Positions 1-64,000 of a DNA stretch of 64,000 nt are shown here, in pieces. The position numbers and the translations under genes are program-made. The notes under the pieces were generated by a model that had not been told where the DNA came from, ran no database searches, and was given only the letters and a program-made list of their open reading frames with translations. The DNA is from Capillimicrobium parvum (GTDB taxonomy: Bacteria > Actinomycetota > Thermoleophilia > Solirubrobacterales > Solirubrobacteraceae): contig NZ_CP087164.1 in NCBI RefSeq assembly GCF_021172045.1, positions 2,108,001-2,172,000 of the forward strand. Direction: 5' to 3'. Each line of letters opens with the position of its first letter. Within the stretch, counting starts at the first letter, position 1.

Positions 1-423
1 GCGCCGGCCGCCGCGGACGCCGTGCTGCCGCGCCGGCTGTTCGTCGCCCGCCGCGACGCGCTCGCGCGTCGCACGGACGAGGACGCGCTGCTCGAGCTGC
101 TGTACCGCCACGGGTTCGAGGCCGCCTGGGACGACGAGCTCACGCAGCCCGAGCGCATCCACCACTTCGCCCGCGCCGAGGCGCTGCTCGTGGTGCAGGG
201 CCCGTGGCTCGACGGCGCGCTGCTCGCTCCCGAGGGCGCGTTCGTGATCGAGCTCGTCGCCGAAGGCGCGACCGCCGGGGAGATCGAGCGCGGCTGGACG
301 CTGACGAGCGCGCTCGGCCAGCGCCATGCGCAGGTCGTGTGCCGGCGCGCGGCTGCCGGGGCCGCGCCGATCACGATCGACCTCGAGCACCTCGACCGAG
401 TGCTGCTCACCCTGCTGGGCTGA
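1..423 (+). CDS. GT61-like glycosyltransferase, C-terminal part
   Basis: The reading frame is already open at base 1, so this is the 3' end of a gene that begins outside the window. The visible 140 residues match the C-terminal part of DUF563/GT61 glycosyltransferases: a strand-helix unit starting RLFVARRD, a helix ending in YRHGFE, then the segment FARAEALLVVQGPW followed by LLAPEGAFVIEL. In the family that last stretch normally reads GPHGAGLTN...PPG..VVEL and lines the donor site. Here VQGPWLDG replaces the usual HGAG motif, so activity is uncertain. Its last 17 bases overlap the end of the convergent WYL regulator. The family assignment is from motif memory. The rest of the protein, and any link to the glycan operon at 10 kb, cannot be seen. 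Confidence 0.7.
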   Translation, partial: APAAADAVLPRRLFVARRDALARRTDEDALLELLYRHGFEAAWDDELTQPERIHHFARAEALLVVQGPWLDGALLAPEGAFVIELVAEGATAGEIERGWTLTSALGQRHAQVVCRRAAAGAAPITIDLEHLDRVLLTLLG

Positions 424-1387
424 CCGCGACGCCCGCGTCGATGCGCCCGTGCAGGCCGCGCATCCACGCGGCCAGCTCGGGCGGGCCGTGCAGCTCGAAG
501 TCGCACTCGAGCAGTGAGATGCCCGCGGCCAGCCACGGCAGCGAGTCGCCGGTCATGCGCATCCGGCAGCGCTCGTCGTCGACCGCCTCGACCGTCCCGC
601 CGAACGGCCGCACCCGGTCGGCCACCGCCTCCGCAGGCACGTGCAGCGTCACATCGGCCTCGTAGCGCGTCGGGATCGAGCGCAGCGACTGGCGCACGAA
701 CGCCGCTGCGTCCTCGGCCGGCAGCTCGCGCGGTGCAAAGCGCGCGCCCGAGGTGCGCGGCGCCTCGAGGCGGTCGAGCCGGAACGTCCGCCAGTCGGCC
801 CGGTGCACGTCCCAGGCGACGAGGTACCACCGCCGCCCGACCGACACGAGCCGGTGCGGCTCGACCGCGCGCGTGGCCGACTCGCCGTCGCGGCGCCGGT
901 ACTCGAACTGGAGGCGCTCGGCGTCGCGGCACGCCTGCGCGAGGATCGTGAGCGTCTCCGGCTCGATGGTCTCGCGCGGCGCGAATGCCAGGGGTACGGT
1001 CACGGTCTTCAGCGTGTTGACCCGGCGGCGCAGGCGCGCCGGCAGCACCTGCTCGAGCTTGGCCAGTGCGCGCACCGACGTCTCCTCGATGCCGGCGATG
1101 GAGCCTCCGGCGGCCGTGCGCAGGCCGACCGCGATCGCCACGGCCTCGTCGTCGTCGAGCAGCAGCGGCGGCAGGTCCGAGCCGGCCTGGAGGCGGTAGC
1201 CGCCCGCGGCCCCGCGCGTGGCGTCGACCGGATAGCCGAGCTCGCGCAGGCGGTCGATGTCGCGTCGCAGCGTCCGCGGGCTGATCTCGAGCCGGTCCGA
1301 CAGCTCGACGCCGGGCCAGAAACGATGGGTCTGCAGCAGGGTCAGCAGGCGCAGCATGCGCGAGGTCGGATCGGTCACGCCGACCAT
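407..1387 (-). CDS. WYL-domain transcriptional regulator (YafY/DeoR-like)
   Basis: The 326-residue protein has the standard layout of actinobacterial WYL regulators. Residues about 8-65 form an HTH_11 winged helix (RMLRLLTLLQTHRFW, then SPRTLRRDIDRLRELGYPV). Residues about 140-230 form the WYL sensor domain (LQFEYRRRDGE, then VEPHRLVSVGRRWYLVAWD and WRTFRLDRLE). A short WCX-like C-terminal region follows. The sensed ligand is unknown. Family members usually begin at MTDPTSRMLRLL, which corresponds to a GTG at 1378; the ATG at 1387 adds only three residues, and neither start has a clear Shine-Dalgarno sequence. It is divergent from the DrrAB-type exporter with only 33 bases between the starts, so control of that exporter is a fair inference. 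Its 3' end overlaps the GT61-like gene by 17 bases. Confidence 0.9.
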   Translation of the reverse strand: MVGVTDPTSRMLRLLTLLQTHRFWPGVELSDRLEISPRTLRRDIDRLRELGYPVDATRGAAGGYRLQAGSDLPPLLLDDDEAVAIAVGLRTAAGGSIAGIEETSVRALAKLEQVLPARLRRRVNTLKTVTVPLAFAPRETIEPETLTILAQACRDAERLQFEYRRRDGESATRAVEPHRLVSVGRRWYLVAWDVHRADWRTFRLDRLEAPRTSGARFAPRELPAEDAAAFVRQSLRSIPTRYEADVTLHVPAEAVADRVRPFGGTVEAVDDERCRMRMTGDSLPWLAAGISLLECDFELHGPPELAAWMRGLHGRIDAGVAVSPAG

Positions 1388-1420
1388 CGTGCCATCCGAT
1401 GCGGTCAGGATGTGGCCTAA

Positions 1421-2320
1421 ATGCCGGGAATCATCTCCGGCATGCCGACCTCAGCCCTTCTTCAGGCGCCGCCGCTGACCCGCCGGCGGCCGCAGAGCGC
1501 TCGCCCGGCCCCGGCGCCTGCCGGCCCGATCATCCGCGCCCGCGGCCTCACCCGCCACTTCAAGACGCGCGCGGGAGTGGTCGAGGCGGTCCGCGGGCTC
1601 GACCTCGACGTCGCCGAGGGTGAGCTCGTCGCCTTCCTCGGCCCCAACGGTGCGGGCAAGTCGACGAGCCTGCGCATGCTGACGACGCTCCTGCGGCCGA
1701 CGGTCGGCGAGGCGAGGGTCTCCGGTCACGACGTCGTGCGTGAGCCCGACGCGGTGCGACGGCGCATCGGCTACGTGGGCCAGGGCAACGCCGCGGGGCC
1801 GGCCCAGCGCGTCCGCGACGAGCTCGTCACGCAGGGCCGCTGCTTCGGCATCGGCGCGCGCGAGGCGCGCGCTCGCACGGAGGAGCTGCTCGCCGCGCTC
1901 GACCTCGAGCCGCTCGCCGACCGCAAGGCGAGCACGCTGTCGGGCGGTCAGCGCCGCCGGCTCGACGTGGCGATCGGGCTCGTGCAGCGCCCGCCGGTGC
2001 TGTTCCTCGACGAGCCGTCGACGGGCCTCGACCCGCAGATCCGGGCAACCCTCTGGGAGCACATTCTGCGCCTGCGCGCCGAGCACGGGATGACCGTGTT
2101 CCTGACGACGCACTACCTCGACGAGGCCGACACGATGGCCGAGCGCGTGATGGTCATGGACCATGGGCGCGTCATCGCGGACGATACGGCCGACCGCCTG
2201 AAGGCCGAGCTCGCCGGCGACTGGATCGTGCTGGGCGCCGGCGACCGAGGCGACGCCGAGCGCCTCGCCGCCGCCGCGCGCGAGGTGGTGCACGTCCGTG
2301 AGGTGCGCGTCGATGACCAC
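1421..2320 (+). CDS. DrrA-type ABC transporter ATPase, truncated and without its own stop codon
   Basis: This is the nucleotide-binding subunit of a daunorubicin-resistance-type (ABC-2) exporter. Walker A is at residues 74-82 (GPNGAGKST), the signature LSGGQRRRLD begins at about 173, Walker B VLFLDEPS is at about 194-201, and a TTHYLDEADTMAERV segment carries the switch histidine. The normal DrrA accessory domain starts (HVREVRVDDH) and then homology stops at about base 2320. The last 50-70 residues expected in the family are missing. The frame enters the permease coding region out of phase and stays open to 3916, so a literal translation would be 831 residues, mostly meaningless. A deletion joining the ATPase 3' end to the permease start, or an assembly error, would explain this. 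ATG 1442 is an alternative start. The end given here is where recognisable sequence ends. Confidence 0.78.
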
Positions 2321-3068
2321 CGCCGTCGTCCGCGACACCGGGACCGTCCTGCGCCGCGAGCTGCGCCCGACGCTGCGCGACCCGTTCTCGCTGATCTTCA
2401 GCATGATCCAGCCGCTGTTCTTCCTTGCCCTCTTCGGGCCGCTGGTCGTCGGCGTCACGGGCCTGGGCGAGCAGGCCTCGCTGCAGTGGTTCGTGCCGGG
2501 CATCCTCGTCATGTCGGCGCTGTTCGCGGCGTCCATGACCGGCTCGAACCTGCTGCTCGAGATCGAGTCCGGCTCGCACGAGCGCATGCTCGTCACGCCG
2601 CTCGAGCGCCCGGCGCTGCTCGTCGGCCGCGCGCTGAAGGAGATCCTGCCGGTCGTCGTCCAGTCGCTCGTCGTCGTCGCGGTCGTCATGCCGTTCGGCT
2701 TCGACCTCGAGCCGGCCGGCGCGCTCGGCCTTGTCGTGATCGCGCTCTTCGCGGTCGGCCTGGGCGCGCTGTCCTACACGCTGGCGCTTGCGGTGTCCGA
2801 CCAGCAGTGGGTCTTCTGGGCGGTCCAGCAGACGCTGCTGTTCCCGCTCATGCTGCTGTCCGGGATGCTGCTGCCGATCGAGGACGGCCCCGCCTGGCTG
2901 CGGACGCTCGCGGACTTCAACCCGCTGAAGTACATCGTCGACGCCGAGCGCGCGCTGTTCGCCGGCGAGCTGACGACGACCGCCCTGTGGGGCGCGCTCG
3001 CGGCGGCCGGCGTAGCGGTGGCCGGGCTGGCGATCGGCGTGCGCGCGATGCGCCGCGCGACGGCGTGA
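2313..3068 (+). CDS. DrrB-type ABC-2 permease
   Basis: The 251-residue integral membrane protein is the partner of the upstream ATPase. It begins with a short cytoplasmic segment containing the ABC-2 feature LRRELRPTLRDPFSLIF. About six hydrophobic segments follow, including IQPLFFLALFGPLV, MSALFAASMTGSNLL and VVQSLVVVAVVMPF. The conserved late segment is LSGMLLPIEDGPAWL and then FNPLKYIVDAERA. Length and order match daunorubicin-resistance-type permeases, which export lipophilic compounds or glycolipids; the substrate here is unknown. ATG 2313 was chosen because the homologous sequence starts there. GTG 2298 would add five residues. The start lies inside the truncated end of the ATPase frame, so the usual stop-start arrangement between the two genes has been lost. 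Confidence 0.88.
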   Translation: MTTAVVRDTGTVLRRELRPTLRDPFSLIFSMIQPLFFLALFGPLVVGVTGLGEQASLQWFVPGILVMSALFAASMTGSNLLLEIESGSHERMLVTPLERPALLVGRALKEILPVVVQSLVVVAVVMPFGFDLEPAGALGLVVIALFAVGLGALSYTLALAVSDQQWVFWAVQQTLLFPLMLLSGMLLPIEDGPAWLRTLADFNPLKYIVDAERALFAGELTTTALWGALAAAGVAVAGLAIGVRAMRRATA

Positions 3069-3070
3069 CG

Positions 3071-3086
3071 CGCCGCTCAGGCGGCG
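3071..3086. terminator. short hairpin between convergent genes
   Basis: A six-base-pair inverted repeat (CGCCGC, loop TCAG, GCGGCG) sits three bases after the permease stop and 20 bases before the end of the convergent gamma-glutamyltransferase gene. There is no T tract, so its role as a bidirectional terminator is only a suggestion from position. Confidence 0.3.
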
Positions 3087-3106
3087 GCGGCCGGCGCCTT
3101 GCGCAC

Positions 3107-4705
3107 TCAGTAGCCGAGGGCCGCGCCGTCGGAGCGCGGGTCGGCCGCGCCGGCGAGGACGCCCGTGTCCTCGTCGGCGACGATGACCTGGGCGTTGCCC
3201 ATGGCCGGGGAGAACGGGTCGACCCGCTCGACCGCGTGGCCGCCGGCCTCCAGGAGCTCCGGCAGCCCGTCGCGGTCCTCGGCGAGGACGGTGGCGCGCT
3301 CCGGCGGGGCGCCGAGCACCCAGCGCGGCGCGGACACGGCCTCGACCGGATCCGCGCCCCGCCCGGCGAGCGCGCTCAGCAGCTGGACGTGGACCTGGGT
3401 CTGTGCGTGGCCGCCCATGCAGCCGAACACGGCCGCCGTGCGCCCGTCCTGCAGCGCCAGTCCCGGCGCGAGCGTGTGCATCGGACGCCGGCCGGGGCGC
3501 AGCGCGTTGACGTGGGCGTCGTCGAGCGAGAACGAGCGCCCGCGGTCCTGGAGGAGGATGCCGGTGCCGGGCACGACGATCCCGCTGCCGAAGATGTCGA
3601 AGACGCTCTGGATGCACGACACCGCCGTGCCGTCCTCGTCGACGATCGCGAAGTGGACGGTGTCGCCCGCCGGGGTCGCGGCGGTCTCGGCCGGGCCGCA
3701 GGGCTCGTGCTGCGCGCCGCGCAGGAAGCGGAGGTCGAGCAGTTCCTGCGGCGTGCGGCGCATGGACGCCGGGTCGGCGATCTCCCGGTCGCGCACGGCC
3801 ATGAACGTGCGGGCGGCGGCGATGCCGGCGCCCGCCCAGGCCGCGGGCGCGTCGGCGCCGCTCAGCCCGGCCGCGCCGATCAGCGCGAGCCCCATGAGCG
3901 CCGTGATCCCCTGTGAGTTGGGCGGCATCTCCTGCACGTCCCATCCGCCGAACGGCGCGGTCAACGGCTGCACCCAGTCCGACGCGTGGGCCGCGAGGTC
4001 GCCCGCGTCGAGCCACCCGCCCTCGGCGGCGATCGCCGCCGCGATCGCCCCGGCGGGCGCCCCCGTGTAGAACGCGCCGGGGTCGCGGGCGATGGCGCGC
4101 AGCGTGCCGGCGAGGTCCGGCTGGCGCAGGACGTGGCCGACGGCCGGAGCGCGCCCGCCGGGCAGGAAGATCCGCGTGGCCTCGGGCCGGGCGCGCAGCA
4201 CCTCCTCGCTGCTGCGGATGTAGCGGGCGAGCAGCGGAGTGACCGCCAAACCGCGCTCGGCGGCCTCGATCGCGGGGGCGATCAGCCGGGCGAGCTCCGT
4301 GCGGCCGAACCGCGCGTGGGCGTCGCGCCATCCGCCCACCATGCCCGGCACCGTCACGGCGAAGGGCGAGCGCGGCGTGATCTCCGTCAGGCCCCGGTCG
4401 AGCAGGTCGCCGGCCGCGGCGCCGGCCGGCGCGCGCCCCGAGGCGTTCAGCGCGAACGTCGCGTCGCCGCGGGGGCGGATGAGCCAGAACGCGTCGCCGC
4501 CCAGCCCGCACTGGTTCGGATGCGCGACGGACAGCGCGGCGCCGACGGCGACCGCCGCGTCGACCGCGGTGCCCCCGGCCCGCAGCACCTCCAGCCCGAC
4601 CGACGACGCCCACGCGCTCGGCGTCACCACCATCGCGCGGGCGCCGAGGACGAGCGGGCGCCCGCTGGCGATGCCGGCCGACTCGAAGTGCGCCAGGCGG
4701 CTCAC
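3107..4705 (-). CDS. ggt: gamma-glutamyltransferase family protein
   Basis: The 532-residue protein is a member of the Ntn-hydrolase gamma-glutamyltranspeptidase family, which cleaves gamma-glutamyl bonds such as in glutathione and matures by self-cleavage into two subunits. The large-subunit landmarks are GGTAVDAAVAVGAALSVAHP and CGLGGDAFWLI. The self-cleavage nucleophile is Thr349 in GDTVHFAIVDEDGT, followed by SCIQSVFDIFGSGI. The late conserved part reads PMHTLAPGLAL and FGCMGGHAQTQVHVQ. No signal peptide is evident at the N-terminus (MSRLAHFESAG), so a cytoplasmic, YwrD-like enzyme is more likely than the exported GGT. It starts at GTG 4705, thirteen bases after the stop of the upstream MmpL gene, so the two may be co-transcribed. 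Substrate specificity cannot be told from sequence. Confidence 0.88.
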   Translation of the reverse strand: MSRLAHFESAGIASGRPLVLGARAMVVTPSAWASSVGLEVLRAGGTAVDAAVAVGAALSVAHPNQCGLGGDAFWLIRPRGDATFALNASGRAPAGAAAGDLLDRGLTEITPRSPFAVTVPGMVGGWRDAHARFGRTELARLIAPAIEAAERGLAVTPLLARYIRSSEEVLRARPEATRIFLPGGRAPAVGHVLRQPDLAGTLRAIARDPGAFYTGAPAGAIAAAIAAEGGWLDAGDLAAHASDWVQPLTAPFGGWDVQEMPPNSQGITALMGLALIGAAGLSGADAPAAWAGAGIAAARTFMAVRDREIADPASMRRTPQELLDLRFLRGAQHEPCGPAETAATPAGDTVHFAIVDEDGTAVSCIQSVFDIFGSGIVVPGTGILLQDRGRSFSLDDAHVNALRPGRRPMHTLAPGLALQDGRTAAVFGCMGGHAQTQVHVQLLSALAGRGADPVEAVSAPRWVLGAPPERATVLAEDRDGLPELLEAGGHAVERVDPFSPAMGNAQVIVADEDTGVLAGAADPRSDGAALGY

Positions 4706-4718
4706 GGCTCGGCTCGTC

Positions 4719-6821
4719 TCAGCTCGGCTCGGTCGCCGGGTCGGAGGACGGGCGGCGGCGCTCGCGGTGGTGGGCGAGCTTCGACGGCCACCAGATCGCG
4801 GGGCCGATGTCGAGGGTCAGCGCCGGCACGAGGATGGAGCGTACGACGAGGGTGTCGAGCAGCACGCCGAACGCGATCGTGAAGCCGAGCTCGGTCAGCA
4901 CGACGAGCGGCAGGAGCGCGAGCAGCGAGAACGTGCCGGCGAGGACGATGCCCGCGGACGTGATCACCGCCCCCGTGACGGCCAGCCCGCGGATCATGCC
5001 GTCCCTGGAGCCGTGGTGGTGCGCCTCCTCGCGCACCCGGGCCATGAGGAAGATGTTGTAGTCGACCCCCAGCGCGACGAGGAAGATGAACACGAGCAGC
5101 GGATAGGTCGAGTCCAGACCGGCGAAGCCGAAGACCTGCATCGAGACGAAGCTGCCGACGCCGAGCGCCGCGCCGAAGGACAGGATGACCGTCGCGATGA
5201 GGATGAGCGGTGCGGTGATCGCGCGCAGCAGGGCGACGAGGATCAGGAAGATCACGATCAGCACGATCGGGACGATGACGCGGTTGTCGCGCGCGGCGGC
5301 GACGTTGAAGTCGCGCTGCTGGGCCGTCGGGCCGCCGATGAGCGTCTGCGGCCCGCCGGCCTCCTTGGCCGCGTCGCGCAGGCTCGGTATCTGCTCGAAC
5401 GCCGCCTTCGAGTACGGGTCGGCGACGAGCGTGAGGTCGAAGCGGGCGCCGCCCGCGCCCCGCTCGACGGGCCCGAGCTGCGCGACCCCCGGCTGCTTCT
5501 CGAGCGCGCTGCGCACGGCGCCCACGTGGGACGCGTCGCCGACGATGACGTTCGTCGGCGCGTTGGCGCCCGCCGGGAACGCCTCGGAGAGCAGCTTCTG
5601 GCCGGCGACCGAGTCCACCGAGTCGCGGAAGCCGTTGCCGTTCGTCAGGTCGGTGTTGAGCTGGGTCAGGCCGAGGCACAGGACGAGGAGGCCGGCGGTC
5701 GTCGCGATCCAGACGACGCGCGGGCGGCGTGCGATGCGCTCGCCGGTCCGCCGCCAGAAGCCGTGGGTCTCGTCGGTGCCCTCGTCGCCGACGTGCGGGA
5801 TGAACGGCCAGAACGCCCGGCGGCCGGTGATCGCCAGCAGCGCGGGCAGCAGCGTGAGCATGCTGAGCATCGCCAGCGCGATGCCGACGGCGCACACCGG
5901 CCCGATGCCCGACGTCCCGTTGACCTCGGCGAGCATGAGGACGAGGAGCGCGACGATCACCGTGCACCCGGACGCGAGCACCGCCGGGCCCGCGCGCCGC
6001 ATGGCGAGCGCCGCCGCCTCGTGCTTGTCGTCGTGGCGGCGCAGCTCCTCCCGGTACCGGGAGACGAGCAGGAGCGCGTAGTCGGTGCCCGCGCCGAAGA
6101 CGAGCACGGGCAGGATGCCGCCCGTCTGCCCGTTGACGGTGACGCCGAGCTCCTCGAGGCCGTAGCCGACCCCGCGCGCGGTGATCTCGGCAAAGATCAC
6201 GGCGGTCATCGGGATCAGCCAGAAGATCGGGCTGCGGTAGATGATCAGCAGCAGGACGAGGACGAGCAGGGCGGTGCCGAACAGCAGGGTGCCGTTGATG
6301 CCCGAGAAGACCTCGATCGCGTCGCGCGAGAATCCCGCCGCGCCGGTGACCTTCACGTCGAGTCCGTCCGGGACGTTGCGGTAGGCCTGGGTGCGGACCC
6401 CGTCGACGGCGTCGACGAGGCGGTCCGACTCGCCGTTGGGCTTGATGGGAGCGACGAGCAGCGCCGTCGTGCCGTCCTGGGACACGATCGGCCCGCTGAA
6501 CCCGCCCGTGGCGACCGGGGGCTTGTCGTCGAGCGCCTGCTTGTCGCCGGTGACCTTGCGCAGGTCGTCGCGCGTCAGGCGGCCGTCGCCGGCGCGGTAG
6601 ACGACCACGACCGGCGCGTTGTCGCCCGATGGGAAGCGCTTCGTCTGCTCGAGCGCCTTGACCGACTCGGCGCTGCCCGGCAGGAAGCTCGACTGCTCGT
6701 TCTTCTGCCCCTGCTCGAACTTGCCCGCGAACGAGGCGCCGATGCCGGCCAGGACGATCCAGGCCGCGACGACGACCCACTTCATCCGGCGCCCGGTGGC
6801 GAACGTCAGCGCTCTCGACAC
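4719..6821 (-). CDS. MmpL/YdfJ-type RND transporter
   Basis: The 700-residue membrane protein has the two-fold MMPL layout. TM1 (WVVVAAWIVLAGIGASF) is followed by an extracytoplasmic domain of about 150 residues. A block of five or six helices comes next, containing the family motif GAGTDYALLLVSRYREEL. The second half repeats this with GVDYNIFLMARVREEAHHHG as the matching motif. The paired GxxxDY(A/N) segments correspond to the proton-relay helices TM4 and TM10 of MmpL3-like proteins. The extracytoplasmic segments carry FLPGSAESVKALEQ and FPAGANAPTNVIV, typical of actinobacterial YdfJ proteins thought to export lipids or hydrophobic compounds. The start is GTG 6821. The upstream gap contains an inverted repeat that could control this gene or the divergent monooxygenase. 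Confidence 0.92.
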   Translation of the reverse strand: MSRALTFATGRRMKWVVVAAWIVLAGIGASFAGKFEQGQKNEQSSFLPGSAESVKALEQTKRFPSGDNAPVVVVYRAGDGRLTRDDLRKVTGDKQALDDKPPVATGGFSGPIVSQDGTTALLVAPIKPNGESDRLVDAVDGVRTQAYRNVPDGLDVKVTGAAGFSRDAIEVFSGINGTLLFGTALLVLVLLLIIYRSPIFWLIPMTAVIFAEITARGVGYGLEELGVTVNGQTGGILPVLVFGAGTDYALLLVSRYREELRRHDDKHEAAALAMRRAGPAVLASGCTVIVALLVLMLAEVNGTSGIGPVCAVGIALAMLSMLTLLPALLAITGRRAFWPFIPHVGDEGTDETHGFWRRTGERIARRPRVVWIATTAGLLVLCLGLTQLNTDLTNGNGFRDSVDSVAGQKLLSEAFPAGANAPTNVIVGDASHVGAVRSALEKQPGVAQLGPVERGAGGARFDLTLVADPYSKAAFEQIPSLRDAAKEAGGPQTLIGGPTAQQRDFNVAAARDNRVIVPIVLIVIFLILVALLRAITAPLILIATVILSFGAALGVGSFVSMQVFGFAGLDSTYPLLVFIFLVALGVDYNIFLMARVREEAHHHGSRDGMIRGLAVTGAVITSAGIVLAGTFSLLALLPLVVLTELGFTIAFGVLLDTLVVRSILVPALTLDIGPAIWWPSKLAHHRERRRPSSDPATEPS

Positions 6822-6888
6822 GTTGGGAACGGTACGGACCCGCGCCTTCCACGGTTGACGACTGCGCGCCGGTTTCGTGACGACCTAC

Positions 6889-6909
6889 GATTTGAGTTTT
6901 TCTCATATC
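6889..6909. promoter_or_regulatory. imperfect inverted repeat, possible operator
   Basis: Arms of eight bases (GATTTGAG and CTCATATC, seven of eight positions pairing) flank a run of five T. The element is strikingly AT-rich for this genome and lies in the 132-base divergent gap between the MmpL gene and the flavin monooxygenase, 45 bases upstream of the latter's start. TTGAGT within it could also act as a -35 box. A regulator-binding role is inference. Confidence 0.3.
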
Positions 6910-6953
6910 GGATACGGTCCCGTCCTCGACCCGACCCCGCGACGAAGGTGACC

Positions 6954-8057
6954 ATGGCCCGAGAAGACGCATCGATGTTCTGGCCCGAGCACTTCAAGCT
7001 CGGCCTCTTCCCGCCCAACGTGTCGGGCGGCATGGTCTCGACGGCGGCCCCCGAGCGCTGGGAGGCGACGTGGGCCGACAACCTCGAGCTCGCCGTCGCC
7101 GCTGACGATGCGGGACTGGACTTCCTTCTCCCCGCGTCACGCTGGATCGGCTACGGCGGGCGCAACGGCTTTCAGAAGTCGGTGCTCGAGACCATGACCT
7201 GGGCCAGCGCGGTCCTGGCCCGCACCCGGCGCATCACGGTCTTCAGCACCGTCTACGCACCGCTGTTCCACCCCATCATGGCGGCGATGCAGATGGCGAC
7301 GGCCGACCAGGTCGGCGCGGGGCGGTTCGGCCTCAACCTCGTCTGCGGGTGGCGCCCCGACGAGTTCGCCATGTTCGGGATCGGGAGGGAGTGGCACGAC
7401 AGCCGCTACGACCGGGCGGCCGAGTGGATCGAGCTCGTCCGACGGCTCTGGTCCTCGGAGGAGCCCTTCGACTTCGACGGCGAGTACTACGTCGCCAAGG
7501 GAGCGCAGGGGCACCCGAAGCCGTACGGCGGCACCCAGCCGCTCGTGATGAACGCCGGCTACTCGCCCGCCGGACGCCGGTTCGCGGCACGGCACGTCGA
7601 CTTCCTGTTCACCAACGTGTTCGAGCTCGACGAGCGCTCGGTCCAGGAGCTGCGGGACTTCCGCGCGCTCGCTGCCGACAGCGGCCGGCCCGACACGTCG
7701 GTGTGCGTGACGCTGACGATCGTCAGCCGGGAGACCCGCGCTGAGGCGGAGGAGTACGTGCACCACTACGCGGTCGAGCACGCCGACTGGGAGGCCGTGG
7801 ACATCCTCACCGAGCGCATGGGCGTGATGGTGCCCGAGGGCCGCGAGGAGGCATGGCGGCGGAACATGTCGGCGAGCTCGGGCCTGGGCCTGGTCGTCGG
7901 CAGCCACGACGAGGTGGCCGACCGGCTCGCCGCGTTCGCCGAGGCGGGCTACGCCGGGGCCGCGGTGGGGCTCGTCAACTACCTCGACGAGCTGCCGGTG
8001 CTGCGCGACGAGATCCTCCCGAGGCTCGAGGCCCGCGGGGTGCGCCGCGCGGCGTGA
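6954..8057 (+). CDS. LLM-class flavin-dependent monooxygenase, RutA-like
   Basis: The 367-residue protein belongs to the bacterial luciferase-like (TIM-barrel) flavin monooxygenases, which use FMNH2 supplied by a separate reductase. The order of motifs matches the RutA/SsuD branch: FKLGLFPPNVSGG at the N-terminus, FLLPASRWIGYGG, LARTRRITVFSTV, and the core motif VGAGRFGLNLVCGW followed by RYDRAAEWIELVRRLW. The C-terminal part has LGLVVGSHDEVADRLAAFAE. RutA opens the uracil ring and SsuD desulfonates alkanesulfonates; the true substrate here is unknown, as no other rut or ssu gene is nearby. ATG 6954 is followed by the expected N-terminus, while ATG 6975 would remove seven residues. It is convergent with the GntR-type regulator, twelve bases apart. 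Confidence 0.87.
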   Translation: MAREDASMFWPEHFKLGLFPPNVSGGMVSTAAPERWEATWADNLELAVAADDAGLDFLLPASRWIGYGGRNGFQKSVLETMTWASAVLARTRRITVFSTVYAPLFHPIMAAMQMATADQVGAGRFGLNLVCGWRPDEFAMFGIGREWHDSRYDRAAEWIELVRRLWSSEEPFDFDGEYYVAKGAQGHPKPYGGTQPLVMNAGYSPAGRRFAARHVDFLFTNVFELDERSVQELRDFRALAADSGRPDTSVCVTLTIVSRETRAEAEEYVHHYAVEHADWEAVDILTERMGVMVPEGREEAWRRNMSASSGLGLVVGSHDEVADRLAAFAEAGYAGAAVGLVNYLDELPVLRDEILPRLEARGVRRAA

Positions 8058-8069
8058 GACGCGGCCGGG

Positions 8070-9434
8070 TCAGCCGCGGATGCGGGCCGTGAGCAGCCGC
8101 TCGGCGAGCGGCGCGTCGTGTGCGGCACAGGCGGCGCGCAGCTCGTCGAGCGCACCCGTGTCGTCGTCGGCGGCGCCGGGACGATCCCGCCCCGCGTGCA
8201 GCTCCGCCCGCGTCCACACGGGGCGGATGACGGTCAGCAGACGTGGCGCGCCCGCGGCGCGATAGAGCGTGAAGTGCAGCTCCCGGCGCGCCGCGCGGGC
8301 GCGACGGGCATCGCCCGCGGCGACGGCCTCGGCATGACGCTGCACCCACCCGCGCGCCAGCGCGTCGTCGGCCGGCGTGAACGCGCGCGCCGCATGGCCG
8401 GCGACCACCGGCTCGAGCGCGAGCCGCGTGGTCACGAGGTCCGCGAGGTCCTCCGGGGACGGCTCGACCACGCGTGCGCCCCGGTTGGGGACGTGCTCGA
8501 CGACGCCGAGCGCCTCGAGCTCGCGCAGCGCCTCGCGCACGGGGAAGACGCCGGTCCCCAGGAGGTCCGCGAGGCGCTCCAGCCGCAGCGGCGCGCCGGG
8601 CTCGAGCTCGCCCGACAGGATGCGCTCGAGCAGCTCCGCGGCCGCCCAGTCGCGGTGCGACGCCGGGCCGGCCGACGTCCCGTGCGGCGCGGCTGCTCCG
8701 CCGGGCGCCGGGGACGCGTCGGGCGCCGGGGCCGCGCCGAGCGCCGGGGCCGCGTCGAGCAGGCGCTCGAAGAAGTCGACGAGGACGCCGAGGTGGCGGT
8801 CGAGCCGGCGAACCGCCTCGTCGGCATCGCGGGCGACACACGCGTCGAGCACCTCGCGGTGGCCGCTGTAGTCCACGTCGATGCCGGGATGGCCGACGAG
8901 GATGCGCGCCAGGTAATGCTCCATGCACTCGTGCGTGACGTGCAGCGACCGCGAGAGCCACGGCGACTGCGCCGCCGCGTAGAGCCCCTCGTGGAACTCG
9001 GTCGTGACGGGGACGAGCGTGCGCAGCTCGCCGGCCCGGAGCGCGCGCTCCTGCTCCATCAGCGCGGTCTCGGCTCGGCGCGCGTCGGCCGGCGTGAACC
9101 GCTCGGCCGCCCGGCGGATGGCGAGCAGGCTCATCGAGCGGCGCGCCGCCGCGAGGGGCGCCAGCTCGGCCAGGCTCAGCTCGCTCACCCGCGCGCCCCG
9201 CTGCGAGACCCGCACGATGAGCCCCATCGCCTCCAGTTCCCGCAGCGCCTGGACGACGGTCGCCACGCTCGCGTGCTCCTCCCGGGCGATGTGCGCGACG
9301 AGGAGGCGCGAGCCCGGCGGCCGGTCGCCGAAGATGATGGCCTCCCGCAGGCGCGTCACCACCTGCCGGGTGGATCGGCGCCGGCGGCTGGGAGCGGACG
9401 TGCTGGCGATGCGGGCGAGAATACCGGCGCGCAC
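8070..9434 (-). CDS. Tandem GntR/FadR-type regulator (HTH-FCD-HTH-FCD fusion)
   Basis: The 454-residue protein is two complete GntR regulators in one chain. The first winged helix (about residues 17-80) has RQVVTRLREAIIFGDRPPGS and VATVVQALRELEAMGLIVRV, followed by an FCD ligand domain to about 210. A linker of Ala-Pro-rich hexapeptide repeats (about 220-245) leads to a second winged helix (LLERILSGELEPGAPLRLER, then FPVREALRELEALGVVEHV) and a second FCD domain ending LLTARIRG. Ordinary FadR-type regulators are about 230 residues and dimerise to present two HTHs. Here a monomer carries both, so it may act as a single-chain pseudo-dimer. The start at GTG 9434 is the best in-frame codon before the first HTH but lacks a clear ribosome site. 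It is divergent from the secreted protein gene and convergent with the monooxygenase; neither target is proven. Confidence 0.85.
   Translation of the reverse strand: MRAGILARIASTSAPSRRRRSTRQVVTRLREAIIFGDRPPGSRLLVAHIAREEHASVATVVQALRELEAMGLIVRVSQRGARVSELSLAELAPLAAARRSMSLLAIRRAAERFTPADARRAETALMEQERALRAGELRTLVPVTTEFHEGLYAAAQSPWLSRSLHVTHECMEHYLARILVGHPGIDVDYSGHREVLDACVARDADEAVRRLDRHLGVLVDFFERLLDAAPALGAAPAPDASPAPGGAAAPHGTSAGPASHRDWAAAELLERILSGELEPGAPLRLERLADLLGTGVFPVREALRELEALGVVEHVPNRGARVVEPSPEDLADLVTTRLALEPVVAGHAARAFTPADDALARGWVQRHAEAVAAGDARRARAARRELHFTLYRAAGAPRLLTVIRPVWTRAELHAGRDRPGAADDDTGALDELRAACAAHDAPLAERLLTARIRG
8705..8758. repeat. three 18-bp tandem repeats encoding the inter-domain linker
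   Basis: The unit begins GCGCCGGGG at 8705, 8723 and 8741, a period of exactly 18 bases. On the minus strand it encodes an Ala-Pro-rich hexapeptide repeat that joins the two GntR-FCD halves. Copy-number change here would alter linker length without breaking the frame. Confidence 0.7.
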
Positions 9435-9481
9435 CCCCGGCTCACGCGGGCCGCGGGCTCGACGCTGGAAGTGTCGGCGGG

Positions 9482-9510
9482 TTGACAGACGCGGCGCGGA
9501 CGTCGTTCGA
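9482..9510 (+). promoter_or_regulatory. candidate promoter of the small secreted protein gene
   Basis: A perfect -35 hexamer TTGACA at 9482-9487 lies 67 bases upstream of the start codon. The position 17 bases further holds GTTCGA, a poor -10 match, so the promoter is suggested mainly by the -35 box and its place in the divergent gap. Confidence 0.35.
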
Positions 9511-9554
9511 GGATGGGCCCATCCAGTCAACGGTCCTACGGGAGGACAACCGTC

Positions 9555-9956
9555 ATGTTCCGCCGTCACCTGCAGTCCGCCGCCACCGTCACCGCCATCG
9601 CCGCCGTCGCGCTCAGCGCCACGACCGGCATCGCCTCCGCCCGCGGCACGTCGTCGGCCAAGGCCCCCGGCGCCGCGGGCGTGAAGGGCGCGAAGCTCCA
9701 TCGCGGGATGGTCGGCGGAACCACGCTGCCCCCGCACATCTCCGTGGGGACGACGTCCGTCGCACTCGAGGCGTTCCCGGCCGGCGGCAAGGGAAGCGGC
9801 ACCGAGGAGGAGTGCGAGAAGTGGACCATCTGGCTGCGCGAGGACGCCGGGGCCATCGACGCCGCCACGACCACCGTCGACATCATCAACGCGTCCGACG
9901 AGCTCAAGGCCGACAAGGACGCGGCGATGGACGCCGGCTGCGCCGTCATCGACTAG
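9555..9956 (+). CDS. small secreted protein of unknown function
   Basis: The 133-residue protein starts with a clear Sec signal peptide: a basic MFRRH, a hydrophobic core TVTAIAAVALSATTG and a likely cleavage after IASA. The mature part of about 105 residues has a Gly/Lys/Ala-rich opening, then HISVGTTSVALEAFPAGG, and two cysteines (EEECEKW and DAGCAVID) that could form a disulphide. ATG 9555 was chosen because a strong ribosome site, GGAGG, lies nine bases before it. A frame extension to 9513 has neither a site nor a signal peptide at its start. I do not recognise the family. It stands alone between the divergent regulator and the glycan operon. Confidence 0.78.
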   Translation: MFRRHLQSAATVTAIAAVALSATTGIASARGTSSAKAPGAAGVKGAKLHRGMVGGTTLPPHISVGTTSVALEAFPAGGKGSGTEEECEKWTIWLREDAGAIDAATTTVDIINASDELKADKDAAMDAGCAVID

Positions 9957-10190
9957 GGCCGGCCCGTTGCTCCGCCGTCCCCTCCACGCCCACCCGTGGC
10001 GGCCCTGAACCGGCCGTGAATCTCGAGAGGGACGAACCGGAAAGCGGACCAATGATCAAATGAACTAGAGCGTTCTGCGGACCTTATTACAGGGTGCCTG
10101 CTGGCATTCGCCGGCGCGTCGACCGAGCGCTCGAGAAGTCTGCCACCGCGTCCCTTCCTGTCACCAGGGAGACGCTGCAGCATCGGGGCC

Positions 10191-12868
10191 GTGGCAGGGG
10201 TGCCGACAGATGCCCGGCGGGCGCGGTTCGTCGTGCGCGATCACAGCGATCCGCGGCGTGCTCTCACGTCCGTCGGGCGGCCATGGGCCGACCCGCGGCC
10301 CGGTGACGGGCGGCCGCGGGTCGACGGCAAGTTCCTCAGCGCCGGCGGCCGGCGCCTGTGGCTGCGCGGCGCCACGTACGGCACCTTCGCCACGGGCGAG
10401 GACGGCCGCGACTACGGGAGCCCCGCTCAGGTCGCCGCCGACCTCGATGCCATGGCCGCGTCCGGGCTCAACACGCTGCGGACCTACTCCGTCCCGCCGC
10501 GCTGGCTGCTCGACCAGGCGTTCGAGCGCGGGATCTGGGTGCTCGTCGGCCTTCCGTGGGAACAGCACATCGCGTTCCTCGACGAACGGGGGCGGGCCGA
10601 CTCGATCGAGGCCCGGGTGGGCAGCGGCGTGCGCGAGTGCCGGGCGCACCCGGCCGTCCTGGCGTTCGCGATCGGCAACGAGATCCCCGCGTCGATCGTC
10701 CGCTGGTACGGGCGGCGGCGTATCGAAGGCTTCCTGCGGCGCCTGCAGCAGGCGGTCAAGGACGAGGACCCCGAGGCCCTCGTCACCTACGTCAACTTCC
10801 CGAGCACGGAGTATCTCCAGCTCGGCTTCCTGGACTTCGTCGCGTTCAATGTCTACCTCGAGGACGAGGCGGGGCTCGACGCGTATCTCTTCCGGCTGCA
10901 GAGCGTGGCGGGCGAGCGGCCGCTCGTCATGGCCGAGATCGGCCTGGACAGCCGGCGCAACGGGACGCGGCGCCAGGCCCAGGTCCTCAGCCGGCAGCTG
11001 CGCAGCGCGTTTCGGGCCGGCTGCGCCGGGGCCGTCGTGTTCTCGTGGACGGACGAGTGGCATCGCGGCGGCCAGGAGATCCTGGACTGGGACTTCGGCG
11101 TCACCGACCGCCAGCGGCGGGCGAAGCCGGCGCTCAGCGCGATTCGCGACGCCTTCGCCCAGGTGCCGCTCGAGCCCTCCAGCGACCTGCCGCGCGTCTC
11201 CGTCGTGGTCTGCACCCACAACGGAGCGGCGACGCTCGACGACTGCCTCAGGGCGCTGGCCGAGCTCGACTACCCGGACTACGAGGTGATCGTCGTCGAC
11301 GACGGCTCCACCGACGCGTCGGCGCAGATCGCGGCGAGGCATCCGGTTCGGCTCATCTCCACGATCAACCACGGGCTGAGCGCCGCGCGCAACGAGGGAT
11401 GGCGCGCCGCGACCGGGGAGATCGTCGCGTACACCGACGACGACGCGGAGCCCGATCCGCACTGGCTCGGCTACCTGGTCGCCGGGTTCGCGGCCGGCGA
11501 CTTCGCGGCCGTCGGCGGACCGAACGTGCCACCGCCCGGCGACGGCGACGTCGCGGCATGTGTCGCCAACGCGCCCGGCGGACCGGTGCACGTCCTGCTC
11601 TCCGACCGTGTCGCGGAGCACATCCCGGGCTGCAACATGGCGTTCCGGCGGGAATGGCTCGAGGCGATCGGCGGCTTCGACGCGCAGTTCCGCGTCGCCG
11701 GCGACGACGTGGACGTGTGCTGGCGCATCCAGGAGCACGGCGGGACGCTCGGGTTCCATCCGAGTGCCCTGGTGTGGCACCACCGCCGGGCGACCGTGCG
11801 GCGGTTCTGGCGCCAGCAGCGCGGCTACGGCCGGGCCGAGGCGCTGCTCGAGCGCAAGTGGCCCGAGAAGTACAACGTGGCCGGCCAGCTCGGCTGGGGC
11901 GGACGGCTCTACGGCCGCGGGCTCCTGGCCGGGCTCAACCGCTCGCGCGTGTACTACGGGGTGTGGGGCTCGGGCGCCTTCCAGCCGTCGGTCGCCGTTC
12001 GGCCGAACCACCTCTTCCTGCTCGCCGCGACGCCGGAGTGGTACCTCGTCCTGCTGGCGCTGGGGGCGACGGCGGGCCTCGGCCGGTTCTGGCCGCCGCT
12101 GCTCCTCGCCCTGCCGCTGCTGGTCGCGGGCATCGGGCTCCTGCTGGCGCATGCGGTCGTCGGGGCGGCCGGCGCGGACTTCCGCTCGCTCGAGCTCCCG
12201 ACGCGCGGGCGCCGGCGGCGACGCGCGCTCACGGCACTGCTCTACCTCCTCGGGCCCGCGGCCCGCCTGCACGGCCGCCTCGCGCATGGCCTCGCGCCCT
12301 GGCGCCGCCCCAAGCTCGGCGGCTGCGGGCTGCCCCGCCGGCGGCGGGTGCAGCTCTGGCTGGAGGAATGGCGATCGCCGGAGGACCGTGTCGGCCGGAT
12401 CGAGGAGGACCTGCGTGCCGCCGGCGCGCGCGTGAGACGCGGCGGCGCGTTCGACCGGTGGGACCTCGAGATCACCGCCGGGGCTCTGGGGGGCGTGCGC
12501 ATGCGGGCGGCCGTGGAGGAGCACGGCCAGGGCCGCCAGCAGCTGCTCACCCGCTCGTGGCCCTACGTCCCCCGGATCGTCGCCGGATCGGTGACCGCCC
12601 TCGTCGCGCTGGCGGTGCTCGCGGGACTCGACGGCGCAATGCACGCGATGGCGCTGCTCGGTGCCGGGGCCGCCGGCCTGGCCGGCGGATGGGCGGTCGA
12701 GTGCGGTCGCGCGGCGGTCGCGGTCGAGCGCGCGGTCGCCGGCTCGGGCTCCGGCCCGCCCCGCACTGCCGTGGTCACGCCGATGCGGCCGGCCATCGCG
12801 GTCGACGCGCGCCACGGCGCGGAGCTGGATGCCGACGACGCCGCGTCCGGCGTCATGGGGACGGGCGC

Positions 12869-12872
<4 letters not shown>
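10191..12872 (+). CDS. Membrane glycosidase-GT2 glycosyltransferase fusion
   Basis: The 893-residue protein joins two opposite activities. Residues about 45-320 are a TIM-barrel glycoside-hydrolase-like domain of the GH2/GH5 clan: FLSAGGRRLWLRGATYG opens it, Glu164 in FAIGNEIPAS is the expected acid/base, and Glu249 in MAEIGLDS the expected nucleophile. Residues about 334-570 are a GT2 domain (VSVVVCTHNG, IVVDDGSTDAS, the metal-site YTDDDAEPD, and the acceptor-site GDDVDVCWRIQEHG). Hydrophobic pairs at about 607-657 and 791-839 anchor it in the membrane, so the glycosyl transfer probably uses a membrane-bound acceptor. It is the first gene of the operon that runs to 28507, and its stop overlaps the next start (ATGA). 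The start is GTG 10191. Such fusions occur in other bacteria; which glycan is made is unknown. Confidence 0.88.
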
Positions 12873-19848
<6,976 letters not shown>

Positions 19849-19852
<4 letters not shown>

Positions 19853-20490
19853 CCGGGTTCGCCGACGCGGTCGACCCGCCGTTCACCCGTTCGGAGCTGC
19901 TGGTCGACGGTCCCAACGAGCAGACGGTGGAGCTCTTCCGCGCGTCCGGGTGCCGGCGCTACGCGGAGCTCGGCGTCTACCAGGGCGACACGGCGGAGCG
20001 GATCGCCGACCACCTTGCCGGCGACGGCGAGATCCACCTGTTCGACTACGAGGATCGCGTGAGCGCCGTGGCCGAGCGCCTGCGCGCCCGCGGGCACGCC
20101 AACGTCGTGGCCCACCCGAACACTTGGCGGACGTTCGACTCCTACAACTGGAGCCTGATGGCGCTCCTGCGTCGCGGGGGCGCGCCGCCGTTCGACTACG
20201 TCTTCATCGACGGCGCCCACACCTGGGCGTTCGACGCGCTCGCGTTCCTGCTCGTCGACCGGCTCCTCGCGCCCGGAGGCTACGTGGACTTCGACGACTA
20301 CCACTGGACGCTCGCGGCCTCGCCGTCGATGAGTCCCGAGGCGTTTCCGCCGACGCGCCGGCTCTACACCGACGAGCAGATCGACGCACCGCAGGTGGCG
20401 CTGGTGGTCGACCTGCTCGTCCGTCCCGACGACCGCTACGAGGAGCTCGTCGAGAACAAGCTCTTCCGCAAGCGCCCGGAGGCGCGGTGA
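19849..20490 (+). CDS. Class I SAM-dependent methyltransferase (first of two paralogs)
   Basis: The 213-residue protein has a Rossmann methyltransferase core. Motif I is YAELGVYQGDTAERIA, the acidic loop after strand 2 is IHLFDYEDRV, and the later strand reads FDYVFIDGAHTW followed by LLAPGGYVDFDDYHW. The segment FDSYNWSLM is shared almost word for word with the methyltransferase at 25819, and both end in VRPDDRYEEL...FRKR or close to it. They are therefore duplicates or a matched pair within the same operon. Sugar O-methylation of the glycan is the natural guess from context; the acceptor is not known. The gene starts at an ATG that overlaps the stop of the giant fusion (ATGA) and ends overlapping the next GTG. 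Confidence 0.83.
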
Positions 20491-21863
20491 CCGCCCCGCT
20501 CGTCAGCGTCTGCATCCCCACGCGCAGCCACGGCCGCTTCCTCGGCGAGGCGCTCGCGAGCGCCCTGGACCAGGGGATCGACGAGCTGGAGGTGCTCGTG
20601 CACGACGACGCGTCCGACGACGGCACGGCCGACGTCGTCGCCCGCTGCGGCGACCGGCGTGTGCTCCATCACCGCCATCCGCGGCCGGTCGGGGTCGTCG
20701 CCAACCGCAACAGCTGCCTGGCCCGGGCTCGCGGGCGCTACATCGCCTGGCTGGACGCCGACGATGCCTACCAGCCGGGCGCGCTCGCCGAGCAGGTGCG
20801 CCTGCTCGAGGAGAACCCCGGCGTCGCCGTGGTCCACGGCGCGGCGGAGATCGTCGACGAGGCCGGGCAGGGCCGGCGCCCGTGGCGCCGGCCGTTCGAT
20901 CACGACGCGGTCGAGCCGGGCACGGCCGCGTTCGGAGAGCTCATCCTCGCCAATGAGCTGACGACTTCGACGGTCGTGGCCCGCGCGGCCGCGCACGCGG
21001 GTGCGGGCCCGTTCGTCTCGTCGGGGCCGAGCAGCTCGGACTGGGACATGTGGCTGCGGCTGGCGCTCGAGGGCGCCGTCGCCTACCGCGCGTCGACGGT
21101 GGCGCGCTACCGCCAGCACGCCGGCTCGATCTCCGCCGCCACCACGGCCGGCGGGGCGCGGCTGCGCTGCGACGTGCGCGTCGTGCGCCGGATCCTGCGC
21201 CTGGCGGCATCCCGCCTGGCGGACCCACGGCGGGAGGCCCGGCGGGCGCATGCCGCGCTCGGCGCCCGGACGCTGCTGCTGGCGGGCGACCTGCGCACGC
21301 GCGGCGAGCGCGCCGCCGCGCTGCGCGCCGTGGCGCTGGCCGCTCGGCTCGCCCCGGGCGTCATGCGGGCACACTCGGGCGCATTGCTGGCGGCGACCGC
21401 ACGGGCCGACGAGTACGCGTGCCACCGCCTGACCCGGCTGCTGCTCGGCCGGCTCGCGCATCAGCTCGAGGGGTCGCGGTTCGGCCGGTCGATCGCCCGC
21501 GCCGCGGCCGGCGACCCGGAGTGGGATGCCGCGCTGGTTCGCGTTGCGGACGTGCTGCGCCGCGTCACTCCGCCCGACGCCATGGTCGCCACGGCGACGA
21601 AATGGGACCCCACGCTGCTGCATCTGAGCGGGCGGCGGGGACGGCAGTTCCCCGACCGGCGCCTGCTCCCGGGCGGCTATCCGCGCGACGGCGCCGCCGC
21701 CGTCGACCACCTGGAGCAGCTGCGCCGGGCCGGGCTGTCGCACCTCGTGTTCCCGAGCGCGTCGCGCTGGTGGCTCGAGCACTACGAAGCGCTGGCCGAG
21801 CGCCTCGGCGGGCCGGCGCATGCCGACGAGGACTGCGTGATCTTCGACCTGCGAGCGTCATGA
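20487..21863 (+). CDS. GT2 glycosyltransferase with C-terminal WWLEHY domain
   Basis: The 458-residue protein has an N-terminal GT-A fold of family GT2 at about residues 1-240. Its nucleotide-sugar motifs are VSVCIPTRSHGRFL, VLVHDDASDDGT and the metal-binding IAWLDADDAYQ, with SSDWDMWLRLALEG later as the acceptor-side motif. An Arg/Ala-rich helical stretch follows at about 240-350. The C-terminal 110 residues are a third copy of the domain seen twice in the giant fusion, here with WWLEHY at 428-433 and DEDCVIFDL at the end. This confirms that the domain is a mobile module attached to glycosyltransferases. No membrane segment is evident. Start GTG 20487 overlaps the previous stop (GTGA), and the stop overlaps the next ATG. 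Confidence 0.87.
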   Translation: MTAPLVSVCIPTRSHGRFLGEALASALDQGIDELEVLVHDDASDDGTADVVARCGDRRVLHHRHPRPVGVVANRNSCLARARGRYIAWLDADDAYQPGALAEQVRLLEENPGVAVVHGAAEIVDEAGQGRRPWRRPFDHDAVEPGTAAFGELILANELTTSTVVARAAAHAGAGPFVSSGPSSSDWDMWLRLALEGAVAYRASTVARYRQHAGSISAATTAGGARLRCDVRVVRRILRLAASRLADPRREARRAHAALGARTLLLAGDLRTRGERAAALRAVALAARLAPGVMRAHSGALLAATARADEYACHRLTRLLLGRLAHQLEGSRFGRSIARAAAGDPEWDAALVRVADVLRRVTPPDAMVATATKWDPTLLHLSGRRGRQFPDRRLLPGGYPRDGAAAVDHLEQLRRAGLSHLVFPSASRWWLEHYEALAERLGGPAHADEDCVIFDLRAS

Positions 21864-22969
21864 CCGGCCGCATCGCCATCGCCGGATCGGTCGCCGCCAA
21901 GCCGGGCAACGCCGGGCACACCTGGCAGTTCCTGCAGTACCTGCTCGGGTTCAAGCGGCTCGGATGGGACGTCCTGCTGGTGGACGCCCTGCCGGCCGCG
22001 GACCCCGCGGGCGTGCGGTGGGTGGCGGCGGTGATGGACCGCCACGGCCTGGGCGGCGACTGGACGCTCGCCCTCGGAGACGGCACGCACGCCGGTCTGC
22101 CGCGGCGCGATGCGCTCGATCACGTGGCCTCCGCCGACCTGCTGCTCAACGTCATGGGCTTCCTGACCGATGCCGAGCTGCTCGCCGCGGCGCGGCGTCG
22201 CGTCTTCCTCGACACGGATCCCGGGTTCGCCCAGATGTGGCGCGAGCTCGGCCAGGCGGACATCTTCACCGGGCACGACGTGCACGTGACGATCGGCGAG
22301 CGCATCGGCCGGCCGGACTGCACGCTGCCGACCTGCGGCCTGCAGTGGGTGACGACGCGCCAGCCGGTCGTGCTGGAGGCGTGGCCCGCAGCCGAGGACG
22401 CGCCCGTGCGCCCGTTCACGAGCATCGGGAGCTGGCGCGGCGCCTACGACCCGGTCGAGTACGACGGCACCCGCTACGGGCTTCGCGCCCACGAGTTCCG
22501 CCGCTTCGCGGGGCTGCCGGCGACCACCGGGCACGGGTTCGAGGTCGCGCTCGCCATCCACCCCGCGGACGCGGCCGACCTCGACCTGCTGCGCTCGACG
22601 GGCTGGACGCTGGTCGAGCCGGCGCAGGTGGCGTCGACGACCGATGGCTACCGGCGCTTCATCGCCGGATCACGGGCCGAGCTGATGGTGGCCAAGGGCA
22701 TGTACGTCCAGACCGTGAGCGGCTGGTTCAGCGAGCGCAGCATCTGCTACCTCGCCTCGGGACGCCCGGTGCTGGCGCAGGACACCGGCCTGTCGGATCT
22801 CTACGAGCTCGGAGCGGGCGTCCTCGCGTTCGCGACGCCCGACGAGGCGGCGGCCGGCGTGGAGTCGATCACCCGCGACTACGCGCGGCATGCGCGGGCC
22901 GCGCGCGCGTTCGCCGAGGAGCACTTCGACTCCGACAAGGTCCTCACGCGACTGCTCGAGCGGTTGTGA
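21860..22969 (+). CDS. GT-B-like glycosyltransferase family protein (paralog 2 of 4)
   Basis: The 369-residue protein looks like a GT-B glycosyltransferase. Its first half has the glycine-rich opening IAIAGSVAAKPGNAGH, then TWQFLQYLLGFKRLGWDVL and VFLDTDPGFAQMW. The second half carries the family hallmarks RQPVVLEAW, FTSIGSWRGAY, SGWFSERSICYLASGRPVL followed by QDTGLSD, and a helical end HARAARAFAEEHFDS. The GRP...QDTG section resembles the donor-binding C-terminal half of group 1 transferases. The same motifs recur in the giant fusion (about residues 645-1025) and in the genes at 24602 and 26433. The family name is not certain and the sugar is unknown. It overlaps both neighbours by four bases. 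Confidence 0.7.
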   Translation: MTGRIAIAGSVAAKPGNAGHTWQFLQYLLGFKRLGWDVLLVDALPAADPAGVRWVAAVMDRHGLGGDWTLALGDGTHAGLPRRDALDHVASADLLLNVMGFLTDAELLAAARRRVFLDTDPGFAQMWRELGQADIFTGHDVHVTIGERIGRPDCTLPTCGLQWVTTRQPVVLEAWPAAEDAPVRPFTSIGSWRGAYDPVEYDGTRYGLRAHEFRRFAGLPATTGHGFEVALAIHPADAADLDLLRSTGWTLVEPAQVASTTDGYRRFIAGSRAELMVAKGMYVQTVSGWFSERSICYLASGRPVLAQDTGLSDLYELGAGVLAFATPDEAAAGVESITRDYARHARAARAFAEEHFDSDKVLTRLLERL

Positions 22970-23871
22970 GGGTGAGCGTGGCGCAGCGCGTGGGCATCGC
23001 GATCGTGGCCATCACCGGAGCAGGCGGGTGCGCCGCTCCGGTGCGCGAGCCCGGCACCGGCGCCGAGCGCGGTCCGACGGTGACCTGCCGCAGCGAACGG
23101 TCGCGCGCCGACGGTGCGCGACCGCGCTGCCTGCCGGCGCGTGGTTCGTCGCTCGTCGTGCGCGGCCGGGAGCACCGCGCGGTCTGGCGCGGCCGTCTCG
23201 CCGCGCGGCGCCTCCACGACTGGGCGCAGGTCCAGGCCGCGCCCGGCGGGGTGCGGATCGTCCCCGGCCCGGGCACGCGCGGGCGGCGCGTGGCCCTCTT
23301 CACCGTGCGGCCCGGAGACCGCCCGGTGCCCGGCGGGGAGCGGGCCGAGGTCGTCGCCTCCCACGCCGCGACCGCCGGGCGCGAGGGCGCCGAGGCCTGG
23401 TACGCCTGGTCGTCCTACTTCCCCGCCGACCTGAACCCGCTGGCGTCGAGCACGTCGAACGTCTTCACGCAGTGGCACCAGTGGGATCCGTCGCCGCCCG
23501 CGCGGCCCACGCGCTGCAGCCCGAACATCGCCCTGCAGATCAACACCCGCCACACGCCGCCGCGGATCCGGCTCGCCGTCCGCGGCGGCCGGCTGGATCC
23601 TCGCACCTGCCGGCCCGGGACCGCTCGCGCCTGGGACACCGTCGCGCTGGCGCGACGCCGGTGGGTCGACTTCGCGCTGTACGTCCGCTGGTCGGCGTCC
23701 GCTCAACGCGGCCGGGTGGCGCTGGCCATCGACGGGCGCACCGTCGTGCCGGTCACACGGGCGGCGACGCTCTACCCCGGCCAGGGCACGTACCTCAAGC
23801 AGGGCTTCTACCGCGCGCCGTCGCCCGCGACGTCGCGGATCTACCACGGCGGGGTGACACGATTCCGATGA
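22966..23871 (+). CDS. Secreted polysaccharide-lyase-like protein (heparin-lyase I fold)
   Basis: The 301-residue protein resembles the Polysacc_lyase family (beta-jelly-roll lyases of uronic-acid glycans). Characteristic stretches are WYAWSSYFPADLNP, NVFTQWHQWDPSPP, NIALQINTRHTPP, WVDFALYVRWSAS and GTYLKQGFYRAPS, in the family's order. The N-terminus VGIAIVAITGAGGC is a short hydrophobic signal that could end in a weak lipobox, so the enzyme may be a lipoprotein or secreted. Three GTG codons (22966, 22972, 22978) are possible starts; 22966 was chosen because it overlaps the previous stop (GTGA), as at the other junctions of this operon. A lyase co-transcribed with the synthesis genes suggests trimming or release of the glycan and, if truly a lyase, a uronic acid in the polymer. 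Catalytic residues were not assigned. Confidence 0.75.
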   Translation: MRVSVAQRVGIAIVAITGAGGCAAPVREPGTGAERGPTVTCRSERSRADGARPRCLPARGSSLVVRGREHRAVWRGRLAARRLHDWAQVQAAPGGVRIVPGPGTRGRRVALFTVRPGDRPVPGGERAEVVASHAATAGREGAEAWYAWSSYFPADLNPLASSTSNVFTQWHQWDPSPPARPTRCSPNIALQINTRHTPPRIRLAVRGGRLDPRTCRPGTARAWDTVALARRRWVDFALYVRWSASAQRGRVALAIDGRTVVPVTRAATLYPGQGTYLKQGFYRAPSPATSRIYHGGVTRFR

Positions 23872-24605
23872 CGGTCGCGATCTTCGGCAGCTGCGTCACG
23901 CGCGACGTCTTCGAGGACCCGGCGCTGCGCCCCAGCCTCGGCCACTACACCGCGCGGTCGTCGGTGATCAGCGCGGTCGCGCCGCCGCTGCCGGTCGACG
24001 AGGAGCGAGTCGTCCTCGACTCGCCGTTCCAGCGCCGCTGCGTGCTCGCCGACCTCCACAAGACGTTCTTCGATTCGCTGGCGGAGGATCCGCCGGACCT
24101 GCTGATCGTCGACCTGATCGACGAGCGCTTCGACCTGCTCGCCGGCGCGGGCACCGTCGTCACGGTGTCGTCGGCGCTGCAGGCGGCCGGCCTCGGCGAG
24201 AACCTGCATCCGGACATGCGGCCGCTGCGGCGGATGTCCGAGCGGGGCTGCGAGCTGTTCGCCGCCGCGGCGCCCGTCTTCGCCGCGCGCGTCACCGAGA
24301 TCGTGCCGCCCGAGCGCGTCATCCTGCACCGCGCGCTGTGGTCGCTGCACTACACCGACGGCGAGCGCGTGCACCCCTTCCCGGACGCGCGGCTGGAGCT
24401 CTGCCGTCTGCAGAACGACATGCTCGACCGCAGCTACGACGCGTTGGCCGACGCGTTCGGGGCCGGCGTCGAGACGCTGCAGCTCGATCCCGCCGAGCAC
24501 CTGGCCGACGCCGGCCACCGCTGGGAGCTCGAGCCGTTTCACTACGAGGCGTCCTACAACCGCGAGGCGGCCCGGCGCCTGCAGGAGCTGTACGCGCTGC
24601 GATGA
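23868..24605 (+). CDS. DUF6270 (SGNH-like, GSCVTRD) protein
   Basis: The 245-residue protein opens with AIFGSCVTRDVFEDP, the signature of DUF6270 proteins found in many bacterial polysaccharide loci. The GSC block resembles block I of SGNH esterases, with the serine in GSC as candidate nucleophile. LLIVDLIDERFDLL in the middle and FHYEASYNREAARRLQEL near the end resemble the later blocks. If it is an SGNH enzyme, removal or transfer of an O-acyl group on the glycan would be its role, but no activity is established for the family. There is no signal peptide or membrane segment. It overlaps both neighbours by four bases. Confidence 0.78.
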   Translation: MTVAIFGSCVTRDVFEDPALRPSLGHYTARSSVISAVAPPLPVDEERVVLDSPFQRRCVLADLHKTFFDSLAEDPPDLLIVDLIDERFDLLAGAGTVVTVSSALQAAGLGENLHPDMRPLRRMSERGCELFAAAAPVFAARVTEIVPPERVILHRALWSLHYTDGERVHPFPDARLELCRLQNDMLDRSYDALADAFGAGVETLQLDPAEHLADAGHRWELEPFHYEASYNREAARRLQELYALR

Positions 24606-25825
24606 CGACGGTCCTGGTCGCCGGTGCGCTCGCCAACAAGCACCGCCACGGCGGCAGCATCTGGGTGCGCATGAGCTGGGCCGAGGCGCTGCGCTCGCTC
24701 GGCTTCGACGTCGTGTTCGTCGAGCAGATCGCCGAGGCCGACTGCGTCGACGGCGACGGGCACCCGGCTGCGTTCGCCGGCTCCGCCAATGCCGCGGCGT
24801 TCCGGTCGGTGTGCGCGGCGTTCGGCTTCGACGGCCGGGCCGCGCTGATCTGCTCCGACGACGGCCGGACCGTCGGGCTCGAGCCCGAGGAGCTGCTCGA
24901 CCGGGCCGCGGAGGCCGACCTGCTCGTGAACATCAGTGGCCACCTGCGCTGGCGTCCGCTGCTCGAGCGCCTGCCCCGCCGCGTCTTCGTCGACCTCGAT
25001 CCCGGCTTCACCCAGATCTGGCACGAGTCCGGCTCCGACGCGGCGGGCCTCGACGGACACGAGCTGCACTTCACCGTGGGCGCCAACATCGGCACGGCGC
25101 ACTGCCCCCTGCCGACGGCGGGCGTCTGCTGGCGTCCCATTCGCCAGCCGGTCGTGCTCGACCGCTGGCCCGTGCAGGAGGACGGCGGCGGCTTCGGCGG
25201 CTTCACGACCGTCGCGAGCTGGCGCGGAGCCTTCGGGCGCCCGGCGTGGCGCGGGCGGACGTACGGCCTCAAGGTCCACGAGTTCCGCCGCTTCGCCCGG
25301 CTGCCGCGGCTGGCCGGCGCGCCGTTTGCGATCGCGCTCGACATCCACGCGGCGGACGCGGGCGACGCCGACCTGCTGCGCGGCGGTGGCTGGACGCTCG
25401 TCGACCCCGCCCTGGTGAGCGGCGTCGACGGCTTCCGCCGCTTCGTTCAGCGGTCGGGCGCGGAGTTCTCCGCGGCCCAGGGCGTCTACGTCGAGACGTG
25501 CAGCGGCTGGTTCAGCGACCGCACGGTGCGCTACCTCGCGTGCGGCCGTCCGGCGCTCGTCCAGGACACCGGCCAGGCCGGGCACCTGCCGCTCGGGGAG
25601 GGCCTGCTGTCGTTCCGGACACTCGACGAGGCGCGCGACGGCGCTCGCGCCATCGCCGAGGACTATCCGCGCCACCGGCGGGCCGCACGGCGCATCGCGG
25701 AGCAGTGGTTCACCCCGCGGCGGGCGCTCGCCCCGCTGCTCGAGGCGACCGGGTTGTCGCCCGCGCACGTCCCCCGGCCCGCGTTCGCGGGCGGTCCCAC
25801 CCCGACGAAGGCGGAGCAGTGCTAG
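24602..25825 (+). CDS. GT-B-like glycosyltransferase family protein (paralog 3 of 4)
   Basis: The 407-residue protein belongs to the same family as the genes at 21860 and 26433. It shows VLVAGALANKHRHGGSIW, WAEALRSLGFDVVFVEQI, VFVDLDPGFTQIWHESG, RQPVVLDRWPV, FTTVASWRGAF, CSGWFSDRTVRYLACGRP and VQDTGQAGHLP in the shared order. The end IAEDYPRHRRAARRIAEQWF aligns with the helical tail of the others. About 20 Pro/Ala-rich residues after the conserved region are unique to this copy. It starts at ATG 24602 on the previous stop and overlaps the next start by seven bases. As with its paralogs, the donor and acceptor are unknown. Confidence 0.7.
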   Translation: MTTVLVAGALANKHRHGGSIWVRMSWAEALRSLGFDVVFVEQIAEADCVDGDGHPAAFAGSANAAAFRSVCAAFGFDGRAALICSDDGRTVGLEPEELLDRAAEADLLVNISGHLRWRPLLERLPRRVFVDLDPGFTQIWHESGSDAAGLDGHELHFTVGANIGTAHCPLPTAGVCWRPIRQPVVLDRWPVQEDGGGFGGFTTVASWRGAFGRPAWRGRTYGLKVHEFRRFARLPRLAGAPFAIALDIHAADAGDADLLRGGGWTLVDPALVSGVDGFRRFVQRSGAEFSAAQGVYVETCSGWFSDRTVRYLACGRPALVQDTGQAGHLPLGEGLLSFRTLDEARDGARAIAEDYPRHRRAARRIAEQWFTPRRALAPLLEATGLSPAHVPRPAFAGGPTPTKAEQC

Positions 25826-26436
25826 AGAAGATCAACACACCAGGGTTCGAGACGCTGTCCCGTGCGGACCCGAAGGTGTGCGACCACGTCGCCGGGCTGC
25901 TGGCCGACGGCAACCCGCGGCCGGTCGTGGCCGAGATCGGCCTCGGCATCGGCGCGACGACCGAGGAGCTCGCGCGGATCATGGCCAACCGCGGCGAGCT
26001 TCACCTCTATGACTTCGAGGAGAAGGTGGCCGAGATCATCGGCGACCTCGAGGGGCTCGGCTATCGCAACGCGGTCGGGTTCGGCAACACCCGCCGGCAC
26101 TGGGACTCCTACAACTGGAGCCTGATGAAGCAGGTCCAGAGCCACGACACGCCGATCTACGACTACATCTACCTCGACGGCGCGCACACGTTCCTGCACG
26201 ACGGGCTGGCGTTCGTGCTGTGCGACCGGCTGCTCAAGCCCGGCGGCTGCATCAACTTCGACGACTACTTCTGGTCGATCGCCGGCTCGAAGTGGATGGC
26301 GGACACCCGCGACGCGTTCCTGACCGACGAGCAGATCAACGCCCAGCAGGTGAAGCTGGTCATCGACACGCTCGTGCGCCCCGACCCCCGCTACGAGGAG
26401 ATCGTGGCGCACGAGGTCTTCCGGAAGCGCGCGTGA
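25819..26436 (+). CDS. Class I SAM-dependent methyltransferase (second of two paralogs)
   Basis: The 205-residue protein is a Rossmann methyltransferase with motif I VVAEIGLGIGATTEELA, acidic loop LHLYDFEEKVAEI, and the later strand YDYIYLDGAHTFLHDGLAF, then KPGGCINFDDYFW. WDSYNWSLM and VRPDPRYEEI match the methyltransferase at 19849. The motif-I loop differs clearly (GIGATT against VYQGDT), so the two may act on different positions or sugars. GTG 25819 was chosen; it lies four bases after a GGAG ribosome site and overlaps the upstream gene by seven bases. The usual ATG is absent near the N-terminus. Confidence 0.83.
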   Translation: MLEKINTPGFETLSRADPKVCDHVAGLLADGNPRPVVAEIGLGIGATTEELARIMANRGELHLYDFEEKVAEIIGDLEGLGYRNAVGFGNTRRHWDSYNWSLMKQVQSHDTPIYDYIYLDGAHTFLHDGLAFVLCDRLLKPGGCINFDDYFWSIAGSKWMADTRDAFLTDEQINAQQVKLVIDTLVRPDPRYEEIVAHEVFRKRA

Positions 26437-27569
26437 GCCGAGGCGATCGCCTCAGCATCGTCGTCAGCGGGATGCTGGCCGGGGTGCCGCGCCAGGGAGG
26501 CGCCACGTGGGCGGTGCTGCAGTACGTGCTCGGCCTGCGCCGGCTCGGCCACGACGTGCTGTTCGTCGAGCCTGTGGACCACGATGGCGCGGCGCTCGAG
26601 CGCACACCGGCGGCGGCGTACTTCCGCGACGTCGTGGCGCGGTTCGGTCTCGCGGGCCGGGCCGCGCTGCTCGATGCCTCCGGCGGCGCCACCCTCGGCC
26701 TTCGCCGCGGGGAGCTCGACCGGCTCATCGGAGGCGCCGACGTGCTGCTCAACCTGTCCGGCATGCTCGACGCGCCGATCATGGACCGCGTCCCGGTGCG
26801 CGCGTTCGTCGACCTCGATCCCGGCTTCACCCAGCTCTGGCACGAGGCGCAGGGCATCGATCTCGGCTTCGACCGCCACAACCGGTTCGTGACGGTGGGG
26901 CAGTCGGTCGGCGCCGCGGGCGGCCGGGTGCCGAGCGCGGGGCGCCCATGGATCTCCACGCTGCCGCCCGTCGTGCTCGAGCACTGGCCCGTCGCGGACC
27001 GCCCGGCGAGCCCGCGGCTGACCACCATCGGGCACTGGCGGGCGTACGGGTCGATCGAGCATCAGGGCGTTCACTACGGCCAGAAGGCCCACTCGCTGCG
27101 CCGGCTCATCGACCTCCCGCGGCGGCTCGGGGTGCGGGTGATGCTCGCGCTCGGCATCCACCCCGACGAGACCGAGGACATCGCCGCACTGCACCGGCAC
27201 GGCTGGCAGCTCTCCGATCCCGACGTCGCGGCCGGCACGCCGCGCCGCTACGAGGACTTCGTCCGCTGCTCGTGGGCGGAGCTCGGCATCGCCAAGAGCG
27301 GCTACGTCGCGGCGGACTGCGGCTGGTTCAGCGATCGCAGCGTCTGCTACCTGGCGACGGGACGGCCGGTGATCGCGCAGGAGACCGGCTTCTCGGAGCA
27401 CCTGCCGACCGGCGATGGACTGCTGGCGTTTCGCACCGGCGACGAGGCGGTCGCGGCGGTCGAGGCCCTGCGCCGGGACTACCCGCGCCACCGTCGCGCG
27501 GCCCGCGCGATCGCAGAGGAGGTCTTCGAGTCCGATCGCGTCCTGTCGCGGCTGCTGGCGTGCCTGTGA
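26433..27569 (+). CDS. GT-B-like glycosyltransferase family protein (paralog 4 of 4)
   Basis: This is the last of the four family members, 378 residues long. It has SIVVSGMLAGVPRQGGATW, LQYVLGLRRLGHDVLFVEPV, AFVDLDPGFTQLWHEAQG, VVLEHWPV, LTTIGHWRAYG, CGWFSDRSVCYLATGRPVI and AQETGFSEHLPTGDG, in the shared order. QETG replaces the QDTG of the others. The helical end YPRHRRAARAIAEEVFES is typical. GTG 26433 overlaps the stop of the methyltransferase (GTGA), and its own stop overlaps the kinase start. Function is inferred from the GT-B-like second half and the operon context only. Confidence 0.7.
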   Translation: MSRGDRLSIVVSGMLAGVPRQGGATWAVLQYVLGLRRLGHDVLFVEPVDHDGAALERTPAAAYFRDVVARFGLAGRAALLDASGGATLGLRRGELDRLIGGADVLLNLSGMLDAPIMDRVPVRAFVDLDPGFTQLWHEAQGIDLGFDRHNRFVTVGQSVGAAGGRVPSAGRPWISTLPPVVLEHWPVADRPASPRLTTIGHWRAYGSIEHQGVHYGQKAHSLRRLIDLPRRLGVRVMLALGIHPDETEDIAALHRHGWQLSDPDVAAGTPRRYEDFVRCSWAELGIAKSGYVAADCGWFSDRSVCYLATGRPVIAQETGFSEHLPTGDGLLAFRTGDEAVAAVEALRRDYPRHRRAARAIAEEVFESDRVLSRLLACL

Positions 27570-28507
27570 CCGACGCGCAGCTGCGGGCGCACCTGGCCGA
27601 CCGGCTCGGGAGCCCGGTGGCGGGGCTGCGCCGCGCGCCGCTGCCGCGGCGCTCCAGCTTCGCGGTCGAGGTGCTGGACGTCGAGCTGGCGGGCGGCGGT
27701 CGGCGGCGGATGCTGCTCAAGGACGTCGCGTCGGCAGCGCTGGCGTCGGAGGCGGCGGCCGCGAAGCCGGCCTTCGTGCTCGACCCGCGGCGCGAGCTGA
27801 TCGTCTACCGCGACGTCGTCGGGCCGATGGAGGTCGGCGTGCCGCGCCTGCTGGGCGGCGTCGCCGACCCGGCGCGGCAGAGCTTCTGGCTGCTGCTGGA
27901 GCTCGTGGACGGCGAGCCGCTGGCCGAGATGGCCGCCGGTCCCGCGTGGGCGGCGGCCGCGCGCTGGCTCGCCGACCTGCATGTCCGCGCGGTCGGCGCG
28001 CCGCCGGCGGAGCTGCTGCGCTACGACGCGTCCTGGTTTCGCGGGTGGCTGGCACGGGCTCGTGCCCTGGCCCCGCCCGGCTCACTGGATCGCGTGGCGC
28101 GCGGACACGAACGCGTGCTGCGCCGGCTGCTCGCCTGGCCGAGCGCCTTCGTGCACGGCGAGTTCTACGCGTCCAACGTGCTCGTCGAACGGGGGACCCC
28201 GCCGCGCCTGCGCGTCGTCGACTGGGAGATGGCCGGCATCGGGCCGGGGCTGCTCGACCTGGCCGCACTGACGGCGGGGGCGTGGAGCGGGGCGCAGCGG
28301 GAGCGGCTCGCGCTGGAGTACCACGAGACCTGGTCGGCGGCCGGGGGCCGGGCCTCCGCCGATCAGCTGCTGGAGACGCTCGAATGTGCTCGGTTGGTGG
28401 CCGCGCTGCAGTGGATCGGCTGGTCGTCGACCTGGTCGCCGCCCGCCGAGCACGCCCAGGACTGGGTGGCCGAGGCACGGAGAGCCGCTGAGCGGCTCGA
28501 GCTGTGA
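27566..28507 (+). CDS. APH-type phosphotransferase (aminoglycoside phosphotransferase family kinase)
   Basis: The 313-residue protein has a small-molecule kinase fold. The N-lobe shows RRMLLKDV and ELIVYRDVVGP. The hinge is WLLLELVDGEPL. The catalytic loop is HGEFYASNVLV with His197, the APH-family variant in which Glu follows HG. The metal-binding segment is LRVVDWEMAGIGPGLLDLA. The family phosphorylates hydroxyls of sugars, choline, aminoglycosides and other small molecules. Because it closes the glycan operon and overlaps its last GT, phosphorylation of a sugar or precursor is more likely than drug resistance. GTG 27566 overlaps the previous stop; a GTG two codons earlier is also possible. 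The operon seems to end here, 45 bases before an unrelated regulator. Confidence 0.8.
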   Translation: MTDAQLRAHLADRLGSPVAGLRRAPLPRRSSFAVEVLDVELAGGGRRRMLLKDVASAALASEAAAAKPAFVLDPRRELIVYRDVVGPMEVGVPRLLGGVADPARQSFWLLLELVDGEPLAEMAAGPAWAAAARWLADLHVRAVGAPPAELLRYDASWFRGWLARARALAPPGSLDRVARGHERVLRRLLAWPSAFVHGEFYASNVLVERGTPPRLRVVDWEMAGIGPGLLDLAALTAGAWSGAQRERLALEYHETWSAAGGRASADQLLETLECARLVAALQWIGWSSTWSPPAEHAQDWVAEARRAAERLEL

Positions 28508-28552
28508 TGCGCGACCATCCAACCTTGATGCCTTCGTCGCGTTTCGATCCGG

Positions 28553-29863
28553 ATGAACGCCAGAGAATCGCTGATCGTTCCGCACATCGCGACCGGTGAC
28601 CCGTCCCGGCACGATGGCCTCCTGCTGCGGGCGGCGTCCAGCGCCGACGACGCGCAGCGGGCCGCGCGGGGCGCGCGCCTCGTGCACGCGGCGATGATCG
28701 ATTCGGCGTTGGCGGGCGCCGGAGTCGGCGGCGTCGCGGCGATCGCGGCCGAGAAGCTCCTCGGGACCGTGGCGATCGTGCTTCCCGAGGTCGACGTGGC
28801 GGTGATCTCGCCCGATCGCGGCGACGATCGGCTGGCCGAGCTGCGACGGTACGTGACCGCCGGCATGCGGGGTCAACTGGCCCACGCGCCCGTCGCGCTC
28901 GCCGGTGAGCTGCCGATCGACCTGCTCGGCGACCGTCTCGGCTCCGTGCTGGTCCTCGAGGTGGGCAACGTTCAGCTGCTCGGAGAGGTCCTCGAGGTCA
29001 CCGCGATGGCCGCGCTGACCGCCGTGACGCTGGCCCACGGGACCTCGCTGACCCAGCGCCACGCACGTGCCGGCCTGTTGGAGGACATGCGGCGCCACCC
29101 AGGGCCGCCGGTGGCCGAGGTGCTCGCGCGCGCCCGGAGACTCGGGTCCGACCTCACCGCGGGGGCCAGCGCATTGTGCGCCCGACTGGCTCCCGGCGAC
29201 GCGGAGCGGGTCCTGGCGACGATCGAGGGGGAGCTGCCGGGCGCCCTGGCGGCGGTGCGCGACGACCGGGTGGAGGCGCTGCTGCCCGGGTCCGACGACG
29301 ACGCGGCTGCGCCGGACGCGGTGGCGCGACGGCTCGCTCGGCGGTTGCGCGAACGGGGCGCCGCGGCCCTGGCGCCGTTCGAGCGCGATCCGGCCGACCT
29401 GCACATCGCCCTGGACGCCGCCGAGATCGGGTTGCTGCTCGCTGAGCAGGCAGGCGTCGAGCTCGAGGAGCTGCTGGTCGGAAGCTGGCGCCTGCTCGTG
29501 CGCACCGCTGCGACGGATCCGCGCCAGCTCGACGCACTGATCGACACGACGGTGGGTCCGGCGCTCGAGCCCGGCCACCCGTCCCTCGCCGCGCCGGTCG
29601 ACACGCTGAACGCGTACATCGACCAGGGCGCGAGCATGACCGCCACCGCTCAGGCGCTCTATCTGCACCGTCACACCGTCGCGTCGCACCTCGAGCGCAT
29701 CGCCGAGGCGACGGGGCACGATCCGCTGTCGCCGCGCGGTCAGGAGCAGCTTGCGCTCGGCCTCAAGGCGCTGGCCATTCGCAACATCATGGAGCGGCCG
29801 CCCCCGTCCGACGTGCGCCGTCCGATCCGCGGTCAGGAGCTCGGCGCAGTTCCCGTGGCCTGA
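28553..29863 (+). CDS. PucR/CdaR-type transcriptional regulator
   Basis: The 436-residue protein ends with the HTH_30 domain of PucR-like regulators: TLNAYIDQGASMTATAQALY, then HRHTVASHLERIAEATGHDP, at about residues 345-400. The first 200 residues are poorly conserved and include a likely sensor region (LLGDRLGSVLVLEVGNVQLL). PucR-family proteins usually control catabolic operons such as purine or amino-acid use. It is followed by a tadA remnant and then a second PucR-like gene. Both lie upstream of the aldehyde dehydrogenase in the same direction, so one or both may control the metabolic genes that follow. ATG 28553 was taken as the start. Confidence 0.83.
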   Translation: MNARESLIVPHIATGDPSRHDGLLLRAASSADDAQRAARGARLVHAAMIDSALAGAGVGGVAAIAAEKLLGTVAIVLPEVDVAVISPDRGDDRLAELRRYVTAGMRGQLAHAPVALAGELPIDLLGDRLGSVLVLEVGNVQLLGEVLEVTAMAALTAVTLAHGTSLTQRHARAGLLEDMRRHPGPPVAEVLARARRLGSDLTAGASALCARLAPGDAERVLATIEGELPGALAAVRDDRVEALLPGSDDDAAAPDAVARRLARRLRERGAAALAPFERDPADLHIALDAAEIGLLLAEQAGVELEELLVGSWRLLVRTAATDPRQLDALIDTTVGPALEPGHPSLAAPVDTLNAYIDQGASMTATAQALYLHRHTVASHLERIAEATGHDPLSPRGQEQLALGLKALAIRNIMERPPPSDVRRPIRGQELGAVPVA

Positions 29864-29912
29864 GAGCCCGCTGACCGGGGCGAACATTCCGGCGTGCCGG
29901 CCGCGTGTGGCC

Positions 29913-30026
29913 ATGGACGCGCACGAAGCCCTGGCCGACCGCCTGCGTGAGTAGCTGATCCGTCGTGCGGCGGCGGGGGAGGGCGGGGATCTGCACGAGC
30001 GGATCCTGGCGCCGCTGGGGCGGCGC
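29913..30026 (+). pseudogene. decayed 5' fragment of tadA/cpaF with stop codon and internal deletion
   Basis: The first 83 bases match the start of the intact tadA at 43049 with about eight differences by eye, including the start codon. A CAG codon of the intact gene is TAG here, at the 14th codon. The next 29 bases (29997-30025) are identical to 43376-43404, so about 244 bases have been lost between, and the frame is kept across the deletion. Similarity may extend about 36 bases upstream of the start (GGGGCGA plus GC-rich sequence in both). The rest of the gene is missing. It lies in the 276-base gap between the two PucR-type genes, where nothing else was recognised. Confidence 0.78.
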
Positions 30027-30139
30027 GGAGCGGGTTCGCTGACGCGTGTCGGCCAGCCGCCGGTGCCGGCTGGTGATCTCACAACCGCGCGCGTGCAATG
30101 CCAAGCGGCCCTGCGGCGAGCGCGCTTTGCTGGGGTGCC

Positions 30140-31414
30140 GTGACGATCGATGCCTTGATCGACGAAGACGTCGCTCCCGTGACGACGGTTCCCTGTCTCG
30201 AGGTCCGCGCGTTGATCGATGACGTGCTCGCGCCCGCCGCCGGTGAGATCGCCGACCGGCTCGCCCGAGTGATCCACCGGCACGATGCGGCTCCGGGCGA
30301 TGACGCGGGGACGATCGCCGACACGTTGGCCAGCTGCGAGGCGAACGTCCGGATGCAGCTCGCGATGTGGCGCAACGGTCAGGATCCGTCGCACGCCGAA
30401 CCGCCCGAGGCCGCGATCGCCTACGCCCGATTCTGCGCCCGGGAGGACCGCTCGCTGGCCGACCTGCTGCGGATCTATCACATCGGCCAGGAGGAGCTCA
30501 TGCGCATCGTGCGCCACGAGCTCGCGTCGCGTCTGCCCGCCGAGACGATGTTCGCCGCGCTCGACCAGGTCTGCACGTTTGTGTTCACCTACAACGACGC
30601 CGTCCTCGTCCGGCTCGAGGAGGTCCATCGCCGCGAACGGGCGACCGCCGCGCGTACGACGGTCGCACGACGGCGGCGGATGCTCGCGGCGATCCTGGCC
30701 GGAGAGCCGGCGGATCCGTGCGACGCCGCCGACTGCCTGGGCTACGACGTGCGCCGTCATCACCTCGGCGTCGTGCTCTGGGGCGCCGAGCCCGACCGTC
30801 TGGGGGCCGAGGCCGCCCGGCTCGCGTCCACGCTGGGCACGGGCGCCCCGCTCACCGAGCCGCTGGGCGGGTCGGCGCTGGCCGCCTGGTTCGGCGGCTG
30901 GGAGCCACCGGACCCGGCACTGGTCCGCCCCGCCGATGGTGGGGTGCGCATTGCGCTGGGCACCGTCCGGCCCGGGGTCGAAGGCTTTCGGGCGACGCAC
31001 GCCGACGCGCTGGTCGCTCGCCGTGTCTCGCGGGAGTGCCGGCTGGCCGACCCGGCGGTCGACTACCCGGCCCTCGCGCTGGCGGGGCTGCTCATCGCGG
31101 ACGCCGAGCGGGCGCGCACCTTCGTCGCGGACGAGCTCGGCGCCCTTGCGGGCGGCGAGCGCCCCGACGCGATGCATCGCCTGCGCATGACGCTCGAGAC
31201 GTACTTCGCCGAGCTCGCTTCGGTGGCCCGGACGGCGCGGCGCCTCGGCGTCCATGAGAACACCGTCAGCTACCGCCTGCAGAGGGTCTGCGAGATTCGC
31301 GGCCGGCCGCTGACCGAGCGCACGCTCGAGCTGCAGGCGGCGCTGCGCCTTGCCCGCCTGTTCTCCGAACCCGAGACCGACGCCGATCTCCATCCCCGTT
31401 GTACCGAGCGTTAG
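30140..31414 (+). CDS. PucR-like regulator with GGDEF-like middle region
   Basis: The 424-residue protein has an N-terminal helical sensor (RsbT co-antagonist-like, with FCAREDRSLADLLRIYHIGQ and VCTFVFTYNDAVLVRLEEVH). A middle region like the CdaR GGDEF-like domain follows (DVRRHHLGVVLWGAE, VRIALGTVRPGVEGF). The C-terminal HTH_30 has VARTARRLGVHENTVSYRLQ. It ends 12 bases before the aldehyde dehydrogenase start and is probably co-transcribed with it. GTG 30140 was chosen, as it sits just before the first well-formed helix. ATG 30098 in the same frame would add 14 residues from inside a region that otherwise looks like remnant DNA. Confidence 0.83.
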   Translation: MTIDALIDEDVAPVTTVPCLEVRALIDDVLAPAAGEIADRLARVIHRHDAAPGDDAGTIADTLASCEANVRMQLAMWRNGQDPSHAEPPEAAIAYARFCAREDRSLADLLRIYHIGQEELMRIVRHELASRLPAETMFAALDQVCTFVFTYNDAVLVRLEEVHRRERATAARTTVARRRRMLAAILAGEPADPCDAADCLGYDVRRHHLGVVLWGAEPDRLGAEAARLASTLGTGAPLTEPLGGSALAAWFGGWEPPDPALVRPADGGVRIALGTVRPGVEGFRATHADALVARRVSRECRLADPAVDYPALALAGLLIADAERARTFVADELGALAGGERPDAMHRLRMTLETYFAELASVARTARRLGVHENTVSYRLQRVCEIRGRPLTERTLELQAALRLARLFSEPETDADLHPRCTER

Positions 31415-31426
31415 GAGCGATCTGAG

Positions 31427-32869
31427 ATGGCTGCCACGGAAACCCGGGACGACACCGCGGCGATCGCCGCGCTGCACGAGTCGCTCGACGTCCAGCAGGC
31501 CGCGTTCCTCCGTGACCCGATGCCCTCCGCCGAGGTTCGCCGCGAGAGAGTCCTCGCGGTCGCGCAGATGGCGCTCGACAACCGCCTGCGAATCCGCGAG
31601 GCGGTCCGCAGCGACTTCGGATCGCACCCCGCGCTGTTTGCGGACATGGTCGAGACGCTCGGGATCGCCGGCCGGGCGGCGTACGCGGCCGAGCATCTCG
31701 AGACGTGGATGGCGCCGGAGCCGCGCGACGCGGACCCCGCGATGTACGGAACCGGCCGCGCCGAGATGCGCAGGGAGCCCAAGGGCGTCATCGGCAACAT
31801 CGTTCCCTGGAACTTCCCGTATGACCTGAGCCTCGGGCCGCTCGTGGACATGCTCGCGGGCGGCAACCGCGTGATCATCAAGCCGTCCGACGCCACCCCG
31901 GCCTGCGGCGATCTGCTGCGCGACATGGCGCGGGCGACCTTCGATCCGGACCTCGTCGACGTCGTCGTGGGCGGTCTCGACCTCGCCCGGGAGTTCCCGC
32001 GCCTGCGCTGGGATCATCTCCTGTACACGGGCAGCTCGCGCATCGGCCGCGAGGTGGCCCGGGCCGCCGCCGAGAACCTCGTCCCGGTCACCCTGGAGCT
32101 CGGGGGCAAGTGCCCGGCGGTCGTGATGCCGGATGCGGTCGACGCCCGCAGCGTCCAGCACATCGTCGGCATCAAGATGATCAAGAACGGCCAGATGTGC
32201 AACACCGTGGATCACTGCCACGTGCCGAGCGACCAGGTGGACCGGTTCGTCGATCTGGCGGCGGAGTGGGTGGCGCAGGCGGTACCGGACTACTCGACCA
32301 CCAGCGACTGCACGGGCATCATCAGCGACGCGCACCTCGACCGCGTGCTGGGCCTCATCTCGGAGGCGCGCGAGGCGGGCTGCCGCGTCGTGCAGCTCGA
32401 TCCGGGCGGCAAGGTGGATCGCGAGACCCGCCGCGTGCCGATGCACATCGTCGTCGCTCCTCCGCCCGGCATCGGCATCAGTGAGGAGGAGGTGTTCGGG
32501 CCGATCCTTCCCATTCACCCGTACGACGACGTGGACGACGCGATCCGGCACATCAACGCCGGCGAGCGCCCGCTGGGCCTCTACGTGTTCACGCACGACG
32601 AGCAGGCGGCCGAGGGCGTTCTCACCCGCACCTCCTCGGGCGGCGCCTGCATCAACGCCGCGGCCATCCAAGGAGCGCTTCCCTCACTGGGATTCGGCGG
32701 GGTGGGCAACAGCGGCACGGGCCGCCATCACGGCATCGACGGCTTCCGCGAGTTCACCAACGCGCGGGGGGTGTTCATCCGCGGCGAGGACGACCTCTGC
32801 GACCTGTTCGTGCCGCCGTACGACGAGCGCCAGCAGGCCCTGGTCGACGGGGCGCTCGAGGGCGCGTGA
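31427..32869 (+). CDS. NAD(P)-dependent aldehyde dehydrogenase (coniferyl-aldehyde-type)
   Basis: The 480-residue protein is an ALDH-superfamily enzyme that oxidises an aldehyde to an acid. NVIP-type motif IGNIVPWNFPYDLSL binds the cofactor, and IIKPSDATP follows. The general base is Glu224 in TLELGGKCPAVV, the nucleophile Cys258 in KNGQMCNTVDH, and EEEVFGPILPI marks the late conserved motif. The combination of VPWNFPYDL and a missing C-terminal extension puts it near coniferyl aldehyde dehydrogenases of about 470-480 residues. An AGGAG ribosome site lies about nine bases before ATG 31427. The preceding PucR-like regulator probably controls it. Its aldehyde could come from the FAD-dependent amine oxidase at 35556, but this is conjecture. 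Confidence 0.9.
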   Translation: MAATETRDDTAAIAALHESLDVQQAAFLRDPMPSAEVRRERVLAVAQMALDNRLRIREAVRSDFGSHPALFADMVETLGIAGRAAYAAEHLETWMAPEPRDADPAMYGTGRAEMRREPKGVIGNIVPWNFPYDLSLGPLVDMLAGGNRVIIKPSDATPACGDLLRDMARATFDPDLVDVVVGGLDLAREFPRLRWDHLLYTGSSRIGREVARAAAENLVPVTLELGGKCPAVVMPDAVDARSVQHIVGIKMIKNGQMCNTVDHCHVPSDQVDRFVDLAAEWVAQAVPDYSTTSDCTGIISDAHLDRVLGLISEAREAGCRVVQLDPGGKVDRETRRVPMHIVVAPPPGIGISEEEVFGPILPIHPYDDVDDAIRHINAGERPLGLYVFTHDEQAAEGVLTRTSSGGACINAAAIQGALPSLGFGGVGNSGTGRHHGIDGFREFTNARGVFIRGEDDLCDLFVPPYDERQQALVDGALEGA

Positions 32870-32885
32870 CCGCCGGCCGAGAATT

Positions 32886-32898
32886 GTGGGAATCCCAC
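32886..32898. promoter_or_regulatory. 13-bp dyad, possible operator
   Basis: GTGGGA and TCCCAC flank a single central A. The dyad stands 80 bases upstream of the acetoacetate-decarboxylase-family gene and just after the aldehyde dehydrogenase stop. It may be an operator or a small hairpin; one of the PucR-like regulators is a possible binder. Confidence 0.35.
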
Positions 32899-32965
32899 GA
32901 ACCCGAGGCTCGCGGCGGAGCGCGGTCTGGGCCATCCGGCCATTCGCGGTCGCTCGGTCCCGGCG

Positions 32966-32971
32966 TACGTT
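32966..32971 (+). promoter_or_regulatory. candidate -10 box of a leaderless promoter
   Basis: TACGTT ends six bases before ATG 32978, and no ribosome site precedes the ATG. The spacing would place the transcript start at or next to the start codon. No good -35 box is seen. Confidence 0.3.
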
Positions 32972-32977
32972 GCGGCC

Positions 32978-33772
32978 ATGACCGATACCGTCGTGAGGAG
33001 CGGGACGCGGCAGGGCCGCATGACGCTCGAGCGGATGGCGGGGACCATGCCCGTCCACGCGCCGATCTATCCCGAGCCGCCGTTCTACTACCGCAATCTC
33101 GAGTTGCTCGCCTGGACGTACGAGACCGACGAGGAGGCGGCGCTCGACGTCCTGCCGGACTGTCTTGAGCTGAGCCTGCCCGCCACGGCCACACTCGCCG
33201 TGCTCGATGCGCCCATCTGCACCCTCGGCTCGTACCAGGAGGCCTTCATCAGCATCGCCGCGACGTTCGAGGGCGAGCCCGTCCAGTACGTCGTCAACAA
33301 CCTCCTGACGAGCGACGCGGCGATCGCCGTCGGGCGTGAGATCTGGGGCGTGCCGAAGAAGCTCGGACACATCGAGCTGCAGAAGAACGACCAGGGCATG
33401 ATCGGCATCGTCGAGCGGCCGAAGGGCACGCGGCTGGCGACCGGCACCTTCCGCCCCGAGCGCGTCATCCCTCGCGAGTTGGCGAAGCCGTTCTCCGTGC
33501 CCCTGCTCACCCTGCGCGTGATCCCCCACCCCGAGGGACTCCCGCCCAAGGTCGAGCTGATCGAGCACTTCAGTCCGAAGACGAACAACCACAAGCTCAC
33601 CGACGAGTGGTACGAGCAGCAGTTCAGCGGCCCGGGTCACGTGAACTTCGACGTCGAGTCGGCGATGGACCCGTGGTACCGGCTGCCGGTCCGCCGCATG
33701 ATCAGCGCCTCCTACAGCGGTGGCCCGTGGAGCTTCGAGCTGCCGTGGGGCCGCATCCTCAAGACGTACTGA
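32978..33772 (+). CDS. acetoacetate decarboxylase family protein
   Basis: The 264-residue protein matches acetoacetate decarboxylase (ADC) in length and motif order. PPFYYRNLELLAWTYETDEE stands at the N-terminal side, and SYQEAFISIAATFEGEPVQY in the middle. The active site is REIWGVPKKLGHIEL, where Lys127-Lys128 match the Schiff-base lysine and its neighbour (Lys115-Lys116 of the clostridial enzyme). The family also contains enzymes with other beta-keto or dehydratase-aldolase activities, so the substrate is open. It stands alone on its strand between the aldehyde dehydrogenase and a small barrel protein, with its own likely promoter. Confidence 0.88.
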   Translation: MTDTVVRSGTRQGRMTLERMAGTMPVHAPIYPEPPFYYRNLELLAWTYETDEEAALDVLPDCLELSLPATATLAVLDAPICTLGSYQEAFISIAATFEGEPVQYVVNNLLTSDAAIAVGREIWGVPKKLGHIELQKNDQGMIGIVERPKGTRLATGTFRPERVIPRELAKPFSVPLLTLRVIPHPEGLPPKVELIEHFSPKTNNHKLTDEWYEQQFSGPGHVNFDVESAMDPWYRLPVRRMISASYSGGPWSFELPWGRILKTY

Positions 33773-34021
33773 AGGCCGGTCCGGGGCGGCGCAGACCACC
33801 GCGCCGCCGATCACCTGCTCCGCCCGCCCCGGAAGATCGCAATGGTGCTCTCGCCGTCGACGCCTACGCGGAGCACGGCGAGCGCGAGGTGTGGCCCCTC
33901 GACGCGTCGACAGGCATATGGCAGGCCACGGAGACGGCGATCGCGCTGCGTGAATCTGCCTCGAGCCAACGGGCCCGATCGGCGTAAGCTGGCCGTGGTC
34001 CGACTGCCCCAAGGAGGCAAC

Positions 34022-34309
34022 ATGTACGCACGTGTAGCGGCATTCGAGAGCGATCCCGCCAACGTCGACGATGCGATCAACATGGTTCGCTCCGAGGTGG
34101 AATCGGGCACCACGCCGGCTGGGCTCGAGGGCGCCAAGATGCTGATGCTCGTCAACCGGGAGACCGGCAAAGGCCTGGGCGTCACGCTCTTTGCGAGCGA
34201 GGAGGCGATGCGCCGCGGCGACGAGGCCCTGAACGCCATGGACCCCGGGGCGAACGAGCGCCGCACATCGGTCGAGTTCTACGAAGTGCCCGTGCAGACG
34301 GTCAGCTGA
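34022..34309 (+). CDS. small dimeric alpha/beta-barrel (ABM-like) protein
   Basis: The 95-residue protein MYARVAAFESDPANVDDAIN has the ferredoxin-like alpha/beta pattern of antibiotic-biosynthesis-monooxygenase-type (ABM) domains. A first strand and helix are followed by AKMLMLVNRETGKGLGVTLF, a helix with EEAMRRGDEALNAM, and the last strand SVEFYEVPVQT. Members are heme- or cofactor-free oxygenases or simple binding proteins. ATG 34022 is secured by an AAGGAGG ribosome site six bases upstream, the best one in the window. The 249-base gap before it (33773-34021) shows no recognisable gene. It is convergent with the frameshifted gene at 34463. Confidence 0.82.
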   Translation: MYARVAAFESDPANVDDAINMVRSEVESGTTPAGLEGAKMLMLVNRETGKGLGVTLFASEEAMRRGDEALNAMDPGANERRTSVEFYEVPVQTVS

Positions 34310-34462
34310 CGACGGCCAGACGGTCGCGCCGGGAGTCGGTGCTCAGGACGGCGAGGCCCACGCGATGCGTTGGCGTGCGGCAGGCTCGAGAGCAAGCCCG
34401 GCGACGTCTCCGTTCCCGCCGCGTTGCTCCAACTCGACGGAGTCTGCCCGAAGGTGCGGCCG

Positions 34463-35569
34463 TCACGAGACGTCCTCGGTACAGCTCACTCGCGTCGCTT
34501 TGCGCCGGTCCAGCTCCGCCAGAAACTCGAAGGGATCGTAGTAGGCCTCGGGGTCGATGAAGCCCGGCCTGGGTGCGGCCATGGCGGGCCAGCAGATGCG
34601 CGCCCACGGCGGCGGGAACGCCGGTCATCCGCGCTGGCCCGCTGTGTCCGCAGTGGGTCGGGTGACTGACGTCGTAGACGCGCCGCACCCGCTGCCCCTC
34701 GTGCATCGCGAGCACCTCGACCTGCACGAACAGCATCCACGGGCCATCATCACGTTGCCCCCCGAGGCGATCCCAGATCGACTGTCTCGTCACCGCCATG
34801 CGGTCCGCGGCCAGCAGGCCATAGCGGCCGAGCACCCGCATGTCGTCCATGATCTCCGGCCGCCAGCTTCCGCGGACCGCGCAGTAGCGCAGCGTCGGGA
34901 AGTTTCGCGGCAACGTCGAGACCTCGGGTGCGGCAGGTAGTAGACCCGTTGTGGGCCGACGGGATCGGCGAACGTCACCAGACGGGAGCCGTCCAGGAAC
35001 GCGGCCCGCTCGAAGCGGCCGTTCTGGAAGAACCCGCGGGTCTCGCAGTTTTCGGAGGTCTCCCACAGGATCGTGTCGAGCAGACCCGGCGTGGGCGCGA
35101 TCGTGCGGAAGCTGACCCACGAGATGTGCACCTCCGCGATCTCCTCGAGCTCTTCGGCGGCGTGGCGGACGAGGACGTTCGACAGGCCCGGGGTCGCGCC
35201 GAGCCCGGAGATCGCCGTGATGCCGGCCTCCCGGGCGGCGCGCGCCTGCGCGTCCGTCGGCTCGGATATGAGGTCCGCGTAGTCGACGCGCGCCTCGATG
35301 GCCAGGTCGATGACGGTGTCGAACAGCACGAAGCTCGTGCAGTTCATCAGCACGTCGGCCCCTTCGAGCAGCGCGAGGGCGGCCTCGCGATCGTGGAGGT
35401 CCAGGCCGACCGCCCGGATGCCGGCGCCGTCGAACTCGTCCACGAGCGTACGCGCCCGCCCTTCGTCGAGGTCGGCGACGACGAGCTCATCGAACGCTCC
35501 GTCCCGAGCGAGGTCGCGGGTCACCTCGCTGCCGACCTCGCCGGCGCCGCCGAGGATGACCGCCTTCAT
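34463..35569 (-). pseudogene. saccharopine-dehydrogenase-like gene broken by two compensating frameshifts
   Basis: The start MKAVILGGAGEVGSEVTRDL is the Rossmann NAD(P)-binding motif of saccharopine-dehydrogenase-like reductases. Coding proceeds to VGPQRVYYLPHP, where one base is missing at about 34926 (CACCCGAGG for an expected CACCCGGAGG). The protein continues in another frame from EVSTLPRNFPTLRYCAVRG to VPAAVGAHLLAR. A gain of one base near 34586 returns it to the first frame for GFIDPEAYYDPFEFLAELD and a stop at 34463. The shifts cancel and no codon between is degenerate, so decay is recent, or both are sequencing errors. As read, the longest product is 259 residues and lacks the C-terminal third. 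Its 5' end overlaps the divergent FAD oxidoreductase. Confidence 0.8.
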
Positions 35570-37001
35570 CGCGCGCGCGCTGTGGCTCGATCAGGCCGAT
35601 GCGCCGGCGCTCGCCGACGTAGATGTGGTCCCGCCTCCGTCCCGCGCGGACGTCTGCATCGTGGGTGGCGGCTTCACCGGTCTGTGGACGGCGATCCACC
35701 TCAGGCAGGCCGATCCATCCCTTGACGTCGTCGTCGTGGAGGCGGGGACGTGCGGCGGGCAGGCGAGCGGGCGCAACGGCGGCTTCGTCATGACGGCCTG
35801 GTCGAAGTTCGCGACGCTGCAGAAGGTCTGCGGCACCGACGACGCCCGTTTCTATGCCCACACGGTCGAGCGGGCGGTGACCGACATCGGCGCGTTCTGC
35901 GACGCACAGGGCATCGACGCGCATTTCCGTCAGGGCGGGTGGCTGTGGACGGCCACCAACCGCGCCCAGATCGACGCGTGGAGGTACACCGTCGACCAGC
36001 TCGCGGCGGTCGGTGGGAGCCCGTACGAACTGCTGGAGTCCGACGAGGTGGCTCGTCGGTCCGGCTCGCCCGCCCACCTCGCCGGGATCTTCGAGGCCGC
36101 GCCCGCGGCGATCCATCCGGGCCGGCTGGTCGTCGGGCTGGCGGACGTGGCGCGCCGCCTGGGGGTGACGATCGTGGAAGGGTGCTCGATGACCGAGCTG
36201 CGCGGTGGCGCCACACCCGAAGTGATCACGCCGCGCGGGAGCATCCGCGCAGACAAGGTGGTGCTGGCGATCAGCGCGTGGTCGACGGCGATCCCCGAGA
36301 TCCGCCGCTCGCTGATCGTCATCGCGAGCGACGTCATCGCCACCGACCCGATTCCCCGCCGCCTCTCCGCGATCGGCTGGGCGCCCGGGCTGTCCATCTC
36401 CGACAGCCGCCGCCTCGTCAACTACTACCGGACGACGGACGACGGCCGCGTCGCCTTCGGCAAGGGCGGTGGGGGCCTCGCACTCGGGTCGCGCATCAGC
36501 GACGCCTTCAACCGGTCGCCCGCTGCCGCGCGGGACGTGACGGCCCAGTTCCAGCGGATCTACCCGATGCTGAGCGATGTGCCGATCGACCGGCACTGGC
36601 GCGGGGCGGTCGACTACTCGGCGACCGGCCTGCCGTTCGTCGGACCGCTCGCCAAGCAGCCGCGGATCCTCGTCGCGGCGGGCTTCTCCGGCAACGGCGT
36701 CGGGCCGTCCTACGTCGCCGCCACCGCGCTGACCGATCTCGCGCTCGAGCGCGACGTCGAGCGGGTGCCCGAGAGCATGCGCATGCCGCGGGGCGCGCGT
36801 ATGCCGCCCGAGCCGGTGCGCTACCTCGCCGGCCGCGTCGTGCGCGAGGCGGTGCGGCGCAAGGAGGATGCGGAGGACCTGGGCCGCATGCCGGGCCGCG
36901 TCCTCTCCATGGTCGCATCGCTGGACCCGACGAGCTTCACCGACGTCGGGCCTGTGAACGGCGGCAACGGAGCCTCCGCGCCGGCGAGCGCCCGCCGATG
37001 A
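35556..37001 (+). CDS. FAD-dependent oxidoreductase (DAO family, amine or amino-acid type)
   Basis: The 481-residue protein is a D-amino-acid-oxidase-superfamily enzyme that oxidises a C-N bond with FAD. The N-terminus ALWLDQADAPALADV is typical of the OrdL/gamma-glutamylputrescine-oxidase branch. The FAD-binding GGG motif is VCIVGGGFTGLWTAIHL at about residues 30-50, then CGGQASGRNGGFV. The C-terminal binding part is GLPFVGPLAKQP and AAGFSGNGVGPSYVAA. An extra tail of about 60 residues after the conserved end is Arg/Pro-rich. ATG 35556 keeps the conserved N-terminus but lies inside the first codons of the gene on the other strand, so the 5' ends of the two genes overlap by 14 bases. The amine substrate is unknown. 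Confidence 0.87.
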   Translation: MTAFIARALWLDQADAPALADVDVVPPPSRADVCIVGGGFTGLWTAIHLRQADPSLDVVVVEAGTCGGQASGRNGGFVMTAWSKFATLQKVCGTDDARFYAHTVERAVTDIGAFCDAQGIDAHFRQGGWLWTATNRAQIDAWRYTVDQLAAVGGSPYELLESDEVARRSGSPAHLAGIFEAAPAAIHPGRLVVGLADVARRLGVTIVEGCSMTELRGGATPEVITPRGSIRADKVVLAISAWSTAIPEIRRSLIVIASDVIATDPIPRRLSAIGWAPGLSISDSRRLVNYYRTTDDGRVAFGKGGGGLALGSRISDAFNRSPAAARDVTAQFQRIYPMLSDVPIDRHWRGAVDYSATGLPFVGPLAKQPRILVAAGFSGNGVGPSYVAATALTDLALERDVERVPESMRMPRGARMPPEPVRYLAGRVVREAVRRKEDAEDLGRMPGRVLSMVASLDPTSFTDVGPVNGGNGASAPASARR

Positions 37002-37032
37002 TCGGCTGACGGCGGGTGCGAGACCCGCGCGG

Positions 37033-39060
37033 TCAGGCCGGCGCGACGGTGACGGGCACGCCGGTCATCGTCGGCATCCCGGTGGCCGGGTCGACCGCGT
37101 CGCCGGAGACGAGCGCCGCGGCGTTGGCCTCGACGAACCCGTGCGGCGTCGAGACGGTTCCCCGGACCGCGCGACCGTCGAGGCGGGCCACCGTGCGCAA
37201 CTCGCCGTGGGCGCTGGAGACGACGATCGGGTCGCCGTCGGCGATCCCGCGTTGTGCGGCGTCGTCGGGATGCAGCACGGATCCGGGCTGGGCGGACCGC
37301 GCGAGGCCGTGGCCGTCGGCAAGTGTCGAGTTGTTCTTGCGAAGCTGGCGGCGGTTCGTCAGCAGCAGTTCCGCGGGTCGGGACTCGGGGTCGCGGGTTC
37401 GCGCGAGCTCGTCGATCAGCATCGCCGGGGCCAGGCGCAGGCGCTGATCCGGCAGGGCGGCGTGGATCCAGCCGTGCGGGCGCTCCGGCGTGACGACCGC
37501 GTTCGTCGTGGCATGCAGCGCGCGCCAGCGGTCGGCGTCAGATCCGTAGAGGGCGTCGAGGACCGCGGCCTCGGAGGCGGCGCCGGGATCGCGCCGCGCG
37601 GCGGGGTCCAGGCCGAGGCGCGCGCCCAGTTCGCGCAGGATCCACCACGTCGGACGGCGGTCCGCGCCCGGGGCGAACACGCGCTCGCTGTACTGGCTGA
37701 AGGATCGCAGCGCGTAGAGCTCGCTGCCGGTCGGGATGTCGGCCCGCTCGAGCTGGCCGGCGGCGGGGAGCACGTGGGTCGCCAGCGCCGTGACGTCGTT
37801 GTCGATGACGTCGACGACCGCGAGCACGTCGAGCTTCGCCAGTGCTCGCGCGACGCGCTGGGGCTGTGGCCACGCGATCAGCGGATTTCCTCCGAGCACG
37901 ACCAGAGCTCGTAGGTTGCCCGACTCGATCTCGTCAACGGCCGCGGCGCAGGGCATCTCCCCGAAGCGCTCCGGGAGCTCCGGCCGGCTGGCCGGGCCGG
38001 GTCCGGGCGTGCCGTCCCGCGGCTCCCAGGTCTGCCGGTGCGTCTGATTCAGGTAGCCGGGGTTGAACCACATCCCCCCAGGGCGGTCCAGCGACCCGGT
38101 GACGGCGCACACCATCCAGGTCAGCCACAACGTGACGTTCGCCTTGTCGGAGAAGTTGAGCCCCGTGCCGGTGACCATCGACACGCGACCGGTTGCGCGG
38201 ATCTTCGTCAGCAGCTCGACGACGCGCTCGCCCGGGATGCCCGTGCCGCGGGTGCAACGCTCGAGCGTGAACGGTTCGACGGCGGCCGCGAGAGCGTCGA
38301 CGCCGGTCGTGTGGCGCTCGAGATAGGAGCGGTCGGCACCGTGGCGCAGGAGCTCGCGAACGAGATATCCCATCAGCAGGTAGTCGGAGCCCGGCCGCGG
38401 CGCAAGGTGCACCGTGGCGACGTCGGCGCTCTCGGTGCGCCGCGGGTCGATGACCCACAGTTCCCCGTCGGTGGCCCACCGCCGCAACCACTCCTTGGGT
38501 CGCGGGATGTTCATGGTGTGCCCGTGCGACGCCATGGGATTGGTGCCGACGAGCACGGTCAGACGCGTGTCGAGGTCGGGGACCGGGAGCAGCCAGGGGT
38601 GTCCGACGACCAGCTCCGCCACCAGACAGACTGCCGGGCAGTCGACGGTCAGCGACGTGTACCACTGGCGTGAGCCCAGGTGCGCGAGGATCGCGGGACC
38701 AGCGCCGACGGCGGCCGACTCCACGTAGTGCGCGGTCCCCTTGTACATGCCGACCGCCGAGGGACCGGTCTCGGCCACCACCGTCTCGATCGCGCCGGCG
38801 AGGTGATCCAGCGCCTCGTCCCAGCCGGCCGACGCGCGCTGCTCGCCGCGGCCGATGAGCGGTTCATCGAGCCGGTCCGGATGGTGGTGATGGGCGCCGA
38901 GCGCGCGCCCCTTGGGACAGAGGTAGCCCCGCGAGACCGGGTGATCTCGATCGCCGCGGACGTCGATCACGCGGTCGCCCGCGGCCGTCACGATCGCGCC
39001 GCAGGCAGCGTTGCACAGCCGGCAGAACGTTCGATGGCGCGTCGGCAGGTCGTCGGTCAT
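37033..39060 (-). CDS. molybdopterin-dependent oxidoreductase (formate-dehydrogenase/nitrate-reductase type)
   Basis: The 675-residue protein belongs to the DMSO-reductase family, with a bis-MGD molybdenum cofactor and one 4Fe-4S cluster. The cluster cysteines are Cys13, Cys16, Cys20 and Cys48 (FCRLCNAACG and YLCPKGRALG). The molybdopterin-binding region has WDEALDHLAGAIE, DPRRTESADVATVHLAPRPG, then GGNPLIAWPQPQ. The C-terminal molydopterin-binding domain has LLLTNRRQLRKNNS and DAAQRGIADGDPIVV. The window contains no partner subunit, chaperone or cofactor gene. There is no twin-arginine signal, so it acts in the cytoplasm. It is convergent with the FAD oxidoreductase and divergent from the sugar ABC operon. 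Substrate is unknown. Confidence 0.88.
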   Translation of the reverse strand: MTDDLPTRHRTFCRLCNAACGAIVTAAGDRVIDVRGDRDHPVSRGYLCPKGRALGAHHHHPDRLDEPLIGRGEQRASAGWDEALDHLAGAIETVVAETGPSAVGMYKGTAHYVESAAVGAGPAILAHLGSRQWYTSLTVDCPAVCLVAELVVGHPWLLPVPDLDTRLTVLVGTNPMASHGHTMNIPRPKEWLRRWATDGELWVIDPRRTESADVATVHLAPRPGSDYLLMGYLVRELLRHGADRSYLERHTTGVDALAAAVEPFTLERCTRGTGIPGERVVELLTKIRATGRVSMVTGTGLNFSDKANVTLWLTWMVCAVTGSLDRPGGMWFNPGYLNQTHRQTWEPRDGTPGPGPASRPELPERFGEMPCAAAVDEIESGNLRALVVLGGNPLIAWPQPQRVARALAKLDVLAVVDVIDNDVTALATHVLPAAGQLERADIPTGSELYALRSFSQYSERVFAPGADRRPTWWILRELGARLGLDPAARRDPGAASEAAVLDALYGSDADRWRALHATTNAVVTPERPHGWIHAALPDQRLRLAPAMLIDELARTRDPESRPAELLLTNRRQLRKNNSTLADGHGLARSAQPGSVLHPDDAAQRGIADGDPIVVSSAHGELRTVARLDGRAVRGTVSTPHGFVEANAAALVSGDAVDPATGMPTMTGVPVTVAPA

Positions 39061-39224
39061 GGGCGCACCGTAGATGCTCGATGACGGGCGCGGGCCAGGC
39101 TCTCATACGGATGAACCAAGAGCTCTGTGCCGTTCATAGTCGAAGCGAAGTGGGCCGTCACGGCGCCGCAGTTACGGTCGAAAACCCACTGATTTGCGGG
39201 TCACGCCTACTGCGAGGATCGACG

Positions 39225-40427
39225 ATGTTGCGACGACGGACGTCCCTGGCCATGCCTCTGCTGCTGCTCGCGCTCCTGGTCGGATGCGGCAGCAGCAGCG
39301 ACGGAGGGTCCACCCAGTCGAGCGCGGCGAGCACCGGCTCGACGTCCGCGACCGGCACGGAGGTGGCCGCCAAGAGCGCGGAGTGCTCCAAGCCGAACGT
39401 GATCTCCCAGTCCGACTGGAACCAGGGCGCCAAGCGGCTGCCGGCGGTCCCGGCCGGCTCGGTCGACGGCAAGCGCATCGCCTACATCGGCTTCGGCCAG
39501 GACAACGCGTGGTCGGGCGGCAACAACGGCCTGGGCACGTTCACCGGCGTCCTCTGCGAGGCGCAGGCCAACGGCGCGGACGCGAAGTTCATCGGACCGC
39601 CGTCGTTCGACGCCCAGGTGCAGTTCCAGCTGGTCTCCGATCTCGCGGTCAGCAAGAACTACGACGGCCTGGTGATCACGCCGAACGACTCGACCAGCAT
39701 CGCTCCGGCGATCAAGCAGCTCGTCGCCGCGGGCGTTCCGGTCGTCAGCACGCTGCAGCCCGCGGGCCCGAACGTGCTCTCGATGGAGAACCAGATCCCG
39801 GGGATGAACGGGAACGTCATCGAGGACCTGACGGTCAACGCGCAAGCCATGGCCGACGGCGTCATCGACGCGTGCAAGGCGCACGACCCGTGCAACGTCA
39901 TCGTCATCTGGGGCGTACGCGCACTGGCCTTCGACAAGGTCAAGCCGGAGATCTTCCAGAAGAGGCTCGCGGGGCATCCCAACATCAAGATCGTCTGCGA
40001 GGCGGATGGCGGTTACGATCAGGACGTCGGCCGGACCGCGGCCGCGGACTGCCTTCAGGCCCACCCCGACGTCAACGTCCTGGCGTCACAGGCTGATCAG
40101 CAGACGCGAGGCGCCGAGCGCTCGCTCGATGCCGCCGGCCTCAAGTTCGGCCTGGGCAAGAACGACGTGAAGATCGTCAGCTCGTACGGAACCGTCTACG
40201 GCGTCGAGCAGGTTCGCAAGGGCAAGTGGCTGCAGACCACGTACAACCGGGCCCAGTCCATCGGCGCGGCGGCCACGCGCATCGTGTTGCTCGACATCGC
40301 CGGCAAGAAGATCCCCGACAACCTGCGCTTCATCGTGCAGGACCGGGACATGGACAAGGTGCCGAACCGGCTGACCAAGGCGGTCCTCGACGCGCATCCC
40401 GAGATCAAGGGGCAGTGGGAGGGGTGA
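39225..40427 (+). CDS. sugar-type ABC transporter substrate-binding lipoprotein
   Basis: The 400-residue protein begins with a lipoprotein signal, RRRTSLAMPLLLLALLVGCG, whose LVGC lipobox places the mature N-terminus at Cys20. A Ser/Gly/Thr-rich spacer of about 35 residues follows. The remainder is a periplasmic-binding-protein type I fold (Peripla_BP_4): IAYIGFGQDNAWSGGNNGLG, NYDGLVITPNDSTSIAPAIK and AAGVPVVSTLQPAG in the first lobe, VNVLASQADQQTRGAERSL in the second. The ligand is probably a sugar or related compound, judged only by family. ATG 39225 has a GAGG ribosome site. The stop overlaps the GTG of the ATPase gene. The 164-base gap to the divergent oxidoreductase should hold the promoter. 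Confidence 0.88.
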   Translation: MLRRRTSLAMPLLLLALLVGCGSSSDGGSTQSSAASTGSTSATGTEVAAKSAECSKPNVISQSDWNQGAKRLPAVPAGSVDGKRIAYIGFGQDNAWSGGNNGLGTFTGVLCEAQANGADAKFIGPPSFDAQVQFQLVSDLAVSKNYDGLVITPNDSTSIAPAIKQLVAAGVPVVSTLQPAGPNVLSMENQIPGMNGNVIEDLTVNAQAMADGVIDACKAHDPCNVIVIWGVRALAFDKVKPEIFQKRLAGHPNIKIVCEADGGYDQDVGRTAAADCLQAHPDVNVLASQADQQTRGAERSLDAAGLKFGLGKNDVKIVSSYGTVYGVEQVRKGKWLQTTYNRAQSIGAAATRIVLLDIAGKKIPDNLRFIVQDRDMDKVPNRLTKAVLDAHPEIKGQWEG

Positions 40428-41998
40428 GCGGCGCCCCCGCGCCCGACGTGAGCGCCGGCGGCGAGTCGCGCCCGCAGGACACGCCGATCCTGCAGGCCGA
40501 CGGCATCGTCAAGTCCTTCGGACGGAGCCGCGTGCTCGAGCACGTGTCGCTCGTCGTGCGGGCCGGGTCGGTGCACGGACTGGTCGGGGAGAACGGGGCC
40601 GGCAAGTCGACGCTCGGCAAGATCCTGAGCGGCGTCCTGCGCCCGGACGAAGGAACCATGCGGGTGGGGGGAACGCCGGTGGCGTTCTCCTCGCCCGCCG
40701 ACGCGCTGCGCGCGGGCGTCACGATCATGCAGCAGGAGCTGTCGCTGGCGCCGGACCTGACGGTGCGCGAGAACGTGCTGCTCGGCCAGCAGCCCTCGCG
40801 CTTCGGCGTGGTCTCGCGGCGGCTGCTGCGCCGGCAGTTCTCCGAGCTTCTCGACCGGACCGGGTTCGAGATCGACGGTGGGGCGCGGGTCGGCGCCCTG
40901 CCGATCGCCAAGCAGCAGGAGGTCGAGATCCTCCGGGCGCTGGCGCGTGGAGCGCGGGTGATCATCATGGACGAGCCGACGTCGGCGCTCTCGGCCCAGG
41001 ACGGCGAGCGGCTGCACGCCGTCGTGGGATCGCTGCGCGACTCCGGCATCGCGGTGATCTACGTCTCGCACTTCCTCGAGGAGGTGCTGGCGCTCAGCGA
41101 CGAGGTGACGATCATGCGCAACGGCCAGCGAGTGCGCACGGTCGCGGCTCAGGAAGCGACGATCGACACGCTTGTCACGCACATGCTGGGAGGAGCGCAT
41201 GACGCGAACTTCCCGCCTTTGCCGCCGGTCGCGCCCGAAGCGAAGCCCGTCCTCGAGGTCCGTGGCCTGCGCCGGCGGGGCCAGGAGGCCGGCGTCGATC
41301 TCACCGTTCGCGCAGGCGAGGTGCTCGGGCTCTTCGGGCTGGTGGGCGCCGGGCGCTCCGAGCTCGCGCACGCCATGTTCGGTGCGCTGGGCGGCGTCAC
41401 CGGTGAGGTGCTCGTGGACGGCCGGCCGGTCGACCTCTCGCGGCCGGTCACGGCGATGGCGTCCGGGATCGCCCTGCTGCCCGAGAGCCGCAAGGACCAG
41501 GGTCTCTTCCTCGGGATGAGCCAGCACCGCAACGCCACGATGGCGTCCCTGGACGACTTCTCCAGGGCGGGCTTCATCCGGGGCGATGTCGAGCGCCGCG
41601 CCGCGCGCGACGAGCTCGAGGCGATGGGGGTCAATCCCGTCGCGCTCACGAGCCCCGTCGGCGTGCTCTCGGGCGGCAACCAACAGAAGGTGCTGTTCGC
41701 CAAGACGCTGTTGCGCCGTCCGCGGGTGCTGATCCTCGACGAGCCGACACGCGGCGTCGACATCGGCGCCCGCCGGGCGATCTACGACATCGTCGTCAGC
41801 CTGCTGGCCGGAGGCATGGCGATCGTCCTCATCTCGTCGGAGTACGACAAGGTCGCTCAGATGTCACATCGCCTCAGCGTGCTGAGAGAGGGACGGATCG
41901 TGGAGAGCTTCGACGCCGGCGAGGTGTCCCATGACGCCGCGCTGGCGGCGGCGTTCGGCGTCTCGACCCAATCCAACTTCATCAAGGAAGTGACATGA
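40424..41998 (+). CDS. sugar ABC transporter ATPase with two ABC domains (RbsA/MglA type)
   Basis: The 524-residue protein has the duplicated ATPase of carbohydrate importers. The first domain has GLVGENGAGKSTLGKIL (Walker A), QQELSLAPDLTVREN, and VIIMDEPTSALS (Walker B). The second has GLFGLVGAGRSELAHAM, an expected degenerate Walker A, plus VLSGGNQQKVLFAKTL and VLILDEPTRGVDIGA. PESRKDQGLFLGMS is a typical inter-motif segment of this family. It energises the permease encoded next. GTG 40424 overlaps the previous stop (GTGA). Only one permease gene follows, so the channel is probably a homodimer. Confidence 0.93.
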   Translation: MSGAPAPDVSAGGESRPQDTPILQADGIVKSFGRSRVLEHVSLVVRAGSVHGLVGENGAGKSTLGKILSGVLRPDEGTMRVGGTPVAFSSPADALRAGVTIMQQELSLAPDLTVRENVLLGQQPSRFGVVSRRLLRRQFSELLDRTGFEIDGGARVGALPIAKQQEVEILRALARGARVIIMDEPTSALSAQDGERLHAVVGSLRDSGIAVIYVSHFLEEVLALSDEVTIMRNGQRVRTVAAQEATIDTLVTHMLGGAHDANFPPLPPVAPEAKPVLEVRGLRRRGQEAGVDLTVRAGEVLGLFGLVGAGRSELAHAMFGALGGVTGEVLVDGRPVDLSRPVTAMASGIALLPESRKDQGLFLGMSQHRNATMASLDDFSRAGFIRGDVERRAARDELEAMGVNPVALTSPVGVLSGGNQQKVLFAKTLLRRPRVLILDEPTRGVDIGARRAIYDIVVSLLAGGMAIVLISSEYDKVAQMSHRLSVLREGRIVESFDAGEVSHDAALAAAFGVSTQSNFIKEVT

Positions 41999-42984
41999 CC
42001 GGACTCGTCGGCGATGCGACTCAGCCTGGCCTGGGCCTGAACCCGAGACTCGTCTCGTGGCTGCGCGATTACTCGGTCGTTCTGATCGTCATCGCGATGT
42101 TCATCGTCATGTCATTCACGGCACCGAACTTCTTCTCGGTACGCAACGTGATGAACATCCTCGACCAGAACGCGCCGCTCATGCTCGTGGCGCTGGGTAC
42201 GACGTTCGTGATCATCGCCGGAGCCTTCGACCTCTCGTCAGGCCAGGTGCTCTCGTTGTGTGGGGTGTTCGGCGCCTGGTTCGCCGTTCAACTCGACAGC
42301 GCCGTGCTCGGCGTGCTTCTCGGGATCGCGGTGGGTGTCCCATGCGGGCTGCTCAACGGGTTCCTCGTGGGCAAGATCGGCGTCAGCTCGTTCCTCGCGA
42401 CGTTGGCGACGGGGCTGGTGATGGCGGGAGTAGCCTTGATGCTCACTCAGGGCACGAGCCTCGACCTCTCCAGCGACACGGCGTTCACCTGGCTTGGCTC
42501 GCATCGGTTCGGGGTGATCCCGGCGACCGTCATCGTCATCGCCCTCGTGTTCGTCGTGCTGTCGCTGCTGTTGACCACGACGAAGATCGGCCGCAACGTC
42601 TTCGCCGTCGGCAGCAATCCGGAAGCCGCGCGACTGTCCGGCATCTCGGTGACGCGCGTGATGATCTTCGTGTTCATCGTCGGTGGCGTCAGCGCGGCGA
42701 TCGCCGGCCTGATCATCGCCACGCGCACGGGGGTGGGCAACTCCTATGCGCCGGCCAACACCCTCACGCTGAACGCCATCGCGGCGGTTGTCATCGGCGG
42801 CACGAGCATCGTCGGCGGTAGCGGCGCCGTGTGGCGCACGGTGTTCGGCGTTCTGCTCCTGGCGCTGCTGCAGAACGCGCTGAACCTGCTCGACGTCGAG
42901 CCGTACTGGCAGCAGATCGTCTCTGGGCTGATCATCCTCTTTGCGATCGTCACCAACACCGTGACCGCGCGGTTGCGGGCCTGA
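41995..42984 (+). CDS. sugar ABC transporter permease (RbsC type)
   Basis: The 329-residue inner-membrane protein has eight to ten hydrophobic segments of the BPD_transp_2 family. They include VVLIVIAMFIVMSFTAPNFF, LMLVALGTTFVIIAGAFDLS, where the GAFDLSSGQ motif is diagnostic, and VVIGGTSIVGGSGAVWRTVF. The EAA-like coupling loop is FAVGSNPEAARLSGISV. ATG 41995 overlaps the ATPase stop (ATGA). The gene completes a three-gene importer (binding protein, ATPase, permease) with no catabolic gene for the substrate in the same operon. The 64 bases before tadA hold no recognisable terminator. Confidence 0.92.
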   Translation: MTGLVGDATQPGLGLNPRLVSWLRDYSVVLIVIAMFIVMSFTAPNFFSVRNVMNILDQNAPLMLVALGTTFVIIAGAFDLSSGQVLSLCGVFGAWFAVQLDSAVLGVLLGIAVGVPCGLLNGFLVGKIGVSSFLATLATGLVMAGVALMLTQGTSLDLSSDTAFTWLGSHRFGVIPATVIVIALVFVVLSLLLTTTKIGRNVFAVGSNPEAARLSGISVTRVMIFVFIVGGVSAAIAGLIIATRTGVGNSYAPANTLTLNAIAAVVIGGTSIVGGSGAVWRTVFGVLLLALLQNALNLLDVEPYWQQIVSGLIILFAIVTNTVTARLRA

Positions 42985-43048
42985 CGCAGCTCCATCGTCT
43001 CCGGGCGGTAGGGGGCGAGTTTCGGGCGGCCGCCGCACTACTGAGGGC

Positions 43049-44215
43049 ATGGATGCCCTGGAAGCCCTGGCCGACCGTCTGCGTGAGCAGCTGATCCGTC
43101 GTGCGGCGGCGGGGGAGGGTGGCGATCTGCATTCGCGGATTCGCGCGCTGGTCGACGTGGAGGCGGCGTTGCTGGACGTTTCGGCGCGTGAGCGGTTGGT
43201 GGAGTTGGTGGCGGAGCGGTCGTTCGGGTTGGGGCCGCTGGAGCCGCTGCTGCGCGACTCGTCGGTGGACGAGGTGATGGTCAACGGGCCGGGGGCGGTG
43301 TGGGTCGAGCGGCGCGGGCGGTTGGAGGCGACGGGGGTGCGGTTCGAGGGCGTCGCGGAGCTGCGCCACGCGATCGAGCGGATCCTGGCGCCGCTGGGGC
43401 GGCGGGTGGACGAGGCCGAGCCGCTGTGCGACGCGCGGCTGCCCGACGGCTCGCGCGTGAACGTCGTCATCGCGCCGCTCGCGCTCGACGGGCCGGTGCT
43501 GACGATCCGGCGGTTCCGGCGGCGCGGCCTTGCGCCGGACGAGCTCGTGGAGATCGGGACGTGGACGCCGCCGCTGCGCGATGTGCTCGAGCGGGCGATC
43601 GGCGCGCGGTGCAACGTGCTCGTCAGCGGCGGGACCGGCTCCGGCAAGACGACGACGCTCAACGCGCTGTCGTCGTTCATCGCCGATGGCGAGCGTGTCG
43701 TGACGATCGAGGACGCGGCGGAGCTGCGGTTGCAGCAGCCGCACGTGGTGCGCCTCGAGGCGCGGCCCGCGGGCGTCGAGGGCCGGGGCGAGGTCACGAT
43801 CCGGCGACTGGTGAAGAACGCGTTGCGGATGCGGCCCGACCGGATCGTCGTGGGGGAGGTCCGCGGGGCGGAGGCGCTCGACATGCTGCAGGCGATGTCG
43901 TCGGGTCACGACGGCTCGCTGTCCACCGTGCACGCCGGCTCGGCGGAGGAGGCGCTGCGGCGGGTCGAGACGCTCGCGCTCATGGCCGACGTCGGCCTGC
44001 CGCACGCGGCGGTCCGCGAGCAGGTCGCCACCGCGATCGACCTCGTCGTGCACCAGTCGCGCATGCGCGACGGGTCGCGCAAGGTCGTGGCGCTCAGCGA
44101 GGTGGTTCGGGTCGCCTCCGGGCCGGCGACGCGGGAGCTGTACGCCGTCCGCGACGGCCGGCCCGTGTGGCGCGCGGCGCTCAGCGACGATCTGGCACGG
44201 CGGCTGGCGGCGTGA
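43049..44215 (+). CDS. tadA: TadA/CpaF secretion ATPase
   Basis: The 388-residue protein is a type IV-pilus/type II-secretion-like ATPase of the Tad (Flp pilus) branch. The N-terminal domain has LGPLEPLLRDSSVDEVMVNG, the family signature. Walker A is GGTGSGKTTTLNAL at 194-207, and the Asp box is VVTIEDAAELRLQQPHVVRL. Walker B lies in RMRPDRIVVGEVRGAEAL, and GHDGSLSTVHA is the His box. It assembles a pilus or secretes through an inner-membrane platform, the two proteins encoded next. Its stop overlaps the ATG of tadB. A decayed copy of its 5' end lies at 29913, evidence of an older duplication. Confidence 0.92.
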   Translation: MDALEALADRLREQLIRRAAAGEGGDLHSRIRALVDVEAALLDVSARERLVELVAERSFGLGPLEPLLRDSSVDEVMVNGPGAVWVERRGRLEATGVRFEGVAELRHAIERILAPLGRRVDEAEPLCDARLPDGSRVNVVIAPLALDGPVLTIRRFRRRGLAPDELVEIGTWTPPLRDVLERAIGARCNVLVSGGTGSGKTTTLNALSSFIADGERVVTIEDAAELRLQQPHVVRLEARPAGVEGRGEVTIRRLVKNALRMRPDRIVVGEVRGAEALDMLQAMSSGHDGSLSTVHAGSAEEALRRVETLALMADVGLPHAAVREQVATAIDLVVHQSRMRDGSRKVVALSEVVRVASGPATRELYAVRDGRPVWRAALSDDLARRLAA

Positions 44216-45132
44216 TGGTGAGCCGGGCGGTGCTGCTCGCCGGCGGGGCCGGGGTCGTCGGCGTGCTCGCGGCGTGGGAGATCATCGTCGTGGTGAGCGC
44301 GGGAGCGGGCTCGCGCGGCGTCGCGCGGCTGCTCGCGCCGCTTCGGCGCGCGTCGACCTCCGGCGATGCCCCGACCGCGAGCGAGCGGCGGCGGCTCGCC
44401 GCACTGGCGGCGGCGACCCTGCTCGCCGCCGGGTGGATCGTGGGCGGACCGGTCGCGGCGGTCGCGCTGGCGGCCATCGCGCCGAGCGGGATGGGAGCGC
44501 TCGTGCGAGCGAGGCGGCAGCGCTGGCGGGCGCGGCTCATCGATGCGGCGCCGGTCGTCGCGCGGGCGCTGGGTGACGCCCTCGCCGGTGGGCACTCGAT
44601 CCGCGGGGCCGCGGTGGAGGCGGCCGAGAGCGGCGGGATCCCCGGTCCGGCCGGGGTCGAGCTGCGCCGCGTGGCCCACGCGCTCGCGCTCGGCGAGCCG
44701 ACCGACACGGCGCTCGAGTCCTTTCGTGCCCGCGCGGCCGCACCGGCGTACGACACACTGGTCGCCGCGGTCATGCTGCAGCGCGACGCCGGCGGCGACC
44801 TCGCGCAGTTGCTGCGCGACCTCGCCGCGTCGCTGGAGGCGGCGTCGCGGGTGACCCGTGACGCGCGGGCGGCGACGGCCCAGGCGCGCTTCACGGGAAC
44901 GCTGATCGCGGTGCTGCCGCTCGGCGCCGCGGCGCTGTCGGAGCTCGCGCAGCCCGGCTCGCTCGCCGCGCTGATGGGCTCGCCGATCACCGGGACGATG
45001 GTGGGGCTCGCGGCGGTGCTGCAGGTTGTGGGCCTGGTGGCGGTCCGCCGGCTATCGCGGGTCGCCGGCGGCCAGGCCGGTGCCGGGCGCCGTCGCGGAG
45101 CCGAGCGGCGCGGCCAATCAGGTCCGCCATGA
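44215..45132 (+). CDS. tadB: TadB-like type II secretion F-domain platform protein
   Basis: The 305-residue protein has an N-terminal pair of membrane segments (LLAGGAGVVGVLAAWEIIVV and LAALAAATLLAAGWIVGGPV). A T2SSF cytoplasmic domain follows, with LIDAAPVVARALGDALAGGH, LALGEPTDTALESFRARA and ATAQARFTGTLIAVLPLGA, and then a C-terminal hydrophobic pair. This matches TadB in order and length. The first codons read GTG ATG GTG; ATG 44215 is taken because it overlaps the tadA stop by one base, but GTG 44212 cannot be excluded. Its end overlaps tadC by four bases. Confidence 0.85.
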   Translation: MVSRAVLLAGGAGVVGVLAAWEIIVVVSAGAGSRGVARLLAPLRRASTSGDAPTASERRRLAALAAATLLAAGWIVGGPVAAVALAAIAPSGMGALVRARRQRWRARLIDAAPVVARALGDALAGGHSIRGAAVEAAESGGIPGPAGVELRRVAHALALGEPTDTALESFRARAAAPAYDTLVAAVMLQRDAGGDLAQLLRDLAASLEAASRVTRDARAATAQARFTGTLIAVLPLGAAALSELAQPGSLAALMGSPITGTMVGLAAVLQVVGLVAVRRLSRVAGGQAGAGRRRGAERRGQSGPP

Positions 45133-45968
45133 CGCGCTCGGTGCTGCTCACGCTCGTCGCGGGCCCCCTCGCGGTGCTCGGCGTGTCGGACCTGCTGATC
45201 GCGGCGCGCCAGGCGCGCGGAAGCCGCCGGCGGAGGCCGCGCGGGCGCGTGCTCGGGTTGCTGGCCGCGGTGGGGCGGCGCATCGGCGTCGTTCCGGCGC
45301 CGGGCGACCTCGAGGCGCGGCTGGCGGCGGCCGGCTCGGCGCTGGGGCTGTGCCCGGCGGACCTCATGGCGGTCAAGGTCGGGGCCGCGGTCGTGGGCGT
45401 GCTCGCGGCGCTGCCGCTCGCGGCGGGGGCGTCCGGACGCACGGGGCCCTTCCTCGCGCTCGCCGCGGGCGCCGGCGGCTACCTGGCGCCGGACGCGTGG
45501 CTGCGCCGGCGCCGGCGGTCGCGCATCACCGCGATGGAAGGCGAGCTGGGGGACGTGCTCGACCTGCTGCGGGTGTGCGTGCAGGCCGGCCTGCCGGTCG
45601 GTCGTGCGCTCGGGGAGGTGGGAGCGCGCCACGCGGGCGTGCTCCCCCGCGAGTTGCGCGCCGCCGCCGCGACGATGCGGCTCGGCACGCCGCGCGCGGA
45701 GGCCCTCGAGCGGCTCGGCGCCGGAGCCCCGCTGCCCGCGGTCGCCGCACTCATCGCCGCGATCGGCCGCAGCGAGCGTCACGGCGCGCCGCTGGCCCCG
45801 GCGCTCACCGCCCTCGCGGCCGACGCCCGGGCCGAGCAGGGCCGCGCGCTCACCGAGCACGCCGCGAAGGCCGCGCCGAAGATCCAGCTCGTAGTCGCCC
45901 TGCTGCTCGTGCCCGCCGTGATGCTGCTGGTGGGCGCGGCCGTGCTGCGCGCGTTCGGCGTCGCGTGA
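45129..45968 (+). CDS. tadC: TadC-like type II secretion F-domain platform protein
   Basis: The 279-residue protein is the second T2SSF platform protein of the Tad locus. LEARLAAAGSALGLCPADLM and two hydrophobic segments precede the F domain, which carries LGDVLDLLRVCVQAGLPVGR, LRAAAATMRLGTPRAEALER and TEHAAKAAPKIQLVVALLLV. The final hydrophobic segment runs to the end. It is transcribed with tadA and tadB. No pilin, TadE-like pseudopilin, prepilin peptidase or CpaB gene follows; the next gene is convergent. The machinery must therefore use parts encoded elsewhere. Confidence 0.85.
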   Translation: MTRSVLLTLVAGPLAVLGVSDLLIAARQARGSRRRRPRGRVLGLLAAVGRRIGVVPAPGDLEARLAAAGSALGLCPADLMAVKVGAAVVGVLAALPLAAGASGRTGPFLALAAGAGGYLAPDAWLRRRRRSRITAMEGELGDVLDLLRVCVQAGLPVGRALGEVGARHAGVLPRELRAAAATMRLGTPRAEALERLGAGAPLPAVAALIAAIGRSERHGAPLAPALTALAADARAEQGRALTEHAAKAAPKIQLVVALLLVPAVMLLVGAAVLRAFGVA

Positions 45969-45986
45969 GCATCGACCGTCGAGTTC

Positions 45987-46003
45987 CTCAGCCTCAAGCT
46001 GAG
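45987..46003 (+). terminator. hairpin after tadC
   Basis: CTCAGC and GCTGAG pair around the loop CTCAA, 18 bases after the tadC stop. The stem is short and there is no T run, so this is at most a weak terminator. Confidence 0.35.
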
Positions 46004-46107
46004 AACCTCGCCGGTCGGCGTGGGGTGGGGCGCGTCGGGGGTGGGGCGCGTTTGGGAGTGCGCGCGCCGGGAGCCCGGCGCGTCGAGGAGTGCGCGCGCC
46101 GGGAGTG

Positions 46108-46135
46108 GGGGCGCCCCGGCGGACCGGGGCGCCCC
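46108..46135. terminator. strong 12-bp hairpin between convergent genes
   Basis: Perfect arms GGGGCGCCCCGG and CCGGGGCGCCCC flank the loop CGGA. It stands 140 bases after tadC and 12 bases before the end of the convergent lipoprotein gene, so it fits a bidirectional terminator. A T tract is missing, as often in GC-rich actinobacteria. Upstream of it the motif GTGCGCGCGCCGGGAG occurs twice, at about 46057 and 46090. Confidence 0.6.
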
Positions 46136-46146
46136 GCACCGCATCC

Positions 46147-47724
46147 CTACTTCAGCGTGAGCACCAGCTTGAAGCGCTGGGTGTCACCGTCGCGCTTGGA
46201 GCCCGCGGCCACCGAGCCGAACTGCTGCAGGTAGGACCGCACCCGAGCGAATTGCGGATCGTCGCCCGCGCCGAGGCCGTCGGCCAGGGTCAGCACCGGC
46301 TGCACGTCGAAGAAGAACGTCGGATCGACGCCGCTCAGCGCGGCCGACGCCTGCTTGAACGAGGGGCTGTCCGACAGCTTCGACGTCGGCGAGATCGCCG
46401 CCTCGACCGCCTGCTTGCTGACGCCCGCGACGAACTTGTCGCCCGCGGTCACGAGCAGGATCGGGAACGGGAAGCCCGACGGGGTGACGGCGATGCCGTC
46501 GTCCGCGCCGGCCACGCCGGTCGCCGCGCTCACGTCCGTGGTCGGCGAGACCTGCGGGATCAGCCGCGCGATCTTGCGGATCGCGGACTTCGTCGCGGTC
46601 GGGTCCGACGACTGCACGACGAGGGCGCCGCCGATCTGCGCGATCGACGTCCCCCGCACGAACAGCCCGCCGTCGCCCATCCAGCTGAACAGGTCGCGCT
46701 CGAAGTCGATGCCGAGCTGCTGCTGGATCGTGTCGAGCTGGCCGCTGACGTCCGTGCCGCCGACCGAGCCGAGCTGCGTGATCTGCTGCAGGCCCGAGCG
46801 CAGGCGGTCGCCGATCGACGACACCCCGAAGCCGAGCCACGAGTCGCCCGGCAGCGCGGCGAGCGCCGCCGCGGCGTTGCCCGCCGCGGGCGCGTTCGAC
46901 GACTGCTTGACGCCGAGCGTCGCCGCGTCGATCGCGATCGCGTCCTGCGTGACGCCGAGCTTGGCGACCGTCGCGCGGCCGCCGCTGGAGGCGATCGCCT
47001 GGCGCACGCCGCTGAGCGTCTGCGCCGGGACGCCGCCCGAGCGGGCCAGGGCGTCGATCAGCCCGTTCGTCGAGACGTAGATCGTGCCGAGCGCGTCCTG
47101 CTCGCCGACCGACGAGAGCGCCGTGTTGTACTCGTCGTTCTGCGACATGTTCTCGACGCCGTCGCCGTTGACGGTGTCGACCACCGTGCGGAAGCCGCGC
47201 TCGCTGCCAGCGACGAGGTAGTCGCCGACGATGCCGACGGCCGTGTCGCCGTCGAGGCGGTAGGACGTGTCGTTGTAGGACTTGTCCTTGCCGCCCTTGG
47301 TCTGCTTGTCGATGAACGCCTGGGCCTTGTCGTTGTCCGAGGACGCGACGACGGCGGCGCCGACCGGGTTGTCACCGGAGAACGACGTGAAGAACAGGCC
47401 GGCGTCGTTGCCCAGCCACGGCTCGATGTCGTCCTTGAACGAGACCTTGTTGTCGCCCGACTCCAGGCCTTGGACGATCTTCGCGCCCGGGTCGTCGGTC
47501 TTGAGGATCTTCTTGAGAGCGTTCTCGGTGTTCGTCTTGAGCTCGCCGTCCGGCCGCAGCGTCGCCTGGATGTAGATGGGCGCGCTGGATGGAACCGCCT
47601 CGGCGGGGTTCGCGTCGCCGCTTCCGCCGCCGCTGCCGCAGGCGGCGAGGCCCAGCGCGACGGCGCCGGCGCAGGCGGCCAGCGTGGCTCGTCGCGCGCG
47701 GCGCGCGAAGGTTGTCTTGACCAT
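46147..47724 (-). CDS. DUF3352-like lipoprotein
   Basis: The 525-residue protein has a lipoprotein signal (RRARRATLAACAGAVALGL, then AACGSGGG with Cys as lipidation site). The mature part resembles DUF3352 proteins: VPSSAPIYIQATLRPDGELK opens it, GLFFTSFSGDNPVGAAVVAS and IVGDYLVAGSERGFRTVVDT follow, and the pattern repeats in the second half with ALAALPGDSWLGFGVSS and LVTAGDKFVAGVSKQAVEAA. The role of the family is unknown; it is exported and anchored to the outer face of the membrane. ATG 47724 starts the signal peptide, with AGGA eight bases upstream; a stronger GGAGG lies further away. It is divergent from the dcw cluster, sharing a 383-base intergenic region with mraZ. Confidence 0.8.
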   Translation of the reverse strand: MVKTTFARRARRATLAACAGAVALGLAACGSGGGSGDANPAEAVPSSAPIYIQATLRPDGELKTNTENALKKILKTDDPGAKIVQGLESGDNKVSFKDDIEPWLGNDAGLFFTSFSGDNPVGAAVVASSDNDKAQAFIDKQTKGGKDKSYNDTSYRLDGDTAVGIVGDYLVAGSERGFRTVVDTVNGDGVENMSQNDEYNTALSSVGEQDALGTIYVSTNGLIDALARSGGVPAQTLSGVRQAIASSGGRATVAKLGVTQDAIAIDAATLGVKQSSNAPAAGNAAAALAALPGDSWLGFGVSSIGDRLRSGLQQITQLGSVGGTDVSGQLDTIQQQLGIDFERDLFSWMGDGGLFVRGTSIAQIGGALVVQSSDPTATKSAIRKIARLIPQVSPTTDVSAATGVAGADDGIAVTPSGFPFPILLVTAGDKFVAGVSKQAVEAAISPTSKLSDSPSFKQASAALSGVDPTFFFDVQPVLTLADGLGAGDDPQFARVRSYLQQFGSVAAGSKRDGDTQRFKLVLTLK

Positions 47725-47980
47725 GGGGTTCCTGAAGCCTCCTGATTTCGGGAAAAGCGGACCGCGGCCCCGCGGCGGTCCGGGCAGAGCCCTTCGCATC
47801 CTAAAGCGGATCGCCCGGACAGAACGCCCCTTCGGCTGCAACGGCCCCTGCAGTCTGGACGGATGCACGGCGTCTTGCCATCGGGGAACCCCCTCGCGCC
47901 CCACGGCGACCCACCGGCTCACCCCCGATGGTCAAGCGACATCTGGGGGTCTGGCGCGGCCTGAGGGGCGGGTTGGTGGG

Positions 47981-48022
47981 GAAATGTGTGCAAGTGGGGT
48001 TGCGATGTGGAGGAAAGTGGGA
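47981..48022 (+). promoter_or_regulatory. phased GTGGG-type repeats upstream of mraZ, candidate MraZ operator
   Basis: Four related blocks begin at 47981 (GAAATGTG), 47991 (CAAGTGGG), 48003 (CGATGTGG) and 48013 (GAAAGTGG), spaced 10, 12 and 10 bases. MraZ binds arrays of TGGG-type (Escherichia coli) or AAAGTG-type (Mycoplasma) repeats with about one helical turn between them upstream of its own gene. The array here has that form and place, about 90-125 bases before the start. Autorepression of the dcw cluster is inferred. The remaining part of the 383-base gap (47725-47980) shows no gene. Confidence 0.55.
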
Positions 48023-48040
48023 TAGAACGCCGCTAGCGGA

Positions 48041-48077
48041 CCGGAGTGGAGGAGCTCCTCCCACTCCTCCACTCCGG
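48041..48077 (+). promoter_or_regulatory. two mutually exclusive hairpins in the mraZ leader
   Basis: Arms CCGGAGTGGAGGA (48041-48053) and TCCTCCACTCCGG (48065-48077) pair perfectly over 13 bases around an 11-base loop. The same region holds a 14-base palindrome, GGAGGAGCTCCTCC (48048-48061), which uses part of the first arm, so only one structure can form at a time. A third CCACTCCT copy lies just before the start codon region. An attenuator or protein-binding switch is possible. Confidence 0.5.
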
Positions 48078-48107
48078 CCCGAACCCTCTTTCCACTCCTT
48101 ATGACCC

Positions 48108-48542
48108 TTGGCCTTCCGCGGCACCTTCGACTACACGCTGGACGCGAAGAACCGGCTGACCGTGCCTGCCAAGTTCCGCGCGTCGCTGAGCGACGGCGTG
48201 GTGCTGGCCAAGCGGGTCGCGGGCTGCGTGGCGGTGTGGCGTCCCGATGACTACGACGCGTACATGCAGGCCGCGCTCGAGCGCTTCCATCCCATGTCGC
48301 CCGAGGCGGAGCAGCTCCAGCGCTTCTTCTCGGCCAACGCGCACGACACCGAGCTCGACTCCGCCGGCCGCATCATGGTCCCGTCCTTCCTCCTCCAGCA
48401 CGCCGCCCTCGGCAAGGAGGTCGTCGTCACCGGCGCCGGCATCTGCCTCGAGGTCTGGGACCGCGGCGCCTGGCAGGAGTACAACGCCCGCCTCACCGAC
48501 GATGTCGCGGCCATTCAGTCCCGCCTTGGCGATGCTGGTTGA
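48108..48542 (+). CDS. mraZ: MraZ, dcw cluster transcriptional regulator
   Basis: The 144-residue protein carries the two AbrB-like SpoVT/MraZ repeats. The first has FRGTFDYTLDAKNRLTVPAK, with DAKNR as the hallmark. The second has AHDTELDSAGRIMVPSFLLQ, with DSAGR. MraZ forms ring-shaped oligomers and represses its own operon by binding repeats upstream. The only start that keeps the conserved N-terminus is TTG 48108. The nearby ATG 48101 is in another frame. No Shine-Dalgarno sequence is visible, so translation may be weak or structure-dependent. It starts the dcw cluster and its stop lies two bases before the rsmH start. Confidence 0.93.
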   Translation: MAFRGTFDYTLDAKNRLTVPAKFRASLSDGVVLAKRVAGCVAVWRPDDYDAYMQAALERFHPMSPEAEQLQRFFSANAHDTELDSAGRIMVPSFLLQHAALGKEVVVTGAGICLEVWDRGAWQEYNARLTDDVAAIQSRLGDAG

Positions 48543-48543
48543 G

Positions 48544-49497
48544 ATGAGCGCCCCCCACATCCCCGTCCTCGCCGAGGAGGCGATCGAGCTTCTCGCCCCC
48601 AGCGCGGGGGAGACGATGATCGACGCCACGTTCGGCGCGGGCGGCCACTCGCGGCGCCTCGCCGAGCACCTCGGCCCGGCCGGCACGCTCATCGCGATCG
48701 ACCGCGACCCGTCGGCCGAGGAGCGCTTCGAGCAGCTCGCCGCCGAGGTCGACTGCCACACCCGCTTCATCCGCGCGGACTTCGCCTCGGCGCTCGAGGG
48801 CCTCGTCGCCGAGGGCCTGCGTGCCGACGGCGTGCTGCTCGACCTCGGCATCAGCTCCATGCAGGTCGACACCTGGGAGCGCGGCTTCTCCTACTCCTAC
48901 GACGCGCCGCTGGACATGCGCATGGACCCGGGTCAGGAGTTCGACGCGCGCGAGCTCGTCAACACCTGGGACGAGCGACGCCTGGCGCGCACGCTGCGCG
49001 AGTTCGGCGACGAGCGCTACGCCGGAAAGATCGCCCGCGCGATCGTGCGCGCCCGCGCGCGCCGGCCGCTCGAGACGACCCACGAGCTCGTCGACGTCAT
49101 CACCGACGCGATCCCGGCTCCGGCCCGCTTTGCCGGAGGCCACCCGGCCAAGCGCAGCTTCCAGGCCATCCGCATCGCGGTCAACGGCGAGCTCGACCAG
49201 CTCGACCGGGCGCTGCCGAGCGCATGGGCCGTGCTGCGCAAGGACGGCCGCTTTGCAGGGATTTCCTTTCACTCTCTTGAAGACCGGCGCGTGAAGCGCT
49301 TCCTGGTAGACCGGGCCCAGGGCTGCATCTGCCCGCCCGACCTGCCGGTCTGCGCCTGCGGGCGCACCGCCGAGGCGGCGCTGTTGAGCCGCCGTTCGGT
49401 CGTCCCCAGCGCCGACGAGATCGCCGCCAACCCGCGGGCCTCGTCGGCCCGCATGCGCGCCGCCCGCAAGCTGCGCGACGAAGGAGAGCAGGGATGA
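48544..49497 (+). CDS. rsmH: 16S rRNA m4C1402 methyltransferase RsmH (MraW)
   Basis: The 317-residue enzyme N4-methylates C1402 in the decoding site of 16S rRNA using SAM. HIPVLAEEAIELL opens the protein, motif I is IDATFGAGGHSRRLAEHLGP, and LLDLGISSMQVDTWERGFS and PLDMRMDPGQEFDARELVNT are family signatures. The C-terminal part has KRSFQAIRIAVNGEL and GISFHSLEDRRVKRFL. ATG 48544 gives the usual N-terminus. The in-frame ATG at 48532 would add four residues and overlap mraZ. Its stop overlaps the start of ftsL by four bases. Confidence 0.95.
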   Translation: MSAPHIPVLAEEAIELLAPSAGETMIDATFGAGGHSRRLAEHLGPAGTLIAIDRDPSAEERFEQLAAEVDCHTRFIRADFASALEGLVAEGLRADGVLLDLGISSMQVDTWERGFSYSYDAPLDMRMDPGQEFDARELVNTWDERRLARTLREFGDERYAGKIARAIVRARARRPLETTHELVDVITDAIPAPARFAGGHPAKRSFQAIRIAVNGELDQLDRALPSAWAVLRKDGRFAGISFHSLEDRRVKRFLVDRAQGCICPPDLPVCACGRTAEAALLSRRSVVPSADEIAANPRASSARMRAARKLRDEGEQG

Positions 49498-50489
49498 CGC
49501 CTCGGATGGGGAGCGCGGCCACCGCCGCCGGCTCCGGCCACGCTCGCAAGGTGCGCGGTTCCACGGCCACGCGCGGCCCGCGCCGCGTCTCCGGCCCCGC
49601 GCGCACGCCGAAGGGCCGCGGCCGCCGCGTGACGGCCACGAGGACGACGTCCGAGCGCCCGCCCGCGGGCGTGTTGAGCGGGCTCGGCGCCTTTGCGCCC
49701 CGCCGCATCTCGGGCGGCGCCGTCGTGCTGCCCGCGCCCGGGCGCACCCGCCGCCGCGCCGACGGCGACCGCGGCCTGGCCCGCCGCCTCGGGGGCCTGG
49801 TCGAGCATCCGTGGCTCGACCGGCTCCTCACCGGCCGGGTGTGGATCGCGCTCATCGCGGTCGGCCTCATCGGCCTCGTCTTCATGCAGGTGTCGCTGCT
49901 CAAGCTGAACGCCGGCATGGGCAAGGACGTCGAGCGCGGCGAGGTGCTGGGCCGCGAGAACGCCGTCCTGCGCGCCGACGTCTCCAAGCTCGAGGCGCCC
50001 GACCGCATCCAGCAGCTCGCGCTCGGCGCCGGCATGGTCCTGCCCGCGGCCGACCAGGTCACGTTCCTCGGCAAGGACGGCAAGCGCATGAGCGGCGCGG
50101 AGGTGCCCGCGGTCGCGCAGGCGAGCACGGCGACCCTCCCGGTCACGCCGCAGCAGCAGACGGCGGCAGCCCAGGCGCAGACCCCGGTCGCGCCCGCCAC
50201 CACCGGCACCGCGACGACGACGGGCACCGCGACCGCGACCGCGACCGCGACCGGGACACCGGCCCCGGCCACGACGAGCGCCACGACTCCGCCGGCGGCC
50301 GTCACGCAGACGACCCAGACCCCGGTCCAGGCTCCCGTCCAGATCCCGACCCCGGCGCCCGCGGCCGCGACGCCGCCGGCTCCCCCGGCGGCCACCACGC
50401 CGCCCACCTCCGTGACGCAGCAGAGCGCCACCCCGCCGAGCACGTCCACCGGCACGACCGTGGCCGGCGGCGCGGTGGCCGGCGGTTAG
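49494..50489 (+). CDS. ftsL: FtsL-like division protein with long low-complexity tail
   Basis: Place and layout point to FtsL, the small bitopic division protein that acts with FtsI and FtsQ/DivIB. A basic cytoplasmic region of about 115 residues leads to one transmembrane helix (VWIALIAVGLIGLVFMQVSL, about 116-136). A short coiled coil follows (ERGEVLGRENAVLRADVSKL, about 148-168), and APDRIQQLALGAGMVLP closes it as in FtsL/DivIC proteins. After about residue 195 the chain is a Thr-Ala-Pro-Gln-rich tail of about 135 residues, partly coded by ACCGCG hexamer repeats (about 50206-50262). Ordinary FtsL is about 100-200 residues. The tail would lie outside the membrane and may contact peptidoglycan. 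It overlaps rsmH by four bases; ftsI starts seven bases after its stop. Confidence 0.82.
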   Translation: MTPRMGSAATAAGSGHARKVRGSTATRGPRRVSGPARTPKGRGRRVTATRTTSERPPAGVLSGLGAFAPRRISGGAVVLPAPGRTRRRADGDRGLARRLGGLVEHPWLDRLLTGRVWIALIAVGLIGLVFMQVSLLKLNAGMGKDVERGEVLGRENAVLRADVSKLEAPDRIQQLALGAGMVLPAADQVTFLGKDGKRMSGAEVPAVAQASTATLPVTPQQQTAAAQAQTPVAPATTGTATTTGTATATATATGTPAPATTSATTPPAAVTQTTQTPVQAPVQIPTPAPAAATPPAPPAATTPPTSVTQQSATPPSTSTGTTVAGGAVAGG

Positions 50490-50496
50490 GAACCCC

Positions 50497-52158
50497 ATGG
50501 GCATGATCGACCGGCGCATCGGACTGCTCTTCGCGGTCTTCCTGTTGCTGCTCGCCTTCGCCGGCGCGCGGTCGGTGTGGCTCGGGACGGTCAAGGCGAG
50601 CGGGCTCAAGCACGCCGCCTCCAGCCAGCAGGTCTCGACGGTCACCGTCCCCGCGCGCCGCGGCGCGATCATCGACCGCGCGGGCGTGCCGCTCGCCGTC
50701 TCCGAGCCCGCCGACGACATCGCCGCGACGCCGTACCTCATCAAGGACCCCGCGGGAGCGGCCGCGAAGGTCTCGAAGATCCTCGGCATCGATGAGGGCG
50801 CGCTGCTCAAGAAGCTCACCCGCCGCGACACCGGCTTCGTCTACGTCGACCGGGTCGTCCCCGCGGACGTGGCGGCGAAGGTCGAGAACCTCGACATCGA
50901 GGGCCTCACCCTCATCCCGACCAGCCGCCGGACCTACCCGCGCAACTGGCTGGCCTCGCAGCTCATCGGCAACGTCGGCATCGACGGCAACGGGCTCTCG
51001 GGGCTCGAGTACGCCGACGACGACCTGCTGCACGGCAGCGACGGCCGCCGCCGGCTGACGAAGGACGCGATCGGCCAGCCGATCGGCGTACGCGAGGAGA
51101 AGACGGCCCGCACGGGCAAGACGCTGCGCCTCACGCTCGACGCGGCGATCCAGAGCAAGGTCGAGGCGGTCCTCAGCGGGGTCGGCGAGGTCTACCGGCC
51201 CAAGGGCGCCACTGCGATCGTCATGGACCCGAACACCGGCGCGATCCTCGCCCTCGCGAACTGGCCGCGCGTCAACGCCAACGACGTCGCGGGCGCGCCC
51301 CCGTACGCCCGCCAGAACCAGGCGGTCGGCACGACCTACGAGCCCGGGTCGACGTTCAAGGCCTTCACGGTGTCCGGCGCGCTCGAGGAGGGCAAGGTCA
51401 CCCCGAGCACCTCGTTCAACCTGGCGCCCCAGATCCAGGTGGCCGACCGGACGATCGGCGAGTCGCACGCCCGCGGCTGGGCCACCCTGACGACCGCGCA
51501 GATCCTCGCCGAGTCCAGCAACGTCGGCGCGATCACCATCGGGCTCAAGCTCGGCAAGGTCGACTTCGACCGCTGGGTGCGGCGCTTCGGCTTCGGCAGG
51601 CCCACGGGCGTCGACCTGCCGGGCGAGGAGATGGGCATCGTCCCCACGCCCAAGCAGTACTCGGGCTCGTCGATGGGCAACCTGCCGATCGGCCAGGGCC
51701 TCTCGGTGACGCCGATGCAGATGGCCACCGCCTACTCCGCCATCGCCAACGGCGGCATCCTGCGCCGCGCCCACATCGTCGAGTCGGTCGGCGGGCGCGA
51801 GATCGCCAAGCCGAAGGGGCACCGCGTCATCTCCGGCAGGACCGCGGCGTCCGTGCGCCAGATGCTGCAGGGCGTGCTCGCGCCGGGCGGCACGGCGAGC
51901 GAGGTCTCGGTCCCCGGCTATCAGCTCGCAGGCAAGACCGGCACCGCGAACAAGGTCGATCCCACGACCGGCCAGTACTCGGACTCGAAGTACGTCGCGT
52001 CGTTCGTCGGCTTCGCGCCCGCGAAGAACCCGAAGCTCCTGTGCGCCGTCATGGTCGACGAGCCGAAGGGCGACATCTACGGCGGGTCCGTGGCCGCGCC
52101 GGCCTTCGGGCAGATCATGGCCTTCGCCCTGCCCTACCTTCGGATCGCGCCGAAGTGA
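50497..52158 (+). CDS. ftsI: FtsI/PBP3-type septal transpeptidase
   Basis: The 553-residue class B penicillin-binding protein cross-links septal peptidoglycan. A single N-terminal helix (IGLLFAVFLLLLAFAGARSV) anchors it. The dimerisation domain has VPARRGAIIDRAGVPLAVSE and GNVGIDGNGLSGLEY. The transpeptidase domain carries STFK with Ser285 as nucleophile, SSN at 340-342 and KTGT at 480-483. No C-terminal PASTA domain follows, in contrast to many actinobacterial and firmicute homologs. ATG 50497 was chosen; ATG 50503 is an alternative. The 174 bases to murE contain a hairpin and a likely promoter. Confidence 0.95.
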   Translation: MGMIDRRIGLLFAVFLLLLAFAGARSVWLGTVKASGLKHAASSQQVSTVTVPARRGAIIDRAGVPLAVSEPADDIAATPYLIKDPAGAAAKVSKILGIDEGALLKKLTRRDTGFVYVDRVVPADVAAKVENLDIEGLTLIPTSRRTYPRNWLASQLIGNVGIDGNGLSGLEYADDDLLHGSDGRRRLTKDAIGQPIGVREEKTARTGKTLRLTLDAAIQSKVEAVLSGVGEVYRPKGATAIVMDPNTGAILALANWPRVNANDVAGAPPYARQNQAVGTTYEPGSTFKAFTVSGALEEGKVTPSTSFNLAPQIQVADRTIGESHARGWATLTTAQILAESSNVGAITIGLKLGKVDFDRWVRRFGFGRPTGVDLPGEEMGIVPTPKQYSGSSMGNLPIGQGLSVTPMQMATAYSAIANGGILRRAHIVESVGGREIAKPKGHRVISGRTAASVRQMLQGVLAPGGTASEVSVPGYQLAGKTGTANKVDPTTGQYSDSKYVASFVGFAPAKNPKLLCAVMVDEPKGDIYGGSVAAPAFGQIMAFALPYLRIAPK

Positions 52159-52273
52159 GTGCCGAGATCGGCAACACTCACCCCGTCTGACGGACGTTCG
52201 CCGCGCCTGGCGGCGTCCTCGGCCGCTCAACGTGCCAGGGGCGCGCCTTCGGGCGTGCGTCCTTGCCAGACAC

Positions 52274-52325
52274 GACGATCGCCTCGCCAGAACGAGGTGA
52301 TCGTCGCCGATCCCGGCACTAGCAT
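52274..52325 (+). promoter_or_regulatory. hairpin and -10-like box before murE
   Basis: Arms at 52274-52286 and 52293-52305 pair over 13 positions, with one wobble, around CCAGAA. TAGCAT follows at 52320-52325, seven bases before the murE ATG, in the spacing of a leaderless promoter. The hairpin may end the ftsI message and the box may start a separate murE transcript. Confidence 0.4.
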
Positions 52326-52332
52326 CCCCGCG

Positions 52333-53769
52333 ATGCGCTTGGGAGAGCTCGTCGATGCTCCGCTGAGCCCGGCGGCGGCAGGCGTCGAGATCACCGGACT
52401 CGCGTTCGACAACCGGACCGCCGGACCGGGGACGCTGTTCTTCTGCGTGCCCGGGTTCACGCGCGACGGCCACGACTTCGCCGCGGACGCGGTGGCGCGC
52501 GGAGCGGCGGCGCTCGTCGTCGAGCGCCCCCTCCCCGGGCTTGACGTCCCGCAGGTCCCGGTGCCCGGCGCCCGGGCGGCGATGGCGCCGGTCGCCGCCC
52601 GCTTCTACGGGGACCCGACCGCCGCGCTGCAGGTCGTCGGGGTGACCGGGACGAACGGCAAGACGACCTCCTGCTTCCTCATCCGCGAGCTGCTGGAGGC
52701 CGGCGGCATCCCGACCGCGCTGCTCGGCACGGTCAAGAGCGTCATCGGCGGCGCCGAGGCCACCCTCGAGCGCACGACGCCGGAGGCGATCGAGCTGCAG
52801 CACGCGTTCGCCCGCATGCGCGAGGCCGGCGACCGGGCCTGCGCGATGGAGGTCTCGTCGCACGCGCTCGAGCTGCGCCGGGCGGACGCGATCCACTGGG
52901 GGGTGGCCCTTTTCACGAACCTCACGCAGGACCACCTCGACTTCCATCCGACCATGGACGACTACTTCGCGGCGAAGCGGCGGCTGTTCACGGCGGGCCC
53001 GGCGGCGTCGGTGGTCAACGTCGACGACGCGTACGGCCGCCGGCTGGCCGACGAGCTTCCCGTGACGACCTTCGCGATCGACCGCGAGGCCGATCTGCGG
53101 GCCGTCGACGTGCGCGGGGGCTTCGACGGCAGCGCGTTCGCGATCGTCGGCCGCGACGGCACCCGGCTCGACGTCCGCACCCCGCTGCCCGGCCGCTTCA
53201 ACGTCGCCAACGTGCTCGGCGCGGTCGCCGTCGCCCGGGCGCTCGGCGTCGACGACGCGACGATCGCCGAAGCGCTGCCCCGCGCCGGCCGCGTCCCCGG
53301 ACGCTTCGAGCCGGTCAGCGAGGGCCAGGGCTTCGCCGTCCTCGTCGACTACGCGCACACCCCGGACTCGCTGGAGAACGTGCTGCGCGCCGCGCGCGAG
53401 CTGACCGACCGCCGGGTGATCGTGACGTTCGGCGCGGGCGGCGACCGCGACCGCGGCAAGCGCCCGCTGATGGGCGAGATCGCCGCGCGGCTCGCCGACG
53501 AGGTGATCGTCACCTCCGACAACCCCCGCTCCGAGGACCCGGAGGCGATCGTCGCCGAGATCGTCGCCGGGGCCGGCCGGCCCGTGACGGTCGAGGTCGA
53601 CCGCGCCCGGGCCATCGCCGACGTGGTGGCGCTCGCCCGCGACGGCGACGTGGTCGTGATCGCCGGCAAGGGCCACGAGCAGGGTCAGGAGTTCGCCGGC
53701 GGCCGCAAGGTGCCGTTCGACGACGTCGCCGTCGCCCGGGAGGCGCTGCGTGCGCGCCTGGTCGCCTGA
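52333..53769 (+). CDS. murE: MurE, UDP-MurNAc-tripeptide synthetase (meso-DAP type)
   Basis: The 478-residue cytoplasmic ligase adds the third residue of the peptidoglycan stem peptide. The ATP-binding motif is GVTGTNGKTTS at about 103-113. MEVSSHALELRRAD, FTNLTQDHLDFHPTM and VLVDYAHTPDSLENVL are family motifs. DNPRSEDPEAI at 396-406 has the DNPR signature that selects meso-diaminopimelate over lysine. ATG 52333 gives the usual N-terminus MRLGELV. The upstream frame extension has no homology. It overlaps murF by 20 bases. Confidence 0.96.
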   Translation: MRLGELVDAPLSPAAAGVEITGLAFDNRTAGPGTLFFCVPGFTRDGHDFAADAVARGAAALVVERPLPGLDVPQVPVPGARAAMAPVAARFYGDPTAALQVVGVTGTNGKTTSCFLIRELLEAGGIPTALLGTVKSVIGGAEATLERTTPEAIELQHAFARMREAGDRACAMEVSSHALELRRADAIHWGVALFTNLTQDHLDFHPTMDDYFAAKRRLFTAGPAASVVNVDDAYGRRLADELPVTTFAIDREADLRAVDVRGGFDGSAFAIVGRDGTRLDVRTPLPGRFNVANVLGAVAVARALGVDDATIAEALPRAGRVPGRFEPVSEGQGFAVLVDYAHTPDSLENVLRAARELTDRRVIVTFGAGGDRDRGKRPLMGEIAARLADEVIVTSDNPRSEDPEAIVAEIVAGAGRPVTVEVDRARAIADVVALARDGDVVVIAGKGHEQGQEFAGGRKVPFDDVAVAREALRARLVA

Positions 53770-55012
53770 CCGCGTCGCCCGCGCCGCGGGCGGCCGGCTC
53801 GTGGCGCCCGCGCCGGTGACGACCGGGCCCCGGCGCGTGGTCATCGACTCGCGCGAGGTCACCGAGGGCGACCTGTTCGTCGGCCTGCCGGGCGCGGCGC
53901 TCGACGGCGGCGCGTTCGCGGCGCGGGCGCTGCAGGCCGGGGCGTGGGGGACGCTGACGACGCCCGCGCACGCGGCCGAGACGCGCGGCACGACCCCCGG
54001 GGCGGTGATCGCGGTCGACGACCCGATCGCCGGCCTGCACCGGCTGGCCACCGAATGGCGCCGCGCGCTCGAGGTGCAGGTCATCGGCATCACCGGCTCG
54101 ACCGGCAAGACGTCGACGAAGGACCTGCTCGCCGGGATGCTGCGCCCGTACCGGCGGACGGTCGCCACGGCCCAGAACCTCAACACCGAGATCGGCGTGC
54201 CGCTGACGATCCTCTCCGCGCCGGCCGACACCGAGGTGCTCGTGCTCGAGATGGCGATGCGCGGCCTCGGCCAGATCGCCGAGCTCGCCGCGATCGCCGA
54301 GCCCGACGTCGGGGTCATCGTGAACATCGGGCCCGTGCACCTCGAGCTCCTCGGCTCGATCACCGCGATCGCCGCCGCCAAGGCCGAGCTGATCGCCGGG
54401 CTGCGCGGCGGGGGCACCGCGGTCGTCCCGGTCGACGAGCCGCTGCTGGAGCCCTACCACCGCCACGACCTGTCCTGGATCACGTTCGGCCTCGGCGGCG
54501 ACGTCGCGGACCTCGGCGACGTCCGGATCCCGTTCGAGAGCGCCCACATGCGCCGGAACGCGCTGGCCGCGCTGGGCGCCACGCGGGCGGTCGGCGTGGA
54601 GCCGCGCGGGCTCGTCGACGTCGAGCTGTCGGCCCGCCGCGGGCAGCGCGTCGAGCTCGACAACGGGGCGGTCATCCTCAACGACTGCTACAACGCCAAC
54701 CCGATGTCGATGCGCGCCGCCCTCGACGAGCTCCACCGCGCGCCGGGGCGCCGCGTCGCGGTCCTCGGCGACATGCTCGAGCTCGGTCCCGACGAGATCC
54801 GCTTCCACGAGGAGATCGGCGCCTACGCGCGCGAGCGCTCCGACGTGCTCGTCACCGTCGGCCCGCTCGCGGCGCACATGGGCGGCGACTACTCGGTCGC
54901 GGACGCCGCGGCGGCCGCCGCGCTCGTCGAGGAGATCGTGTCCGAGGGGGACACCGTGCTCGTCAAGGCCTCTCGCGGGGTCGGACTCGAAGCGGTCGCC
55001 GAGGCGCTCTAG
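53750..55012 (+). CDS. murF: MurF, UDP-MurNAc-tripeptide:D-Ala-D-Ala ligase
   Basis: The 420-residue ligase completes the pentapeptide precursor. ATP is bound by IGITGSTGKTSTKDLLAGML at about 112-131. AQNLNTEIGVPLTIL, VLEMAMRGLGQIAELA and the central VNIGPVHLELLGS are the MurF signatures, and NDCYNANPMSMRAAL lies in the C-terminal domain. GTG 53750 overlaps the end of murE by 20 bases. The stop TAG is followed at once by the mraY start, with no base between, so the pair is translationally coupled. Confidence 0.95.
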   Translation: MRAWSPDRVARAAGGRLVAPAPVTTGPRRVVIDSREVTEGDLFVGLPGAALDGGAFAARALQAGAWGTLTTPAHAAETRGTTPGAVIAVDDPIAGLHRLATEWRRALEVQVIGITGSTGKTSTKDLLAGMLRPYRRTVATAQNLNTEIGVPLTILSAPADTEVLVLEMAMRGLGQIAELAAIAEPDVGVIVNIGPVHLELLGSITAIAAAKAELIAGLRGGGTAVVPVDEPLLEPYHRHDLSWITFGLGGDVADLGDVRIPFESAHMRRNALAALGATRAVGVEPRGLVDVELSARRGQRVELDNGAVILNDCYNANPMSMRAALDELHRAPGRRVAVLGDMLELGPDEIRFHEEIGAYARERSDVLVTVGPLAAHMGGDYSVADAAAAAALVEEIVSEGDTVLVKASRGVGLEAVAEAL

Positions 55013-55981
55013 GTGGGCGAGGTCCTGATCGGCGGCACGGCCGCGCTGCTCATCTGCGTCTTCTTGAGCCCGCGCTTCATCGCGTTCCTGCGCGTGCGCG
55101 AGTTCGGCCAGCACATCCGCGAGGAGGGGCCCGAGGGCCACCACGCCAAGGCGGGCACGCCGACGATGGGCGGGATCATCATCTTCCTCGCCGTCTCGGC
55201 CCCGTTCCTGATCCTCAGCGACTACGACTGGCGCGCGGTCGGCGTGTACCTCGCCGCGATGCTGTGCGCGCTGCTGGGCTTCGCCGACGACTACACGAAG
55301 ATCGTGCGCCGGCGCTCGCTCGGCCTGCGGGCGCGCACGAAGCTCGGCGTCACGATCGCGATCTCCCTGCTGCTCTGGTACATCGCCAAGGAGAAGGCGG
55401 GGCTCCCGGCGACGCTCCGCCTGCGGTTCGTCGACGCGCAGGTCGACCTGGGGATCTTCTATCCGGTCCTGATCTACCTCGTCGTCGCCGGCACGACGAG
55501 CGCGGTCAACCTCACCGACGGCCTCGACGGCCTCGCCGCCGGGTGTGCGGCGATCGTGCTGCTGGCCTACATCGGCATCACGTTCGTCACGACCGGCCAG
55601 AAGGACCTCGCCCTGTTGTGCGCGTGCCTCGTCGGCGCGTGCATCGGCTTCCTGTGGTTCAACGCGTTCCCCGCGACGATCTTCATGGGCGACACCGGCT
55701 CGCTCGGCCTGGGCGGTGCGATCGCGGGCATCGCGGTCATGACGAAGACCGAGGTGCTGCTGATCCTGCTCGGCGGCATCTTCGTCATCGAGGCGCTGAG
55801 CGTGCTCATCCAGGTCTTCTCGTTTCAGACGTTCCGCAAGCGCGTGTTCCTGATGGCGCCGATACACCACCACTTCGAGCTGATGGCGTGGTCGGAGACG
55901 AAGATCATCCTGCGCTTCTGGATCATCGCCGCCGTCTGCGCGGCGATCGGCTTCACGATCTATCAGCAATCCCTCTCGTAG
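55013..55981 (+). CDS. mraY: MraY, phospho-MurNAc-pentapeptide translocase
   Basis: The 322-residue membrane enzyme transfers phospho-MurNAc-pentapeptide to undecaprenyl phosphate, forming lipid I. About ten hydrophobic helices are present. The signatures are AKAGTPTMGGIIIFLAVSAP, ALLGFADDYTKI with the catalytic Asp pair, NLTDGLDGLAAG, and APIHHHFELMAWSE. GTG 55013 directly follows the murF stop. murD, which usually comes next in the dcw cluster, is absent, and ftsW follows after 32 bases. Confidence 0.96.
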   Translation: MGEVLIGGTAALLICVFLSPRFIAFLRVREFGQHIREEGPEGHHAKAGTPTMGGIIIFLAVSAPFLILSDYDWRAVGVYLAAMLCALLGFADDYTKIVRRRSLGLRARTKLGVTIAISLLLWYIAKEKAGLPATLRLRFVDAQVDLGIFYPVLIYLVVAGTTSAVNLTDGLDGLAAGCAAIVLLAYIGITFVTTGQKDLALLCACLVGACIGFLWFNAFPATIFMGDTGSLGLGGAIAGIAVMTKTEVLLILLGGIFVIEALSVLIQVFSFQTFRKRVFLMAPIHHHFELMAWSETKIILRFWIIAAVCAAIGFTIYQQSLS

Positions 55982-56013
55982 GAGTCCGTCGCGCCGCGTC
56001 GAATGCGGCATGG

Positions 56014-57246
56014 ATGGCCAGAACTCGCGCCGCCGCCCGCGAGCAGCCCGTGGAGCACAGGATCCTGCTCACGGCGACGCTCTGCCTGCTCGCCGCCGGC
56101 GCGGTGATGGTCTACAGCGCCTCGTCGGCGCGCACGCTGCTCGAGGGCCAGGGCGACGGCACCGCGTACCTCGTCAAGTACGTCATGTGGGGCGTCGTGG
56201 GCATCGTGATCATGCAGGTCGTGGCGCGCATGGACCTGCGCCGCGTCCGCGACCTCACGCCGATGCTCGTCGGCGTCTCCGTCGTGATGCTGCTCGCGGT
56301 GAAGGTCCCGGGCGTCGGCGTGCAGGTCAACGGGGCGACCCGCTGGCTGGGCGCCGGGCCGCTGCAGTTCCAGCCGAGCGAGCTGGCGAAGATCGCGCTC
56401 GTCCTCTACGCGGTGCGGCTGATCTCCGAGAAGCCGAAGCTCGTCCTCACGCTCAAGGGCATCTTCCGGCCGCTCGGGATGGTGGTGGGCGCGTGCGCTC
56501 TGCTGATCGTCTCGCAGCCGGACCTCGGCACGTTCCTCGTCATCGCGTTCACGTTGACCGCGGTCCTCGTGGCGGCGGGGATGCCGCTCAAGCTCCTGGG
56601 CAAGTGCCTGCTCGTCGGCGTCCTGCTCATCGGGCTGTTCGCGCTGCTCGAGCCGTACCGGCGCGACCGCCTCACCGCGTTCATCGACCCGTGGGCGCAC
56701 GCGGACACGATCGGCTACCAGTCGGCGCAGGGCCAGATCGCGCTCGGGTCGGGCGGGTTCCTGGGCCGTGGTCTGGGCGAGTCGGTCCAGAAGATCTTCT
56801 TCCTGCCCGAGGCCCACACGGACTTCATCCTCGCGGTGATCGGCGAGGAGCTCGGCGTGGTCGGGGTGTGGGCGCTGCTGTTCCTCTACGGGCTGATCGC
56901 GTACGCGGGCCTGCGGGCGGCGAAGGCGGCGAAGGGCGCGTACGCCTCGCTGCTCGCGGTCGGCGTGACCTCGCTGATCCTGTGCCAGGCCCTGCTGAAC
57001 CTGTTCACCGTGCTGGGCATGGCGCCGTTGACCGGCGTGCCGCTGCCGTTCATCTCCTCGGGGTCCTCGTCGCTCATCGTGCTGCTGGCCGGGATGGGCC
57101 TGCTGCTGAACGTCTCGTCGGGGCGCACTGCGCATCTGATGCCGGTTCGGTCAGGATCGAGGGATGACGAAGGTGCTGATCGCCGCCGGGGGAACGGCCG
57201 GCCACGTGGTGCCCGCGCTGGCGGTCGCCGGCGCGCTGCAGGCTGA
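56014..57246 (+). CDS. ftsW: FtsW, septal peptidoglycan polymerase (SEDS family)
   Basis: The 410-residue SEDS protein polymerises lipid II at the septum together with FtsI. About ten membrane helices are visible. VMVYSASSARTLLE opens the family region, GATRWLGAGPLQFQPSELAK contains the conserved loop, and FLPEAHTDFILAVIGEELGV and GVPLPFISSGSSSLI are the late signatures. ATG 56014 was chosen; the ATG four bases earlier is out of frame. The last 27 codons overlap the start of murG by 83 bases, giving FtsW a basic Arg/Gly tail and tight coupling to murG. Confidence 0.93.
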   Translation: MARTRAAAREQPVEHRILLTATLCLLAAGAVMVYSASSARTLLEGQGDGTAYLVKYVMWGVVGIVIMQVVARMDLRRVRDLTPMLVGVSVVMLLAVKVPGVGVQVNGATRWLGAGPLQFQPSELAKIALVLYAVRLISEKPKLVLTLKGIFRPLGMVVGACALLIVSQPDLGTFLVIAFTLTAVLVAAGMPLKLLGKCLLVGVLLIGLFALLEPYRRDRLTAFIDPWAHADTIGYQSAQGQIALGSGGFLGRGLGESVQKIFFLPEAHTDFILAVIGEELGVVGVWALLFLYGLIAYAGLRAAKAAKGAYASLLAVGVTSLILCQALLNLFTVLGMAPLTGVPLPFISSGSSSLIVLLAGMGLLLNVSSGRTAHLMPVRSGSRDDEGADRRRGNGRPRGARAGGRRRAAG

Positions 57247-58225
57247 CGGCGCCGAGGTCGCCTGGGTCGGCGGGGAGCGGGCGGAGGCGTCGCTCGTGCC
57301 GGAAGCGGGGATCCGGTTCCTGCCCGTCAGGGTGAGCGGGCTGTCGCGCTCGAATCCGCTGAAGGCGGCGCGGGCGGTGCTGCAGGCGTTCGGCGCGGTG
57401 GCGGCGGCGTGGCGGATCCTCGGCCGCGAGCGGCCCGACGCGGTGCTGGGCGGCGGCGGCTACGTCGCCGGGCCGGTCGGTCTCGCGGCGGTGCTGCGGC
57501 GCGTACCCCTCGTGCTGACCGAGGCCGACTCGCACCTCGGGCTGACGAACCGGCTGCTGGCGCGGTTCGCGCGGCGGGTGTGCCTGGCGTTCCCGATCGA
57601 CGGTCGCGACGAGCCGCGGTTCCGGGTGACCGGGCGGCCCGTGCCGGCGCCGTCGACGGACCGGGCGGCGGCGCGGCTGCGGTTCGGCATCCCCGACGAC
57701 GCGGTGTGCGTGCTCGTCTTCGGTGGCTCGCTCGGGGCCAGGACGATCAACGATGCCGCGGTCGCGGGGCTGGCCGACGCGGGTTGCTGGGTGCTGCATG
57801 CGTCGGGGCATCGCGACTTCGACGAGCTGCGGGCGCGGCTGGGCGCGCCGCCACGCTACGTCCTCGAGCCGTACATCCAGCCGTTCGGCGACGCGCTCGT
57901 GGCGAGCGACCTGGTCGTGGCGCGCTCGGGGGGCTCGATCTTCGAGATCGCCGCGCACGGGCGGCCGGCTCTGCTCGTGCCGTATCCGCACGCGGCGGCG
58001 GACCACCAGACCGCGAACGCGCGGTGGATGGTGGATTCGGGGGCGGCGGTGGTCGTGACCGACGCGGAGCTCAGCGGGGCGCGGCTGCGCAGCGAGGTGG
58101 ACCGGCTCCTGGCCGAGCCCGCCCGCCTGGCCGCGATGGCGTCGGCGTCGGCCGGGCTGGCCCGCGTGGACGCGGCGCGCGAGATCGCGCGCGAGGTGCT
58201 CAGCGCGGCCGGGCGGGGCGGGTGA
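57164..58225 (+). CDS. murG: MurG, lipid II-forming N-acetylglucosaminyltransferase
   Basis: The 353-residue GT28 enzyme adds GlcNAc to lipid I on the inner membrane face. The N-terminal half has VLIAAGGTAGHVVPALAVAG, the glycine-rich motif, and AVLGGGGYVAGPVGLAAVL. The C-terminal half has VLVFGGSLGARTIND, VVARSGGSIFEIAAHGRPAL and VPYPHAAADHQTANARWM, the UDP-GlcNAc site. ATG 57164 is inside the end of ftsW. The next gene of the cluster, murC, begins 363 bases later, because a small gene on the other strand stands between. Confidence 0.95.
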   Translation: MTKVLIAAGGTAGHVVPALAVAGALQADGAEVAWVGGERAEASLVPEAGIRFLPVRVSGLSRSNPLKAARAVLQAFGAVAAAWRILGRERPDAVLGGGGYVAGPVGLAAVLRRVPLVLTEADSHLGLTNRLLARFARRVCLAFPIDGRDEPRFRVTGRPVPAPSTDRAAARLRFGIPDDAVCVLVFGGSLGARTINDAAVAGLADAGCWVLHASGHRDFDELRARLGAPPRYVLEPYIQPFGDALVASDLVVARSGGSIFEIAAHGRPALLVPYPHAAADHQTANARWMVDSGAAVVVTDAELSGARLRSEVDRLLAEPARLAAMASASAGLARVDAAREIAREVLSAAGRGG

Positions 58226-58243
58226 GCTCGGGGGTGGTTCGTC

Positions 58244-58504
58244 TCATCGCCGGTCGGTGGTGGTGAGACTCGCCACGAGGTCGTCGCCGATCTCCGGAAG
58301 GCCGCGGTGGCGGCGGATGTCGTTGCGTGCCTCGATCATCTGCTCGATGTCGGTGTCCTCGACCTCGGCCTGGGCGGCGCAGGAGCGCTCGAGCGGGCCG
58401 GCTCGGTCGCCGAAGCGCTCGTGCCGGCGCGGCTGCGCGAGGCTCATCACCAGCGTCAGCAGGATCCCGAACGACCCGAGGCCGACCACCACGAGCGGCT
58501 CCAT
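58244..58504 (-). CDS. small single-pass membrane protein on the opposite strand within the dcw cluster
   Basis: The 86-residue protein starts MEPLVVVGLGSFGILLTLVM, which is one transmembrane helix with the N-terminus outside or very short. A soluble part with AEVEDTDIEQMIEARNDIRR and HRGLPEIGDD follows, acidic then basic, probably helical. I have seen similar endings (MLEARN..RR..GLPE) in small uncharacterised actinobacterial proteins but know no function. It faces opposite to all dcw genes, ends 18 bases after the murG stop and starts 84 bases before murC. Whether it has a division or wall role is open. A longer frame upstream of 58504 has no homology and was not used. Confidence 0.72.
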   Translation of the reverse strand: MEPLVVVGLGSFGILLTLVMSLAQPRRHERFGDRAGPLERSCAAQAEVEDTDIEQMIEARNDIRRHRGLPEIGDDLVASLTTTDRR

Positions 58505-58574
58505 GACGCGCAGCCTACGCCTCGCGCACGCCGGGCGTGACCGCCGCGTCCGGCGAGGAACGCCGGGCGCGCCG

Positions 58575-58580
58575 TACGAT
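58575..58580 (+). promoter_or_regulatory. candidate -10 box of a leaderless murC promoter
   Basis: TACGAT lies eight bases before the murC GTG, with no ribosome site between. Because murG is followed by a gene on the other strand, murC needs its own promoter, and this box is the best candidate. A -35 box is not obvious. Confidence 0.4.
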
Positions 58581-58588
58581 CTCGGGCC

Positions 58589-59911
58589 GTGACCGACCAG
58601 CCCTGGACCGGACGGCGGGTGCACGTCCTCGGCATCGGCGGGGCGGGCATGAGCGCGTACGCCCTCGCCGCCCAGGCGCTGGGTGCGACGGTGACCGGCT
58701 CCGACCGCGCGTCGTCGCCGTACCTCGAGCGGGTGCGGGCGGCGGGTATCGCCGCGGTCGTCGGCCACGACGGCGCGAACGTGCCGGCGGGCGATGGCGT
58801 CGAGGTGTTCGCGTCGACCGCCGTGCCCGCGGACAACCCCGAGGTGGTCGCGGCGCACGCGCGCGGGCTGGAGGTCCGGCCGCGCGAGGACCTCCTCGCC
58901 GAGCTGACCGCGCTACGGCGCACGATCGCGGTGGCCGGGGCCCACGGCAAGACGACGACCTCGGCGATGGTCGCGCACGTGCTGCTCGAGTGCGGGCTGG
59001 ACCCCGGATACCTCATCGGCGGGGTCGTGCGGTCGACCGGCAGCAACGGCGCGTGGGGCGGCGGCGAGTGGCTGGTCGTCGAGGCCGACGAGTCCGACCG
59101 GTCGATGCTGCGGCTGCACGTCGACGTGGCGGTCGTGACGAACGTCGAGCTCGACCACCATGCGACGTACGCTGATCTCGACGAGCTCGAGGACTGCTTC
59201 CGGGCGTTCCTGCGCGGCGCACCGCAGGCGATCGTCTGGAGGCGCCCCGAGCTTCTGGCCCTGCGCGAGAAGCTCCCGGTGATCGCGTACGACGTGGACG
59301 ACGCGGACGCGGCGCTGTCGGCGCAGGGGTCGCGGTTCGCGTGGCGCGGTGAGGAGGTCGTGCTGCGGGTGCCGGGCATCCACAATGCGCGCAACGCCGC
59401 GGCGGCGCTCGAGGCCAGCGCGCTGGTGGGGGTCGCCCCGGCCGACGCCGTACGGGCCATCGGCACGTTCGCGGGGGCGGGCCGGCGCTTCGAGCGGCTG
59501 GGGGAGACCGCATGGGGCGCGCTCGTCGTCGACGACTACGCGCACCACCCCACCGAGGTGGCGGCGACGATCGCCGCGGCGCGCACCCTCGGCGCGGGCC
59601 GGCGGGTGGTGGCGATCTTCCAGCCGCACCTGTACTCGCGCACGCAGGCGCTGGCGGGCGACTTCGGCACGGCGCTGCGGGGGGCCGACGAGGTGGTGCT
59701 GCTCGACGTCTACCCGGCCCGCGAGCGGGCCGAGGACTTCCCCGGGGTCAGCTCGCAGCTCGTCGTGTGGGCCACGGACGACCGCGCGCACTGGTGGCGC
59801 CGTCCCGAGAGCGCGCCGGGCCTGCTCGAGAAGCTGTCCGGGCGGGGCGACGTGCTGCTGTTCATGGGCGCCGGGGACATCGACCGGCTGGCACGGTCGT
59901 TCGTGGTCTGA
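58589..59911 (+). CDS. murC: MurC, UDP-MurNAc:L-alanine ligase
   Basis: The 440-residue cytoplasmic ligase adds the first L-alanine to UDP-MurNAc. VHVLGIGGAGMSAYALAAQA is the N-terminal UDP-sugar-binding motif. ATP is bound by AVAGAHGKTTTSAMVAHVLL at about 115-134. VEADESDRSML, VVTNVELDHHATYADL, VPGIHNARNAAAALEA and VVDDYAHHPTEVAATI follow in order. GTG 58589 was chosen as the first codon of the conserved start. murB and ddl, which often follow, are missing; ftsQ comes next after 43 bases. Confidence 0.95.
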   Translation: MTDQPWTGRRVHVLGIGGAGMSAYALAAQALGATVTGSDRASSPYLERVRAAGIAAVVGHDGANVPAGDGVEVFASTAVPADNPEVVAAHARGLEVRPREDLLAELTALRRTIAVAGAHGKTTTSAMVAHVLLECGLDPGYLIGGVVRSTGSNGAWGGGEWLVVEADESDRSMLRLHVDVAVVTNVELDHHATYADLDELEDCFRAFLRGAPQAIVWRRPELLALREKLPVIAYDVDDADAALSAQGSRFAWRGEEVVLRVPGIHNARNAAAALEASALVGVAPADAVRAIGTFAGAGRRFERLGETAWGALVVDDYAHHPTEVAATIAAARTLGAGRRVVAIFQPHLYSRTQALAGDFGTALRGADEVVLLDVYPARERAEDFPGVSSQLVVWATDDRAHWWRRPESAPGLLEKLSGRGDVLLFMGAGDIDRLARSFVV

Positions 59912-59954
59912 CGCGCAGGCAGGACGTCGCCCGTCGAGGGCGAACATCGGATCG

Positions 59955-60734
59955 ATGGTCGCCGCCGCCCGCCATCTCCGGCCTCCGCGCCTGCGCGCGC
60001 GCGCCTGGGTGCTCCTCGCCTTGCTGCTCGCCGCCGCCGCGTTCGGCGCGTGGCTGTGGGTCCGCGACTCGAGCCTCGTCCGCGTCGAGCAGGTGACGGT
60101 CAGCGGTGCGACGGGCGCCGAGGCGCCGGAGGTCCGCCAGGCGCTCGACCAGGCCGCGCGCGAGATGACGACGCTGCACGTCGACACGGGCCGGCTGCGC
60201 AAGGCGGTGGCGATGTACCCGCAGGTCAAGGACCTCCGCGCCGAGGCCGACCTCCTGCACCGCCTGAACATCGAGGTGATCGAGCGCCCGCCGGTCGCCG
60301 CCCTCAGCGTGGACGGCAAGCGCACGCCCGTCGCGGCCGACGGCATGCTCCTGCAGGGTCGCCTGTCGCCGGCGGGGCTGCCGGTCGTCAAGGTGCCGGC
60401 CCTGCCCGCCGGCGGCCGGGTCACCGGCGGCCAGACCTTCCGCGCGCTCGACGCGATCGCCGCCGCGCCCGCCGCCCTGCGCCGTCACATCGCGCGCGTG
60501 CAGATCGGCCGGACCGGGATCGAGGCGGTCGTCGAGCGCGGTCCCCGCATCCTCCTGGGCGACGGCTCACGGCCCCGCGCGAAGTGGATCGCCGCCGCCC
60601 GCGTGCTGGGCGACCGCGACGCGGCGGGCGCCACCTACATCGACGTCCGGCTGCCCGAGCGGCCGGTCGCCGGAGGGCTGCCGACGAGCGCGACGGCCGA
60701 TCCGGCGCAAGCCTCGACCTCGACTGGAGCCTGA
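59955..60734 (+). CDS. ftsQ: FtsQ/DivIB-type division protein
   Basis: The 259-residue bitopic protein has one helix (AWVLLALLLAAAAFGAWLWV, about 16-35). A POTRA-like domain follows (SLVRVEQVTVSGATGAEAPE, TTLHVDTGRLRKAVAMYPQV, IEVIERPPVAALSVDGKR). A beta domain comes after that, with LPVVKVPALPAGG and YIDVRLPERPVAGG. FtsQ links FtsL/FtsB-type proteins with the septal synthase. Sequence conservation is low, as usual, and the place between murC and ftsZ supports the call. ATG 59955 was chosen. Confidence 0.88.
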   Translation: MVAAARHLRPPRLRARAWVLLALLLAAAAFGAWLWVRDSSLVRVEQVTVSGATGAEAPEVRQALDQAAREMTTLHVDTGRLRKAVAMYPQVKDLRAEADLLHRLNIEVIERPPVAALSVDGKRTPVAADGMLLQGRLSPAGLPVVKVPALPAGGRVTGGQTFRALDAIAAAPAALRRHIARVQIGRTGIEAVVERGPRILLGDGSRPRAKWIAAARVLGDRDAAGATYIDVRLPERPVAGGLPTSATADPAQASTSTGA

Positions 60735-60783
60735 CTCCCGAATCGGCGGCACTCTCGCGCGGCCATCGAGACTTCGCGCTTTT

Positions 60784-60797
60784 GCAACGATCGTTGC
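60784..60797. promoter_or_regulatory. 14-bp perfect palindrome upstream of ftsZ
   Basis: GCAACGATCGTTGC is a perfect palindrome 17 bases before the candidate ftsZ -35 box. Its AT content stands out, and its place fits a transcription-factor operator. Confidence 0.45.
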
Positions 60798-60813
60798 GAC
60801 GCTAGTCTTCGCG

Positions 60814-60843
60814 TTGACTTTTCGGAAACGCCGTGCATACCGT
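60814..60843 (+). promoter_or_regulatory. candidate ftsZ promoter
   Basis: TTGACT (60814-60819) and TACCGT (60838-60843) are 18 bases apart in the 178-base gap before ftsZ. The region around them is far less GC-rich than its surroundings. A second -10-like TATCTA near 60888 may give a shorter leader. Confidence 0.5.
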
Positions 60844-60912
60844 GCTTTCAGCGTTTTCCCCGGAAAGCGCGAGAAAACTCTCAACGCTATCTAGAGACTC
60901 GGACACACCTTC

Positions 60913-61995
60913 ATGGAGAGCAGCGGCAGCTACCTGGCCGTCATCAAGGTCGTCGGCGTGGGCGGCGGCGGAACCAACGCCGTCAGCCGCATGGTCGACG
61001 CGGGCCTGCGCGGCGTCGAGTTCATCTCGGCGAACACCGACTCTCAGGCGCTCCAGATGACGGAGGCCGACATCAAGCTCAACATCGGTCACGACCTCAC
61101 GAAGGGGCTCGGGGCCGGGGCGAACCCGGATGTCGGCTACGGCGCGGCCGCGGAGTCGCGCGACGACATCAAGGAGGCGCTCAAGGGCGCCGACATGGTG
61201 TTCGTCACCGCGGGCGAGGGCGGCGGCACCGGCACCGGCGCCGCGCCCGTCATCGCGGACATCGCGAAGAACGAAATCGGCGCGCTCACCGTCGGCGTCG
61301 TGACGAAGCCGTTCGAGTTCGAGGGCACGCAGCGCACGCGCCAGGCCGAGGAGGGCATCCAGCGCCTGCGCGAGGTCGTGGACACGCTCATCGTGATCCC
61401 GAACGAGAAGCTGCTCGCCGTCATCGAGCGCCGCACCTCGATCCTCGACGCGTTCCGCGAGGCCGACAACGTCCTGCGCCAGGGCGTCCAGGGCATCACC
61501 GACCTCATCACGATCCCGGGCCTGATCAACCTCGACTTCGCGGACGTCCGCACGATCATGCACGACGCCGGGTCGGCCCTCATGGGCATCGGCACGGCCG
61601 GCGGCGAGAACCGCGCGGCCGAGGCGGCCAAGATGGCGATCTCCTCCCCGCTGCTCGAGGAGTCCGTCGAGGGCGCCACCGGCATCCTGCTGAACATCAC
61701 CGGCGGTCAGGACCTCGGGCTGTTCGAGGTCAACGAGGCGGCCGAGATCGTCAACACCGCGTCGGACGCGTCGGCGAACATCATCTTCGGGGCGGTCATC
61801 GACCCGGCGATGAGCGACGACGTGCGGGTCACCGTGATCGCGACGGGCTTCGACCACGGGCGCGCCCGCCCGTCGTCGGCGCGCGAGGAGACCCGCACCC
61901 GGCGGCGCGACCGCGACGTGCGCATGGACGAGCGCCAGCGGTCCTCGCTGGAGATCTCCGACGACGACATCGACATCCCGCCGTTCCTGCGCTGA
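60913..61995 (+). CDS. ftsZ: FtsZ, tubulin-like division GTPase
   Basis: The 360-residue GTPase forms the division ring. [20 protein letters not shown] is the N-terminal nucleotide-binding loop, and the tubulin signature GGGTGTG is at 103-109. [20 protein letters not shown] and [20 protein letters not shown], with the T7 catalytic loop in NLDFADVRT, follow. A basic variable linker (about 315-345) leads to the conserved C-terminal peptide [10 protein letters not shown], which recruits membrane anchors. The N-terminus is short, so ATG 60913 is firm. It is the last gene of the dcw cluster. Confidence 0.98.
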
Positions 61996-62214
61996 CCTCG
62001 GGCACGTAGCCGCGCCGCGGGGCGAGCCGGTCTCCGTCGGGCCCGTCCCGTCTACGTGCGCGACGCGACGTTGCACGGCACTCCCATGCGAGCGCGCACG
62101 CGCCAACTGGACGTGGCCGAACCGTCTCCAATACCCTGCACGGACGACTTCAAACGTGAAAAACGTTGGTTGGAGTCGCTAACGACCCACCCCGAATGAT
62201 CCGATAACGCACTC

Positions 62215-62349
62215 ATGAAGACGATGACGCTCAAGGAGCTCGCCGAGCATCTTCAGGCGCTCAAGGCCTCCAGGGAGCAGGACCTGGACGAGTTTCTCAC
62301 CGACCTCCTGGTCCACTCCTATCCGACGAAGACGATCCAGAACGCATGA
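62215..62349 (+). CDS. 44-residue small protein of unknown function
   Basis: The ORF encodes MKTMTLKELAEHLQALKASR and continues with EQDLDEFLTDLLVHSYPTKT before IQNA. The sequence is an amphipathic helix rich in Leu, Glu and Lys, with the codon choice of a real gene (G or C in nearly all third positions). GATAAC lies six bases before the ATG, which would fit a leaderless transcript. I recognise no family. It is alone between ftsZ and gcvT, separated from ftsZ by 219 bases that hold an imperfect hairpin around 62145-62180 and no gene. Confidence 0.5.
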   Translation: MKTMTLKELAEHLQALKASREQDLDEFLTDLLVHSYPTKTIQNA

Positions 62350-62464
62350 CGCGGCGGGCCATGCCCCCGATGGTGCGTCGCCCATAGGTCCCGCAGGGGC
62401 CGCCAGTCGTCGGCACCGATAGCGCGGCCCGCCGGCCGTTGCGCTCGAGCCCGCCTACGCGTGA

Positions 62465-62483
62465 GCCCCGGGGACCCCGGGGC
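62465..62483. promoter_or_regulatory. 19-bp palindrome upstream of gcvT
   Basis: GCCCCGGGG and CCCCGGGGC flank one central A, perfectly symmetric, 52 bases before gcvT. It could end the small upstream transcript as a hairpin or serve as an operator for gcvT. Confidence 0.45.
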
Positions 62484-62535
62484 CGCTGACGGGCGCCGCG
62501 GCGGCCGCCAGGGCCGCTGCTAACGTCCGCCGCCG

Positions 62536-63633
62536 ATGGGAGCCGCCCCCGACACCGCCCTGCGGCGCACGCCGCTGTTCGACCGCCACCGCGACGCCGG
62601 CGCCCGGCTCGTCGCGTTCGCCGGCTGGGAGATGCCGGTCCAGTACGGCTCGGTCCGCGACGAGCACCTCGCCGTGCGCACGTCGGCGGGCGTGTTCGAC
62701 GTCTCGCACATGGGCGAGATCGAGACCTCCGGCCCGCAGGCCACCGCGCTGCTGCAGCGCCTCGTCACCAACGACGTGGAGCGCGTGCCGGTCGGCGGCG
62801 CGCAGTACGCGCTGCTGTGCCGCGAGGACGGCGGCGTCCTCGACGACCTCTTCTCCTACCGCCTCGAGCCCGACCGCTGGCTGACCGTCACCAACGCGGC
62901 CAACCACGAGAGCGACCTCGCCTGGTTCCAGCGCCACGCCGAGGGCTTCGACGCCACGGTGGCCGACCGCGCCGCCGACTTCGCGATGCTCGCCGTCCAG
63001 GGCCCGCTGGCCCGGGAGATCACGGGCGCGGTCGCGGGCAGCCCGCTGCCGGCGCGCATGTCCCTGGGCGAGCGCCGCATCGCCGGGGCCGACGCCCTCG
63101 TCTGCGGCACCGGCTACACCGGCGAGGACGGGGTCGAGCTGCTGCTCGATCCCGCCGACGCGCCGCGCGTCTGGGACGAGCTCGTGCGCCGGGGCGCCCG
63201 GCCCGCCGGCCTCGCCGCACGCGACACCCTGCGCCTCGAGGTCTGCTTCCACCTGTACGGCAACGAGCTGGGCGAGGATCGCGGGCCGATCGAGGCCGGG
63301 CTCGGCTGGGCGTGCCGCGAGGACACCGGCTTCATCGGCGCCGATGCCGTGCGTGCGGTCCGCGGGGCGGGCCCGGCCGAGCGCCTCGTCGCCTTCACCG
63401 TCGACGAGGGCATCGCGCGCCAGGGCAACCCCATCGCGGGCGGCGGCGTGGTGACGAGCGGCACGATGTCGCCGTCGCTCGGCGTCGGGATCGGCATGGG
63501 GTACGTGCCCGCCGACCGGGCGGCCGAGGGCGCGCGCCTCGAGATCGACGTTCGCGGCAAGATGCGTCCCGCCACGGTGCGCGCCAAGCCGCTGTACCGC
63601 CGACCGGACCGATCGGAGACGACCCATGGCTGA
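62536..63633 (+). CDS. gcvT: GcvT, aminomethyltransferase of the glycine cleavage system
   Basis: The 365-residue T protein moves the methylene carbon from the aminomethyl-lipoyl H protein to tetrahydrofolate and frees ammonia. RTPLFDRHRDAGARLVAFAG, GWEMPVQYGSVRDEHLAVRT, VFDVSHMGEIETSGPQATAL and LVTNDVERVPVGGAQYALL mark the folate-binding N-terminal part. GTGYTGEDGVELLLDPADAP and GLAARDTLRLEVCFHLYGNE follow, and TSGTMSPSLGVGIGMGYV ends the family region. TAACGT nine bases before ATG 62536 may be a leaderless -10 box. It overlaps gcvH by eight bases. No glycine riboswitch was recognised upstream. Confidence 0.95.
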   Translation: MGAAPDTALRRTPLFDRHRDAGARLVAFAGWEMPVQYGSVRDEHLAVRTSAGVFDVSHMGEIETSGPQATALLQRLVTNDVERVPVGGAQYALLCREDGGVLDDLFSYRLEPDRWLTVTNAANHESDLAWFQRHAEGFDATVADRAADFAMLAVQGPLAREITGAVAGSPLPARMSLGERRIAGADALVCGTGYTGEDGVELLLDPADAPRVWDELVRRGARPAGLAARDTLRLEVCFHLYGNELGEDRGPIEAGLGWACREDTGFIGADAVRAVRGAGPAERLVAFTVDEGIARQGNPIAGGGVVTSGTMSPSLGVGIGMGYVPADRAAEGARLEIDVRGKMRPATVRAKPLYRRPDRSETTHG

Positions 63634-64000
63634 AGCCTCCTACCCTGACGACCTGCTCTACCACCCCGAGCATGACTGGGTGAGCCTCGACGGCGACACC
63701 GCCACGTTCGGCATCACCTGGTACGCCCAAGACGCGCTCGGGGAGGTCGTCTTCTTCGACCCGCCCGAGATCGGCTCGTCCGTCAAGAAGGACGACCCGT
63801 ACGCCGAGGTCGAGTCGGTCAAGGCGGTCTCGGACGTCATCGCTCCGCTGTCGGGCGAGATCGTCGAGGTCAACACCGCGCTCGGCGACGCGCCCGACGC
63901 GATCAACGACGACCCGTACGGCGCGGGCTGGCTCGTCAAGGTCAAGCTGTCCGATCCGGGCGAGACCGAGCAGCTGCTCGACCAGAAGACCTACACCTCG
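63626..64000 (+). CDS. gcvH: GcvH, lipoyl carrier protein of the glycine cleavage system, cut by the window edge
   Basis: The first 125 residues are visible, and the family is about 125-130 long, so only a few residues are missing. LLYHPEHDWVSLDGDTATFG opens it, ITWYAQDALGEVVFFDPPEI follows, and Lys66 in AEVESVKAVSDVIAPLSGEI is the lipoyl attachment site. NDDPYGAGWLVKVKLSDPGE is the conserved end. The protein carries the aminomethyl group between the P and T proteins. ATG 63626 is inside the end of gcvT. gcvP would be expected beyond the window. Confidence 0.95.
   Translation, partial: MAEASYPDDLLYHPEHDWVSLDGDTATFGITWYAQDALGEVVFFDPPEIGSSVKKDDPYAEVESVKAVSDVIAPLSGEIVEVNTALGDAPDAINDDPYGAGWLVKVKLSDPGETEQLLDQKTYTS

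Follow-up and report, generated by a model that had tools for sequence, protein, structure and literature searches.

A single-chain double GntR/FCD regulator in Capillimicrobium parvum and a possible division of sensing and DNA reading between its unequal halves

Regulators of the GntR/FCD type form a very large bacterial group, and those that have been studied act as sets of identical chains. In known relatives Arg49 contacts a DNA phosphate. Domain databases list proteins of GntR-FCD-GntR-FCD architecture; we found no description of a tandem, double, duplicated or fused GntR regulator in the open-licence literature. Two VanR-type GntR proteins serve here as the main points of comparison. AlkR of Pseudomonas aeruginosa (PDB 9isw) is described as a single unit, which in solution is mainly a dimer of identical chains and needs R45 and R49 to bind DNA, this binding being greatly reduced in R45 or R49 mutants (PMC12042122). 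Atu1419 of Agrobacterium fabrum (PDB 6za3 and others), composed of an HTH and a six-helix FCD domain with a three-His site, is described as a tetramer of four separate chains, each with Arg45/Arg49 and a full metal site (PMC7797058). Its triple-His mutant is reported in the same source to fold, to remain tetrameric and still to bind its own promoters, and to be much less heat-stable (Tm 34 vs 52.6 C). That source also assigns a six-helix effector domain to the VanR group and a seven-helix one to the FadR group.

The protein analysed in this study (P0001) is encoded in a 64-kb window of the C. parvum genome (the window being the whole stretch of 64,000 nucleotides that was examined). Its frame begins with GTG and runs unbroken through 454 codons to a stop, and the coordinates, strand and frame given by an earlier, sequence-only reading of this DNA were confirmed (Table 1). 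Pfam recognised two GntR HTH and two FCD domains in the order GntR HTH-FCD-GntR HTH-FCD, the whole protein scoring well over both cut-offs, which bears out the claim of that reading that two full HTH-FCD units are joined in a single chain. Among the 32 FCD matches found in the 5.95-Mb genome two belong to this frame, each copy being matched separately (69.9 and 49.1 bits; cut-off 24.3). The order of HTH then FCD which defines the family is thus present twice, in contrast to the solved relatives with their one HTH-FCD unit per chain. With two units in one 454-residue chain, P0001 is therefore a variant of the GntR/FCD family and not an ordinary member.

Table 1. Features of the P0001 locus (window coordinates)
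Feature	Position	Strand	Basis or remark
Luciferase-like monooxygenase, convergent neighbour	6975..8057	+	Pfam PF00296
Single-chain double GntR/FCD regulator (P0001), 454 aa	8070..9434	-	Frame and Pfam
FCD domain, C half; first His (387) only, end shortened	8079..8441	-	Pfam PF07729, 49.1 bits, and alignment
GntR HTH, C half, residues 264-322	8469..8645	-	Pfam PF00392
Recognition helix, C half, GVFPVREAL, residues 295-303; Arg49 (Arg300) and Glu50 (Glu301) kept	8526..8552	-	Alignment
Linker repeat, three 18-bp copies coding APALGA/APAPDA/SPAPGG	8697..8750	-	Script measurement
FCD domain, N half; His148, His192 and His214 present (metal-type triad)	8790..9152	-	Pfam PF07729, 69.9 bits, and alignment
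GntR HTH, N half, residues 23-83	9186..9368	-	Pfam PF00392, 39.7 bits, N half alone
Recognition helix, N half, SVATVVQAL, residues 56-64; Arg49->Val, Glu50->Gln	9243..9269	-	Alignment
Candidate operator, perfect 14-bp palindrome GGATGGGCCCATCC	9511..9524	.	Once in the 5.95-Mb genome
Short protein, signal-peptide-like start (judged by eye), no Pfam family, divergent neighbour	9555..9956	+	

The possibility that the region 8070-9434 holds two genes, or one interrupted by a frameshift, which the sequence-only reading had named as a test of its claim, was ruled out. A single frame is present, no frameshift was seen, and in-frame ATG, GTG or TTG codons are entirely missing between residues 195 and 299, which leaves the C-half unit (its HTH starting at about residue 264) without a usual start codon of its own. 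Third-codon-position GC is 0.84-1.0 across the ten full 45-codon blocks of the gene. The opposite strand has a long open frame as well (8118-9485, +), which we attribute to high GC. As regards the neighbours, which like P0001 are local in distribution, the convergent monooxygenase gave no matches at E<=1e-120 in 145 other family genomes and has a 75% identical paralog in its own genome (2481717-2482790), in whose 4-kb locus no GntR-FCD match was detected. For the divergent small protein the same 145 genomes yielded two matches, both weak (E about 5e-4).

The two DNA-binding heads were compared, using the residue numbering of FadR/Atu1419 (taken from PMC4494728 and PMC7797058), with 74 single-unit relatives, obtained from 113 domain matches by removal of the window protein and near-duplicates. 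Position 49 is occupied by Arg in 70 of the 74 singles (His in three and Ala in one) and position 50 by Glu in 64; the C half conforms at both, and the N half carries Val and Gln, respectively. Position 45 separates nothing, since both halves have Val there and no more than 33/74 singles have Arg. The wing Arg-Gly is present in both halves, and the stretch from helix 2 to helix 3 has a net charge of +1 in each. Considering the loss of Arg49 together with the results for the AlkR R45/R49 mutants, the N half is plausibly a poor DNA binder; with Ser44 and the wing Arg-Gly kept, it could yet bind weakly. The view that the two units are equivalent and both working is weakly supported; the sequence-only reading had itself named a half without DNA-binding residues as evidence against its claim. 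Both units are indeed recognised, and the N recognition helix without Arg49 and Glu50 speaks against their equivalence: the N half has largely lost the residues in question (Val/Ala/Val at positions 45/46/49) and retains Ser44, the wing Arg-Gly and Arg31.

The effector domains differ in another respect. The metal-site histidines are strongly conserved in the singles (H141 in 73/74, H192 in 68/74 and H214 in 71/74); the N-half FCD contains all three, and the C-half FCD the first only. The C half ends three residues past the third His column, the end of its FCD being lost. His192 and His214 are both missing, as in the C half, from one of the 74 singles (L086), while L061, which was scored as lacking H192, carries a His three residues earlier. 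The fourth metal ligand is Asn, Asp or His in 71/74 singles, Thr in the N half and Arg in the C half. The promoter binding of the Atu1419 triple-His mutant indicates that a metal-free FCD can carry a working head, and by analogy the C half can plausibly still bind DNA without metal; the lowered Tm of the same mutant implies that it may then be unstable. A response to two ligands, as suggested in the sequence-only reading, is made less credible by a C-half FCD that lacks two of the three histidines and its terminal segment.

The same pattern was apparent in the ratio of HTH to FCD identity (mean identity to the 10 close singles of the group). This ratio is 1.18-1.40 among the singles themselves, 1.14 in the N half (barely outside their range) and 1.63 in the C half, which places the two halves on opposite sides. 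The ratios indicate a relatively greater loss in the DNA head of the N half (a small excess) and in the FCD of the C half.

The N half was modelled from an alignment of five rows (pLDDT 84.6); the model contained six FCD helices (residues 88-111, 115-133, 137-153, 158-181, 191-200 and 204-231), and its best structural matches were AlkR (Z 22.3, rmsd 2.7 over 207 residues, with the HTH-FCD order in common) and McbR (Z 21.4). Atu1419, which shares the three-His site of the N half, was matched at Z 16.8-17.5, and FadR at Z about 13 through the FCD only. Given the six helices of the model and the nearest solved structures, the N unit is of VanR type; of the label GntR/FadR given earlier, the GntR/FCD part is retained, and FadR proper does not suit the N unit. 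The single-sequence model of the whole chain was unusable (pLDDT 38.1).

An alignment of the two halves, 183 columns long, shows 35% identity (E 1e-15), in agreement with the earlier statement that they differ clearly. By BLAST identity neither half has the other as its nearest relative, since single-unit proteins from the same family or class come closer (up to 41% and 44%). A 76-row tree placed both halves in one 12-row group with single-unit relatives (SH-aLRT 88). The ten singles of this group (L016-L018, L020-L022, L024, L025, L061 and L088) share up to 44% identity with one half over the aligned part and differ from P0001 in having one unit per protein; Arg49 is present in 10/10, His192 in 9/10 (not L061) and His214 in 9/10 (L017 is cut short). 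When three distant single-unit proteins were aligned to the whole chain, all were placed on the C half, an outcome favoured by the separate C-half row. The free tree joined L061 to the N half and the L020 group to the C half, with supports of 91 and 83, and constraining the halves to be sisters gave a likelihood 6.71 above this quick free search (p-AU 0.621). The tree fits the halves as sisters without demonstrating it, and a duplication origin fits the sequences likewise; since both branches are long, the placement of the halves is unsure. A marked acceleration, considered because of the long end branches (1.42 and 1.38), was dropped, as the paths from the group's base show a small excess (1.68 for the N half and 1.56 for the C half, 0.64-1.53 for the ten singles).

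Other GntR-FCD genes of the same genome deserve mention in their own right. Two separate ones lie side by side on one strand (G000:C1 5698830-5700636, -), a possible starting arrangement for a fusion, and two others face each other on the plus and minus strands (459208-460682). At about 842287-843732 (-; locus L055, 790-2235) a 482-codon frame encodes GntR and FCD domains followed by a sensor stretch of Cache/PDC-like type, which passes the PF22673 cut-off (33.6 bits; cut-off 27) and stays under that of PF02743 (40.1; cut-off 45). Several in-frame ATG/GTG codons occur between its FCD and the sensor stretch, and a separate protein is possible; no description of a GntR-FCD-Cache combination was found in the open-licence literature.

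The three 18-bp repeats in the linker, reported by the sequence-only reading, are real. They were measured by script and are absent from the list of the direct-repeat tool. Their pairwise identities are 16/18, 14/18 and 14/18; third-position GC is 0.94 in the linker. When synonymous codons were redrawn for the same linker peptide, 0.21% of 20,000 sequences were equally repetitive, and none of 5,000 codon shuffles was as repetitive. The copies resemble each other at the DNA level beyond what the peptide demands.

The same reading had suggested that a fused pair could bind an asymmetric operator. No operator emerged from the 120-bp divergent region (9435-9554), which contains no palindrome clearly beyond chance; the candidate is the 14-bp palindrome at 9511-9524, which was equalled in 12% of simulated regions when spacers of 0-8 were allowed and in 1.45% at spacer 0 only (a post hoc choice). 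The motif TGTC-N8-GACA at 9472-9487 has a chance expectation of 0.60 in the window and a single near match in the rest of the genome. No promoter or terminator was found by scanning. An inverted repeat, GGTCCTACGGGAGGACA (window 9532-9548), closely precedes the divergent small gene and might form a leader hairpin.

The distribution of the doubled architecture was examined with the full protein (146 family genomes at E<=1e-25; 232 order genomes at E<=1e-30) and with a profile, A1, in which FCD precedes HTH, an unnatural order for which no end-to-end match to a single unit is expected. This profile was run on 396 phylum, 146 family and 299 class genomes (class at E<=1e-45; family matches listed to about E 2e-23), with the best 7-21 candidates per genome scored and many of the assemblies fragmented. 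These three genome sets overlap and include the genome of P0001; among the matches listed in them, no second GntR-FCD-GntR-FCD protein was found. A1 matched over positions 1-204 in the window protein alone, among the matches listed, and this match arises by construction, because the window protein is the first row of A1. Seven of the matches crossing the junction (two in G064, two in G010 and one each in G022, G083 and G049) were examined and have one unit each; the G064 match on contig 44 is cut by the contig end after the HTH. The other three genomes of the same genus yielded single units only, and no ortholog of P0001 was present among the matches listed in the 145 other family genomes, these three included.

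When 84,980 species genomes were scanned with a peptide pattern, which detects close relatives only, one relative was found, a single unit from Streptomyces. Among plasmids, none of 554 matching records covered 80% of P0001. A permuted bait was covered to 80% in 78/2,294 records, with a tool that joins pieces in any order; seven of these 78 regions were examined, and no doubled protein was seen among them (six are single genes of 227-261 aa and one is without annotation), and a second permuted bait gave 0/5. Viral contigs contained no close relatives, gave no hit with a degenerate DNA motif and encoded distant GntR proteins only. The doubled architecture may well exist outside Actinomycetota.

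The best reading of the sequence comparisons is that two joined copies of one subfamily have undergone complementary degeneration. We tentatively propose, with a confidence that falls just short of even, that P0001 is a doubled VanR-type GntR/FCD regulator in one chain, whose halves have lost opposite functions, leaving the N half as sensor and the C half as DNA reader. That it represents a natural single-chain pseudo-heterodimeric regulator, with one half only a sensor and the other only a DNA reader, is possible, and is put forward with somewhat less confidence. Alternatively, P0001 might be a redundant duplicate in slow decay, in which both halves lost conserved residues under relaxed constraint and little or no regulation is left. 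The modest excess in path length and the lack of an ortholog among the matches listed are in line with such decay, as is the finding, judged by eye from sequence starts, that P0001 is not beside the transport, oxidase/oxidation or fumarylacetoacetase-like genes among which several single-unit relatives sit. However, the 454 codons contain no stop or frameshift, codon-position GC resembles that of a working gene, each FCD stretch individually exceeds its cut-off, and the losses are complementary, not evenly spread. We consider decay doubtful but a live rival, no ortholog having been found by which selection on either loss could be judged.

The model of the sequence-only reading, namely a one-chain pseudo-dimer with two sensors and two working heads which binds an asymmetric operator and responds to two ligands, appears unlikely as a whole. 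Its single chain, two units and divergence have been upheld, both HTH and both FCD domains are recognised by Pfam, both wings keep Arg-Gly, and the divergence of the halves would suffice for different half-sites. Its two working heads and second ligand fit poorly with an N head devoid of Arg49 and Glu50 (AlkR R49 mutants being poor DNA binders according to PMC12042122) and with the missing histidines of the C-half FCD. It is very unlikely, in our view, that two different paralogs of one subfamily were fused, rather than one gene duplicated, to give a protein functioning as in the sensor/reader proposal: the free tree does separate the halves and neighbouring GntR-FCD genes exist in the genome (e.g. 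5698.8-5700.6 kb), but the likelihood is higher with the halves together.

If the proposed division into sensor and reader is correct, the N half would sense metal and a small ligand, and the C half would read DNA. Two chains would probably pair, so as to bring two C-half heads onto one symmetric operator, and the ligand state might pass from the N half via FCD-FCD contacts. The Ala-Pro linker would need only to be long and loose; these properties suit pairing of two chains as well as fold-back within one, and therefore do not decide between them.

A fused pair with unequal halves would make it possible to ask which half has to sense and which has to bind, a question that identical chains make difficult, and would be convenient for following the passage of a ligand signal between FCD domains. 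P0001 offers a testable case of division of labour, limited by the missing orthologs. If the proposal is true, it would mean that a symmetric bacterial transcription factor can divide two tasks between fused copies.
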